Assembly: GCA_947427205.1 (NCBI GenBank)
Contig: CANEHB010000007.1
Coordinates: forward strand, 1 to 64,000
Direction: 5' to 3'
Length of the DNA stretch: 64,000 nucleotides
From: an uncultured Clostridium sp.
GTDB taxonomy: Bacteria > Bacillota > Clostridia > TANB77 > CAG-508
Shown: positions 1 through 64,000 of the stretch, piece after piece
How positions within the stretch are numbered: position 1 is the stretch's first letter
How the letters are laid out: each line of letters starts with the position of its first letter
The notes under the pieces: generated by a model
Seen by the model: only the letters and a program-made list of their open reading frames with translations
Databases searched by the model: none
Told to the model about the DNA's origin: nothing
Program-made: the position numbers and the translations under genes

Positions 1-23
1 ATAATAATAATAATAAATTTATG

Positions 24-2210
24 CTAAAAAACACTCAATAACTCTTGCAAAAATCTATACGTATTTTGTAATGATGTTATTGAAACTCTTTCATTTGGAC
101 TATGTACATCTTCAGTATTCGGGCCTATACATACATATTGCAAATCTTTTATTTTATCTTTAAAAAATCCACCTTCAACAACACCTTGTGTAATAATTCT
201 TTCTAAATCTTTTTTATATAAATTCTTGTAAACTTCATTACATTTTAATATTAAACTATTATTTATATCTTGCTCTACTCCTTTTAATTCTTGATTCCAA
301 TATATTTCTAAATCATTCGTTTTAACAAGTTTTTCTAATCTTTCTAAATATTTATCTCGAAGTTTTAAATCATTTGCTCTAGTTGAATAACCAATATTTA
401 TATACAAATCATCTTCTTTTACTTCTGCCATATTACAAGATAATATAACATTATTATTTATATACTCTAAAGCTCCATTTTCATAATTATATATAAAATC
501 TATAACTCTATTTGTAATGTCTTTAGAAAAACACATTTTATCTTCATTGCATTTTATTATTTCAATACTTACATTTTCATAAAATTCTTTTTGCTCATTA
601 ATCATTTTTTCTATAATTTTTATTTTTTCTGATTTAGTAAAAAATTTTACTGAAAAATCTCTTGGAATAACATTAACCTGACTTCCACCACATATTTCTT
701 TTATATAAACATCTTTTATTTGCTTTAATATACTAATTCCTAATTTTATTGGATTACCTCTTTTTATATCTCCAATATTTCCTCCTGAATGACCTCCTTT
801 AAAATTGTTATATTTTAGTTCATATTCTGAATAATTTTCAGGAATACCTATATATTCTTTTTTTATTCTACCTTTCCACTCTAAACAATTTGCAGAACCT
901 ACTAAAATTTTTCCTTCTCTGCCTCCATCCAAAGATATTATTTTTTTACTCTCAAGTTTACTTAAATCTATATTTATAGCACCTATCATAGTAGTTTCTT
1001 CTTGTACTGTAAATATTGCTTCTACTTTTGGCATTTTTACTTTTGAATCTAATATTGCTAAAATTTGAGCAACTCCTATTCCATTATCTGCTCCCAATGT
1101 TGTACCATTTGCTTTTATATAGTCATCTTCTTTATATAAAATAATTGGATCTTTCTCAAAATCATGTTTTATATCTTCTCTTTTTTCACATACCATATCT
1201 GTATGTGCTTGAAGCGCAATAACTTCGTTATTTTCATATCCACTTGATGCTTCCTTTTTTATAATTACATTATAATTTTCATCTTCATATACTTCTAATT
1301 TTCTCTTTTTAGCAAATTCTACTAAATATTCTTTTATTTTTTCTTCATTTCCAGACTTTCTTGGAACTCTACTTATTTCTTCAAAAAATTTCAATACTTC
1401 TTTTGGTTCTACTTCATTAATATTTAATTTTTCCATTTTCCTCTCCTTCACATCAATATATCTTTTTAAGAAATCTTTTGTTCTTTGTTTTTTAGGATTT
1501 CTTATTACATCATAACTACTACCTTCTTCAATAATTTTTCCTTGATCCATAAATATTACTCTATCTGCAACTTCTTCTGCAAATTTTATTTCGTGTGTAA
1601 CTATTATCATTGTTCTTTTTTCTTTAGACAAATCTTTTATTACTTTTAAAACTTCTCCTATTAATTCTGGATCTAATGCACTTGTTGGTTCATCCATACA
1701 TATTATTTGTGGATTTATTGCTAAGCATCTAGCTATTGATACTCTCTGTTTTTGACCACCTGATAAATTGCAAGGATATGAATTTGCCCTACTTAACAAA
1801 TCCATTTTTTCTAATAATTCATCTGCAACTTTTTCTGCTTCATTTTTATCTTTTTTTAGTACTTTAGTTTGGCTTACCATTATATTTTCTTTTACTGATA
1901 AATGTGGAAACAAATTAAAATCTTGAAATATCATCCCTGTATATAAATTTATTTTTTTCAGAATTTCTTTATTATTATAAATCGGTTTTGATTTTTTATA
2001 TTCTTTAATCATTTTTTCACCATTTATAATAATATTACCTGAATTTATTTTTTCTAAATTGTTTATACATCTTAATAAAGTTGATTTCCCTGATCCTGAA
2101 GGTCCAAGTATTACAAGAGTTTCTCCTTCTTTAACATTTAAAGATACGTCTTTTATAATTTCTAAATTACCATATTTTTTTGATACATTCTTAACCTCTA
2201 AAATATTCAT
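24..2210 (-). CDS. In-frame fusion: amino-acid ABC transporter ATP-binding protein (aa 1-258) + aminoacyl-histidine (Xaa-His) dipeptidase, PepD-like (aa 259-728)
   Basis: N-terminal Walker A GPSGSGKST, LSGGQKQRVSIARCL signature, MDEPTSALDPE; C-terminal M20/PepD-type LQAHTDMVCEK, GTTLGADNGIGVA, QEETTMIGA, GGHSGG. Internal ATG at 1436-1434 preceded by AAGGAGAGGAAA. Confidence 0.9.
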   Translation of the reverse strand: MNILEVKNVSKKYGNLEIIKDVSLNVKEGETLVILGPSGSGKSTLLRCINNLEKINSGNIIINGEKMIKEYKKSKPIYNNKEILKKINLYTGMIFQDFNLFPHLSVKENIMVSQTKVLKKDKNEAEKVADELLEKMDLLSRANSYPCNLSGGQKQRVSIARCLAINPQIICMDEPTSALDPELIGEVLKVIKDLSKEKRTMIIVTHEIKFAEEVADRVIFMDQGKIIEEGSSYDVIRNPKKQRTKDFLKRYIDVKERKMEKLNINEVEPKEVLKFFEEISRVPRKSGNEEKIKEYLVEFAKKRKLEVYEDENYNVIIKKEASSGYENNEVIALQAHTDMVCEKREDIKHDFEKDPIILYKEDDYIKANGTTLGADNGIGVAQILAILDSKVKMPKVEAIFTVQEETTMIGAINIDLSKLESKKIISLDGGREGKILVGSANCLEWKGRIKKEYIGIPENYSEYELKYNNFKGGHSGGNIGDIKRGNPIKLGISILKQIKDVYIKEICGGSQVNVIPRDFSVKFFTKSEKIKIIEKMINEQKEFYENVSIEIIKCNEDKMCFSKDITNRVIDFIYNYENGALEYINNNVILSCNMAEVKEDDLYINIGYSTRANDLKLRDKYLERLEKLVKTNDLEIYWNQELKGVEQDINNSLILKCNEVYKNLYKKDLERIITQGVVEGGFFKDKIKDLQYVCIGPNTEDVHSPNERVSITSLQNTYRFLQELLSVF

Positions 2211-2361
2211 TTTAACTCCTTTCCAATTTTTAATTTTCTTAAAATTTATATATTAAATTAAAGCATTGAATAAAACTTCAACTTTAATAATATTTTCTAC
2301 CGAAATTTCTTCATTTCATAATATTTCCAAGCTGTTATCTAGTATTTAGATTATTATATTT

Positions 2362-3012
2362 TTATTCATAATACTCTAATTTCTTTTCCAACTTATTAAA
2401 TAATATTGACACTACAAAAACTAAAATTAAATAATATACTCCTGCTATGCAAAGTGGTATAACTGAAAAATTATAACTGGCTTGTTTTTGAGCTAAAGCA
2501 AACATTTCTGTAACACCTATTATTTGTGCAAGAGAAGTTGATTTCAATAAAGATATAACTTCATTTGACATTGATGGTAAAATTATTTTTATAACTTGAG
2601 GTAAAATTATTATCAAAAAAGTTTGTATTTTATTAAACCCTAATGTATATGCAGCCTCCATCTGACCTTTTGGTATACTATTTATTCCACTTCTAAAAAT
2701 TTCAGAAAAATATGCTACATAATTTAATACAAACGCTACTATTATTGCCACAAATCTATCATAAGTTATACCAAGCAAATAATATGGAGAAAAATATACA
2801 AAGATTATTTGTAACATTATAGGTGTACCTCTTATTATCAAAATATATAGTTTTATAATATTGGATATTATTTTACATTTTGAATTTCTTAAAATAGCTA
2901 CTAAAATACCAAGTGGTATTGAAAACATTAATGTTAATATAAATATTTTTAATGTTATATCTATTCCTGTAAAAAGTATTTTTGTTACATTAATACATCC
3001 ATATATACTCAT
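2362..3012 (-). CDS. Amino-acid ABC transporter permease (HisM/GlnP type)
   Basis: Polytopic protein with EAAYTLGFNKIQTFLIIILPQ (EAA loop); sits in the transporter operon. Confidence 0.92.
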   Translation of the reverse strand: MSIYGCINVTKILFTGIDITLKIFILTLMFSIPLGILVAILRNSKCKIISNIIKLYILIIRGTPIMLQIIFVYFSPYYLLGITYDRFVAIIVAFVLNYVAYFSEIFRSGINSIPKGQMEAAYTLGFNKIQTFLIIILPQVIKIILPSMSNEVISLLKSTSLAQIIGVTEMFALAQKQASYNFSVIPLCIAGVYYLILVFVVSILFNKLEKKLEYYE

Positions 3013-3809
3013 TACTTACTCTCCTTTACTGTAATCATATCTTCACCAAACCATTTTTTTGAAATTTCTTTTAAAGTTCCATCTTTTTTTAACTCATATA
3101 AAGTATTTTGTATTTTATCTCTTAATTCTGTATTTCCTTGTTTAAAAGCAATAACACTTCCATTACTTTTAGATATATTTTCAGAATCTACTGTTTCATA
3201 GCTTTTATTTTTAGATTGAATTAAATAATTTCCTATAATGCTTGAGCAAAATATACTATCTACTCCTCCTGTTTCTAAGTCCATAAAAGCTGTTAAGTTA
3301 TCACTATATGATATAATTTCTACCTTTTTTCCAAATTCTGAATTTTCTAAATCCAATGCTTGACTTGATCCTGATTGAACACCTATCTTTTTACCTTCTA
3401 ATTCATATTGATTCTTAGCAGTTGTTCCACTTTTTAAAATAAAATAATTTTTTCCTTTAATATAATTTTCAGTTAATGTCATTGTTTTTGCTCTTTCTTC
3501 TGTATAAGCAAATCCATTCCAAATACAATCTATATTTCCAGAATTTAATTCTTGCTCTTTAGATGCCCATGATATTTGTTGAAGTTTAAGCTCCATTCCT
3601 AATCTTTCACACACTGCTTTTGCAACATCAATATCAAATCCAACTATTTCATTATTTTCATTTCTAAATCCCATTGGTGGAAAACTATCATCTAAACCAA
3701 TTACTAATACATTTTCTTTAATTTTTACATTATTTTTGTTTAAGAACATTGCCACCATAACTACTATTAAAATTACTACTAAACTACAAAATATTAATTT
3801 CTTGTTCAT
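3012..3809 (-). CDS. Amino-acid ABC transporter substrate-binding protein (SBP_bac_3 type)
   Basis: VIGLDDSFPPMGFRNENNEIVGFDIDVAKAVCERLG; start moved to MNKKLIF because AGGAGG lies just upstream. Confidence 0.92.
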   Translation of the reverse strand: MNKKLIFCSLVVILIVVMVAMFLNKNNVKIKENVLVIGLDDSFPPMGFRNENNEIVGFDIDVAKAVCERLGMELKLQQISWASKEQELNSGNIDCIWNGFAYTEERAKTMTLTENYIKGKNYFILKSGTTAKNQYELEGKKIGVQSGSSQALDLENSEFGKKVEIISYSDNLTAFMDLETGGVDSIFCSSIIGNYLIQSKNKSYETVDSENISKSNGSVIAFKQGNTELRDKIQNTLYELKKDGTLKEISKKWFGEDMITVKESK

Positions 3810-3934
3810 ACTAAAACCTCCTAAAATTTTAATTGTCAAAAAAAGAATTTTATTTTTAAGTTATATAAGTATTGTTAAGGCACTTTCACATCACATAAGT
3901 ATAAAATTTATTTATTTTCTCTATACTTTTCTAT

Positions 3935-3977
3935 AAAAAAAGACTTAAAGGTTTTTGTACCTTTAAGTCTTTTTTTA
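3935..3977 (-). terminator. Attenuator terminator 2
   Basis: AGACTTAAAGG-TACAAAAA-CCTTTAAGTCT then TTTTTT on the minus strand. Confidence 0.85.
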
Positions 3978-4024
3978 CTTTAAAGGCACAAGCATCTATA
4001 AGCCTGTGCCAATACTAGCACAAG

Positions 4025-4069
4025 CTACTTTTTATGATGATGTATATTACTTTTTAAAATATTTCTCAT
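4025..4069 (-). CDS. Putative leader peptide 2, MRNILKSNIHHHKK
   Basis: ATG after AAGGAGATAAAAA, 14 codons with three consecutive His codons, TAG stop; followed by hairpin and intrinsic terminator. Confidence 0.75.
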   Translation of the reverse strand: MRNILKSNIHHHKK

Positions 4070-4111
4070 TTTTTATCTCCTTTTATAAATTTCTTTTATA
4101 ATTATTTTCTA

Positions 4112-4151
4112 AAAACAAAAGTAGCCTTAAGGTTTTGTACCTTAAGGCTAC
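4112..4151 (-). terminator. Attenuator terminator 1
   Basis: GTAGCCTTAAGG-TACAAAA-CCTTAAGGCTAC then TTTTGTTTTT on the minus strand. Confidence 0.85.
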
Positions 4152-4202
4152 TAAACACAAAAGGCACAAGCATCTATAGCCTGTGCCCAATTTTGACACA
4201 AG

Positions 4203-4247
4203 CTATTTTTTATGATGATGTTTGTTACCTTTAAAAATATTTGTCAT
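4203..4247 (-). CDS. Putative leader peptide 1, MTNIFKGNKHHHKK
   Basis: AAGGAG upstream, 14 codons with three consecutive His codons, TAG stop; same layout as leader peptide 2. Confidence 0.75.
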   Translation of the reverse strand: MTNIFKGNKHHHKK

Positions 4248-4286
4248 AAAAAATAAATTCTCCTTTTTGACTTCTTTATGTTTTTT

Positions 4287-4315
4287 ATTTTAGCATGATT
4301 TACAATTATTGTCAA
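4287..4315 (-). promoter_or_regulatory. Sigma-A-type promoter for leader/transporter/dipeptidase operon
   Basis: TTGACA (4310-4315), 17-nt spacer, TAAAAT (4287-4292), minus strand. Confidence 0.8.
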
Positions 4316-4411
4316 CTAATTAAAATTTATAATAGAACTAATAAATGTATAAAAATCCATAAGTGTTTATTTAATAGCAAATGTAATATATTTTTCTCAT
4401 ATAATAAAAAT

Positions 4412-4449
4412 TAAAGTAATTATATATTAAACAGTATATAATTACTTTA
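4412..4449. repeat. Short palindrome TAAAGTAATTATATA-N8-TATATAATTACTTTA downstream of aspS
   Basis: 15-bp perfect arms; shares core AAGTAATTATATA with palindromic repeats near 13.0 and 18.4 kb. Confidence 0.7.
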
Positions 4450-4458
4450 TATTTATAT

Positions 4459-6222
4459 TTATTTTAAATCTAATTTTATATGGACTTCTCTTAATTGCTT
4501 ATCTGTAACATTTCCTGGTGCTCCCATCAATAAATCTTGTGCTTTACTATTCATTGGAAATGCTATTACTTCTCTAATACTTTCTTCACCTGTTAAAAGC
4601 ATTAACATTCTATCTACACCTGGTGCAATTCCTGCATGTGGTGGTGCTCCATAATGAAATGCATTAAATAATGCAGAAAATCTATTCATTATTTCTTCTT
4701 CAGTATATCCTGCAATTTCAAAAGCTTTAATCATTATCTCTGGATCATGATTTCTTACAGCTCCTGAAGAAAGCTCAATTCCATTACATACTATATCATA
4801 TTGATATGCATATACATCTAATGGATCTTTTGTATTTAATACTTCTAATCCCCCTTGTGGCATTGAAAATGGATTATGACAGAATTCTAGTTTTCCATTA
4901 TCTGCAATTTCATACATTGGAAAATCAACTATCCAACAGAATTTATACACCGAATCATCAATTAAATTTTGTCTTATTCCTATTTCTTTTCTAATTTCTC
5001 CTGCTAATTTTTCTACTAATCCTTTATGTTCTGCAATAAAGAATATACTATCTCCAGCTTTAGTATCTGTTTGAGTTAATAATTCTTCTCTTGCTTCATC
5101 TGGAATTAATTTAGCAATTGGACCTTGAAGTGTTCTATCATCATTTACTTTAAGCCAAGCTAATCCTTTTGCTTTGCATTCTTCTATAGCAAAATCAACC
5201 ATTCCATCATAAAATGTTCTTGTTGCTTCAGCTCCATTTGGAAGTGTTATTGTTCTAACAATCTTTCCATTAAATACTTTTATATCTAATTTTTCAAAAA
5301 TATTTGTTACATCTTTTATAACAAGTGGATTTCTTAAATCTGGTTTATCTGTACCATATTTTAGCATAGCTTCATTATATGGAATTCTTGGAAATGGATG
5401 TTCAGCTACTTTTTTATCTGAAAATTTTGTGAAAGTATTATAAATTACTTCTTCCATAACTGTAAACACATCTTCTTGTGTGGCAAAAGCCATTTCCATA
5501 TCTAGTTGATAAAATTCTCCTGGTGAACGATCTGCTCTTGCATCTTCATCTCTAAAACATGGTGCTATTTGGAAATATTTATCTATACCAGATACCATTA
5601 ATAATTGTTTAAATTGTTGTGGTGCTTGTGGAAGTGCATAAAATTTTCCTGGATACATTCTACTTGGAACTAAATAATCTCTAGCTCCTTCTGGTGAAGA
5701 GCTTGTAAGTATTGGTGTTTGTACCTCTAAAAAACCTTGCTCTACCATTTGAGCTCTTAAAAATTGAATAAGCTCTGCTCTTAATTTTAAATTTTCTAAG
5801 TTTTTTCTAGCACGTAAATCTAAAAATCTATATTCTAATCTTAAATCTTCTCTAACATTTCTGTTATTTGCAATTTCAAAAGGTAATCCTTTAGTTCTTT
5901 TTCCTAAAATTTCTATTTTATCTGCAAATAATTCTACAGTTCCAGTCTCTAATGACATATTTACTGTTTCTTCATCTCTTAATCTAACTTTTCCTGAAAC
6001 TGATATTGTAGATTCCACTGGAATTTTTGAGGCAAAATCAACCTTTTCTTCATCACCGGAAACTACTACTTGAGTAATTCCATACTGATCTCTTAAATCA
6101 ATAAATAGAACTCCTCCTAAATCTCTTATTGTATCTACCCATCCTGCAAGTTTGATTTCTTCTCCTACGTTTTCTTCACGTATCTCACTACATTTGTAAG
6201 TTCTGTAAACATTCTCTTTCAT
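4459..6222 (-). CDS. aspS: Aspartate--tRNA ligase (bacterial type)
   Basis: MKENVYRTYKCSEIREENVGEEIKLAGWVDTIRDLGGVLFIDLRDQYGITQVV; FRDEDARADRSPGEFYQLDMEM; class II motif 3 GIAPGVDRMLMLL. Confidence 0.98.
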   Translation of the reverse strand: MKENVYRTYKCSEIREENVGEEIKLAGWVDTIRDLGGVLFIDLRDQYGITQVVVSGDEEKVDFASKIPVESTISVSGKVRLRDEETVNMSLETGTVELFADKIEILGKRTKGLPFEIANNRNVREDLRLEYRFLDLRARKNLENLKLRAELIQFLRAQMVEQGFLEVQTPILTSSSPEGARDYLVPSRMYPGKFYALPQAPQQFKQLLMVSGIDKYFQIAPCFRDEDARADRSPGEFYQLDMEMAFATQEDVFTVMEEVIYNTFTKFSDKKVAEHPFPRIPYNEAMLKYGTDKPDLRNPLVIKDVTNIFEKLDIKVFNGKIVRTITLPNGAEATRTFYDGMVDFAIEECKAKGLAWLKVNDDRTLQGPIAKLIPDEAREELLTQTDTKAGDSIFFIAEHKGLVEKLAGEIRKEIGIRQNLIDDSVYKFCWIVDFPMYEIADNGKLEFCHNPFSMPQGGLEVLNTKDPLDVYAYQYDIVCNGIELSSGAVRNHDPEIMIKAFEIAGYTEEEIMNRFSALFNAFHYGAPPHAGIAPGVDRMLMLLTGEESIREVIAFPMNSKAQDLLMGAPGNVTDKQLREVHIKLDLK

Positions 6223-6263
6223 AATATCGCTCCCTTTCTTTTATAGGGACGGAAATACAAAAC

Positions 6264-6500
6264 AAAAAAGCTTTCATCTCTGTAACCTTACGTTACAGGG
6301 ACGAAAGCCATAACTTCCGCGGTGCCACCCTATTTGAAAACAATTAGTTTTCCACTTTTAAATAAGTTGCATTATAAATTTTACAACTATTTTTTTGCTC
6401 CAATGTGTTTCGCAAAATTGAACTTAATTTAAAATGCTCTCAGCCAATGGCATTTTTTCTCTGTAAAATGTTTTTCAATTGCTTTCATCTTCATAGCAAA
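6264..6500 (-). promoter_or_regulatory. T-box leader of aspS
   Basis: GGTGGCACCGCGGAA (6315-6329, minus) followed by terminator stem GCTTTCGTCCCTGTAAC/GTTACAGAGATGAAAGC + T run; stem I region upstream. Confidence 0.93.
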
Positions 6501-6744
6501 TCTAAAATATATTATACACTATTTATAGACTATCTGTCAATGTTTTATACATTTTTTTCAAAACATATGCCACCTAATTTTATCGTTTATAATTTTTTAG
6601 CAAAATTTATCAAATTTTTATTAAATATATATGATTTTAGAAATCTTTATATCTTATAAAACGGTTTCAGGGGCCTTAGTCTAAGAGCCCCTTACTTTCT
6701 TTTCGAACCATATTCAATTTTCGTTAACCTAACAGGATCAGTAT

Positions 6745-7125
6745 TTATTGCAGTTTGAACACCTTGCAATCCTTTTCCTTATACCAGATCGTCTGCTCAT
6801 TTGAATCAACAATTTCTTCTGCTCCCATTTCATGAAGTAATTCTTTTGTTTCATCCTTGAGCATCGCTGTCTTGAAATATACCGGCATATTTTCTTTCTT
6901 CGCAAGTCCGGCGAACACCTCTTTGAAAATCTCTTTTTCCAGATTCTCATCATCTCCGACTTTAAAAGCATAGTCCACAACACAGATATTGTGATACATC
7001 TGCTTATCAACGCTTACCATAAATGCGCCGGACATCTTGCCATCTACTGTTACCCAATAGCACCGCATTTTCTCGCTCGGATTTGACATTAATGCTACTA
7101 AAGCATTTTTTGTAGTAAAAGACAT
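6745..7125 (-). CDS. Uncharacterised small protein, paralogue of 7164-7538
   Basis: ORF visibly more GC-rich than surroundings; shares FKEVF-GL, P-YF and EMGA-E pattern with the neighbour. Confidence 0.7.
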   Translation of the reverse strand: MSFTTKNALVALMSNPSEKMRCYWVTVDGKMSGAFMVSVDKQMYHNICVVDYAFKVGDDENLEKEIFKEVFAGLAKKENMPVYFKTAMLKDETKELLHEMGAEEIVDSNEQTIWYKEKDCKVFKLQ

Positions 7126-7163
7126 AACTTTCCCTCCTTGTTGTTTATTGATCGTTTCATCTG

Positions 7164-7538
7164 TTACTTTACTTCAATTTTAATTACATTTACTACCTTT
7201 GCCGCTGACCATGCATGATCAACTTCGATTGCTTCTGTTGCGCCCATTTCTTTCAGGTACATTTTGGTTGATTCTGTCAAGACATTTGCATTGAAATATA
7301 TCGGCAACTTCTCCACATTCAGTAGTCCCTCAAAGACTTCTTTGAAGATTTCTCTTTCAAAGACTTCGTCATTGCTGTTGGACTTAAACGCAAAATCAAG
7401 TATACAAATCTTGTTTTGGCTGAAATGCGCCCTGAATCCACCTCCTGTAAGGCCGTTAGCTGTTACCAGATATCTAACCTCCATTTGAGGTGCAGGTGTA
7501 GACATCCCCATTACAAAACACCGTTTCGTTGTATACAT
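7164..7538 (-). CDS. Uncharacterised small protein, paralogue of 6745-7125
   Basis: ORF with AAGGAGGAATCAT-ATG; promoter TTGACA(7614-7619)-17-TAAAAT(7591-7596). Confidence 0.75.
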   Translation of the reverse strand: MYTTKRCFVMGMSTPAPQMEVRYLVTANGLTGGGFRAHFSQNKICILDFAFKSNSNDEVFEREIFKEVFEGLLNVEKLPIYFNANVLTESTKMYLKEMGATEAIEVDHAWSAAKVVNVIKIEVK

Positions 7539-7721
7539 ATATGATTCCTCCTTATTATATACTCACTTAAAAGCGAGTTTATTCTATTTTATTTTATCAC
7601 AATCCAAACATTATGTCAATCACAAAAAGTTTTATTTTTTTTAACAAACAATATTAATATAAAACAAAAAGCTACTTCAAATACTTGAAATAGCTTTAAA
7701 AATCTCACTTTAATAATTTAA

Positions 7722-8351
7722 TTAATTTTCGTTTTCTGTTCCTTCATCAATAATTTCTTTTATTTTTTTGTATTGTTCTTGTGCATCTTTTACGCAATGA
7801 ATATATATTCCATTTTTTCCTGCTGCTTTATGATTTTTACTATTTACCATTCCACTAGATGCATTTGTAAATAGTCTTATTGTTCCCATATTGAACATTC
7901 TTTCAATTATACTTTTATTTAAAGTAACTTCTCTAATATATTTATATTTTAATTCTTTTTCTTCTTTGTTTAAGAATCCATCTTTATATTCTATTTTTGT
8001 TGCATAAAAATCATATTGTAAATCATTATATTGCATTTTTTCTAATACTAAATGTATTAAAACATAAACTACAAGAACTCCTATAATTGCCCAAAATATT
8101 ATTGGGAATTCAATTAATAGTTCATATCCTGTTAAGAAATATACTATTAATAAGAATTATAGAAATGCTCTTCCTATTGAACAGATTAATTTATATGGTA
8201 AATTAAATGTAGGTGTTACATGAAGTTTAACTTCATTATCTTCTTCTACTTTTTTAGCTTTTGGAGCTGATCCTCCTTCTTTATCATATCCACAATTTGG
8301 ACAAAAACGTGCATCATCATTTATTTCTGCACCACAATTTTTACAAAACAT
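7722..8351 (-). pseudogene. Zinc-ribbon / membrane / PH-like protein interrupted by one in-frame TAA
   Basis: 8351-8157 (MFCKNCGAEINDDARFCPNCG) and 7722-8036 are in the same frame, separated by TAA at 8157-8159; intact paralogue lies at 8379-8954. Confidence 0.75.
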
Positions 8352-8378
8352 AATATGTAATCCTCCTTAAATATCTAA

Positions 8379-8954
8379 TTATACATCTATAGTAGTTTTT
8401 ATTTTTTTGTATATATCTTGAACATTTTCAACATTTACAATACAAATACCATTTCCCATACCTGTTTCTGCATTAGTAAATAATACAATGTTTCCAATAT
8501 TGAAAAATCTTTGGATAAAAGTTTGACGCATTGTTACTTCTCTAATATATTTATATTTAACTTCTTTTTCAGATACATTTAAAAAGCTATCTCTATAAAT
8601 AACTTTTGTTTTATAAAAATCATAAGAGTAATTATCATATTGTTTTTTACTAAAGAATGCTGCTATAGCAAATATGATTGCCATAAATATAAAAGTTACT
8701 CCTGTAACTCCTATAGCAACGCTTGCACTTACTGCTAACATAGGTAATCCTATGCAAACTGCCAATATAACAAATGTAAATACATATGGTAATATCATGT
8801 ATCCTATTTTGTATGTAGGCTTAACATTTAATTGTACTTCCTTATCATCTATTTTTTCTTTTGATTTAGGTGTACCACCTGCTATACTTGCTCCACAATT
8901 AGTACAAAATTGAGCTTCATCTGGTAATTTAGTACCACATTTTTCACAAAACAT
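8379..8954 (-). CDS. Zinc-ribbon membrane protein with PH-like domain
   Basis: MFCEKCGTKLPDEAQFCTNCG, hydrophobic segments, then YDFYKTKVIYRDSFLNVSEKEVKYKYIREVTMRQTFIQRFFNIGNIVL. Confidence 0.8.
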   Translation of the reverse strand: MFCEKCGTKLPDEAQFCTNCGASIAGGTPKSKEKIDDKEVQLNVKPTYKIGYMILPYVFTFVILAVCIGLPMLAVSASVAIGVTGVTFIFMAIIFAIAAFFSKKQYDNYSYDFYKTKVIYRDSFLNVSEKEVKYKYIREVTMRQTFIQRFFNIGNIVLFTNAETGMGNGICIVNVENVQDIYKKIKTTIDV

Positions 8955-9105
8955 AAAAAAATCCCCCTTGTTTTTATTTTGTTATTTATTATATTTTCGT
9001 ATAATATTATATACTTTATATTTGCTTTGTCAATAATATATATTATATTATTCGACATTTTTTATATACTATAAAAACATAATATATAGAAACTATTTCT
9101 TTTTA

Positions 9106-10194
9106 TTAATATGTGAACCATAATCCATCATCTTTTAGCTGTTTTATTATTTTATTATGCTCTTCATTATTTTTTGTAAAATATACTTTTCCATTTTTAT
9201 CTGCCACAAAGTAAAGTGCATCTGTTTCTTTATAGTTTAATGTAGCTTCTATTGCTGATTTACTAGGATTTGAAATTGGTCCTACAGGAATTTTCCCAAT
9301 CATATTTGGACCTCTTGTATTATATGGATTTTCTGTGTTTAATTCTTTAGCTTTTAAATCTCTTTCTCCCATATCAACTTTAAAAGCATAATATGTTGTA
9401 ACATCACTACCTAAACTCATTTTTTTATCTATCCTATTAAAAAATACTCCTACTATTTCTGCTCTATCTTCTGTACTTTTCCCTTCTAGTTCTGCCATTG
9501 ATGCTAAAGTTAAAATTTGATGTACTGTTAAATTATTATTCTCTATCTCTTCTTTATATTCATTCAAATATTTTTCTGTATAACTTAAAATTTTAGCAAA
9601 TATTGATTTTACAGAAACTTCATTGTTTTCAAAAATATATGTATCTGGTAATAAATATCCCTCTAATGGATAATATATTCTCTCGTCTTTTATTTCATCT
9701 GTTAAAAACCAATATTTCTCAATTAGTGAATCTATATAATCTTCCTCTTCTAAAAGTTCAAACACATCTTCTTCTGTATTAACAGTTTTATCTGCTATTG
9801 TTTTAGCAATCCATCTCATGTTCTTTCCTTCAATAAAAGTTATCTTTACTTCATTTTTTGAAACATCTCCATTATAAAGATGAGAAAGTATTGATGGCAT
9901 GTCCTCACTACTATCTAATTCATATGTTCCATACTGAAGATTTCCTATTTTATTTACTTTTACATATATTTTCATTACATTAGCATTTTTTATAATATTA
10001 TTTTCTTCTAATAGTGATGCAATCCTCGATATCCCCATTCCCTCTTTAATTTCAATTTTAATTATTTTACTTTGTTTGCTTACAGCTTTTAAATTACTGC
10101 TATACCATGTAAATATAACAATTCCTAAAATCACAATTAATACTAATATGCTAATTAATACTATTACCAATTTATTTGTTTTCTTTTCTTCCAT
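9106..10194 (-). CDS. mltG: Endolytic transglycosylase MltG (YceG-like)
   Basis: LASMAELEGKSTEDRAEIVGVFFNRIDKKMSLGSDVTTYYA; NPYNTRGPNMIGKIPVGPISNPSKSAIEATLNY. Confidence 0.95.
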   Translation of the reverse strand: MEEKKTNKLVIVLISILVLIVILGIVIFTWYSSNLKAVSKQSKIIKIEIKEGMGISRIASLLEENNIIKNANVMKIYVKVNKIGNLQYGTYELDSSEDMPSILSHLYNGDVSKNEVKITFIEGKNMRWIAKTIADKTVNTEEDVFELLEEEDYIDSLIEKYWFLTDEIKDERIYYPLEGYLLPDTYIFENNEVSVKSIFAKILSYTEKYLNEYKEEIENNNLTVHQILTLASMAELEGKSTEDRAEIVGVFFNRIDKKMSLGSDVTTYYAFKVDMGERDLKAKELNTENPYNTRGPNMIGKIPVGPISNPSKSAIEATLNYKETDALYFVADKNGKVYFTKNNEEHNKIIKQLKDDGLWFTY

Positions 10195-10196
10195 CT

Positions 10197-11378
10197 TTAC
10201 TCCTCTACTATATAGTCAACTATATTTTCTATTTTACTTTTATCTACATTGTTAGCCAATGTTACTGCAACTTTTAATCCTGCAGTTTTAAATCTTGGTA
10301 CTAATTCTAATATAAATCTATTAAAACTATTTATATCATCTATTGAATTAAATTTTATATTTATTCCAATGTAATTATTTTTTAAAATTAATTCTTTTAA
10401 TGAATTAATTACACTAGTTCTTTGAGAATAACTAAGTAAATTTGTTGAAACAGTACTACTATTTTCTAAACTTGGCAATATTTGTAAATTATTATTATCT
10501 GTCCAAGTTTTATAAACTGAATAAGTTGCTGTTGTATTCATCGTTCTATCTAAAACTTTTGAATTTTTATCAATATAGAAAAAAGTTGGAATTACAACAT
10601 TTAATTTACTTGTATCTACTTGTATATTATCATAAATTCCTGATATATTTGAATAATTTTTATATGCATTTAATTCCTGATTTTCATTTTTTATATCTTC
10701 TCTAATTATCTTTTCTTCTGATAATATTTTTGATTTTACATATCCTATATTTCCAAGTGGTGTTCTTACTTTTTTGTATCTTCCAGAATCTTCTAAAATA
10801 ACAACTTTATCTCCAATTATTAATTTTTCAAGTGTTCTATTTAATAATCCTCTTTTATTTTTGACATTAGTAATTTCTAAAATTTTAGCTTCAACTTTTT
10901 TACTATTAATATCGTCTATTATTATTCTATTACTTTTTTTAGAGTATCTTATTTCTAAATCGTACACTACTTGTAAGTCTGTAAGTGGCATATATATTTT
11001 GCCATCTATTTGTTTTAAAGTTCCTTTAAGTTCTATATTTTCATCATTTATTGATGCATATTTCTCGTCAAGTTTCAGTAAAGCAACATGTGTGTTATAA
11101 GTAGTTATAAGTTCTTCTTCAACTTCATTATAATATATAGTCCCATCAAAGTTTTTTTGAATATCATCTTTTGAAAAGTATATATTATCATTTTCATCTA
11201 TAACTACTTGATTAATTGTTTTAATAAACTCATTATTTAAAAGAATTGATAAATCTTTGTATTTGTTATTCTTTTTACTTATTAAATAGCATATCATTAT
11301 AATAAACAATATTATTAATATTATTGCTAATAATCCTATAACTTTCTTTCTATTTAATTTTCTATTTTTTATAGTCAT
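10197..11378 (-). CDS. Membrane-anchored protein with copper-amine-oxidase-like/SH3-like region and truncated, degenerate GH18-like domain
   Basis: N-terminal TM; GLLNRTLEKLIIGDKVVILEDSGRYKKVRTPLGNIGYVKSKIL; GINIKFNSIDDINSFNRFILELVPRFKTAGLKVAVTL resembles a GH18 core. Confidence 0.7.
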   Translation of the reverse strand: MTIKNRKLNRKKVIGLLAIILIILFIIMICYLISKKNNKYKDLSILLNNEFIKTINQVVIDENDNIYFSKDDIQKNFDGTIYYNEVEEELITTYNTHVALLKLDEKYASINDENIELKGTLKQIDGKIYMPLTDLQVVYDLEIRYSKKSNRIIIDDINSKKVEAKILEITNVKNKRGLLNRTLEKLIIGDKVVILEDSGRYKKVRTPLGNIGYVKSKILSEEKIIREDIKNENQELNAYKNYSNISGIYDNIQVDTSKLNVVIPTFFYIDKNSKVLDRTMNTTATYSVYKTWTDNNNLQILPSLENSSTVSTNLLSYSQRTSVINSLKELILKNNYIGINIKFNSIDDINSFNRFILELVPRFKTAGLKVAVTLANNVDKSKIENIVDYIVEE

Positions 11379-11561
11379 TATTTTTACTCCATATAATTTC
11401 TACAGGTTAAATTATATAATAAGCACTAAAAAAAATCTACAATATTTTTAATTCTTAATAATATTTTCATAAAAATGTTTATTTTTATAGATTTTTGCTA
11501 AATATTGTTGTATAATATTGTTGTAATTTATTATTCTTTATCGGAATAGATGGAGGTATAT

Positions 11562-11990
11562 ATGTGGCAAGTATGGTTAATATTAGCTGGAATATTTCTA
11601 ATCATTGAAATTATTAATTTTGGCTTTTTAATTTTTTGGTTTTCAATTGGTGCACTTGTTGCAATGGTTTCAAGTTTCTTTACAGGAAATATAATAGTTC
11701 AAACTACTATATTTTTAGTTGTTTCTACTTTATTATTATTTTTAACTAAACCATTTGTAGACAAAATGTTACCTAAGGATAAAATCATAAAAACAAATGC
11801 TTATTCTATAGAAGGTAAGATAGGAAAAGTAATTTCTGATATAGAGCCTATTGAGGGAAAAGGCCAAGTTAAAATAAGTGGTGAAGTCTGGTCAGCAAAA
11901 TCTTCTGGTGACATATATATTTCTAAAGATACAGAAGTTTTAATTGAAAAAATTGACGGTGTTAAAGTAATAGTAAAACCATTAGTATAA
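11562..11990 (+). CDS. NfeD family membrane protein
   Basis: MWQVWLILAGIFLIIEIINFGFLIFWFSIGALVAM; soluble C-terminal beta domain; adjacent to SPFH gene. Confidence 0.88.
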   Translation: MWQVWLILAGIFLIIEIINFGFLIFWFSIGALVAMVSSFFTGNIIVQTTIFLVVSTLLLFLTKPFVDKMLPKDKIIKTNAYSIEGKIGKVISDIEPIEGKGQVKISGEVWSAKSSGDIYISKDTEVLIEKIDGVKVIVKPLV

Positions 11991-12011
11991 AATTTAAGGA
12001 GGAAAATTATA

Positions 12012-12917
12012 ATGGGAGCATTTTTTTTAGTAGTATTTATCATTATTTGTATTGTAGCTTACAAAACAATTAAAGTTGTTAGACAATCAGAAGTTTATAT
12101 TATTGAAAGATTAGGTAGATTTCACAAAGTAGCTGATGCAGGTCTTACAATCATTATTCCTTTTTTGGATAAAGTTCGTTCAGTAGTTAGCTTAAAACAA
12201 CAAACTATGGATATTCCACCACAAGGAGTTATTACATCAGATAACGTTACAATTACTATAGATACAGTTGTATTCTATAAAATTACTGATCCAGCAAAAG
12301 CCGTTTACGAAATTCAAAGTTTAAAAAAAGGTATTGAATATCTTGCAATAACAACAATCCGTGATATTGTTGGTAAAATGGAATTAGATGAAACTTTCAG
12401 TTCAAGAGATCAAATTAATGATAAATTAAGAGTTATACTTGATGAAGCAACTGATGCTTGGGGTTGCAAAATCGATAGAGTTGAAATCAAAGATATTACT
12501 CCACCAGCTGATATCAGAGATGCAATGGAAAAACAAATGAATGCAGAGAGAAATAAAAGAGCTTTAATTCTTGAAGCAGAAGGAGAAAGACAATCAGCAA
12601 TCACTCTTGCAGAAGGTAGAAAACAAGCTGCAATATTAGATGCAGAAGCTGATAGGGAATCAAGAATTAGAAGAGCTACTGGTGAAGCTGAAGCTATAAA
12701 ACAAGTTGCTGATGCTAAGGCTCAAGAAATTCAAAGAGTTTATGAAGCTATAAAAAAAGCTGACCCAGATGATAAATTAGTTCAAATAAAATCATTAGAA
12801 GCACTTCAAGAAGTTGCAAAAGGTCAAGCAAATAAAATATTTATTCCATTTGAAGCAACAAAAGCTCTTAGCAGTTTAGGTGCAGTTTCAGATATTATGA
12901 AAAACGAAAAAAAATAA
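12012..12917 (+). CDS. SPFH/Band 7 (stomatin-like) protein
   Basis: VRQSEVYIIERLGRFHKVADAGLTIIIPFLDKVRSVVSLKQQTMDIPPQGVITSDNV. Confidence 0.95.
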   Translation: MGAFFLVVFIIICIVAYKTIKVVRQSEVYIIERLGRFHKVADAGLTIIIPFLDKVRSVVSLKQQTMDIPPQGVITSDNVTITIDTVVFYKITDPAKAVYEIQSLKKGIEYLAITTIRDIVGKMELDETFSSRDQINDKLRVILDEATDAWGCKIDRVEIKDITPPADIRDAMEKQMNAERNKRALILEAEGERQSAITLAEGRKQAAILDAEADRESRIRRATGEAEAIKQVADAKAQEIQRVYEAIKKADPDDKLVQIKSLEALQEVAKGQANKIFIPFEATKALSSLGAVSDIMKNEKK

Positions 12918-13140
12918 AATAGTATTAGAAAAATATTAATATTTATAAAAATTATAAAGTAATTATATATATTAGAATAAAGTGATACATAGCATTTTTA
13001 CTAACAGTTCAATAAAGTGATTATTGTTAGTTAATACATAGCTTGGAAACTTGCAAAGCAATGTTTATCAGCAAAAAGCAAATAATAATAATATATATAA
13101 TTACTTTTATATTTTATAATTTCTAATACTATTTTATTTT
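12911..13140. repeat. Nested palindromic intergenic element (copy 1)
   Basis: 21-bp perfect outer arms AAAATAAAATAGTATTAGAAA (12911-12931 / 13120-13140); inner arms AAGTAATTATATATATTA; central sequence shared with 18.4-kb copy. Confidence 0.85.
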
Positions 13141-14273
13141 CTTAAATTATTTACAATTTCTTCAATATTTTCTACAAGATATTGTGTATCCTCCATAGTA
13201 TTTTCTTTCCCAAAAGTTATTCTTAAACTACTACGAGCTAAGTTATTTGGTACTCCTATAGCAAGTAAAACATGTGAAGGTGTTAAAAGACCAGCACTAC
13301 ATGCAGATCCACTTGATGCACAAATTCCCTTTTTATCTAATTCTGAAAGTAATTTTGCTCCATCTACTCCACTAAAGCAAATATTAGCATTTCCTGAAAG
13401 TCTGTTTTCCATATCTCCATTTATTCTTATATATGGTACTCTCTTAACCATTTCTGAAACATAAAAATCTCTTAAATTTTTTATTTTTCTATTATATCCT
13501 TCAAGATTTTCGTCTGCAATTTCCATAGCTTTTGCTATTCCAACAATTCCAGCTACATTCTCTGTTCCTGCCCTTTTATCTTTTTCTTGATGTCCACCAT
13601 CTTGCATTCTCATAAAAGGTATATTTTCTCTTACATATGCTACTCCTATTCCCTTTGGTCCATAAAATTTATGGCCTGATAATGAAATAGCATCAATATT
13701 ATATTCCTTTACATCTACTTTTATATTTCCTATTGCTTGAACACTATCTGTATGAAAATATATGCCATATTTTCTTGCTATCGCACCTATTTCTTTAATA
13801 GGTTGAATTGTTCCTATTTCATTATTGGCAAACATTACACTAATTAAAATTGTATTTTTAGTAATACTTCTTTCTAATTCCTTTATATCAATAATACCTT
13901 TAGAATTTGGTCTTAAATATGTTACTCTAAAACCAAATTTCTCTAAAAATTTGCAAGTATTTAATATTGCTGGATGTTCAATTTGAGTTGTAATAATATG
14001 ATTGCCACGATTTTTATTCGCAAATGCAATTCCTTTTAATATTAGATTATCACTTTCACTACCACAACTTGTAAAATAAATCTCATTAACTTTACAATTC
14101 AATATAGTAGCAATTTTCATTCTTGATATATTTATAACTTCTTTATTTTCTTTTCCAATACTATATACTGAAGAAGGATTACCATAATTTTCAGAAAAAT
14201 ATGGTATCATTGCTTCTAATACTTCTTTGTCTACTGCTGTTGTAGCTGAGTGATCAAAATATCTAATTTTCAT
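13134..14273 (-). CDS. Cysteine desulfurase (NifS/IscS family)
   Basis: YFDHSATTAVDKEVLEAMIPYF; HTDSVQAIGNIKVDVKEYNIDAISLSGHKFYGPKG; GICASSGSACSAG. Confidence 0.95.
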   Translation of the reverse strand: MKIRYFDHSATTAVDKEVLEAMIPYFSENYGNPSSVYSIGKENKEVINISRMKIATILNCKVNEIYFTSCGSESDNLILKGIAFANKNRGNHIITTQIEHPAILNTCKFLEKFGFRVTYLRPNSKGIIDIKELERSITKNTILISVMFANNEIGTIQPIKEIGAIARKYGIYFHTDSVQAIGNIKVDVKEYNIDAISLSGHKFYGPKGIGVAYVRENIPFMRMQDGGHQEKDKRAGTENVAGIVGIAKAMEIADENLEGYNRKIKNLRDFYVSEMVKRVPYIRINGDMENRLSGNANICFSGVDGAKLLSELDKKGICASSGSACSAGLLTPSHVLLAIGVPNNLARSSLRITFGKENTMEDTQYLVENIEEIVNNLRK

Positions 14274-14405
14274 ATAACACCTTCCTCCTATTATAAAGTA
14301 AACATTTTCTTCTAATCTTCATAATGTCCACTCTCGTTTACTCTTATACATTTTTCTCTTTATATAATATGAGACTTATAAAAAAATGTTAAAAAAAAGA
14401 ATCTC

Positions 14406-14747
14406 TTATTGAGATTCCCATCTAGTTATTTTTATATCTTTATATTTATTTAAAATTTCCATATATTTTTGATATTCTTCTTCCCATAAAGCATCTGGAA
14501 CTTTGCCAAATGCATCAAATACTATATCAGCCTCTTTTAAAAACAATACCTGTTGTTGTGGAGTAAGTTTTTCGTATTTCACAGAAAATGCATATAATTT
14601 GTTTAAAGTATCATTTGCCTTTACAAAAGACCAAAAGTCTTTTACATTCATTCCAGCCATTTTTATTTGTGCTACTGCAAGTGCTGATAAAAACAAAATT
14701 ATTGTAACTAAAATAACTATTATTGCTACGAATATCAAAAATAACAC
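14406..14747 (-). CDS. Hypothetical membrane-anchored protein
   Basis: N-terminal TM helix; stop codon overlaps terminator hairpin GAATCTCAATAAGAGATTC + T run. Confidence 0.65.
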   Translation of the reverse strand: MLFLIFVAIIVILVTIILFLSALAVAQIKMAGMNVKDFWSFVKANDTLNKLYAFSVKYEKLTPQQQVLFLKEADIVFDAFGKVPDALWEEEYQKYMEILNKYKDIKITRWESQ

Positions 14748-14885
14748 CTATCTTTCTTTTGTTAAAACTAAAGCGATTATAACATATAGTTTTTCTTTAA
14801 TCAATATCTTGTAAAATTTTTATTGTGTGGTATCATATAATTCATAACATACATAATTTATATAAATATGCGAAAGGATTTTTAT

Positions 14886-15755
14886 ATGGAAGGTAAAAAG
14901 TTTAATGATATAAAAAAAGCTGGTTTAGCTGGAATATTTGGAAATATATTTTTATTAATGATAAAAGCAAGTATTGGTTTTATTACTAAAAGTCAGTCAA
15001 TGATTGCAGATAGTATGAATAGTGCTTCTGATATACTTGCATCTTTTATGACATTCATTGGTAATAAAATATCAAGTGAACCAAAAGATAATGATCATAA
15101 CTTTGGCCATGGAAAAGCTGAATATATTTTTTCACTTTTCATAAGTCTTACTATGATTCTACTTTCAGCCAAATTACTATTTGACTCTATTTCAAGTTTA
15201 GTAAAAAAATCACATTTTGAATTTTCTTGGGGACTAATTGCTGTATGTATCTTAACTATTATAATAAAATTTATATTATATATTTATACAAAATCAATGT
15301 TTAAAAAATATAATAGTATTCTTTTAAAATCTAATTATAAAGATCATAAAAATGACTGCATTGTTACTACTTTTACTCTTATTTCAATTTTATTTGGTTT
15401 GATAGGAATATATTGGATTGATGGATTAGTTGGTATTGGTATTTCAATATGGATTTTAATTACTGGAATTGGAATTTTCTTTGAAAGTTATAATGTTCTT
15501 ATGGATGTTTCTTTAGATGAAAAAACAAAAGAAACTATAATGAAGCTTGTAAAAGAACATGATGAAATAAAAAATTGTTACAACTTATATTCAACACCAA
15601 TTGGATATAAATACTTTGTTGTTTTTACTATTGCAGTTGATGGAAATATGAGTACATATAAAAGTCATGAACTTGCAAATCATCTTGAAAAAGATGTTGA
15701 AGCTTTAGATAAAATCGACAAAGCTGTAGTTCACGTTCATCCAGTAAAATTTTAA
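14886..15755 (+). CDS. Cation diffusion facilitator family transporter
   Basis: MIADSMNSASDILASFMTFIGNKISSEPKDNDHNFGHGKAEYIFSLF; start at MEGKKF after AAAGGATTTTTAT. Confidence 0.93.
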   Translation: MEGKKFNDIKKAGLAGIFGNIFLLMIKASIGFITKSQSMIADSMNSASDILASFMTFIGNKISSEPKDNDHNFGHGKAEYIFSLFISLTMILLSAKLLFDSISSLVKKSHFEFSWGLIAVCILTIIIKFILYIYTKSMFKKYNSILLKSNYKDHKNDCIVTTFTLISILFGLIGIYWIDGLVGIGISIWILITGIGIFFESYNVLMDVSLDEKTKETIMKLVKEHDEIKNCYNLYSTPIGYKYFVVFTIAVDGNMSTYKSHELANHLEKDVEALDKIDKAVVHVHPVKF

Positions 15756-15758
15756 TAA

Positions 15759-15803
15759 CCAATTGGGGACGTTTGTTGTTCATTAGCAAACGTCCCCAAT
15801 TGG
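15759..15803. terminator. Terminator hairpin between convergent CDF gene and clpC
   Basis: CCAATTGGGGACGTTTG / CAAACGTCCCCAATTGG, 17-bp perfect stem. Confidence 0.85.
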
Positions 15804-18233
15804 TCATATTTTTAATCCTTCTGCTGAAATTACTATTTTTTTATTTTTATTTATCTCTCCATTTAAGATGCCCTCTGCTATTTTGTCTTCTATATAAGTC
15901 TGAACTGCTCTTCTTATTGGTCTTGCTCCATAATTACTATCCATTCCATTTTTTTGTATTACTTCTTTTATTGACTCGTCAAATTCTAAATAATAGTTTT
16001 GATCATTTAATCTCTTTTTTACTTTTTCAAGCATTAAGTCAATAATACTTCTAATTTCTCCTTCATTTAATTTGTGAAAAATTACTATTTCATCAATTCT
16101 GTTTATAAATTCTGGTTTTAATTCTCGTTTTAATTCTCCCATTACAGATTTTTTTATTTCATTATATTCTACATTTTCTGAATTATCATTTTCATTTATA
16201 AATCCTAATTTTTTCTTTTCTGTTATTTGCCTTGCTCCTATGTTTGAAGTCATTATAATTACACAATTTTTAAAGCTAACTGTTCTTCCTTGACTATCTG
16301 TTAAAATTCCATCTTCTAAGATTTGTAGTAAAATATTCATAATATCTACATGTGCCTTTTCTATTTCATCAAATAAAATAACAGAATACGGCTTTCTTCT
16401 TACTTTTTCAGCAAGTCCATTAGATTCATCATATCCAATATATCCTGGAGGTGAACCTATTAATTTTGATACAGAATGACTTTCCATATATTCAGACATA
16501 TCTATTCTAATCATTGAATTTTCATTCCCAAATAAACTTTCTGCTAAAGCTTTTGTAAGTTCTGTTTTTCCAACCCCTGTTGGTCCTAAAAACAAAAATG
16601 AACCTATAGGTCTGTTAGGATCTTTTAAACCTACCCTACTTCTTCTAATAGCTTTTGATATTGCTGAAATTGCCTCTTCTTGTCCTACTACTCTTTCATG
16701 TAAAGATTTCTCTAAATTCTTTAATTTTTCATTTTCACTTTCTGTAATTTTGTATGTTGGTATTCCTGTCCATTTAGAAATTACCATTTCAATATCTTCT
16801 TTTTCAATATTAATTACTTTTTTATTATTCTTATTTTTCCAACTATCATTCTCTTTTTCTAATTTATCTATTAATTCATTCTCATAATCTCTTAATTTCG
16901 CTGCTCTTTCATAATTTTGTGTATTTATAGCTTCTTCTTTTTCTTTAGTAATTTTATCCAATTCTTTTTCCATATTTTTTAAATATTCTGGTTCTATAAA
17001 AGATTTTAATTTGACTTTAGAAGATGCTTCATCAATTAAATCTATTGCTTTATCTGGCAAAAATCTATCGTTAATGTATCTACTAGAAAGATGCGTAGCA
17101 GCTACTATTGCATCATTAGTAATTTTTACATTATGATGTGCTTCATATTTATCTCTTATTCCTTTTAAAATTCTTATTGTATCATCTATACTAGGCTCTT
17201 CAATATATACTGATTGAAACCTTCTCTCTAAAGCTGAATCCTTTTCGATATATTTTCTATATTCTTTTATAGTTGTAGCTCCAACAACTTGAATTTCTCC
17301 TCTTGCAAGTAATGGTTTTAAAATATTCGCAGCATCTATAGCTCCTTCTGCCGCTCCTGCACCAACTATTGTATGAATTTCATCAATAAATAAAATTATG
17401 TCTTGTGCTTTTTTTACTTCTGCCAAGCATTTTTTTACTCTTTCTTCAAAGTCTCCTCTATACTTTGCACCTGCTACCATTGAAGTAATATCTAATGTGA
17501 TAACTCTTTTATTTTTTAAATTTTCTGGAATATTACCATTTATAATTTTCTGTGCTAAACCTTCAATTACAGCTGTTTTTCCTACGCCAGGTTCTCCTAT
17601 TAAACAAGGGTTATTTTTTGTTCTTCTTGATAAAATTTCTATAACTCTATCTGTTTCTTCATTTCTACCAATTACAGGATCTAGCTTTCCTTCTCTTGCT
17701 TGCTTAGTTAAATCTGTTCCAAATTGATTTAGACTTTGAGTGGAATTATAACTATTTGATTCTTGCTTTTCTTGATTTGAATTATTTATACTTTCTTCAA
17801 ATTCATTTAAAGTTTTAGCAATGTCTGAATACATATCTTCTGGATTTACATCTAAATCAATTAAAATTCTTATTGCTAAGCTATCATTTTCTTTCATTAT
17901 TCCTACTAAAATATGTTCGGTTCCTATATAATTAGAGCCCAATTTTTTTGCCTCTAAATAAGCATTTTCTAAAATCTTTTTTGTTCTTGGTGTAAAACCT
18001 AAAACAGTAAAGTTTTCTTTAACTTGCCCCCCAATTAGCTCTTCTATTTTGTCTAAAATATCTTCTGGTGTAACATTTTGATTTTCTAAAACTTTTCCAG
18101 CCACTCCGTTTTCTTCACAAGCCAATCCATACAATATATGTTCTGTTCCTATATAACTATGTCCTAAATCAACAGCTAGCTCATTTGCTATTGATAAAAC
18201 TTTTTCTCCACTTTTTGTAAATTTATATACCAT
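15804..18233 (-). CDS. clpC: ATP-dependent Clp protease ATP-binding subunit ClpC
   Basis: N-terminal Clp repeats, GEPGVGKTAVIEGLAQ, GPTGVGKTELTKALAE, UvrB/C-like middle motif; start MVYKFTKSG after TTGGAGG. Confidence 0.96.
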   Translation of the reverse strand: MVYKFTKSGEKVLSIANELAVDLGHSYIGTEHILYGLACEENGVAGKVLENQNVTPEDILDKIEELIGGQVKENFTVLGFTPRTKKILENAYLEAKKLGSNYIGTEHILVGIMKENDSLAIRILIDLDVNPEDMYSDIAKTLNEFEESINNSNQEKQESNSYNSTQSLNQFGTDLTKQAREGKLDPVIGRNEETDRVIEILSRRTKNNPCLIGEPGVGKTAVIEGLAQKIINGNIPENLKNKRVITLDITSMVAGAKYRGDFEERVKKCLAEVKKAQDIILFIDEIHTIVGAGAAEGAIDAANILKPLLARGEIQVVGATTIKEYRKYIEKDSALERRFQSVYIEEPSIDDTIRILKGIRDKYEAHHNVKITNDAIVAATHLSSRYINDRFLPDKAIDLIDEASSKVKLKSFIEPEYLKNMEKELDKITKEKEEAINTQNYERAAKLRDYENELIDKLEKENDSWKNKNNKKVINIEKEDIEMVISKWTGIPTYKITESENEKLKNLEKSLHERVVGQEEAISAISKAIRRSRVGLKDPNRPIGSFLFLGPTGVGKTELTKALAESLFGNENSMIRIDMSEYMESHSVSKLIGSPPGYIGYDESNGLAEKVRRKPYSVILFDEIEKAHVDIMNILLQILEDGILTDSQGRTVSFKNCVIIMTSNIGARQITEKKKLGFINENDNSENVEYNEIKKSVMGELKRELKPEFINRIDEIVIFHKLNEGEIRSIIDLMLEKVKKRLNDQNYYLEFDESIKEVIQKNGMDSNYGARPIRRAVQTYIEDKIAEGILNGEINKNKKIVISAEGLKI

Positions 18234-18294
18234 AAAAACCTCCAAAAAAATCTTATTAGTAATATACACATTTTTTTGAAGTTTTAAACTTTAA

Positions 18295-18483
18295 AAATAA
18301 AAGTATTTTCTGTTTAATTTTTATAATCTTTAATTAATTATAAAAAAGTAATTAATATATATTATAATGAAGTGATGCACAGCCTTGGTAGACTTGCTTA
18401 GCAATATCGACCAGCAAAGAACGAATGATAATATATTTAATTACTTTTTTAATACTAAATTTAAACAGAAAATACTTTTATTT
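18295..18483. repeat. Nested palindromic intergenic element (copy 2)
   Basis: 23-bp perfect outer arms AAATAAAAGTATTTTCTGTTTAA (18295-18317 / 18461-18483); inner arms AAAAAGTAATTAATATATATTAT; centre AGTGATGCACAGC...CCAGCAAA. Confidence 0.85.
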
Positions 18484-19813
18484 ATCTTGGTAATCTTACT
18501 GTAAATATTGTTCCTTTAGGAGTATTATGACTTGCTTTTATATTTCCTCCATGTGATGCTACTATAAAATCAGCTATTGAAAGTCCAAGTCCACTTCCTC
18601 CTGTTTCTCTACCTCTAGCTTTATCTTCTCTATAAAATCTTTCAAATATACGTTTTAATCCTTCATCACTTATTCCTATTCCAGTATCTTTAACTTCCAT
18701 AACAAATTTATTATCTTTTAAATATGTTTTTATTTCTATTGTATCATTTGCTTCTGTATATTTAATTGCATTATCTAGTAAAATTATTATTAATTGATAG
18801 AATCTACTTGTATCAACATCTATATCCATATTATAATTCAAACTAAGTTCTATTTTCTTTTCTTGCATCTGGGCAATTTCACAATATGGATTTATTACTT
18901 CTTTAATATATTCATCAATATTTACATTTTCTTTTTGCAAATTCAGTTTATTGGCATCTGCTCTTGAAAGTATCATTAAATCTTTTATTAATTTTGTTAA
19001 TCTTTTAGTTTCATTTAATGTTAATATTATATCTTCTGATTTATCAATTATTTTAGCATTTGGTTCTTGTAATAATAATTCTTGCTTTGCTTGAACAATT
19101 GTTAACGGAGTTCGAAGTTCATGTGATGCATTTTGTACAAATTCCATTTGCTTAATCATGTTCTCTCTTAATGGTTCTAATGTTTTTTTAGATAGTATAA
19201 CACTTGCTATAATAGAAAGCATTATTCCTACTAATACAGCTAAACTAATTATTTTAAAATAATTAGAAACTAAATCTTTTTCACTATCAACATTTACTAA
19301 TAATTGTATATATCTATCTTCTGTTATTCCATTTCCGTCAAAAATAAAATTTAATCCATTGTATGAATATTTCCCATCAATTGTTATTTCATAAATTCTA
19401 TTCAAGTTATTTTCATCAAAACTTATTTCATCTGTGTAATCTGAAAGCCTACCTATTTCAGTTTCATTTATAATTTCTTTATCTAAATCTCTTAAAATAA
19501 GAATAACATTAGGATTTATAATTTTTCTAACTAACATATAATCCTGATATTTTTTTATAGAATTTTGAATCCAACTATCTCTTTGCTCTTTTGATATATA
19601 ATTAGAATCAATAATAATATTGATTTTCTCATTATCTATATCTAAAATTTGTTTTTTACTATCATATAAATCTTTTATAACACTACTAAAAGTTACACCT
19701 TTGACTAAAAAGAATATAAAAATTCCAAATACAATAAAAATTACTGCAAATCCAATTATATTATAAATGATATGTTTAATTAATTTATTTTTTAAAACTT
19801 CTTGTTCTTCCAT
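18482..19813 (-). CDS. Two-component sensor histidine kinase
   Basis: FVQNASHELRTPLTIVQAKQELL; VKDTGIGISDEGLKRIFERFYREDKARGRETGGSGLGLSI; two TM segments. Confidence 0.95.
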   Translation of the reverse strand: MEEQEVLKNKLIKHIIYNIIGFAVIFIVFGIFIFFLVKGVTFSSVIKDLYDSKKQILDIDNEKINIIIDSNYISKEQRDSWIQNSIKKYQDYMLVRKIINPNVILILRDLDKEIINETEIGRLSDYTDEISFDENNLNRIYEITIDGKYSYNGLNFIFDGNGITEDRYIQLLVNVDSEKDLVSNYFKIISLAVLVGIMLSIIASVILSKKTLEPLRENMIKQMEFVQNASHELRTPLTIVQAKQELLLQEPNAKIIDKSEDIILTLNETKRLTKLIKDLMILSRADANKLNLQKENVNIDEYIKEVINPYCEIAQMQEKKIELSLNYNMDIDVDTSRFYQLIIILLDNAIKYTEANDTIEIKTYLKDNKFVMEVKDTGIGISDEGLKRIFERFYREDKARGRETGGSGLGLSIADFIVASHGGNIKASHNTPKGTIFTVRLPR

Positions 19814-19821
19814 TTTTTACT

Positions 19822-20490
19822 TTATTCTGACCAGATATATCCTACTCCTCTAATTGTTTTTAAATACTTATCATATCCAATCTTTTTTAATTCCTTTCTT
19901 AAACCACTCGCATAAACTTCTATTACATTTGTTGTTGTCTCGCTATTGAATCCCCATATTTTATCAAAAATCTGCTCTTTTGTTATTATAGTATTTTTTG
20001 AATTTATAAGATATTCAAGCATGTCAAACTGCTTTCCTTGTAGTAATACTTCTTTTCCATTTGCCTTAGCCGTTCTATTATTTAAGTCTAATATTAAGTC
20101 TTTATACTCTATTACATTTTCTGTATAATTACCATTTGCTCTTCTTATTAAAGCTTCTAATCTAACAATAAGTTCTTCTCTATTAAAAGGTTTTACTAGA
20201 TAATCATCAGCACCATTTCTAAATCCTTTTACCTTATCATTTATTGCATCTTTAGCTGTTAATATTAATACAGGAGTGTAATTTTTTTCACTTCTTAATT
20301 TACTTAAAACTTCATACCCATCTAAAATTGGCATCATAATATCTAATATTATTGCATCATAAATACCTTGTCTTGCATATAAAACTCCTTCTTCTCCATC
20401 ATATGCATGATCTACATCATATTCTTTTCCTATACACTGCTCAACAGTTTTTGCTAATACTTTATCATCTTCAATAATTAATACTCTCAT
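19822..20490 (-). CDS. OmpR-family response regulator
   Basis: MRVLIIEDDKVLAK; DAIILDIMMPILDGYEVL; C-terminal winged helix TIRGVGYIW. Confidence 0.96.
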   Translation of the reverse strand: MRVLIIEDDKVLAKTVEQCIGKEYDVDHAYDGEEGVLYARQGIYDAIILDIMMPILDGYEVLSKLRSEKNYTPVLILTAKDAINDKVKGFRNGADDYLVKPFNREELIVRLEALIRRANGNYTENVIEYKDLILDLNNRTAKANGKEVLLQGKQFDMLEYLINSKNTIITKEQIFDKIWGFNSETTTNVIEVYASGLRKELKKIGYDKYLKTIRGVGYIWSE

Positions 20491-20662
20491 AATTTTAATC
20501 CTTTATAAAAATAGTGAACAATTAGTCAAGAAATTGTCCACTTTATCGTTTAAAATAGCATATTAACAAATTAATATTTTCATAACTATCTTTTATAGAA
20601 AACTTCTTGACAAATTTTTCTATTAGCATTTTACAATAACTACCTTAAATTAAAATTAAATA

Positions 20663-21250
20663 TTATTTAATATTTGAAGCCTTTTTTGAGAGCATAAATT
20701 CTAGTAAATTATCCATAAATTTAGTTTTCTTTTTATATTCTTTTAATAGTCCTTTATATATTAATTTTGAATTTTTTATATCTTTAAAATGTTCTGGTTT
20801 TATTATTTCAGGAAGACCTGTTGTATCTATTTTTGATTTTTCTAAAACAGCTTTTACAAATTCAGCACAATAATATGTTTTTGCTACTTTTCTTCTTTTA
20901 TTAAATCCTGCTAAAAATAATCCTAAAATATTAAATCTATATTCATCTTTATGTTCTTTTACATATTCTATTGTTTCACAAACACTTTTATATTGTTCTT
21001 CTGAAACTTCTACTTCATATACACTTATCTCTGTATTATAAAATCTTTTAAAAGTTCCAAAATCTGCTCCTTCTCTTACAAATCCTCCTATAAAAGCAAT
21101 ATATGGATACTTTCTTCCAAAAGAATACATCTTTTTCAAATCTTCATCTAATGCAATAGATGAATGCGTATATTCTGCTCCTGTTTTCATTTTTATAATT
21201 CTCGATAAAATAGTGCCTGTATGCGCTAAAACAATATAAATTTTTTTCAT
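20663..21250 (-). CDS. YiiX-like permuted papain/NlpC-P60 superfamily protein
   Basis: MKTGAEYTHSSIALDEDL (His) and KTYYCAEFVKAVLEKS (Cys). Confidence 0.65.
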   Translation of the reverse strand: MKKIYIVLAHTGTILSRIIKMKTGAEYTHSSIALDEDLKKMYSFGRKYPYIAFIGGFVREGADFGTFKRFYNTEISVYEVEVSEEQYKSVCETIEYVKEHKDEYRFNILGLFLAGFNKRRKVAKTYYCAEFVKAVLEKSKIDTTGLPEIIKPEHFKDIKNSKLIYKGLLKEYKKKTKFMDNLLEFMLSKKASNIK

Positions 21251-21371
21251 CTTTCTTCCTTCTTAAACTTTTTGTAACACTAACATTATAATTCATATTT
21301 ATATATATATCAACTATTTATAATATAAAAATGCATATCTAAAATAATGATATGCATTTTTTAAAATTTTA

Positions 21372-22718
21372 TTATAAATTAAACACTGCTGTTGAAATCA
21401 CAAAGAAAAGTAAAACTGATACTGTATCTGCAATTGTAGTAAGAAGTGGTGAAGCCATTATCGCAGGATCAAGTTTTAATTTTTTAGCTAAAATAGGTAA
21501 TATACATCCTAAAAGCTTTGCAAGTATAACTGTAAAAATTAATGTTAATGAAACTACAAAAGCAATTTTTACATCATGATATTGAATAACAATTCTAGCC
21601 ATATTCACAATAGCTAAAGCAATACCAACTAAAGCAGATACTCTAAATTCTTTCCACATTGCTTTAAAAATATCTTTTGTTGATATTTCATCCATTGCAA
21701 GACCTCTTATTATAAGAGTAGAACTTTGTGAGCCACAATTTCCACCAGTTCCCATAATCATCGGAATGAATGATACAAGTAATGGAAGCGAAGCTATTGC
21801 GCTTTCAAAATTTTCAATAATTGCTCCTGTTATCATTGCTGAAATCATTAAAACTAATAACCATACTATTCTATTTTTTGCATGTTTAAATACACTTGTT
21901 TTAAAATACGATTCTTCTGCTGGTGCCATAGCTGCCATTTTCTCAAAATCTTCTAATGTTTCTTCTTGCATTACATCTATAGCATCATCTATTGTTATAA
22001 TTCCTACTAGTCTATTTTCTTTATCTACAACTGGTATTGCAACTACATCATATTTATCGAACATTTTTGTTACTTCTTCTTGATCTTCTAGAGTATTAGT
22101 TTTTATAATATTAGTATTCATGATATCTTTTACTAATTTATCTGTATCTGCTACTAATAGTGATTTTATATCAACCACTCCTAAAAGTTTTCTATCAACA
22201 GTTAGAACATAACAATTGTATACTGTTTCTTTCTTTAAACCTTTCTTTTTTATAGATTCAAAAGCTTCTCTGACTGTCATATTTTCCTTTAAATCTATAA
22301 ACTCTGTTGTCATAAGACTTCCTGCTGTATCATCAGGATATTTCAATAATTCATTTATAATTTTTCTATTTTCTGATTTTGTATTTGCAAGTATTCGTTT
22401 TACAACATTTGATGGCATCTCTTCTATCAAATCAACTGCATCATCCATATAAATCTCGTTCATAACATTTTTTATTTCTGTATCTGTTAAGCAATTTATT
22501 AATCTTTCTTGATCATCATGCTCTAACTCTACAAAAACTTCTGCTGCTTTTTCTTTTGATAAAAGTCTATATACCATTATAGTTTTTTCTTCATCTATAT
22601 TTTCTAAAATAGCTGGAAAATCAGGACTATTTATATTTTCTAAAAATTCATGTAATTTATTTATTTTTTTATTTTCAATCAATACACTTAATTCTTCTAC
22701 TACATTTTCTAAATCCAT
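21372..22718 (-). CDS. mgtE: Magnesium transporter MgtE
   Basis: MgtE_N helices, CBS pair, TM domain PLLVSFIPMIMGTGGNCGSQSSTLIIRGLA. Confidence 0.95.
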   Translation of the reverse strand: MDLENVVEELSVLIENKKINKLHEFLENINSPDFPAILENIDEEKTIMVYRLLSKEKAAEVFVELEHDDQERLINCLTDTEIKNVMNEIYMDDAVDLIEEMPSNVVKRILANTKSENRKIINELLKYPDDTAGSLMTTEFIDLKENMTVREAFESIKKKGLKKETVYNCYVLTVDRKLLGVVDIKSLLVADTDKLVKDIMNTNIIKTNTLEDQEEVTKMFDKYDVVAIPVVDKENRLVGIITIDDAIDVMQEETLEDFEKMAAMAPAEESYFKTSVFKHAKNRIVWLLVLMISAMITGAIIENFESAIASLPLLVSFIPMIMGTGGNCGSQSSTLIIRGLAMDEISTKDIFKAMWKEFRVSALVGIALAIVNMARIVIQYHDVKIAFVVSLTLIFTVILAKLLGCILPILAKKLKLDPAIMASPLLTTIADTVSVLLFFVISTAVFNL

Positions 22719-22736
22719 TTAATTTTCCTCCTATTC

Positions 22737-24086
22737 TTATATTTTTAATATCATTTTTGCTAAACTAAAGTACAATAATATGCATCCTGTATCTACAATA
22801 GTTGTTATTAGTGGTGCTGCCATAATTGCTGGATCTAACTTTATTTTTTTTGCTAAAATAGGTAATATACATCCAAGTAATTTCGCCATTACTACAACAC
22901 CTATAAGAGTTAAATTTACTACAATAGCGATAGTTAAATTTTGATATTGAACTGCTATTCTTACTCCATTTACAATAGCTAAAACTATTCCTACTAAAAG
23001 TGCAATTCTAAACTCTTTCCACATTGCTTTTAAAATATCCTTGGTAGATATTTCATCCATTGCTAAACCTCTTATTATAAGAGTTGAGCTTTGTGAACCT
23101 GAATTTCCTCCAGTATCCATTAGCATTGGTATAAATACTACTAAAACAGGCATTACTGAAATGGCATCCTCAAAGTTTGCCATAATAGTTCCTGTAATTG
23201 TCGCAGATAGCATTAAAAGTAATAACCATAAAATTCTTTTTTTTGCATGTTCAAAGACACTTGTTTTAAAATAGCTGTCATCTGTTGGTGTAATAGCAGC
23301 CATCTTTTCAAAATCTTCTAAAACTTCTTCTTGCATTACATCTATAGCATCATCTATTGTTATAATCCCTACTAATCTATTTCCTTTATCTACAACTGGC
23401 AAAGTTACACAGTCATATTTATCAAATATTTTTGATACTTCTTCTTGATCTTCTAGTGTTGTAACTTTTATTAAATTAGTGTCCATTATATCTTTTAATA
23501 AAGTATCTCTTTCAGCAATTAAAAGGTCTTTTATATCTATTATTCCTAAAAGAATTCTATCATCACTTAAAACATAGCAATTATATACTGTTTCTTTTTG
23601 AATACCACTTTCTTTTATTATTTTAAAAGCTTCATCAACAGTCATATCTTCTTCTAAATCTACAAACTCTGTTGTCATAAGACTTCCTGCTGTATCATCA
23701 GGATATTTTAATAATTCGTTTATTATTTTTCTATTTTCTGATTTAGTATTTGCAAGTATTCGTTTTACAACAAATGAAGGCATTTCTTCAATTAAATCAA
23801 CTGCATCATCCATATAAATTTCATTCATAACATTTTTTATTTCATTATCAGTCAAATAGTTTATTAATTTTTCCTGTGCATCATGATCTAATTCAACAAA
23901 AACTTCTGCTGCTTTACTTTTTGGCAAAATTCTATAAACCATTATTTTCTTTTCTTCATCAATTTGCTCTAATATACTCGGGAAATCAGCACTATTAATA
24001 TTTTCTAAATATTTACGTAACTCATTAATTCTTTTATTTTCAATTAATTCAATTACTTCTTCTAGTTCTAGCTCTTTGCTCTCCAT
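22737..24086 (-). CDS. mgtE: Magnesium transporter MgtE (tandem paralogue)
   Basis: Near full-length similarity to 21372-22718; PVLVVFIPMLMDTGGNSGSQSSTLIIRGLA. Confidence 0.95.
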   Translation of the reverse strand: MESKELELEEVIELIENKRINELRKYLENINSADFPSILEQIDEEKKIMVYRILPKSKAAEVFVELDHDAQEKLINYLTDNEIKNVMNEIYMDDAVDLIEEMPSFVVKRILANTKSENRKIINELLKYPDDTAGSLMTTEFVDLEEDMTVDEAFKIIKESGIQKETVYNCYVLSDDRILLGIIDIKDLLIAERDTLLKDIMDTNLIKVTTLEDQEEVSKIFDKYDCVTLPVVDKGNRLVGIITIDDAIDVMQEEVLEDFEKMAAITPTDDSYFKTSVFEHAKKRILWLLLLMLSATITGTIMANFEDAISVMPVLVVFIPMLMDTGGNSGSQSSTLIIRGLAMDEISTKDILKAMWKEFRIALLVGIVLAIVNGVRIAVQYQNLTIAIVVNLTLIGVVVMAKLLGCILPILAKKIKLDPAIMAAPLITTIVDTGCILLYFSLAKMILKI

Positions 24087-24417
24087 GCTTATCCCTCCTA
24101 TTTCAATTTTATACTGTTTAATTATTAAAATGCTTAAACATAAAAATAATTAATAAACAATTTTATTGTTATTAATTTGTTCATTTGAAGTCCACATATA
24201 TTTTATTTAATTATATTTTTAGTATTTATGTAAATTCTCCAACATATTTATTATACTATTTATGAATATAAAAGTCAACATGTAGCAAAAGAAGTCTATT
24301 TTTATTTATTTTTCACTTTGTATCTTAGTTCATTCTTTTATTATCTCTTATTTACTCGTTTTTTCTTTATTTTATATTGATTTTTGAGTAGTTTACATAT
24401 TAGATTTAATTTTTATG

Positions 24418-24515
24418 CTAAAAGTATACATGGGGATGGAGTTATTGTCTAAAATTTTAATTTTATAATTTATAATAAATTTAGATAAGAACTACGTTCC
24501 CATGTCTACTTTTAG
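24418..24515. repeat. Long imperfect hairpin in intergenic region
   Basis: CTAAAAGTAtACATGGG...gAGTT..TCTAAA paired with TTTAGA..AACT...CCCATGTcTACTTTTAG. Confidence 0.7.
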
Positions 24516-24576
24516 TATTGATTTATTAGAAATAGTTTAATATAATAAGTAAAATAATATGTGGAGGTAAATTGTA

Positions 24577-25005
24577 ATGGTACATAATGATAAATATAAA
24601 TTTGTAGCAATAATCAATGAAAAGATAGAATCTGGTAAAGCTTTAAATGCAATAGCTCACATGGGATTAGGATTAGTTAATATTGCTAATGATGAAATAA
24701 AAGAAAACATGTCTTTTATTGATTTTCCAGATAAAAATGATAACATACATAAAAGCATATCTGGATTATCTTTAATAGTATTAAAAGGAAGAAATGGAGA
24801 AATAAAAAAAGTAAGAAATCAATTTGCAGAGCAAAATATTTTATTTGTAGACTTTTTAGAAACTATGACTGGAGACACATATGCTGAGCAATTAGTTAAA
24901 ACTAAAGAATTAACTACTGATGAACATAATTATTTTGGATTATTAGCTTTTGGAGAAATAGATAAAATAAATCCTATTACTAAAAAGCTTTCATTATATA
25001 AATAA
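24577..25005 (+). CDS. DUF2000-family protein
   Basis: KFVAIINEKIESGKALNAIAHMGLGLV; GETYAEQL-like region; GTGGAGGTAAATTGTA upstream. Confidence 0.7.
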   Translation: MVHNDKYKFVAIINEKIESGKALNAIAHMGLGLVNIANDEIKENMSFIDFPDKNDNIHKSISGLSLIVLKGRNGEIKKVRNQFAEQNILFVDFLETMTGDTYAEQLVKTKELTTDEHNYFGLLAFGEIDKINPITKKLSLYK

Positions 25006-25023
25006 TTTAATTTGGAGGTAACT

Positions 25024-25824
25024 ATGAAATTTACTGTATTAGCAGAAGATAGAAATTGTGATAATGGATGTATTAATGAAAATGGTTTATCAATTTATAT
25101 TGAAACTGATAATAATAAATTCCTTTTAGATAGTGGAATTACAGATGCATTTTTAAAAAATGCTGAAACTTTAGGTATTAACTTAAATACTGTGGATACT
25201 ATAGTTTTAAGTCATGGTCATTGGGATCATGGAAATGGCTTGCAATATATTAATAGCAAAAAAAGACTAATTTTACATCCAAAATGTTTTACAAAAAGAT
25301 ATAGTTTAAGAAGAAATATGGCTTATGCTGGAATTGAAGAAACTAAAGATCAATTATTAAAAAAATTTGAATTGATTGAAACTAAAGAACCTTATCAATT
25401 TTTTGAAAATGTATGGTTTCTTGGAGAAATTGATAGAAAATTTGAAGTACCAATTAAAAATTTACCTACTGTATTAGATAACGAAGAAATAGATTATTTA
25501 TATGACGATTCTGGTCTTGCTATTAAAACAGAAAATGGAATCATAGTATTCGGCTCTTGCTCTCATTCTGGAATAAATAATATAATTGAACAAGCAAAAA
25601 ATGTTACAAACGATAATAGAGTTCTAGCTGTTGTTGGAGGATTTCATCTAAAAGAAATAAATTCATATACTTCAAAAATAGTGCAATATTTTAAAGATAA
25701 CAAAATTGAAAAAGCTTATATGGGTCATTGTACTTCTGATGAAGTAATAGATTACTTTAAAGAACAATTAATTGGTCATACAGAAGTAACAACATTATTT
25801 GCTGGAGCAAAATTTGAAATCTAA
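25024..25824 (+). CDS. MBL-fold metallo-hydrolase
   Basis: VLSHGHWDHGNGLQYI; GGFHLKEIN; MGHCTSDEV; start after TTTGGAGGTAACT. Confidence 0.9.
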   Translation: MKFTVLAEDRNCDNGCINENGLSIYIETDNNKFLLDSGITDAFLKNAETLGINLNTVDTIVLSHGHWDHGNGLQYINSKKRLILHPKCFTKRYSLRRNMAYAGIEETKDQLLKKFELIETKEPYQFFENVWFLGEIDRKFEVPIKNLPTVLDNEEIDYLYDDSGLAIKTENGIIVFGSCSHSGINNIIEQAKNVTNDNRVLAVVGGFHLKEINSYTSKIVQYFKDNKIEKAYMGHCTSDEVIDYFKEQLIGHTEVTTLFAGAKFEI

Positions 25825-25924
25825 AAAAGTATATAACGTTTCTAAAATCAAAAGAATTCTTTTTCTTTATATTTAAAAATACTTTTTATAAAAAAATAAA
25901 AGCAAACATTATACTTTCCTCTTA

Positions 25925-26113
25925 AATAACAAAAGAGGACATTATAAAAATTGAAAAAGACAAAATCACTTGCTTTCTTTCAAATGCTCACGTCTTTGCT
26001 TGAGTGCATAACTTAGCTGTAGCTCACTAATTTTCGCACAGCTAAGTTATGTACAAAATTTTTCGAAGGCTTTATATTATAGGAAATTGCTCCACAATTT
26101 CCTATAATATAAA
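25925..26113 (+). repeat. Dispersed structured intergenic repeat, copy A
   Basis: AACAAAAGAGGACATTATAAAAATTG...GCATAACTTAGCTGT...ACAGCTAAGTTATGT...TATATTATAGGAAATTG...CAATTTCCTATAATATA; also at 43.7 kb (inverted) and 63.8 kb. Confidence 0.85.
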
Positions 26114-26153
26114 AATAAGAATCTACCTTAATATAATAGATTCTTTTTTATTT

Positions 26154-28493
26154 CTATTTTGACACAATGGTATATTTCCCTTTATCTAAAAATAAATATA
26201 CATATTTTTCATCTTCTTTTTCAAAAGTTGCAAGTTTATTATCATTAAATTTGCCTTTTGTATATATTTCTTTATTGTTAATTAAAATATCATATTCATT
26301 TGACAATTTTTCGATTGCAACTAATGTCTTTTCTGGAACATTAATTTCTAATGTTAAACTATTGTCCTCTTCTTTCTCGGCTTTAATATTTATTGTTCCT
26401 TTAACTGTATTTACATTCGCACTTAATTTATTTAGATTTCCAAAATCAGGCTTTATTAATATTTCAGAATATCCTGGTTTTAAAGGTTGTACTCCTGCAA
26501 AATATTTTGACATTATAATTAATGGTCCACCAGACCAAGCATGATTTTTACTTCCAATTGTATTATTCCAATATTCCCATACAGTAGTACTAAAATCTTG
26601 TTTTTCAACCATTTCACTATATCTATTTTTTATTCTATCTTGTGCTTCAGTAATTTTTCCCATTTTAGATAAAGCTTCCAATACATATTTTTCCATAAAA
26701 GTAGAATTGTCATAATTATCTACTATTATATCTGATATTGAATCGTATTTAGATTCATCTGCTATTCCTGATAAAACTGCAATAGAATTTACTCTTACAT
26801 CATATCCTTCAAAACCTTCTGATTTATAACCTTTTCCATCCCAAAACTTTTCATTTAAAGTTTTATTTATCTCTTCTAATTTTATCTTATATCTATTAGC
26901 ATCAATTTTTAAATTCAAAACATCTGCCATTTTATATGAATTTTGAATAGCATAATAATACCACATATTTTCTAATATTCTTGAATCTGTTTGTCCTTGT
27001 GAATCATACCATTGCCATAAATTCCATAAGTAATTTCCTGTTCCAGTAACTAATCCATCATTTTCTACAACCCATAAATTCATATAATTTTTAACACTTG
27101 GATATACCAGCTCTAAAAATTCTTTATTTCCAGTATATTGATAATAATTATACATTGAGCATATTGCCAATAAATTTTGAATTGGTAATTGCAAATTTGC
27201 AGCTATTGATGGAGAAACACTGCATAATACATCCTCATATTTCCAACCTATTACTGTTTTTATAGATTTTTCATATAAATCATTTGCAGATGTATCTAAG
27301 CCATACATTGCTTCTTCCATATCAATACTCATATCTCCTATCCACATAGCTCTTTCTCTATCTGGACAATCCATATATGTATCTCTCATATTTACATATA
27401 AAGTTCTATTTGCCATTTGCCATAAAGTATTTAAGAATTCATCATCACATTCAAAATTTCCACTCATTTCAGTATCATAACCAGTTTGTCTATATCCAAG
27501 TGATATTACTTCTACTCCATCTGGTATATAATAATATATTTTATCTCCATTTATCCAAGCTGGTGATTCATATTCTTGTACTCCTGATTTTGTTATATAT
27601 GTTACTTTTCCATAATTTTCACTATTATTAAAATTTTTATCATTTGAAATGATTATTTTTTGATTGCTATCACATTTTACTTTTAAATATGGAAGCAATT
27701 GAATATTATATGGTAATTTCATTTCAAAAATTTCACCATCAATATTTTCACTTTCATATTCTTTTATATCTGAATATTTAAAAAATGGTATATCTCTTTT
27801 TATTAGTACTCCCCATTTTCTATCTCCATATTTTCCATTTATAACAGCATTACTCCAACTTGAATCATCATAATTGTTTTTATACCATTCATCTAGTTCT
27901 AAATTTGAATTATAATATATATTTATTTCACTCAATCTAGGATTAGTAAGTTCTTCATCTGTTAAATATGCTGGATTTTTAATTGCTTTCCATGTATCAT
28001 CACTAATTATTACTTGATCCCCTAGTTGAGCTTGAAATAATAATGTTCCATATCCTGAGTCAATATGTGAAAATCCACTTTTTCCAAAATGCCATACTAA
28101 TATCGAAATATTATTTTCTCCTATACGTAAATATTTTTCTATATCTACTTTGTCATAATATATTGAATTCCCTTTTTCTCCACGTTTTAGTTGTCCATCT
28201 CTTATAACAATTTCTCCATTGATATATAACCAATATTTTGAGTCAACAGCAATTCTACAAACTGCATCTTCAATTTGCGATTTATTATCTATATTAAAAT
28301 TTTTTCTGAAACATACCCATTCATTTTCTCTTTTATCTTCTTCATAATTTGTAAGCCAAATATAATTTGCTTGCCAATTTAAATTTTTCTCTTCATTATC
28401 TATAATTTTATCTTTTTTATTTATCTCTTCAATTTTTAAACATAATATCAAAATTATTATAAAAATAATAATTAATATAATTTTCTTTCGCAT
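26154..28493 (-). CDS. Membrane-anchored GH78 alpha-L-rhamnosidase-like protein
   Basis: RDTYMDCPDRERAMWIGDMSIDMEEAMYGLD; SFSTTVWEYWNNTIGSKNHAWSGGP-like region; C-terminal beta domain. Confidence 0.88.
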   Translation of the reverse strand: MRKKIILIIIFIIILILCLKIEEINKKDKIIDNEEKNLNWQANYIWLTNYEEDKRENEWVCFRKNFNIDNKSQIEDAVCRIAVDSKYWLYINGEIVIRDGQLKRGEKGNSIYYDKVDIEKYLRIGENNISILVWHFGKSGFSHIDSGYGTLLFQAQLGDQVIISDDTWKAIKNPAYLTDEELTNPRLSEINIYYNSNLELDEWYKNNYDDSSWSNAVINGKYGDRKWGVLIKRDIPFFKYSDIKEYESENIDGEIFEMKLPYNIQLLPYLKVKCDSNQKIIISNDKNFNNSENYGKVTYITKSGVQEYESPAWINGDKIYYYIPDGVEVISLGYRQTGYDTEMSGNFECDDEFLNTLWQMANRTLYVNMRDTYMDCPDRERAMWIGDMSIDMEEAMYGLDTSANDLYEKSIKTVIGWKYEDVLCSVSPSIAANLQLPIQNLLAICSMYNYYQYTGNKEFLELVYPSVKNYMNLWVVENDGLVTGTGNYLWNLWQWYDSQGQTDSRILENMWYYYAIQNSYKMADVLNLKIDANRYKIKLEEINKTLNEKFWDGKGYKSEGFEGYDVRVNSIAVLSGIADESKYDSISDIIVDNYDNSTFMEKYVLEALSKMGKITEAQDRIKNRYSEMVEKQDFSTTVWEYWNNTIGSKNHAWSGGPLIIMSKYFAGVQPLKPGYSEILIKPDFGNLNKLSANVNTVKGTINIKAEKEEDNSLTLEINVPEKTLVAIEKLSNEYDILINNKEIYTKGKFNDNKLATFEKEDEKYVYLFLDKGKYTIVSK

Positions 28494-28574
28494 AAATTCT
28501 CCTTTATTACTAATTATTATTTTTATTAATAATTAATAATTTTTTCTATAATATCTTTATCTTCTATATAACTT

Positions 28575-28937
28575 TTATCTAATAATAGTGCTTTCATAAT
28601 ACATTTCTTGAAAATCTGTTAATAATTTAATTTCACTATCTGTAAAATCTTTATTTTCTGGTACTATAACTAATTTATCATCATCATCGTTTAATCTATG
28701 TATTACTGCAATACATTTTCCTGTATATTCTTTTAGTGGCTTATACTCTCCTAAAATATAGCAATCTAATTCTTCTCCATCTCCACTAACTGTATTTGGA
28801 ACAAATCCATAGTTTACTAAATAGATATGATCTGGGTAGTTAGGATGGCAACTTCCAATTGGTCTATCTATTTTCACATAAACATTTTTTCCTATATATT
28901 CTATAGCTTTTGATTTCATCAATTTTCCAATCATCAC
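28575..28937 (-). CDS. Inorganic pyrophosphatase family protein (short)
   Basis: VKIDRPIGSCHPNYPDHIYLVNYGFVPNTVSGDGEELDCYILGEYKPL. Confidence 0.85.
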   Translation of the reverse strand: MMIGKLMKSKAIEYIGKNVYVKIDRPIGSCHPNYPDHIYLVNYGFVPNTVSGDGEELDCYILGEYKPLKEYTGKCIAVIHRLNDDDDKLVIVPENKDFTDSEIKLLTDFQEMYYESTIIR

Positions 28938-29001
28938 TTTCTATTCCAAAATAATTATATATTAAAAACAGTATTTACACGATTGTAAATACTGTTAGTT
29001 T

Positions 29002-29077
29002 TGGTGGCTTCAAGTGGAATCGAACCACTGACACGGGGATTTTCAGTCCCCTGCTCTACCAACTGAGCTATGAAGCC
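29002..29077 (-). tRNA. tRNA-Phe(GAA)
   Basis: Cloverleaf GGCTTCATAGCTCAGTTGGTAGAGCAGGGGACTGAAAATCCCCGTGTCAGTGGTTCGATTCCACTTGAAGCCACCA. Confidence 0.97.
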
Positions 29078-29115
29078 TTATATTAAAAATATCTAGTTGA
29101 CACTAGATATTTTTT

Positions 29116-29192
29116 TGGCGACCTGGAACGGACTCGAACCGTCGACCTCCGCCGTGACAGGGCGGCATTCTAACCAACTGAACTACCAGGCC
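29116..29192 (-). tRNA. tRNA-Asp(GTC)
   Basis: GGCCTGGTAGTTCAGTTGGTTAGAATGCCGCCCTGTCACGGCGGAGGTCGACGGTTCGAGTCCGTTCCAGGTCGCCA. Confidence 0.97.
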
Positions 29193-29201
29193 ATAAATAA
29201 A

Positions 29202-39034: not shown

Positions 39035-40399
39035 ATGACTTTAGATACATATTTATCAAAATTCGAATTTATGACTTCAGATAAACCTGATTTACTAGCA
39101 ATGAATTGGTTTATGGAAAAACTTAACAATCCACATAAAAAATTAAAATTTATTCATGTAGCTGGTACTAATGGTAAGGGAAGTATTTGTGAAATGTTAA
39201 ATAAAATCCTTATACTTTCAAACTATACTGTTGGAAAATATATTTCCCCTTATTTAATTACAGCTAACGAATCAATTTGTATTAATAATAATTTTTTCTC
39301 AAAAGATGATGAAGAAGTTTTTATACCTAAAATTGATAATCTTGTTAAACAATATATATCTACTTTTGATAAAAATCCATCCCGTTTTGAAGTTGAAACT
39401 TCACTTGCTTTATTGTATTTTTATGAAAAAAAATGTGATATTGTTATTTTAGAAGTTGGTCTTGGTGGTATGTATGATTGTACAAATATTATAGAATCTT
39501 CAATTTCTGTTTTTGGAAGTATATCAATTGACCACACAAACATTTTAGGAAACACTATAGAAGAAATTACACATCAAAAAGCTGGTATTATAAAACAAAA
39601 TTGTGAAACAGTTATGTTTGAACAAACTACTGTAACTCCTATAATAGAAAAAGTTTGTAATTTAAAAACAAACTTACTTCATGTTATAAAAAAATCAGAT
39701 ATATCAAATATAAATATTAATAATCAAATAATTTTTGAAAATGCAGATAACAAAAATGATAATACTTCTAAAGTAAAATCAAATATATATGGTAATAAAA
39801 ATATACTAGACACTTCTAAAATAAATTTTTACCAAAATTTTGACTATAAAAATTTTAAAAATATAAAATTAAATTTATTAGGAAAAAAACAAATTCAAAA
39901 TGCAAGTGTAGTTTTAGAAACTATAGAAATTTTAAAAAAACAGAATTTTGAAATTACTGAAAACTCTATAAAAAATGCCTTATGCTCAATTATTCATCCT
40001 GCAAGATTTGAAGTATTATCAAATAATCCTAAAATAATATTTGATGGTGCTCATAATGAAAATGCTACCGATAATTTTATAGAAACAGTAAAAGATTTCT
40101 TTGAAAGTTCGTATTCTATGTCTTTTATAGTTTCTATAATAAAAAACAAAGATTATAAGACTATTTTAGATAAATTATGTACTAATTTTAAAAATTCAAA
40201 AATTATTTTAACAGATGGAACAAAAGAAGATAAGTATTTATCAAAAGAAACTTTATATGAATTTGCACAAAAATACTCAAATTATTGTGATATAACTACT
40301 GATGACTTTGAAAATGCTATTAAAAATATTAGTTCTGATGTTAATTTTATTGTTGGAAGTTTCTATACATATAAACTTGCAAAACAAGTCTTAAAATAA
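39035..40399 (+). CDS. folC: Folylpolyglutamate synthase / dihydrofolate synthase
   Basis: FIHVAGTNGKGSICEML; ILEVGLGGMYDCTNI; FDGAHNENA; start after AAGGAGATTTATAT. Confidence 0.94.
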   Translation: MTLDTYLSKFEFMTSDKPDLLAMNWFMEKLNNPHKKLKFIHVAGTNGKGSICEMLNKILILSNYTVGKYISPYLITANESICINNNFFSKDDEEVFIPKIDNLVKQYISTFDKNPSRFEVETSLALLYFYEKKCDIVILEVGLGGMYDCTNIIESSISVFGSISIDHTNILGNTIEEITHQKAGIIKQNCETVMFEQTTVTPIIEKVCNLKTNLLHVIKKSDISNININNQIIFENADNKNDNTSKVKSNIYGNKNILDTSKINFYQNFDYKNFKNIKLNLLGKKQIQNASVVLETIEILKKQNFEITENSIKNALCSIIHPARFEVLSNNPKIIFDGAHNENATDNFIETVKDFFESSYSMSFIVSIIKNKDYKTILDKLCTNFKNSKIILTDGTKEDKYLSKETLYEFAQKYSNYCDITTDDFENAIKNISSDVNFIVGSFYTYKLAKQVLK

Positions 40400-40417
40400 T
40401 ATTTTAAAACTTTACCT

Positions 40418-40637
40418 ATTATTTGTTCTATATACTTAAATTACAACTAAAAAACTAAATGCCAATTTCCTGAAACTTCATCATTTACATTCCACTATAT
40501 TTAAATTACAACTACACATTAATAAATGAAAGGAGTGGTATTTTAATTTACATTCTACTATATTAAAATTACAACCTGACAAAATTATAAAATTAGAAAT
40601 AAATTATAAATTTACATTCTGTTATATTAAATATAAC
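40418..40637 (-). CRISPR. Degenerate CRISPR array remnant: 4 repeats, 3 spacers, no cas genes in the window
   Basis: Repeats 40418-40447 (degenerate), 40483-40512 ATTTACATTCCACTATATTTAAATTACAAC, 40546-40575 ATTTACATTCTACTATATTAAAATTACAAC, 40610-40637 (degenerate); spacers 35, 33, 34 nt, dissimilar. Confidence 0.78.
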
Positions 40638-40828
40638 TATTACAATCTAAAACATTACAAAAAGATTTTTAATAATAAATATCTATAATTATATATACAA
40701 CATTTTTTAATATTCTTTATCCATTTACTATTTTATATATAATTTTAATCTATAAATAAAAACAGAGTTTTATATTTTTTCTAAAACATAAAACTCTGTT
40801 TAACTTCTTAATATAATACTATAAGTTT

Positions 40829-41500
40829 TTATCTTATCTTTCTAAATACACCTGATACTTTTCCTAATATTTCGCAATTAGGTACTATTATCGGATCCAT
40901 TGTAGAATTTTCTGGTTGTAATCTAATATGATCTTTTTCTTTATAGAAAGTTTTTACTGTAGCTTCATCTCCTATTAATGCTACAACTATTTCTCCATTA
41001 TGTGCTGTGTTTTGTTTTCTAACTAATATGTAATCTCCATCTAAAATTCCAGCTTCAATCATACTCTCACCTCTAACTGTTAGCATGAAACTTTCTCCTG
41101 TTCCAACGAAATCTAATGGTATTGGGAATGTATCTGTTACATTTTCAACTGCTAATATTGGCTCTCCTGCTGTAATCTTTCCTACTACTGGTACATCTAC
41201 CATTTCTTTGCTTGAATATGCTTCTTTTTCAAATGTAACTTGTTCTCCTTCTAGCGCTCCACCTTTTATTAATTTTAATGTTCTTCCTTTTTGACTTTCT
41301 TTTTTAATATATCCCTTTTTCTCTAAAGATGCTAAATAACCATGTACAGTAGCTGTTGATTTTAGATCAACTGCTTTTCCTATTTCTCTAACAGATGGTG
41401 GATATCCATTTATATTCACTTGTTTTTCAATAAATTTTAATATTGCTTTTTCTCTTTTATTTAAGCTATCTGGATCTTTTTTTCTCATTTTATACCCCAT
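40829..41500 (-). CDS. lexA: LexA repressor
   Basis: GYPPSVREIGKAVDLKSTATVHGYLASLEKKGYI; LTVRGESMIEAGILDGDYILVRKQ. Confidence 0.97.
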   Translation of the reverse strand: MGYKMRKKDPDSLNKREKAILKFIEKQVNINGYPPSVREIGKAVDLKSTATVHGYLASLEKKGYIKKESQKGRTLKLIKGGALEGEQVTFEKEAYSSKEMVDVPVVGKITAGEPILAVENVTDTFPIPLDFVGTGESFMLTVRGESMIEAGILDGDYILVRKQNTAHNGEIVVALIGDEATVKTFYKEKDHIRLQPENSTMDPIIVPNCEILGKVSGVFRKIR

Positions 41501-41744
41501 AATCCTTTCTATAAAACTACGTCTTTTTTTGATAAAAAAATCTTATCACAAAACATTTGATTTGTCAAACAAAAGTTTTATTTTTATTGATAATAATTCT
41601 ATTTTTATTTAATATTCATAAAATCTATTATCACCACTAATACATTTCAATTAGATTTTTTATTAATTATTTTTTATCTTGCTATATTTTCTAAAGTAAT
41701 ACTAAAAAAAATCAAAATAGCTCTTCTAACAAAAACTTTAATAT

Positions 41745-42263
41745 TTAATCTTCCTGCATTCTACACATTGCTTTAAATATTCTTATATGGTTTTCTTCAT
41801 CTTTAATAATTCTTGATAGTATATCTTTTATACATTTATCTTCTGTATTTTCTATTAGCCTTTCATATTCTTTTATTGCCATTTTTTCAGTTTGAATATT
41901 ATATTTCATCATTTCTTCTACAGAGCTAAATTTATACTTTACTCTGTCTGAGCACCATTTATTATTTCTACTTCCCATATAATATGGAATAAATCCTAAT
42001 TCAACTAATAATTCTCCTAAAATTTTTAAATGATGCATTTCATCCATTGCTACTCTCATTAAAACATTTCGTAACTCTTTATTTTCCTCATTAGTAATAT
42101 TTTCATATACATACTGTGTTATTGCTGTTAATTCTCCATAAGATCCAGCATATGAATCATATAGCATCTTTCCAAATCTGTAATCTTGTTTTATATTTTC
42201 AATTTTTGGATATGGATCATTTTCTATTTCATTAAAATTATTGTATAAAACTTCAAAATTCAT
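41745..42263 (-). CDS. Ferritin-like / diiron four-helix protein
   Basis: YGELTAITQYVYEN...MDEMHHLKILGELL...EKMAIKEYERLIEN...DEENHIRIFKAM. Confidence 0.85.
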   Translation of the reverse strand: MNFEVLYNNFNEIENDPYPKIENIKQDYRFGKMLYDSYAGSYGELTAITQYVYENITNEENKELRNVLMRVAMDEMHHLKILGELLVELGFIPYYMGSRNNKWCSDRVKYKFSSVEEMMKYNIQTEKMAIKEYERLIENTEDKCIKDILSRIIKDEENHIRIFKAMCRMQED

Positions 42264-42338
42264 ATTACACCTCCCTATAGAAGTATAATATGAATTTTTG
42301 ATAAAAAGTTTTCCACTATTTATTAATTAATTATTATA

Positions 42339-43850
<1,512 letters not shown>

Positions 43851-44204
43851 TTAATATAAATCGTTATCTTCTCCTACTATTTCACCTTCACGTGTAAACT
43901 GAGGATTCATTATTAATAATAATTCCATTTCACCTGCAAAAATAAATTTTGTACTAGGTGGAATTTCTATAACATCACCTTTTTTTACTTCATATATATC
44001 ATCTTTAATTTTAAATTTTCCTTCTCCTGATATTACATAATATATATGTGTAATTTTAGTATTTGTACAGTATTTATCATGTCCTTTATAAACATATTCA
44101 TACGTTATACTTATGTTTTCATTATCTAATTCTGCTATATATCCATCAAAACCTTCTCTTTTAAAACTTGGCTCTTCTGGAAATTTTTTTATATAATTAC
44201 TCAT
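43851..44204 (-). CDS. Cupin-domain protein
   Basis: THIYYVISGEGKFKIKDDIYEVKKGDVIEIPPSTKFIFAGEME. Confidence 0.88.
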   Translation of the reverse strand: MSNYIKKFPEEPSFKREGFDGYIAELDNENISITYEYVYKGHDKYCTNTKITHIYYVISGEGKFKIKDDIYEVKKGDVIEIPPSTKFIFAGEMELLLIMNPQFTREGEIVGEDNDLY

Positions 44205-44354
44205 TTATCATTTCCTCAACTAACTTTATTTTTATAAGCATCATTTTAATGTATTTGTATTATTAATTTTCTTAATTAACATTTTTTGATTTTCTTAATT
44301 AATGAGTTTATTTATTAGTATAAGATAATAATTTTTATTCTTTAATTAATACTT

Positions 44355-45377
44355 TTATTTATTGTCTTCAAAATAATTAAGCATCATCGCTTCTTTTACT
44401 TTTTTCATAGTTTCTTTAGCTGTTTTTCTTGCTTTTTCTGTACCTTTTCTTAAAATCTCATCTACTTCCTCAATATGTTCTTCATAATATTTTCTTTTTT
44501 CTCTTATTGGTCTTAAAAATTCTATAATGTTATTTGCTAATTCTTTTTTGCAGGCCACACACCCTCTTTGACCTAGTTTACATTCGCTACATGCTTTTTT
44601 ACATACTTCTTCACTTGAGAATAAATTATGATAATATGCAACCATACAAACATCTGGATTTCCTAAATCATCTTTTTTTATTCTATTAGGATCTGTAACT
44701 GCACTCATAACTTTTTTTGTTATCTCTTCTTCACTATCAGATAAATAAATAGCATTTCCTAAAGATTTTCCCATCTTTTCGTTTCCATCTAATCCTTTTA
44801 TTCTTTTTGAACTAGATAAAACTGCTTCTGGTTCTTTTAATATTTCTCCATATATACTATTAAATTTTCTTACAATTTCCTTGCATTGTTCTATGAGTGG
44901 TAATTGGTCTTCACCTACTGGAATTAACTCTCCTTCAAATGCTGTTATATCTGCTGCTTGGCTTACTGGATATCCTAAAAATCCATATGTTACACTTTCT
45001 CCAAATATATCTTTTTTCTGTGCTATTTCAGTTTTAACTGTTGGATTTCTTTGAAGTCTAGCTATTGTTACTAAATTAGAATAAAATACTGTAAGTTCTG
45101 CAACTTCTGGTATCATTGATTGTATATATATTGTTGTTTTTTCTGGATCAATTCCTATTGATAAATAATCCATAGCTACTTCTCTAACATTTTTTCTAAC
45201 TTTCTCTGGATTATTAAAATTATCTGTTAAAGCTTGAACATCGGCTATTAATATGTATGGGTCATATTTTCCACTTTCTTGTAATTCTACTCTTGTTTTT
45301 AAAGATCCAAAATAATGTCCTATGTGCAATTTTCCTGTTGGTCTATCACCAGTTAATATTTTTTTCCTATTTTCCAT
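44355..45377 (-). CDS. trpS: Tryptophan--tRNA ligase
   Basis: LTGDRPTGKLHIGHYFGSLKTRVELQ; GNEKMGKSLGNAIYLSD; start MENRKK. Confidence 0.96.
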   Translation of the reverse strand: MENRKKILTGDRPTGKLHIGHYFGSLKTRVELQESGKYDPYILIADVQALTDNFNNPEKVRKNVREVAMDYLSIGIDPEKTTIYIQSMIPEVAELTVFYSNLVTIARLQRNPTVKTEIAQKKDIFGESVTYGFLGYPVSQAADITAFEGELIPVGEDQLPLIEQCKEIVRKFNSIYGEILKEPEAVLSSSKRIKGLDGNEKMGKSLGNAIYLSDSEEEITKKVMSAVTDPNRIKKDDLGNPDVCMVAYYHNLFSSEEVCKKACSECKLGQRGCVACKKELANNIIEFLRPIREKRKYYEEHIEEVDEILRKGTEKARKTAKETMKKVKEAMMLNYFEDNK

Positions 45378-45560
45378 ATTATCCCTCACTTAATCTTAAG
45401 TTAAATTTAAAGCACTACTATTATACTTCATTTTTCTTTAAAAATCAATCTTTTACCAAATTATAAGCATAAATAACTTAACAATATCTAAACTTATTAT
45501 TTTAAATTATTAATATAAATTCTTACTAAAATCTATATTTTATCATATTATTATTTTAAT

Positions 45561-45589
45561 TTGTAAATTATGTTAGTTTGTGATATAAT
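45561..45589 (+). promoter_or_regulatory. Sigma-A-type promoter of orphan small gene
   Basis: TTGTAA-17-TATAAT. Confidence 0.65.
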
Positions 45590-45731
45590 ATTTAAGTTGA
45601 ATTTTTATTATCGCCTATGGTTATATTCAATTACGGCATAATAATTAACCCAAAATCCCAGTTTAAACTATAACACACTTGCTGGGTATCTACAGTAGCT
45701 CAAACTACTATAGATAAAGAAAGGAGCAACA

Positions 45732-45941
45732 ATGAAAGTAGTTTTATCTGCACCTGATATGCAATTCATCATAACAGATACTTTTAAAGCCTTTTTTGAT
45801 GGCAAAAGTATTCGGGCATATTCAGGCAACTCTTTAGTGGCAATTTTCAACGGTGCTAAAGTTGGGGAATCTTATTGCATAAGTCCCAAAACGTTTAACA
45901 TCCTCAAAGAACGAAAAAGCAAAAAACATAAAAAGAATTAA
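45732..45941 (+). CDS. Orphan small protein (69 aa)
   Basis: GAAAGGAGCAACA-ATG; own promoter and terminator; less AT-rich than surroundings. Confidence 0.7.
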   Translation: MKVVLSAPDMQFIITDTFKAFFDGKSIRAYSGNSLVAIFNGAKVGESYCISPKTFNILKERKSKKHKKN

Positions 45942-45982
45942 GGTTTGCATTATACAAACATGCAACCTGCAGAAAAAAAGCT

Positions 45983-46018
45983 GCCCCTTAACGAGCTAAT
46001 CGCTAAGGGGCCCTTTCT
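45983..46018 (+). terminator. Intrinsic terminator of orphan small gene
   Basis: GCCCCTTAaCGA...TCGcTAAGGGGC then CCTTTCTT. Confidence 0.8.
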
Positions 46019-46070
46019 TAACATTAAATATAGACATCAGACTTTATTGTGCTGAATTAATAAATATATT

Positions 46071-48176
46071 TTATTTTCTTAATATTCTCATTGTATTTAC
46101 TATTGTAATTAAAGTTACACCAACATCAGCAAAAACTGCTTGCCACATCTCAGCTACTCCAAATACACTTAAAACTAATACTAATATTTTTATTATTAAT
46201 GCAAATAATAAATTCTGTTTAATAATTTTATTAGTTTTTTTAGAAATTCTAATGGATTCTTCTATTTTTATTAAATCATCATTCATAATAACCACATCTG
46301 AAGCTTCAATAGCTGAACTTGCTCCGATTCCACCCATTGAAATTCCTACATCTGATAATGCTAAAACTGGTGAATCATTTATTCCATCTCCAACAAATGC
46401 TACTCTATTTTTAGTTTCCCTATTTACATTTATTATTTTTTCTAATTCATTATATTTATCTTGTGGTAACATTTCTGATTTTACTTCATCTATTTCAATT
46501 TCTTTACCAATTTTTAAAGCTATATCTTTATTGTCTCCTGTAAACATTCTTGTTTTTATTCCTAAAGTTTTTAAATTATTTATAGCTTCTTTTGTTTCTG
46601 ATTTTAAAGTATCATTTAAAACTATTGCCCCAACTACTTCATTGTCTAATTTCACATAAATAACTGTTCCTACTTCATTTTCTTTTTTAGCTTCTGTAAA
46701 ATCTACATTCCCAATTTTTATTTCTATATTTCCTAAATTATATTTTATCCCTTTTCCTGAAACTTCTTCAAAAGTTCTTATCGCCGAATTTTCTACCTTT
46801 TTCCCATATTCTTTTAGTATAGCAACTGCTATAGGATGATTTGAAAAACTTTCGCCAATCGCTGCATATTCTAAAATTTGTTCTTCTGAATATTTATTTG
46901 TATATAATTTAATTTTTTCTACACCGAATTCACCTTTTGTAAGTGTTCCTGTTTTATCAAATACAATTTCCTTTATATCTTTTAAACTATCTAAATAATT
47001 GCTTCCTTTTATTAATATTCCATCTTTTGATGCTTTACCTATTCCTGTAAAATAACTTAAAGGAACTGATATAACAATAGCACAAGGACAAGAAACTACT
47101 AAAAATATTAATGCTCTATATATACTTTCTGTATATTTTACGCCTGATACTAAAGGTAAAATTATAGCAACTGCTAAAGCAAATAAAACTACTATTGGTG
47201 TATAAATTCTTGAAGCCTTATTTACAAAAGTTTCTGTTTTCGCTTTTTTATCAGTAGCATTTTCTACTAAATCTAAAATTTTTCTTACTGTACTATTTTC
47301 ATATTTTTCCGTTACTTTTACTTCTATTAAACCTTTTTCATTTATACTTCCTGAAAGAATATTATCATTTTCTTTTACATTAACTAAGTTACTTTCTCCA
47401 GTTAAAGATGCTGTATTCAAAGATGCAGAACCAGAAACAACTACTCCATCTAATGGTACTTTTTCACCTTGTTTTACTACTATAACATCTCCAATATTTA
47501 CTTCTTCTGGTTTTACTTTATGCTCATGATGTTCATGTTTCAAGTTTGCATATTCTGGTTTTATATCCATTAAATTTGCTATAGATTTTCTTGTACTATT
47601 AACTGCCTTTTCTTCCAAAATTTTTCCTATTTCATATAAAACTATAACCATTAGACCTTCTGCTCGTTCTCCTATAAAATAAGCTCCTATGCATGAAACT
47701 GTTACTAAAAAGTTTTCATCAATAGTTTTACTTTTTAATAATTTTATACCATTTTTAGTTGTTCTAAATAATAGTATTGCATATGCAAAAACTGTACATA
47801 TTAAATTACAATATCCTGGAAGTTCAATATAAATTCCAAATATCATCAAAATTATTCCTACAGCTAATCGTACAAAATTTTTATTTATTTTAAACTTATT
47901 ATTCTTTTCTTCATGTTCATCATGTGAATGTTCATGATGATGTGCATCTAATACCTCTACTTCAGGCTCTAATTCTGCTACTACTTTTACAATGTCTGAT
48001 CTTATATCTTCTAAATCTGATTCTAAAGTTAATTTCAATGTATTAAAATTAACATTAACATTTTTATAATCTTTATTTTCAGCTAACTTATTTTGAATTT
48101 TATTTGCACAATTAGCACAATCTAAATCTTTTAATATAAACTCATACTTCTTCAATGTGTTCACGACCTTTCTCAA
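46071..48176 (-). CDS. Heavy-metal P1B-type ATPase (Zn/Cd/Pb type likely)
   Basis: N-terminal DCANC; His-rich DAHHHEHSHDEHEE; SCPCAIVISVP; DKTGTLTKG; GDGINDSPVLA. Confidence 0.95.
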   Translation of the reverse strand: MRKVVNTLKKYEFILKDLDCANCANKIQNKLAENKDYKNVNVNFNTLKLTLESDLEDIRSDIVKVVAELEPEVEVLDAHHHEHSHDEHEEKNNKFKINKNFVRLAVGIILMIFGIYIELPGYCNLICTVFAYAILLFRTTKNGIKLLKSKTIDENFLVTVSCIGAYFIGERAEGLMVIVLYEIGKILEEKAVNSTRKSIANLMDIKPEYANLKHEHHEHKVKPEEVNIGDVIVVKQGEKVPLDGVVVSGSASLNTASLTGESNLVNVKENDNILSGSINEKGLIEVKVTEKYENSTVRKILDLVENATDKKAKTETFVNKASRIYTPIVVLFALAVAIILPLVSGVKYTESIYRALIFLVVSCPCAIVISVPLSYFTGIGKASKDGILIKGSNYLDSLKDIKEIVFDKTGTLTKGEFGVEKIKLYTNKYSEEQILEYAAIGESFSNHPIAVAILKEYGKKVENSAIRTFEEVSGKGIKYNLGNIEIKIGNVDFTEAKKENEVGTVIYVKLDNEVVGAIVLNDTLKSETKEAINNLKTLGIKTRMFTGDNKDIALKIGKEIEIDEVKSEMLPQDKYNELEKIINVNRETKNRVAFVGDGINDSPVLALSDVGISMGGIGASSAIEASDVVIMNDDLIKIEESIRISKKTNKIIKQNLLFALIIKILVLVLSVFGVAEMWQAVFADVGVTLITIVNTMRILRK

Positions 48177-48501
48177 ATATTTCTTTTACATGATCATCAT
48201 CTAATGAATAATAAACAGTTTTTCCTTCTTTTCTAAATTTAACAAGTTTTGACTGTTTTAATACTCTTAATTGATGTGATATTGCTGATGGAGTCGAATT
48301 TGTTATACTCGCTATATCTCCTACACATAATTCTTCTTCTAGTAATGCACATATTATTTTCATTCTAGTTGAATCGCCAAAAACTTTAAATAATTCTGCT
48401 AAGTCAAATATTAATTCATCACTTGGTAGAGTTTGTTTTACTTTTTTTACCTTTTCTTCATCAACTATTTGAACATCTTCACCTATTAATTCTTCGTTCA
48501 T
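48142..48501 (-). CDS. ArsR/SmtB-family metalloregulator
   Basis: LAELFKVFGDSTRMKIICALLEEELCVGDIASITNSTPSAISHQLRVLKQSKLVKFRKEGKTVYYSL. Confidence 0.95.
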   Translation of the reverse strand: MNEELIGEDVQIVDEEKVKKVKQTLPSDELIFDLAELFKVFGDSTRMKIICALLEEELCVGDIASITNSTPSAISHQLRVLKQSKLVKFRKEGKTVYYSLDDDHVKEIFEKGREHIEEV

Positions 48502-48542
48502 ATATGCTCCTTTCTTTTTTAGTAATTTATTTATATCATATG

Positions 48543-48572
48543 TGAATATATGAATATCTGTTCATATATTCA
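48543..48572. promoter_or_regulatory. ArsR/SmtB-type operator
   Basis: TGAATATATGAA-TATCTG-TTCATATATTCA, perfect 12-6-12 inverted repeat upstream of the regulator. Confidence 0.82.
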
Positions 48573-48797
48573 TTATAGTTATAATAAAGTATTTTGTCAA
48601 TATATTTTTATAAATAATTTGTTGATTTTTGTCGTTAATAAACATTCTCAGCTTAACTCAAAAGTCTTATAAAATTTGCGTACAAAGTTTAGCTAAATTT
48701 TTATATAAATAAAAAAGAGATTCTAGCTAAAATCACAACTTGAATCTCTTTTTTACAGGACTTTCTTCCATTCCCTTTTATATTATTCAATTTTTAA

Positions 48798-49760
48798 TTA
48801 ATTGTCTCTTCCTTCTGGTAATGCTGGATAGTCTAAAACTACTTTTATTTGCATTACATATCTTATTGTTCTTACAAATTTACTATTTTTAAATCTTTGC
48901 CATAATGATGGTTTAGCTTCAAATCTAGTTTCTTCAAAGAAATTATCTAATTCATCTGGTACTACTGTTTGACCAGTAACTTCTTCAGTTCCTATTCCTG
49001 ATGTTACATCTGCTCCTTCTACTGATGCTGCTGCAACATTTTCTGCTACACCTTCTGTTTCTCCTACTACTTCAGCTCCTACTTCTGTTTCTGTTCTTGC
49101 TTGTTCTGTTACTTCTCCCTCTTCTTCAACTGGAGCTGGTATATATTTTAATGCTTCTGCAATTTCAATTCCTATGTAACTTAAAGCCTTTGATCTATCT
49201 TCAATTCTTTCAATATCAATTTCAATATGTAAATTTGATTCTAAGTTGTTTATTTTTGCATCTATTAATTTAACTGCATCTGCGCATTCTTCTGATTCTT
49301 TATCTTTTGCTTTTCCAATTATTGTTAAAGCTTCTGCAACATCTGCTGGATATTTTGATTCTATTTTCTTTACTATTTCTTTCCAATTTTTAGCTTTTCC
49401 TTTAACAGCTGTTGTAGCATCTCTTAATACGCTTGCTAATTTTATATTTTTTTCTCTTTGTCTAATTAATTCTTCAATTTTTTTAGTGTTTTCTTCAAAT
49501 TGATTTGTTGCATATTCAACTAAATCATAAGATGCTTTATAAACACTCTTTGGAAAATTCTTTTTATTAGGATATTCTAATAAATATGTTTTAATTGATT
49601 CTACTAAATCTTTAAAATAAGAATCATCTTCCAATTCAACTATTTGTTTTTTGCTGTTTGGATTAATTAATTTTTGAACTTTGTCAATATTTGATAATAT
49701 CTTTTCTTCCGTGATCACCATTTTCACGTTTACTATGCCTGATTTATGAAAAAATGACAT
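48798..49760 (-). CDS. Hypothetical protein with charged helical N-terminus and acidic low-complexity linker
   Basis: GAAGGAGGTAGTTTACA-ATG; linker VEEEGEVTEQARTETEVGAEVVGETEGVAENVAAA. Confidence 0.8.
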   Translation of the reverse strand: MSFFHKSGIVNVKMVITEEKILSNIDKVQKLINPNSKKQIVELEDDSYFKDLVESIKTYLLEYPNKKNFPKSVYKASYDLVEYATNQFEENTKKIEELIRQREKNIKLASVLRDATTAVKGKAKNWKEIVKKIESKYPADVAEALTIIGKAKDKESEECADAVKLIDAKINNLESNLHIEIDIERIEDRSKALSYIGIEIAEALKYIPAPVEEEGEVTEQARTETEVGAEVVGETEGVAENVAAASVEGADVTSGIGTEEVTGQTVVPDELDNFFEETRFEAKPSLWQRFKNSKFVRTIRYVMQIKVVLDYPALPEGRDN

Positions 49761-49935
49761 TGTAAACTACCTCCTTCGTATCAATCTAATTAAATACTAA
49801 AATAATTATATCCTCTTTTCCGTAAAACTACAAGTCCTTTTTCGACTTTTTTTATTACATTTTCGTAACATTTTACTACAATGTTGTAATATTATATCTT
49901 TTTTTGTCAAACACTTGAAACTTTGGGATTTTCTT

Positions 49936-51669
49936 CTACAAAACTTTTTTTATTTCTTCAAATCTTTTTATTTTTAATGTTGTTGTTTTTATTAATTCTT
50001 CTTCTGTCAAAATCATCTCTTTTACATATTTATATGTTGGCATTGTTCTATTTATTTCTTTAACCTTATTCCATAATATCTTTTTAATTTCTTCTTCATC
50101 TTCTGTATTATATTCTTCTTTTATTTTTTCTTTATCATATACTATTTTTGTACAAATTTTCAAGTCTACAGGATCATCTTTTTCTGGTTTTCCATACACA
50201 AATGATTCTTTAACTCCTGGTACTTTATTTATTAAGCTCTCAATTTCCTCTGGATATACATTTTTTCCGTTTTTTAATACAATTACACTCTTTTTTCTTC
50301 CTGTTATAAATATAAATCCATCTTTATCAATATATGCTAAATCTCCTGTTGCAAACCATCCATCTTCTGTTATAGAATCGTCATTCGTTCCATAATATCC
50401 AAGCATAACACTTGGCCCTTTAACAGCAAGTTCTCCTATTCCCATTTCATTTGGCTCAATAATCTTTGTTTGTAAACTTGGAAATGTTTTTCCTATAGAT
50501 CCTAATTTTCTACATGTTGGATGCTCTGCTGCTATAACTGGTGCTGTTTCTGTTAAACCATATCCTTGATATGTTTCAATTCCTAACTCATTTAATCCTT
50601 TTTCTGTTTCTGAATCAAATGCAGCTCCTCCTGCAACAAATAATCTTAATTTTCCACCTAAAGAATCTAACACTTCTTTAAATAATTTTCTTCTAATATC
50701 TACTCCAAAAATTTTAGCTACTTTACTTAATTTTATTCCAAATTTTACTTTTCCAAGTTTTCCTTTTTTTTCAATTGATTGCATAACTTTTTTATACATA
50801 TTATCAAAAAGAACTGGTACTGCAATCATTGCACTTGCTTGATAATCTTTTAAATTTTCTGCAATATGTCTAATTCCTTGACAAAATCCTATTGATGCCC
50901 CTTTACTTACTGGATATAAAAATCCAACTGTACATTCAAAAACATGATGTAATGGTAGGAAAGATAAAAAAGTATCTTCTTTAGTTACATCAAATGTAGA
51001 TGCAATATCATATATATTCGCACATATATTTCCATGTGATAGCATAACTGCTTTTGACTTAGAGGTTGTACCAGATGTAAATAACATTGATGCCATTTCA
51101 TTATTATTAATTTCTGCATCAAAAAAACTTCTTGCTCCATTTTTTATTAAATCTTTTCCTAGTTTAACTAATTCTTTTTGCGAATATACTTCATCTGTTT
51201 TTTCTTCTAAATCCATTGATATAAAAAATTTTATTTTTCCTATTTTATCTTCTTTTGCTTTTTCCATTACTTCATCATATTTAGAAGAATAAAAAATAGC
51301 TTCCATTTCAGAACGCTCTATTAAACTTAAAATTTCATTTTCTGGAAGTGATTTATCTAATGGCACTACAATTCCTGTACCACAAATAACAGATAAATAA
51401 GCCTCTTCCCATTCATATCTATTTTCAGAAATAACTCCTATTCTTTTATCTTTTAATCCTATACTAATTAATGCTGTTCCTAAACTATTTATTTCGTCAA
51501 TATATTCATTATATGACATTGTATTTATTTTTTCTGAATCATCTTCTTTAAGTTTAAAAGCTATCTCATTTCCAAATTCTTTTTTTGTATTTGTTATCAT
51601 TTCTTTTAAATTTTCAAATTTCTTTGCTTCAAAAACCTTTTCGCATCCTTTATAGATTCTTTCTCCCAT
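49936..51669 (-). CDS. AMP-forming acyl-CoA synthetase / ligase
   Basis: MLFTSGTTSKSKAVMLSHGNI; YQGYGLTETAPVIAAEH; TGDLAYIDKDGFIFITGRKKSVIVLKNGKNVYPEEIE. Confidence 0.95.
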   Translation of the reverse strand: MGERIYKGCEKVFEAKKFENLKEMITNTKKEFGNEIAFKLKEDDSEKINTMSYNEYIDEINSLGTALISIGLKDKRIGVISENRYEWEEAYLSVICGTGIVVPLDKSLPENEILSLIERSEMEAIFYSSKYDEVMEKAKEDKIGKIKFFISMDLEEKTDEVYSQKELVKLGKDLIKNGARSFFDAEINNNEMASMLFTSGTTSKSKAVMLSHGNICANIYDIASTFDVTKEDTFLSFLPLHHVFECTVGFLYPVSKGASIGFCQGIRHIAENLKDYQASAMIAVPVLFDNMYKKVMQSIEKKGKLGKVKFGIKLSKVAKIFGVDIRRKLFKEVLDSLGGKLRLFVAGGAAFDSETEKGLNELGIETYQGYGLTETAPVIAAEHPTCRKLGSIGKTFPSLQTKIIEPNEMGIGELAVKGPSVMLGYYGTNDDSITEDGWFATGDLAYIDKDGFIFITGRKKSVIVLKNGKNVYPEEIESLINKVPGVKESFVYGKPEKDDPVDLKICTKIVYDKEKIKEEYNTEDEEEIKKILWNKVKEINRTMPTYKYVKEMILTEEELIKTTTLKIKRFEEIKKVL

Positions 51670-51683
51670 TTTTACTCCATCCT

Positions 51684-52250
51684 TTATATGATTTTATCAA
51701 ATAATGTTTTTTCATACTCATTATACAAATCATGAATATCTATTTTCTCTAATCCTGCTTTTCTTTTGTAAATTAAAGTTGAACAAGTTAATGAAAATAT
51801 TTCTGAAGCTAATATTTCAGCATTACAATTTACAATATCTCCATTATCAACTCCCTCTTGTACAATCCCCTGTATCACTTCAATATATTCTATAACCTTT
51901 TGTTTACAAAATACATTTCTTGATTCATTCCCCCATGTTTGACTAAGAACAATGGTTAATAAATTTTCATATTTTGAAACAGCCTTTAATTGTATTAAAG
52001 AAACTGCTTTAATTTTATCTAATACATTATTACATTTTGAAATTTTAATTTCTATACTATTTATTAAAAGTTTCATTCCTTCTTCTATTAAAAAATTAAA
52101 AATTTCTTCTTTACTATTAAAATGATAATATAGAGTTCCTTTAGCTACGCCTACAGTAGCTGTAATTTCCTCTATACTAGTAGCATCATATCCTTTTTCT
52201 GAGAAAAGTTTTAATGATGTCTCAAATATTTTTCTTTTAGTTTTATTCAT
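51684..52250 (-). CDS. TetR-family transcriptional regulator
   Basis: IFETSLKLFSEKGYDATSIEEITATVGVAKGTLYYHFNSKEEIF. Confidence 0.95.
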   Translation of the reverse strand: MNKTKRKIFETSLKLFSEKGYDATSIEEITATVGVAKGTLYYHFNSKEEIFNFLIEEGMKLLINSIEIKISKCNNVLDKIKAVSLIQLKAVSKYENLLTIVLSQTWGNESRNVFCKQKVIEYIEVIQGIVQEGVDNGDIVNCNAEILASEIFSLTCSTLIYKRKAGLEKIDIHDLYNEYEKTLFDKII

Positions 52251-52370
52251 ACAATTTCACCTATCTAAAAATTTATACCTATTATATAAAATTCTAATAA
52301 AATTTGCAATAACAAAATTGTAAAGTAAATAAATAGTCAAATTAATAAAATTAATTTTATATTATTAAAT

Positions 52371-52410
52371 AGCAAAAAGCCAGGCTTAATAAAAACAGCT
52401 GGCTTTTGCT
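52371..52410 (-). terminator. Terminator of orphan small gene 52430-52660
   Basis: AGCAAAAGCCAG / CTGGCTTTTTGCT stem on the minus strand. Confidence 0.75.
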
Positions 52411-52429
52411 TTATTCTTTTTTACATAGA

Positions 52430-52660
52430 TTATGAAACATTTAAATACTTTTTAACTGCATCACGCAATTCATTAATAGCCTCTCTCTTCTCAGAATTTG
52501 CTGAATTTTCTTTTTTAGCAAACTCTGACGACGTAAGAATCGTATTATATGAAGCTTGGAGCAATATATCTAATTGCTTTTCCATTGGTAATCCACCTCT
52601 GATATCTACGATATATTCATCCTCTCCTCGTATTTCAATCTTTCTTACAACGACTTCCAT
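52430..52660 (-). CDS. Orphan small protein (76 aa)
   Basis: AGGAGGGATTAGAGC-ATG; own near-consensus promoter; less AT-rich than neighbours. Confidence 0.72.
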   Translation of the reverse strand: MEVVVRKIEIRGEDEYIVDIRGGLPMEKQLDILLQASYNTILTSSEFAKKENSANSEKREAINELRDAVKKYLNVS

Positions 52661-52729
52661 GCTCTAATCCCTCCTGTCTTGACTTAATTGCTAATTGCAA
52701 TGCTTGAATACATGTTACATTTTCTAAAA

Positions 52730-52758
52730 ATTATAGAACGGTTATTTAAATTTGTCAA
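52730..52758 (-). promoter_or_regulatory. Consensus sigma-A promoter of 52430-52660
   Basis: TTGACA-17-TATAAT on the minus strand. Confidence 0.82.
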
Positions 52759-52769
52759 TATAAACTTAA

Positions 52770-53123
52770 CTATTCCTGTATTCTTTTTATAATTTCTTCA
52801 AAAGTAATTCCATATTTTTCAATTTCTTTAATATCTTTTTTTATACTATTTATTTTATTATTTATTGTATTTTTTAATATAATATCTGTTTTTTTATTAA
52901 TAAAAGTTCCTTTTGTTGATAGAGTAACAATTACTCCTTTATTTTCTAATATTGTATATGCTTTTTTTACTGTATTAGGATTTATTCCAAGCTGAGTTGC
53001 CATATCTCTTATAGAAGGAATCTGCTCTTCAGGCTTTAAAATCTCCAAAGCAACATATCTTTCTATCTCTTGAACAATTTGTTCATATATAGGTTTTCTA
53101 CTTTGGTAGTCTAAATTTATCAT
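52770..53123 (-). CDS. GntR-family regulator (YtrA-like)
   Basis: DYQSRKPIYEQIVQEIERYVALEILKPEEQIPSIRDMATQLGINPNTVKKAYTILENKGVI. Confidence 0.93.
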   Translation of the reverse strand: MINLDYQSRKPIYEQIVQEIERYVALEILKPEEQIPSIRDMATQLGINPNTVKKAYTILENKGVIVTLSTKGTFINKKTDIILKNTINNKINSIKKDIKEIEKYGITFEEIIKRIQE

Positions 53124-53138
53124 ATCAATTCCTCCTTT

Positions 53139-55148
53139 CTAAAAAGATATTACTTCTGCATTTTCTGTTGTACCTTTTATCTCAACGTCTTCTTCTACAT
53201 TATAAAACTCACTCATATTAAAATTATTCTTGATTAATCCTTCAAACTTTTCTACTTCATTAGTATAAAATCCAAAATCAAGTTCATGGCAATATACATA
53301 ATAATATGTTTTTTCTGGATTAACTTCATTTTTATAGTTTTCTTTTATAAATTTAAATATTATATCTCTTTCTTCATTTTCTGCATACAAACTTGCTTCT
53401 TGTTCACTTTCTGGATATTTTTTTACTATTCTAAGGTTTGAATTATTTGAATATTTATTAATATTTTTTTCATATTCAGCTATGCTACTATTTGCATCCT
53501 CATTAATTATTTTAATAAGCTCTTTTTCAAGTTCTGGTAAATCATCTAATTCTATTCTTATAGTTTGTCTTTGATGATTTTTATATCTATAAATTATTAT
53601 ATAGTTACTTGAATAATAATTAACATAACTTTTTTTGTTAGACTCTAAATTCATTCTATTTTCGAAATATTTTTCTAGATTATCGTTAATTAATTTGACT
53701 AACTCATCATTTGATTTTAAATTTTTATTTTTACGTGTTTCACCTAAATTTATAATAACATCTTCTTCGATTTTTATGTTCTTAGCTAAATCATTAACAT
53801 ATTTTTTCTCATTTACTAATTTATTTAATAATTCATTAAATAACTCTCTTTCTAAGTATGAATAATCTTCTATTATATCACCATTTTTAAGTTTTAATTT
53901 TAAACCTATCTGGATTCCATTGTTTGAAAAATAATCTTTTTTATAATTATCTAAAATAAAATCTACTATTTCTTTATTTTCTATTTTAGCATCTAATTTT
54001 GTTCTTCTATTATTGGTATAGAATATTCCTAAATCTAAATTTATTTCTGCTACATCATCAATATCAATCTTTTGTACTCTATGAAATACAGAACTATTTA
54101 CTTGGTTTAAACCAATGATTACTCCATATAAAATAACACTTGAACATATAAAACTAATAATTGTTGTTTTTAATTTTATTTTTTTATTTGTTATTAAATC
54201 ATAAATAAAATAGTATACAAATATTAAAAATATTATAAGAACTAATTCTGGAATTCTCACTTCATCATGTAAATATTCTACTATTCTTATCATGGGATAC
54301 AATGTTAATAGTTTTACAAATAAATGTACTTTTGTACTTTCAAAAGAGTATCCTGTATTTTCCATTTTTCTTTTTTCAAATAATTTTACTCCTAAAAATA
54401 TATAAAGTACTCCTAAAACTAAAGTATAAATTGTAGAATTAAATCCATATATAGTTCCTTCCTCCATAAGAGTATAAAAAATATTTATTGGTAATGTAAA
54501 TATTGTTGATTTACTAATATATAAAAATCTATCAGGTCCACTAAAATAATTCATTTCAACTGGTACATTATATCCTGCACCTAAATTAAAAACTCTAATA
54601 CAAGGTAATAAAAATAATATTAGCATTGTCAAAACTATTTGTATAAATTTATTTCCAGAAATAGTTAATGCTAAACTAGAAATAATAAACATAAAAACAT
54701 ATGCAATCGTCATTATAACAAAACTATCAACTAGCATTGACATTGAAATTAAACTTGTTTTTACTATAAGTAAGTAAAAAGCAATTATTATAAAATTTAT
54801 AACTTGTAATAATACTAGGTATAATATTCCTGTTATTATATTAGTTAAATATATTTTTTTTCTACTTATTGGCATTGCATTTATAAAATCTATACTATTT
54901 CTTTTATATACATAACCTAACAAAATATTTGATAATATAAAAGGAATTATAAATATCCCAACTATATTTGCTATTATTAAAGGTGCTAATTCATATGGTG
55001 TTTCATATGAAGTATTATCATAACTATATAAGCAAAACAACGTTATTATCGGTATTATAACAAGCATTATCGCTAGAACACCTTTGGATTTTTTTAAATT
55101 TTGTATCGCATAATTTTTACTAAACAACTTGGTTAAATTCATATCCAA
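53139..55148 (-). CDS. ABC transporter permease (ytr-like)
   Basis: Multi-TM protein overlapping the ATPase gene; LLGYVYKRNSIDFINAMPISRKKIYLTN. Confidence 0.85.
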   Translation of the reverse strand: MDMNLTKLFSKNYAIQNLKKSKGVLAIMLVIIPIITLFCLYSYDNTSYETPYELAPLIIANIVGIFIIPFILSNILLGYVYKRNSIDFINAMPISRKKIYLTNIITGILYLVLLQVINFIIIAFYLLIVKTSLISMSMLVDSFVIMTIAYVFMFIISSLALTISGNKFIQIVLTMLILFLLPCIRVFNLGAGYNVPVEMNYFSGPDRFLYISKSTIFTLPINIFYTLMEEGTIYGFNSTIYTLVLGVLYIFLGVKLFEKRKMENTGYSFESTKVHLFVKLLTLYPMIRIVEYLHDEVRIPELVLIIFLIFVYYFIYDLITNKKIKLKTTIISFICSSVILYGVIIGLNQVNSSVFHRVQKIDIDDVAEINLDLGIFYTNNRRTKLDAKIENKEIVDFILDNYKKDYFSNNGIQIGLKLKLKNGDIIEDYSYLERELFNELLNKLVNEKKYVNDLAKNIKIEEDVIINLGETRKNKNLKSNDELVKLINDNLEKYFENRMNLESNKKSYVNYYSSNYIIIYRYKNHQRQTIRIELDDLPELEKELIKIINEDANSSIAEYEKNINKYSNNSNLRIVKKYPESEQEASLYAENEERDIIFKFIKENYKNEVNPEKTYYYVYCHELDFGFYTNEVEKFEGLIKNNFNMSEFYNVEEDVEIKGTTENAEVISF

Positions 55149-56016
55149 TCACCTCCATTTCATAAATAAATATTTCTTCTAAAGTAAGTGATAAAAAGTC
55201 TAAAATTAAAGGCGATTTTTCTTTTAATTTTTGTTCTATTTTTTCTCTGTCTCCTTTAAAAATCATTGTAGCAACACTTCCTACCTTTTTAAAAGAAAGT
55301 GGCTCTAGTTCTTTAAAAGTCTCTTCGGTAAAATCTTCTTTTAATGATATTTGAACTTTAAACATATTAGTTTTTAAACTATCTACATCACTTTCAAATA
55401 GAACTCCACCCTTATATAAAACACCTAGATTATCACATATATCTTCTAATTCTCTTAAATTATGACTTGTCATTATTATCGTTGTATTTTTACTTGACAT
55501 ATGTTTTGCAAGTATCTTTTTCATAAGATTTCTTACAACAGGATCTAAACCGTCAAAAGTTTCATCAAAAAACATGTAATCTGCATTGGTTGCTAATATA
55601 CAAATCAGAGCACATTGTCTTTTCATTCCTTTTGAAAAATTATCTAATTTTGTATTCATATCTAATTTTAAAATTTCTGCAAGTTCTTTTAAATATTCCA
55701 TATCAAATTTCTTATACATTGATTTATAATATTTTGCCATATCCATTAATGTATAACTTGAAATAATGTATAAATCATCTGGCAAAAATGCTAATTTTTG
55801 TTTTACTTCTTCATTATTCTCAACTTCTACATCATCAATAAGTACACTTCCAGAGTCCTTTCTAAATACATCATTAATAATTCTTAAAAGTGTTGATTTT
55901 CCTGCACCATTTGCTCCTATTAATCCATATATTGAATTAGTTTGAATATTGCAATTTAGATTATCTAAAACTTTCTTTTTCCCAAAAGTTTTATTCAAAT
56001 TGCTAATTTTAATCAT
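55120..56016 (-). CDS. ABC transporter ATP-binding protein
   Basis: YGLIGANGAGKSTLLRIIND; LDNFSKGMKRQCALICILAT; FFDETFDGLDP. Confidence 0.95.
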   Translation of the reverse strand: MIKISNLNKTFGKKKVLDNLNCNIQTNSIYGLIGANGAGKSTLLRIINDVFRKDSGSVLIDDVEVENNEEVKQKLAFLPDDLYIISSYTLMDMAKYYKSMYKKFDMEYLKELAEILKLDMNTKLDNFSKGMKRQCALICILATNADYMFFDETFDGLDPVVRNLMKKILAKHMSSKNTTIIMTSHNLRELEDICDNLGVLYKGGVLFESDVDSLKTNMFKVQISLKEDFTEETFKELEPLSFKKVGSVATMIFKGDREKIEQKLKEKSPLILDFLSLTLEEIFIYEMEVIGYEFNQVV

Positions 56017-56081
56017 AAATACCTCCTATCTGTTTCTAATAAAGTTCAAGTTTTCATCTTAAACTTGTAGTAACAAATAAA

Positions 56082-56118
56082 AATATAATTGTACTATTTG
56101 TACTAGTACAATTATATT
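56082..56118. promoter_or_regulatory. Operator palindrome of ytr-like operon
   Basis: AATATAATTGTACTA-N7-TAGTACAATTATATT, 15-bp perfect arms. Confidence 0.78.
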
Positions 56119-56161
56119 ATTCTTTTAATATAAAGTCAATATATTTAAAATCATAATCCAC

Positions 56162-56197
56162 CATTTTATGTATATTTTACAAAATATACATAAAATG
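56162..56197. promoter_or_regulatory. 17-bp perfect palindrome overlapping promoter of 56245-56499
   Basis: CATTTTATGTATATTTT-AC-AAAATATACATAAAATG; overlaps TTTACA(56176-56181)-17-TATAAT(56199-56204). Confidence 0.75.
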
Positions 56198-56244
56198 TTA
56201 TAATAATTATATGGACTATACTTTTATAGATTGGAGGCGAATAT

Positions 56245-56499
56245 ATGCCTAGCATAAAAGAACTATTGTCTATGTTGCAAAATTTAGAGGCAGATCCCAA
56301 ACTTCGGGAATTCACTCCACTTTTCGAGGAAATAAAGGCTGGTATTGATGATCCAGATTATGACAATATAGAAACAGTTTTAGAGCTTTTTGTTAAAACT
56401 AACTATTCTTTTAATTGCAGGAAAATTGCTGAAGAAGCATATATAAATGCAAATAAATATCTTCCCCGAAAAAAGTGGTATGAACTAGATGATGATTAA
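56245..56499 (+). CDS. Orphan small acidic protein (84 aa)
   Basis: TTGGAGGCGAATAT-ATG; own promoter; terminator at 56514-56548. Confidence 0.75.
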   Translation: MPSIKELLSMLQNLEADPKLREFTPLFEEIKAGIDDPDYDNIETVLELFVKTNYSFNCRKIAEEAYINANKYLPRKKWYELDDD

Positions 56500-56513
56500 C
56501 TGTTCTTATGCGA

Positions 56514-56548
56514 AAAAACTGCTGGTACAACAAGTACTAGCAGTTTTT
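56514..56548 (+). terminator. Terminator of 56245-56499
   Basis: AAAAACTGCTGGTAC-AACAA-GTACTAGCAGTTTTT. Confidence 0.85.
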
Positions 56549-56599
56549 ATTATATTATTTAATTATCTATCATCTCTTAATCTTCCATTACAAATAAAT

Positions 56600-59500
56600 C
56601 TATATCTCTGTAATATCAACAGGTAATAAATCTGTTTCATCTGTTTCGTCTTCTATAGCTTGATACAATGCATTTACAGTATCCAAAGATGTAAAACAAG
56701 GAATTTTGCATTCTACTGCCATTCTTCTAATTTTAAATCCATCTCTATTAGATTCTTTTCCTTTTGTAGGAGTATTAATAACAAAATTAATTTTTCCTGA
56801 CTCTATTAAATCAATAATACTATTTGTTCCTTCCCATAATTTTTCTATAATTATTGATTCTACACCATTACTTCTTAAAAATTTAGCTGTTCCAGATGTA
56901 GCAAAAATTTCAAAACCTTTTCTTTTAAATTTTTCAGCTATTGGAAGCATTTCTGGTTTATCTTTATCTCTTACAGTTATTAATATAGCTCCTTTAGTAG
57001 ATACATTTGCCCCACTTGCTATAAAAGCCTTAAGTACTGCATCTTCGAATTTTTTAGATACACCTAAAACTTCACCTGTTGATTTCATTTCAGGTCCTAA
57101 AGAAGTATCAGCATTTTTTATTTTTTCAAATGAGAATACTGGCATTTTTACACATATATAATCACTCTTTTTATACAATCCTGTTCCATATCCTAAGTCT
57201 TTTAGTTTTTTACCAAGAATTACATTAGTTGCAATATCTATCATTGGTAAGTTTGTTACTTTACTAATATATGGAACTGTCCTACTTGAACGTGGATTTA
57301 CTTCTATTATATAAACTTCTCCATTACTTATAATAAATTGGATATTTAATATTCCTATTATATTAAGTTCTTTAGCTATTTTTTCAGTGTATTCTATAAT
57401 CTTTTCTTCTTGTTCTTTTTCAACATTTTGAGTTGGATATACAGAAATACTATCTCCAGAATGTACACCTGCTCTTTCTAAGTGCTCCATTATACCTGGT
57501 ATTAAAACATCGTCTCCATCACAAATAGCATCTACTTCAACTTCTCTTCCTAAAATATATTTATCAACAAGTATAGGATGTTCTTGTTCTATAGTATTAA
57601 TTTCATTTACGTATTCTTCTATTTCTTTGTCATCATAAGCAATAGCCATACCTTGTCCACCTAAAACATATGATGGTCTAACTAAAACTGGATATCCTAA
57701 ATAATTTGCAACTCTTTTAGCTTCATCAACTGTATATATTGTACTTCCTTTTGGTCTTAAAATTCCACAATTATTTAATGCTTCATCAAATTCTTTTCTA
57801 TCTTCTGCTCTATCCATATCTACTTCCTGTGTTCCCATAATTTGAACACCCATATCTGATAAAGCTTTTGTTAATTTTATAGCTGTTTGACCACCAAATT
57901 GAACTATTGCGCCATCTGGTTTCTCAACATTTACTATATTTTCAACATCTTCTGCTGTTAAAGGCTCAAAGTATAATTTATCTGCTATATCAAAATCTGT
58001 ACTTACTGTTTCTGGATTGTTATTTACAATTATTGTTTCATATCCTTGTTTCTTTAAAGCCCAAACTCCATGAACACTACAATAATCAAACTCTATACCT
58101 TGACCTATTCTTATTGGTCCTGAACCAAGTACCATAACTTTCTTTTTACCTGATTCTTTTGCTTCATTATCATCATCATAACTTGAATAGTAATAAGGTG
58201 TTTTGGCTTCAAATTCAGCACTACAAGTATCTACCATTTTAAAATTTGCTACAATACCACTTTCTTTACGTAGATTTTTTATTTCTGCTTCTGTTTTTCC
58301 AGAAAGTTTAGCTATTATTTTATCAGTAAATCCAAGTCTTTTTGCTTTTTCAAGCATTTTAGAATTCATTTGATTTAATTCAAGTTCTCTTTCCATTTTT
58401 ACAAGTTTATAAATAATTCCTATAAAGAATCTATCTATTTTAGTTATTTCATGTATTCTCTCAACTGATATTTCTTTTCTAATTGCCTCTGCAATTGCAA
58501 AGATTCTTTCATTATCAACATTTTTTAATATTTCTTCTAATTCTGATTTTTCTAAATCTTTTAATTTATCTAAACTTAAATACTCAACATTTTCCTCTAA
58601 CGAACGAATAGCTTTCATTAATCCAGCTTCTAAGTTAGGAGCAATAGCCATAACTTCTCCTGTTGCTTTCATCTGTGTTCCTAAAGTTCTACTTGCTGTA
58701 AGAAATTTTTTGAATGGCCATTTTGGTATTTTTACTACTACATAATCAAGAACTGGCTCAAAACAAGCAAAAGTTTTCCCAGTTACTTCATTTTTTATCT
58801 CATCTAAAGTATATCCAAGTGCAATTTTACTTGCAACTTTAGCTATTGGATAACCTGTTGCTTTTGAAGCTAATGCTGATGATCGACTTACTCTTGGATT
58901 AACCTCAATTACTGCATATTCAAAACTTGTTGGATTTAATGCAAATTGAACATTACATCCACCTTCTATCTTTAATGCTGATATAATTTTTATAGCAGAT
59001 GTTCTTAACATTTGATATTCTTTATCAGATAATGTTTGAGAAGGAGCAACTACTATACTATCTCCTGTATGTACACCAACTGGATCGATATTTTCCATAT
59101 TACATATTGTAATACAGTTTCCTTTACTATCTCTCATTACTTCATATTCTATTTCTTTCCAACCAGTAATACATTTTTCAACTAATATCTCATTTACCCT
59201 AGACATTCTTATTCCAGAACCTGCAATTTCTTCCAACTCTTCCATAGTGTAAGCAATACCACCACCAGTTCCACCTAATGTATAAGCAGGTCTAATAATT
59301 ACTGGTAATCCTATTTCTTTAGTAAATTCTACTGCATCTTCTACAGTATGAACTACTTTACTTGCTATACAAGGCTCTTTGATTTCTTCCATCATGTCTT
59401 TAAAACATTGTCTATCTTCAGCATTTCTTATTCCATCAACACCTGTACCTAAAAGTCTAACATTTCTTTCTTTTAAGAAACCTGATTCTGCAAGTTCCAT

Positions 59501-59797
59501 AACTAGGTTAAGCCCAGTTTGACCACCTAAGTTTGGAAGTATGCTATCTGGTTTTTCTATTTCTATTATTTTCTTTACAGTTTGAACAGTTAAAGGTTCT
59601 ATATAAATTTTATCAGCCATATTCTTATCAGTCATAATTGTTGCTGGATTAGAATTAATTAAAACTACTTCGATACCTTCTTTTTTCAGTTCTCTACAAG
59701 CTTGAGTTCCTGCATAATCAAACTCTGCAGCTTGTCCTATAATAATTGGTCCTGAACCTATAACTAAAACTTTTTTAATTGATTTATTTTTTGGCAT
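56600..59797 (-). CDS. carB: Carbamoyl-phosphate synthase large subunit
   Basis: KKVLVIGSGPIIIGQAAEFDYAGTQACRELKKEG; two ATP-grasp halves; MGS-like C-terminus. Confidence 0.97.
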   Translation of the reverse strand: MPKNKSIKKVLVIGSGPIIIGQAAEFDYAGTQACRELKKEGIEVVLINSNPATIMTDKNMADKIYIEPLTVQTVKKIIEIEKPDSILPNLGGQTGLNLVMELAESGFLKERNVRLLGTGVDGIRNAEDRQCFKDMMEEIKEPCIASKVVHTVEDAVEFTKEIGLPVIIRPAYTLGGTGGGIAYTMEELEEIAGSGIRMSRVNEILVEKCITGWKEIEYEVMRDSKGNCITICNMENIDPVGVHTGDSIVVAPSQTLSDKEYQMLRTSAIKIISALKIEGGCNVQFALNPTSFEYAVIEVNPRVSRSSALASKATGYPIAKVASKIALGYTLDEIKNEVTGKTFACFEPVLDYVVVKIPKWPFKKFLTASRTLGTQMKATGEVMAIAPNLEAGLMKAIRSLEENVEYLSLDKLKDLEKSELEEILKNVDNERIFAIAEAIRKEISVERIHEITKIDRFFIGIIYKLVKMERELELNQMNSKMLEKAKRLGFTDKIIAKLSGKTEAEIKNLRKESGIVANFKMVDTCSAEFEAKTPYYYSSYDDDNEAKESGKKKVMVLGSGPIRIGQGIEFDYCSVHGVWALKKQGYETIIVNNNPETVSTDFDIADKLYFEPLTAEDVENIVNVEKPDGAIVQFGGQTAIKLTKALSDMGVQIMGTQEVDMDRAEDRKEFDEALNNCGILRPKGSTIYTVDEAKRVANYLGYPVLVRPSYVLGGQGMAIAYDDKEIEEYVNEINTIEQEHPILVDKYILGREVEVDAICDGDDVLIPGIMEHLERAGVHSGDSISVYPTQNVEKEQEEKIIEYTEKIAKELNIIGILNIQFIISNGEVYIIEVNPRSSRTVPYISKVTNLPMIDIATNVILGKKLKDLGYGTGLYKKSDYICVKMPVFSFEKIKNADTSLGPEMKSTGEVLGVSKKFEDAVLKAFIASGANVSTKGAILITVRDKDKPEMLPIAEKFKRKGFEIFATSGTAKFLRSNGVESIIIEKLWEGTNSIIDLIESGKINFVINTPTKGKESNRDGFKIRRMAVECKIPCFTSLDTVNALYQAIEDETDETDLLPVDITEI

Positions 59798-59942
59798 TTT
59801 ACTTCTCCTATCTTCGCTCAGACCGTGATTTTAAAATTTTATTCTAAAATTTTAAAATCACAACTATACGAATATATTATAATTTATTTTTTATTTCACA
59901 CATCTGCTTATTGATGAACAAAATGTCCATCAATAAACGTCC

Positions 59943-64000: not shown

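Follow-up and report, generated by a model that had tools for sequence, protein, structure and literature searches.

A putative tandem histidine-leader attenuator ahead of an amino-acid transporter and dipeptidase operon in an uncultured Clostridium

The Operon and Its Host

The window analyzed here is a stretch of 64,000 nucleotides from an uncultured Clostridium sp. (assembly GCA_947427205.1, contig CANEHB010000007.1). Near its start, an operon on the minus strand begins with the gene of an amino-acid binding protein of the SBP_bac_3 family (3012..3809), followed by a polar amino-acid ABC permease (2362..3012) and by a 728-aa ORF (24..2210) that joins an ABC ATPase (residues ~1-252) to an aminoacyl-histidine dipeptidase (residues 268-726; 385 bits against TIGR01893, cut-off 344). 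An earlier sequence-only reading of this DNA had named these four functions; the identities hold, but the ATPase and the dipeptidase form one fused ORF instead of two genes. Eleven relatives share this fusion, while the two are separate genes in 20 others, and the order SBP-permease-ATPase-dipeptidase is kept in all 31 relatives with a long enough contig. In the 12 fused loci, the ATPase of the importer carries a cytosolic peptidase.

Histidine is a putative ligand of the SBP, because a PDB sequence search with this protein matched only moderately similar amino-acid binding proteins. No hisD was found in the genome, which is 96% complete, and the operon very probably serves the scavenging and uptake of histidine in a gut Clostridia bacterium without this gene. 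No T-box and no His leader were seen ahead of the hisS of this genome.

Layout of the Leader Region

Positions 4315-3935 of the minus strand contain a single promoter and, behind it, two similar units that each end in an intrinsic terminator. The promoter (4287..4315) reads TTGACA-17-TAAAAT, with TG ahead of the -10 and 11 of 12 consensus matches. It is the sole good promoter upstream of both units, and no good one was found between unit 1 and unit 2; therefore, the units would act in series. Further upstream lies aspS, which has a T-box-like element directly upstream of it (6294-6503 of the window, minus strand; 82 bits, under the Rfam cut-off of 93).

Both leader ORFs have 14 codons and end in HHHKK-UAG, a word that a search of the 1.92 Mb genome, with up to one mismatch, finds at these two sites only. 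Leader ORF 1, MTNIFKGNKHHHKK* (4203..4247), has its His codons at 4220-4212 and its UAG at 4205-4203, and is preceded by the SD sequence AAGGAG (4265-4260), 12 nt from the start codon. Leader ORF 2, MRNILKSNIHHHKK* (4025..4069), has the corresponding codons at 4042-4034 and 4027-4025 and an identical SD (4082-4077) at 7 nt. Each unit thus has an SD and a short ORF, predicted to be translated, in which consecutive codons specify the amino acid to which the downstream genes relate.

The segments AGCUUGUG, GGCACAGGC and GCUUGUGCC and the two terminator arms are present in both units. In unit 1, the 1:2 hairpin (4179..4205) consists of segment 1 (4205-4194) and segment 2 (4187-4179); their counterparts in unit 2 (4002..4027) lie at 4027-4016 and 4010-4002. 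The 1:2 pairing comprises 10-12 bp, with the UAG counted in. Segment 3 of unit 1, GCUUGUGCC(UUUUG) at 4158..4171, has three partners: pairing with segment 2 would lead to termination, pairing with segment 4 to antitermination, and pairing with a segment 0 in the leader ORF to a lock of the ribosome-free RNA. Segment 3 of unit 2 (3980..3993) does not pair strongly with its own leader ORF. The intrinsic terminators, formed by segments 4 and 5 according to folding, are located at 4120..4152 in unit 1 (14 bp and a U-run) and at 3935..3976 in unit 2 (again with a U-run).

The promoter, the two units, their SDs, leader ORFs and segments were all recovered in the places where the sequence-only reading had put them. 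Both units fold more stably than chance, with z-scores of -7.3 for unit 1 and -6.9 for unit 2 and none of 200 shuffles as stable. The 3:4 pairing that the sequence-only reading had proposed exists in both units, although the version drawn for unit 2 needed correction and folds as 10 bp. Likewise, its five segments are all real, but a sixth had been missed, namely the leader-ORF bases that pair with segment 3.

Conservation Among Relatives

A genome scan with the SBP yielded 80 loci, the 36 closest of which were inspected; in one of these, the contig ends too near the gene. A leader ORF with HH or HHH is present in all 35 testable relatives, roughly 190-475 bases upstream of the SBP gene, and the attenuator architecture is common to all of them. 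A motif scan of metagenomes added more than 40 contigs with an HH or HHH leader, and wherever the contig continues, the same SBP comes next. When 393 genomes across the class were searched with the motif, matches occurred in the same bacterial family and none beyond it. No His leader was found at seven distant SBP loci (L038-L044), and in the four of them whose contigs continue past the ATPase, the dipeptidase is absent there.

The leaders fall into sequence classes. Those of class A end in HHHKK* or similar and have the segments AGCUUGUGUC, GGCACAGGCU and GCUUGUGCCUUU; those of class B end in HHHRRSL* and differ in their letters, with the same pairings. Leaders of hisS-type and hisG-type operons in the same family make up two further classes. 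When segments of these four classes were crossed, the mean duplex energy weakened for each pairing: from -15.7 (own class) to -11.1 kcal/mol (crossed) for 1:2, from -20.1 to -15.2 kcal/mol for 2:3, from -11.6 to -8.2 kcal/mol for 3:4, and from -17.8 to -6.2 kcal/mol for 4:5. Within class A, the conformation 2:3 plus 4:5 has 35 cells in which both sides changed, against 14 in shuffles, and all 35 fall in the terminator; pair counting in this class found no both-side changes in 1:2 or 3:4. Segments 1-3 are near invariant inside class A, and the case for compensatory change in them therefore rests on the comparison between classes. Such invariance is as expected of segments that need to pair with two or three partners, although taken alone it proves nothing.

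Among the things that the sequence-only reading had named as speaking against it were homologous leaders without the His codons and pairings without compensatory changes. As described above, the His codons are kept and the pairings survive the changes of letters between classes, so that a mutually exclusive terminator and antiterminator are conserved by pairing. The logic of exclusive 1:2, 2:3, 3:4 and 4:5 pairings is in this way upheld by folding, relatives and class comparison alike. One could still regard the hairpins as mere terminators, or as stable 5′ UTR structure, with no regulatory part for translation; in favor of this, the upstream neighbor is aspS, and the intrinsic terminators are strong. 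This is hardly credible, however, given the dedicated promoter between aspS and the units and the joint conservation of small ORFs with SD, His codons and alternative pairings.

Ribosome Position as the Predicted Switch

To follow the effect of a ribosome, transcripts were cut off at segment 4 and folded after masking all RNA up to a point 12 nt beyond the A-site codon's first base. With the A-site at the first His codon, 3:4 prevailed over 2:3 in 39 of 41 units; the numbers were 35 of 41 at the second His codon, 11 of 41 at the third and 0 of 41 at the stop codon. As 3:4 is favored mainly at the first two His codons, these are the effective ones. Among 500 dinucleotide shuffles of the part after the stop codon, none matched the observed switch in either unit of the window. 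In these computations, the position of the ribosome would act as the structural switch.

It is highly probable that the operon is controlled by ribosome-mediated transcription attenuation at His leaders. This was also the interpretation of the sequence-only reading, which had in addition expected a histidine-related target; folding, relatives and gene identities support both. The mechanism would work as follows. When charged tRNA-His is plentiful, the ribosome would reach the UAG and cover segment 1, upon which 2:3 forms and the 4:5 terminator halts RNA polymerase. When histidine is short, the ribosome would wait at the first or second His codon, allowing 1:2 to form and leaving segment 3 free; 3:4 could then form ahead of the synthesis of segment 5, and RNA polymerase would go on to the second unit. 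There the same test would be repeated, so that the output would be the product of two read-throughs. With histidine as the in vivo signal, shortage of this amino acid would turn the operon on.

In unit 1, masked folding gives 3:4, and hence predicted antitermination, for a stall at nearly any codon from 3 to 11; the specificity for histidine therefore rests on codon conservation and gene content. For this reason, the leaders might instead be general sensors of translation stress, answering to antibiotics or to low overall charging. There is precedent in Bacillus, where attenuation in the vmlR leader answers ribosome inhibitors (PMC9226507). A general sensor is nevertheless very improbable here: HH or HHH stands at the effective position in every testable relative, and the controlled genes are related to histidine, i.e., the TIGR01893 dipeptidase at this locus and hisS, hisI, hisHAFI and hisG at sister loci.

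A Probable Lock Formed by the Leader ORF

Segment 0 lies within the leader ORF, in the stretch that leads up to the His codons and takes in bases of these codons. It pairs with segment 3 and a 3′ extension of it, thereby enclosing the 1:2 hairpin. In unit 1, segment 0 is the GGTAACAAACATC part of leader ORF 1, which pairs with GATGCTTGTGCC; the bases GGTAACAAAC are among those engaged. Equivalent pairs in other letters are AAACAATAAAGG with CCTTTATTGTTT in the relative L020 and ATATTTTTAAAC with GTTTAAAAATAT in class B; the two sides of the lock covary from one lineage to another. Because segment 0 occupies segment 3, ribosome-free folding shows little 3:4, even though 1:2 is formed, in any of the five copies of unit 1 and in the majority of single units. 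Little or no lock is found in six single units (L005, L008, L012, L016, L028 and L036), and in unit-2 leaders the energy of segment 0 with segment 3 amounts to -6.6 kcal/mol, i.e., no lock.

The mean energy of segment 0 with segment 3 is -17.0 kcal/mol within the own group and -13.7 kcal/mol when permuted (eight groups; a fraction of 0.0004 of 20,000 permutations). In 35 of 36 units other than unit 2, the pairing is stronger than the average obtained with synonymous codons, the excess being modest in many; for unit 1 of the window, 0.23 of the synonymous versions attain the observed value. The lock would function as a safeguard for the ribosome-free state. On the basis of folding, an untranslated leader should rather probably terminate by default: without a ribosome on unit 1, or on the leader of most single-unit relatives, 0:3 would form around 1:2 and termination would follow. 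For unit 2, which lacks the lock, read-through is predicted when the leader is untranslated.

The Tandem Arrangement

For the uptake operon, the duplication is limited to a single clade, in which five members out of six have two units; L004, inside this clade, has one unit, as do most relatives. In the unit 2 of all five tandem leaders, the ORF, the five segments, the terminator and the predicted switch are intact, with HYH in place of HHH in L003. The SBP of L003 is 85% identical, and its contig matches a genome from a different genus within the family; the operon may for this reason have moved together with its leader. Tandem His leaders are also found outside this genus but within the family, ahead of hisG (L134:2815-3232), the first with HNH..H and the second with HHHKI, from which it follows that tandems arose more than once.

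Unit 2 could be a decaying duplicate that adds little, with regulation left to unit 1. The HYH of L003, the single unit of its clade member L004 and the missing lock all fit such decay, but the integrity of unit 2 in every tandem does not, and we regard decay as unlikely. Opinion is evenly poised on whether the two units form a working two-stage gate. If they do, the two read-throughs would multiply in series. Tentatively, and at a little under even weight, such a gate can be read as one with opposite ribosome-free defaults, in which stage 1 is locked shut by the pairing of its own leader ORF with segment 3 and opens only upon translation, and stage 2 is open unless a ribosome completes its leader. 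A published model stresses the fraction of regulatory codons as a source of sensitivity (PMC1183508); attenuators in series would be another route to a sharper response.

Sister Loci and the Copy at lysS

His leaders are not limited to the uptake operon. In the same family, they are found ahead of hisS, hisI, hisHAFI and hisG operons, and the leaders of hisS and the his operons score only 36-48 bits with our model R1. A class B leader (HHHRRSL) at L133:3837-3962 precedes two genes, one GNAT-like and one for an M20 peptidase, possibly another target of His scavenging.

A third paralogous copy in the genome precedes lysS (G000 contig C1:114-251, plus strand; L121), with the leader MINTIFEGNKHKK* and a promoter of its own. 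In the lysS-side copies the His run is lost: they read GNKHKK, and GNKRKK* or GNKQK* in three relatives (L122:4563-4697, L123 and L124), and the predicted switch is intact. Since the lysS-side copy lies directly 3′ of the ATPase-dipeptidase gene in two relatives (G348 and G389), the operon of the window and C1 are probably adjacent. The copy may have been retargeted to lysine or may be a relic, a shift to lysine being weakly supported. As a proven lysine sensor it was rejected: mainly one Lys codon stands in the effective stall window, this Lys is also found in His leaders, and the lysS promoter (TTTACA-17-TATAAT) lies after the element. If the gate reading is true, the lysS-side copy would represent a chassis that was copied and given other codons. 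The LysS of this genome (L121:321-2480) is 719 aa long and carries an HD domain at its C-terminus; for many relatives of the genus, the LysS match stops near residue 500-540.

Single-unit relatives have an A/T-rich inverted repeat between the terminator and the SBP gene, with a self-complementary G+C center. The letters of this center vary (GCGCGC, GTCGAC, TCGCGA, GGCGCC, TGGCCA), and the palindromy is kept; sites include L004:3920, L016:2992, L019:3943, L020:3923, L021:365, L024:3013 and L126:2806. This repeat may be an operator or a kissing-loop hairpin. As a third hairpin taking part in the switch, it is ruled out for the window, where it is absent.

Comparison With Known Systems

The RF00514 His_leader covariance model did not match the leader at E-values up to 1. 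Rfam provided no gathering-level match in the loci searched, the lone match being a chance one to a miRNA family, far below the cut-off. Control of the operon by a T-box (RF00230) was dismissed, as the leader has no match and the T-boxes of the genome lie elsewhere. T-boxes are nonetheless comparable, in that they respond to tRNA charging and commonly control His transporters and synthetases in Firmicutes.

The enterobacterial his attenuator likewise uses a leader ORF with His codons, alternative hairpins, an intrinsic terminator and the ribosome position as sensor. Here, however, uptake is controlled instead of synthesis, and there are two units in series, with three His codons per leader compared to seven in enterobacterial hisL. 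In the enterobacterial his leader, as modeled for E. coli, ribosome-free termination is achieved through a row of local hairpins; in the present leaders it would be achieved by 0:3 enclosing 1:2.

Leader-peptide attenuation requires that the ribosome keeps pace with RNA polymerase. PMC7858274, with reference to Johnson et al. (2020), reports that transcription outruns translation in Bacillus subtilis and perhaps in many bacteria. The His leaders of Clostridia, which are conserved, covarying and predicted to be locked when untranslated, offer a natural test system for such control, and the gate with opposite defaults, if true, would allow attenuation to operate in cells whose RNA polymerase tends to outrun ribosomes.

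The nearest precedent for the tandem is Salmonella mgtCBR, where a single leader mRNA likewise carries attenuation at two leader ORFs; these sense ATP and proline, and the case is called a singular example (PMC3641672). In contrast to these different signals, both ORFs in the window are duplicates with the same His run. A same-signal tandem with single-unit sister operons allows single and serial attenuators to be compared.

Closest are the His leaders of Firmicutes, the same phylum. Attenuators of this type were predicted for his operons of the Bacillus cereus group, Peptostreptococcaceae/Lutispora and Erysipelotrichales (PMC9413887) and for hisS/hisZ paralogs in bacilli (PMC2965389); for hisXYZ transporters, the reported control is by T-boxes or HisR. 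In the published leaders, three to five consecutive His codons are followed at once by the attenuator, antiterminator and terminator hairpins, and the feature that marks those of PMC9413887, a His-rich leader ORF immediately ahead of terminator and antiterminator hairpins, is found in the window. The sister loci at hisS, hisI, hisHAFI and hisG probably belong with them. The targets described there are his operons or synthetase paralogs, and the main text mentions neither a tandem nor a lock. The sequence-only reading had thought a duplicated His leader on such an operon in a Firmicute new; Firmicute His leaders as such were already published. In the literature outside subscription papers, neither a His transporter-dipeptidase operon under leader-peptide control, nor a tandem for one and the same signal, nor a lock of this kind was found. 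While the principle of attenuation is known, the tandem copies, the uptake operon as target and the lock in the first unit appear to be new. They provide a regulatory handle on histidine scavenging in a gut lineage lacking hisD, and extend His attenuation in Firmicutes from synthesis to uptake.
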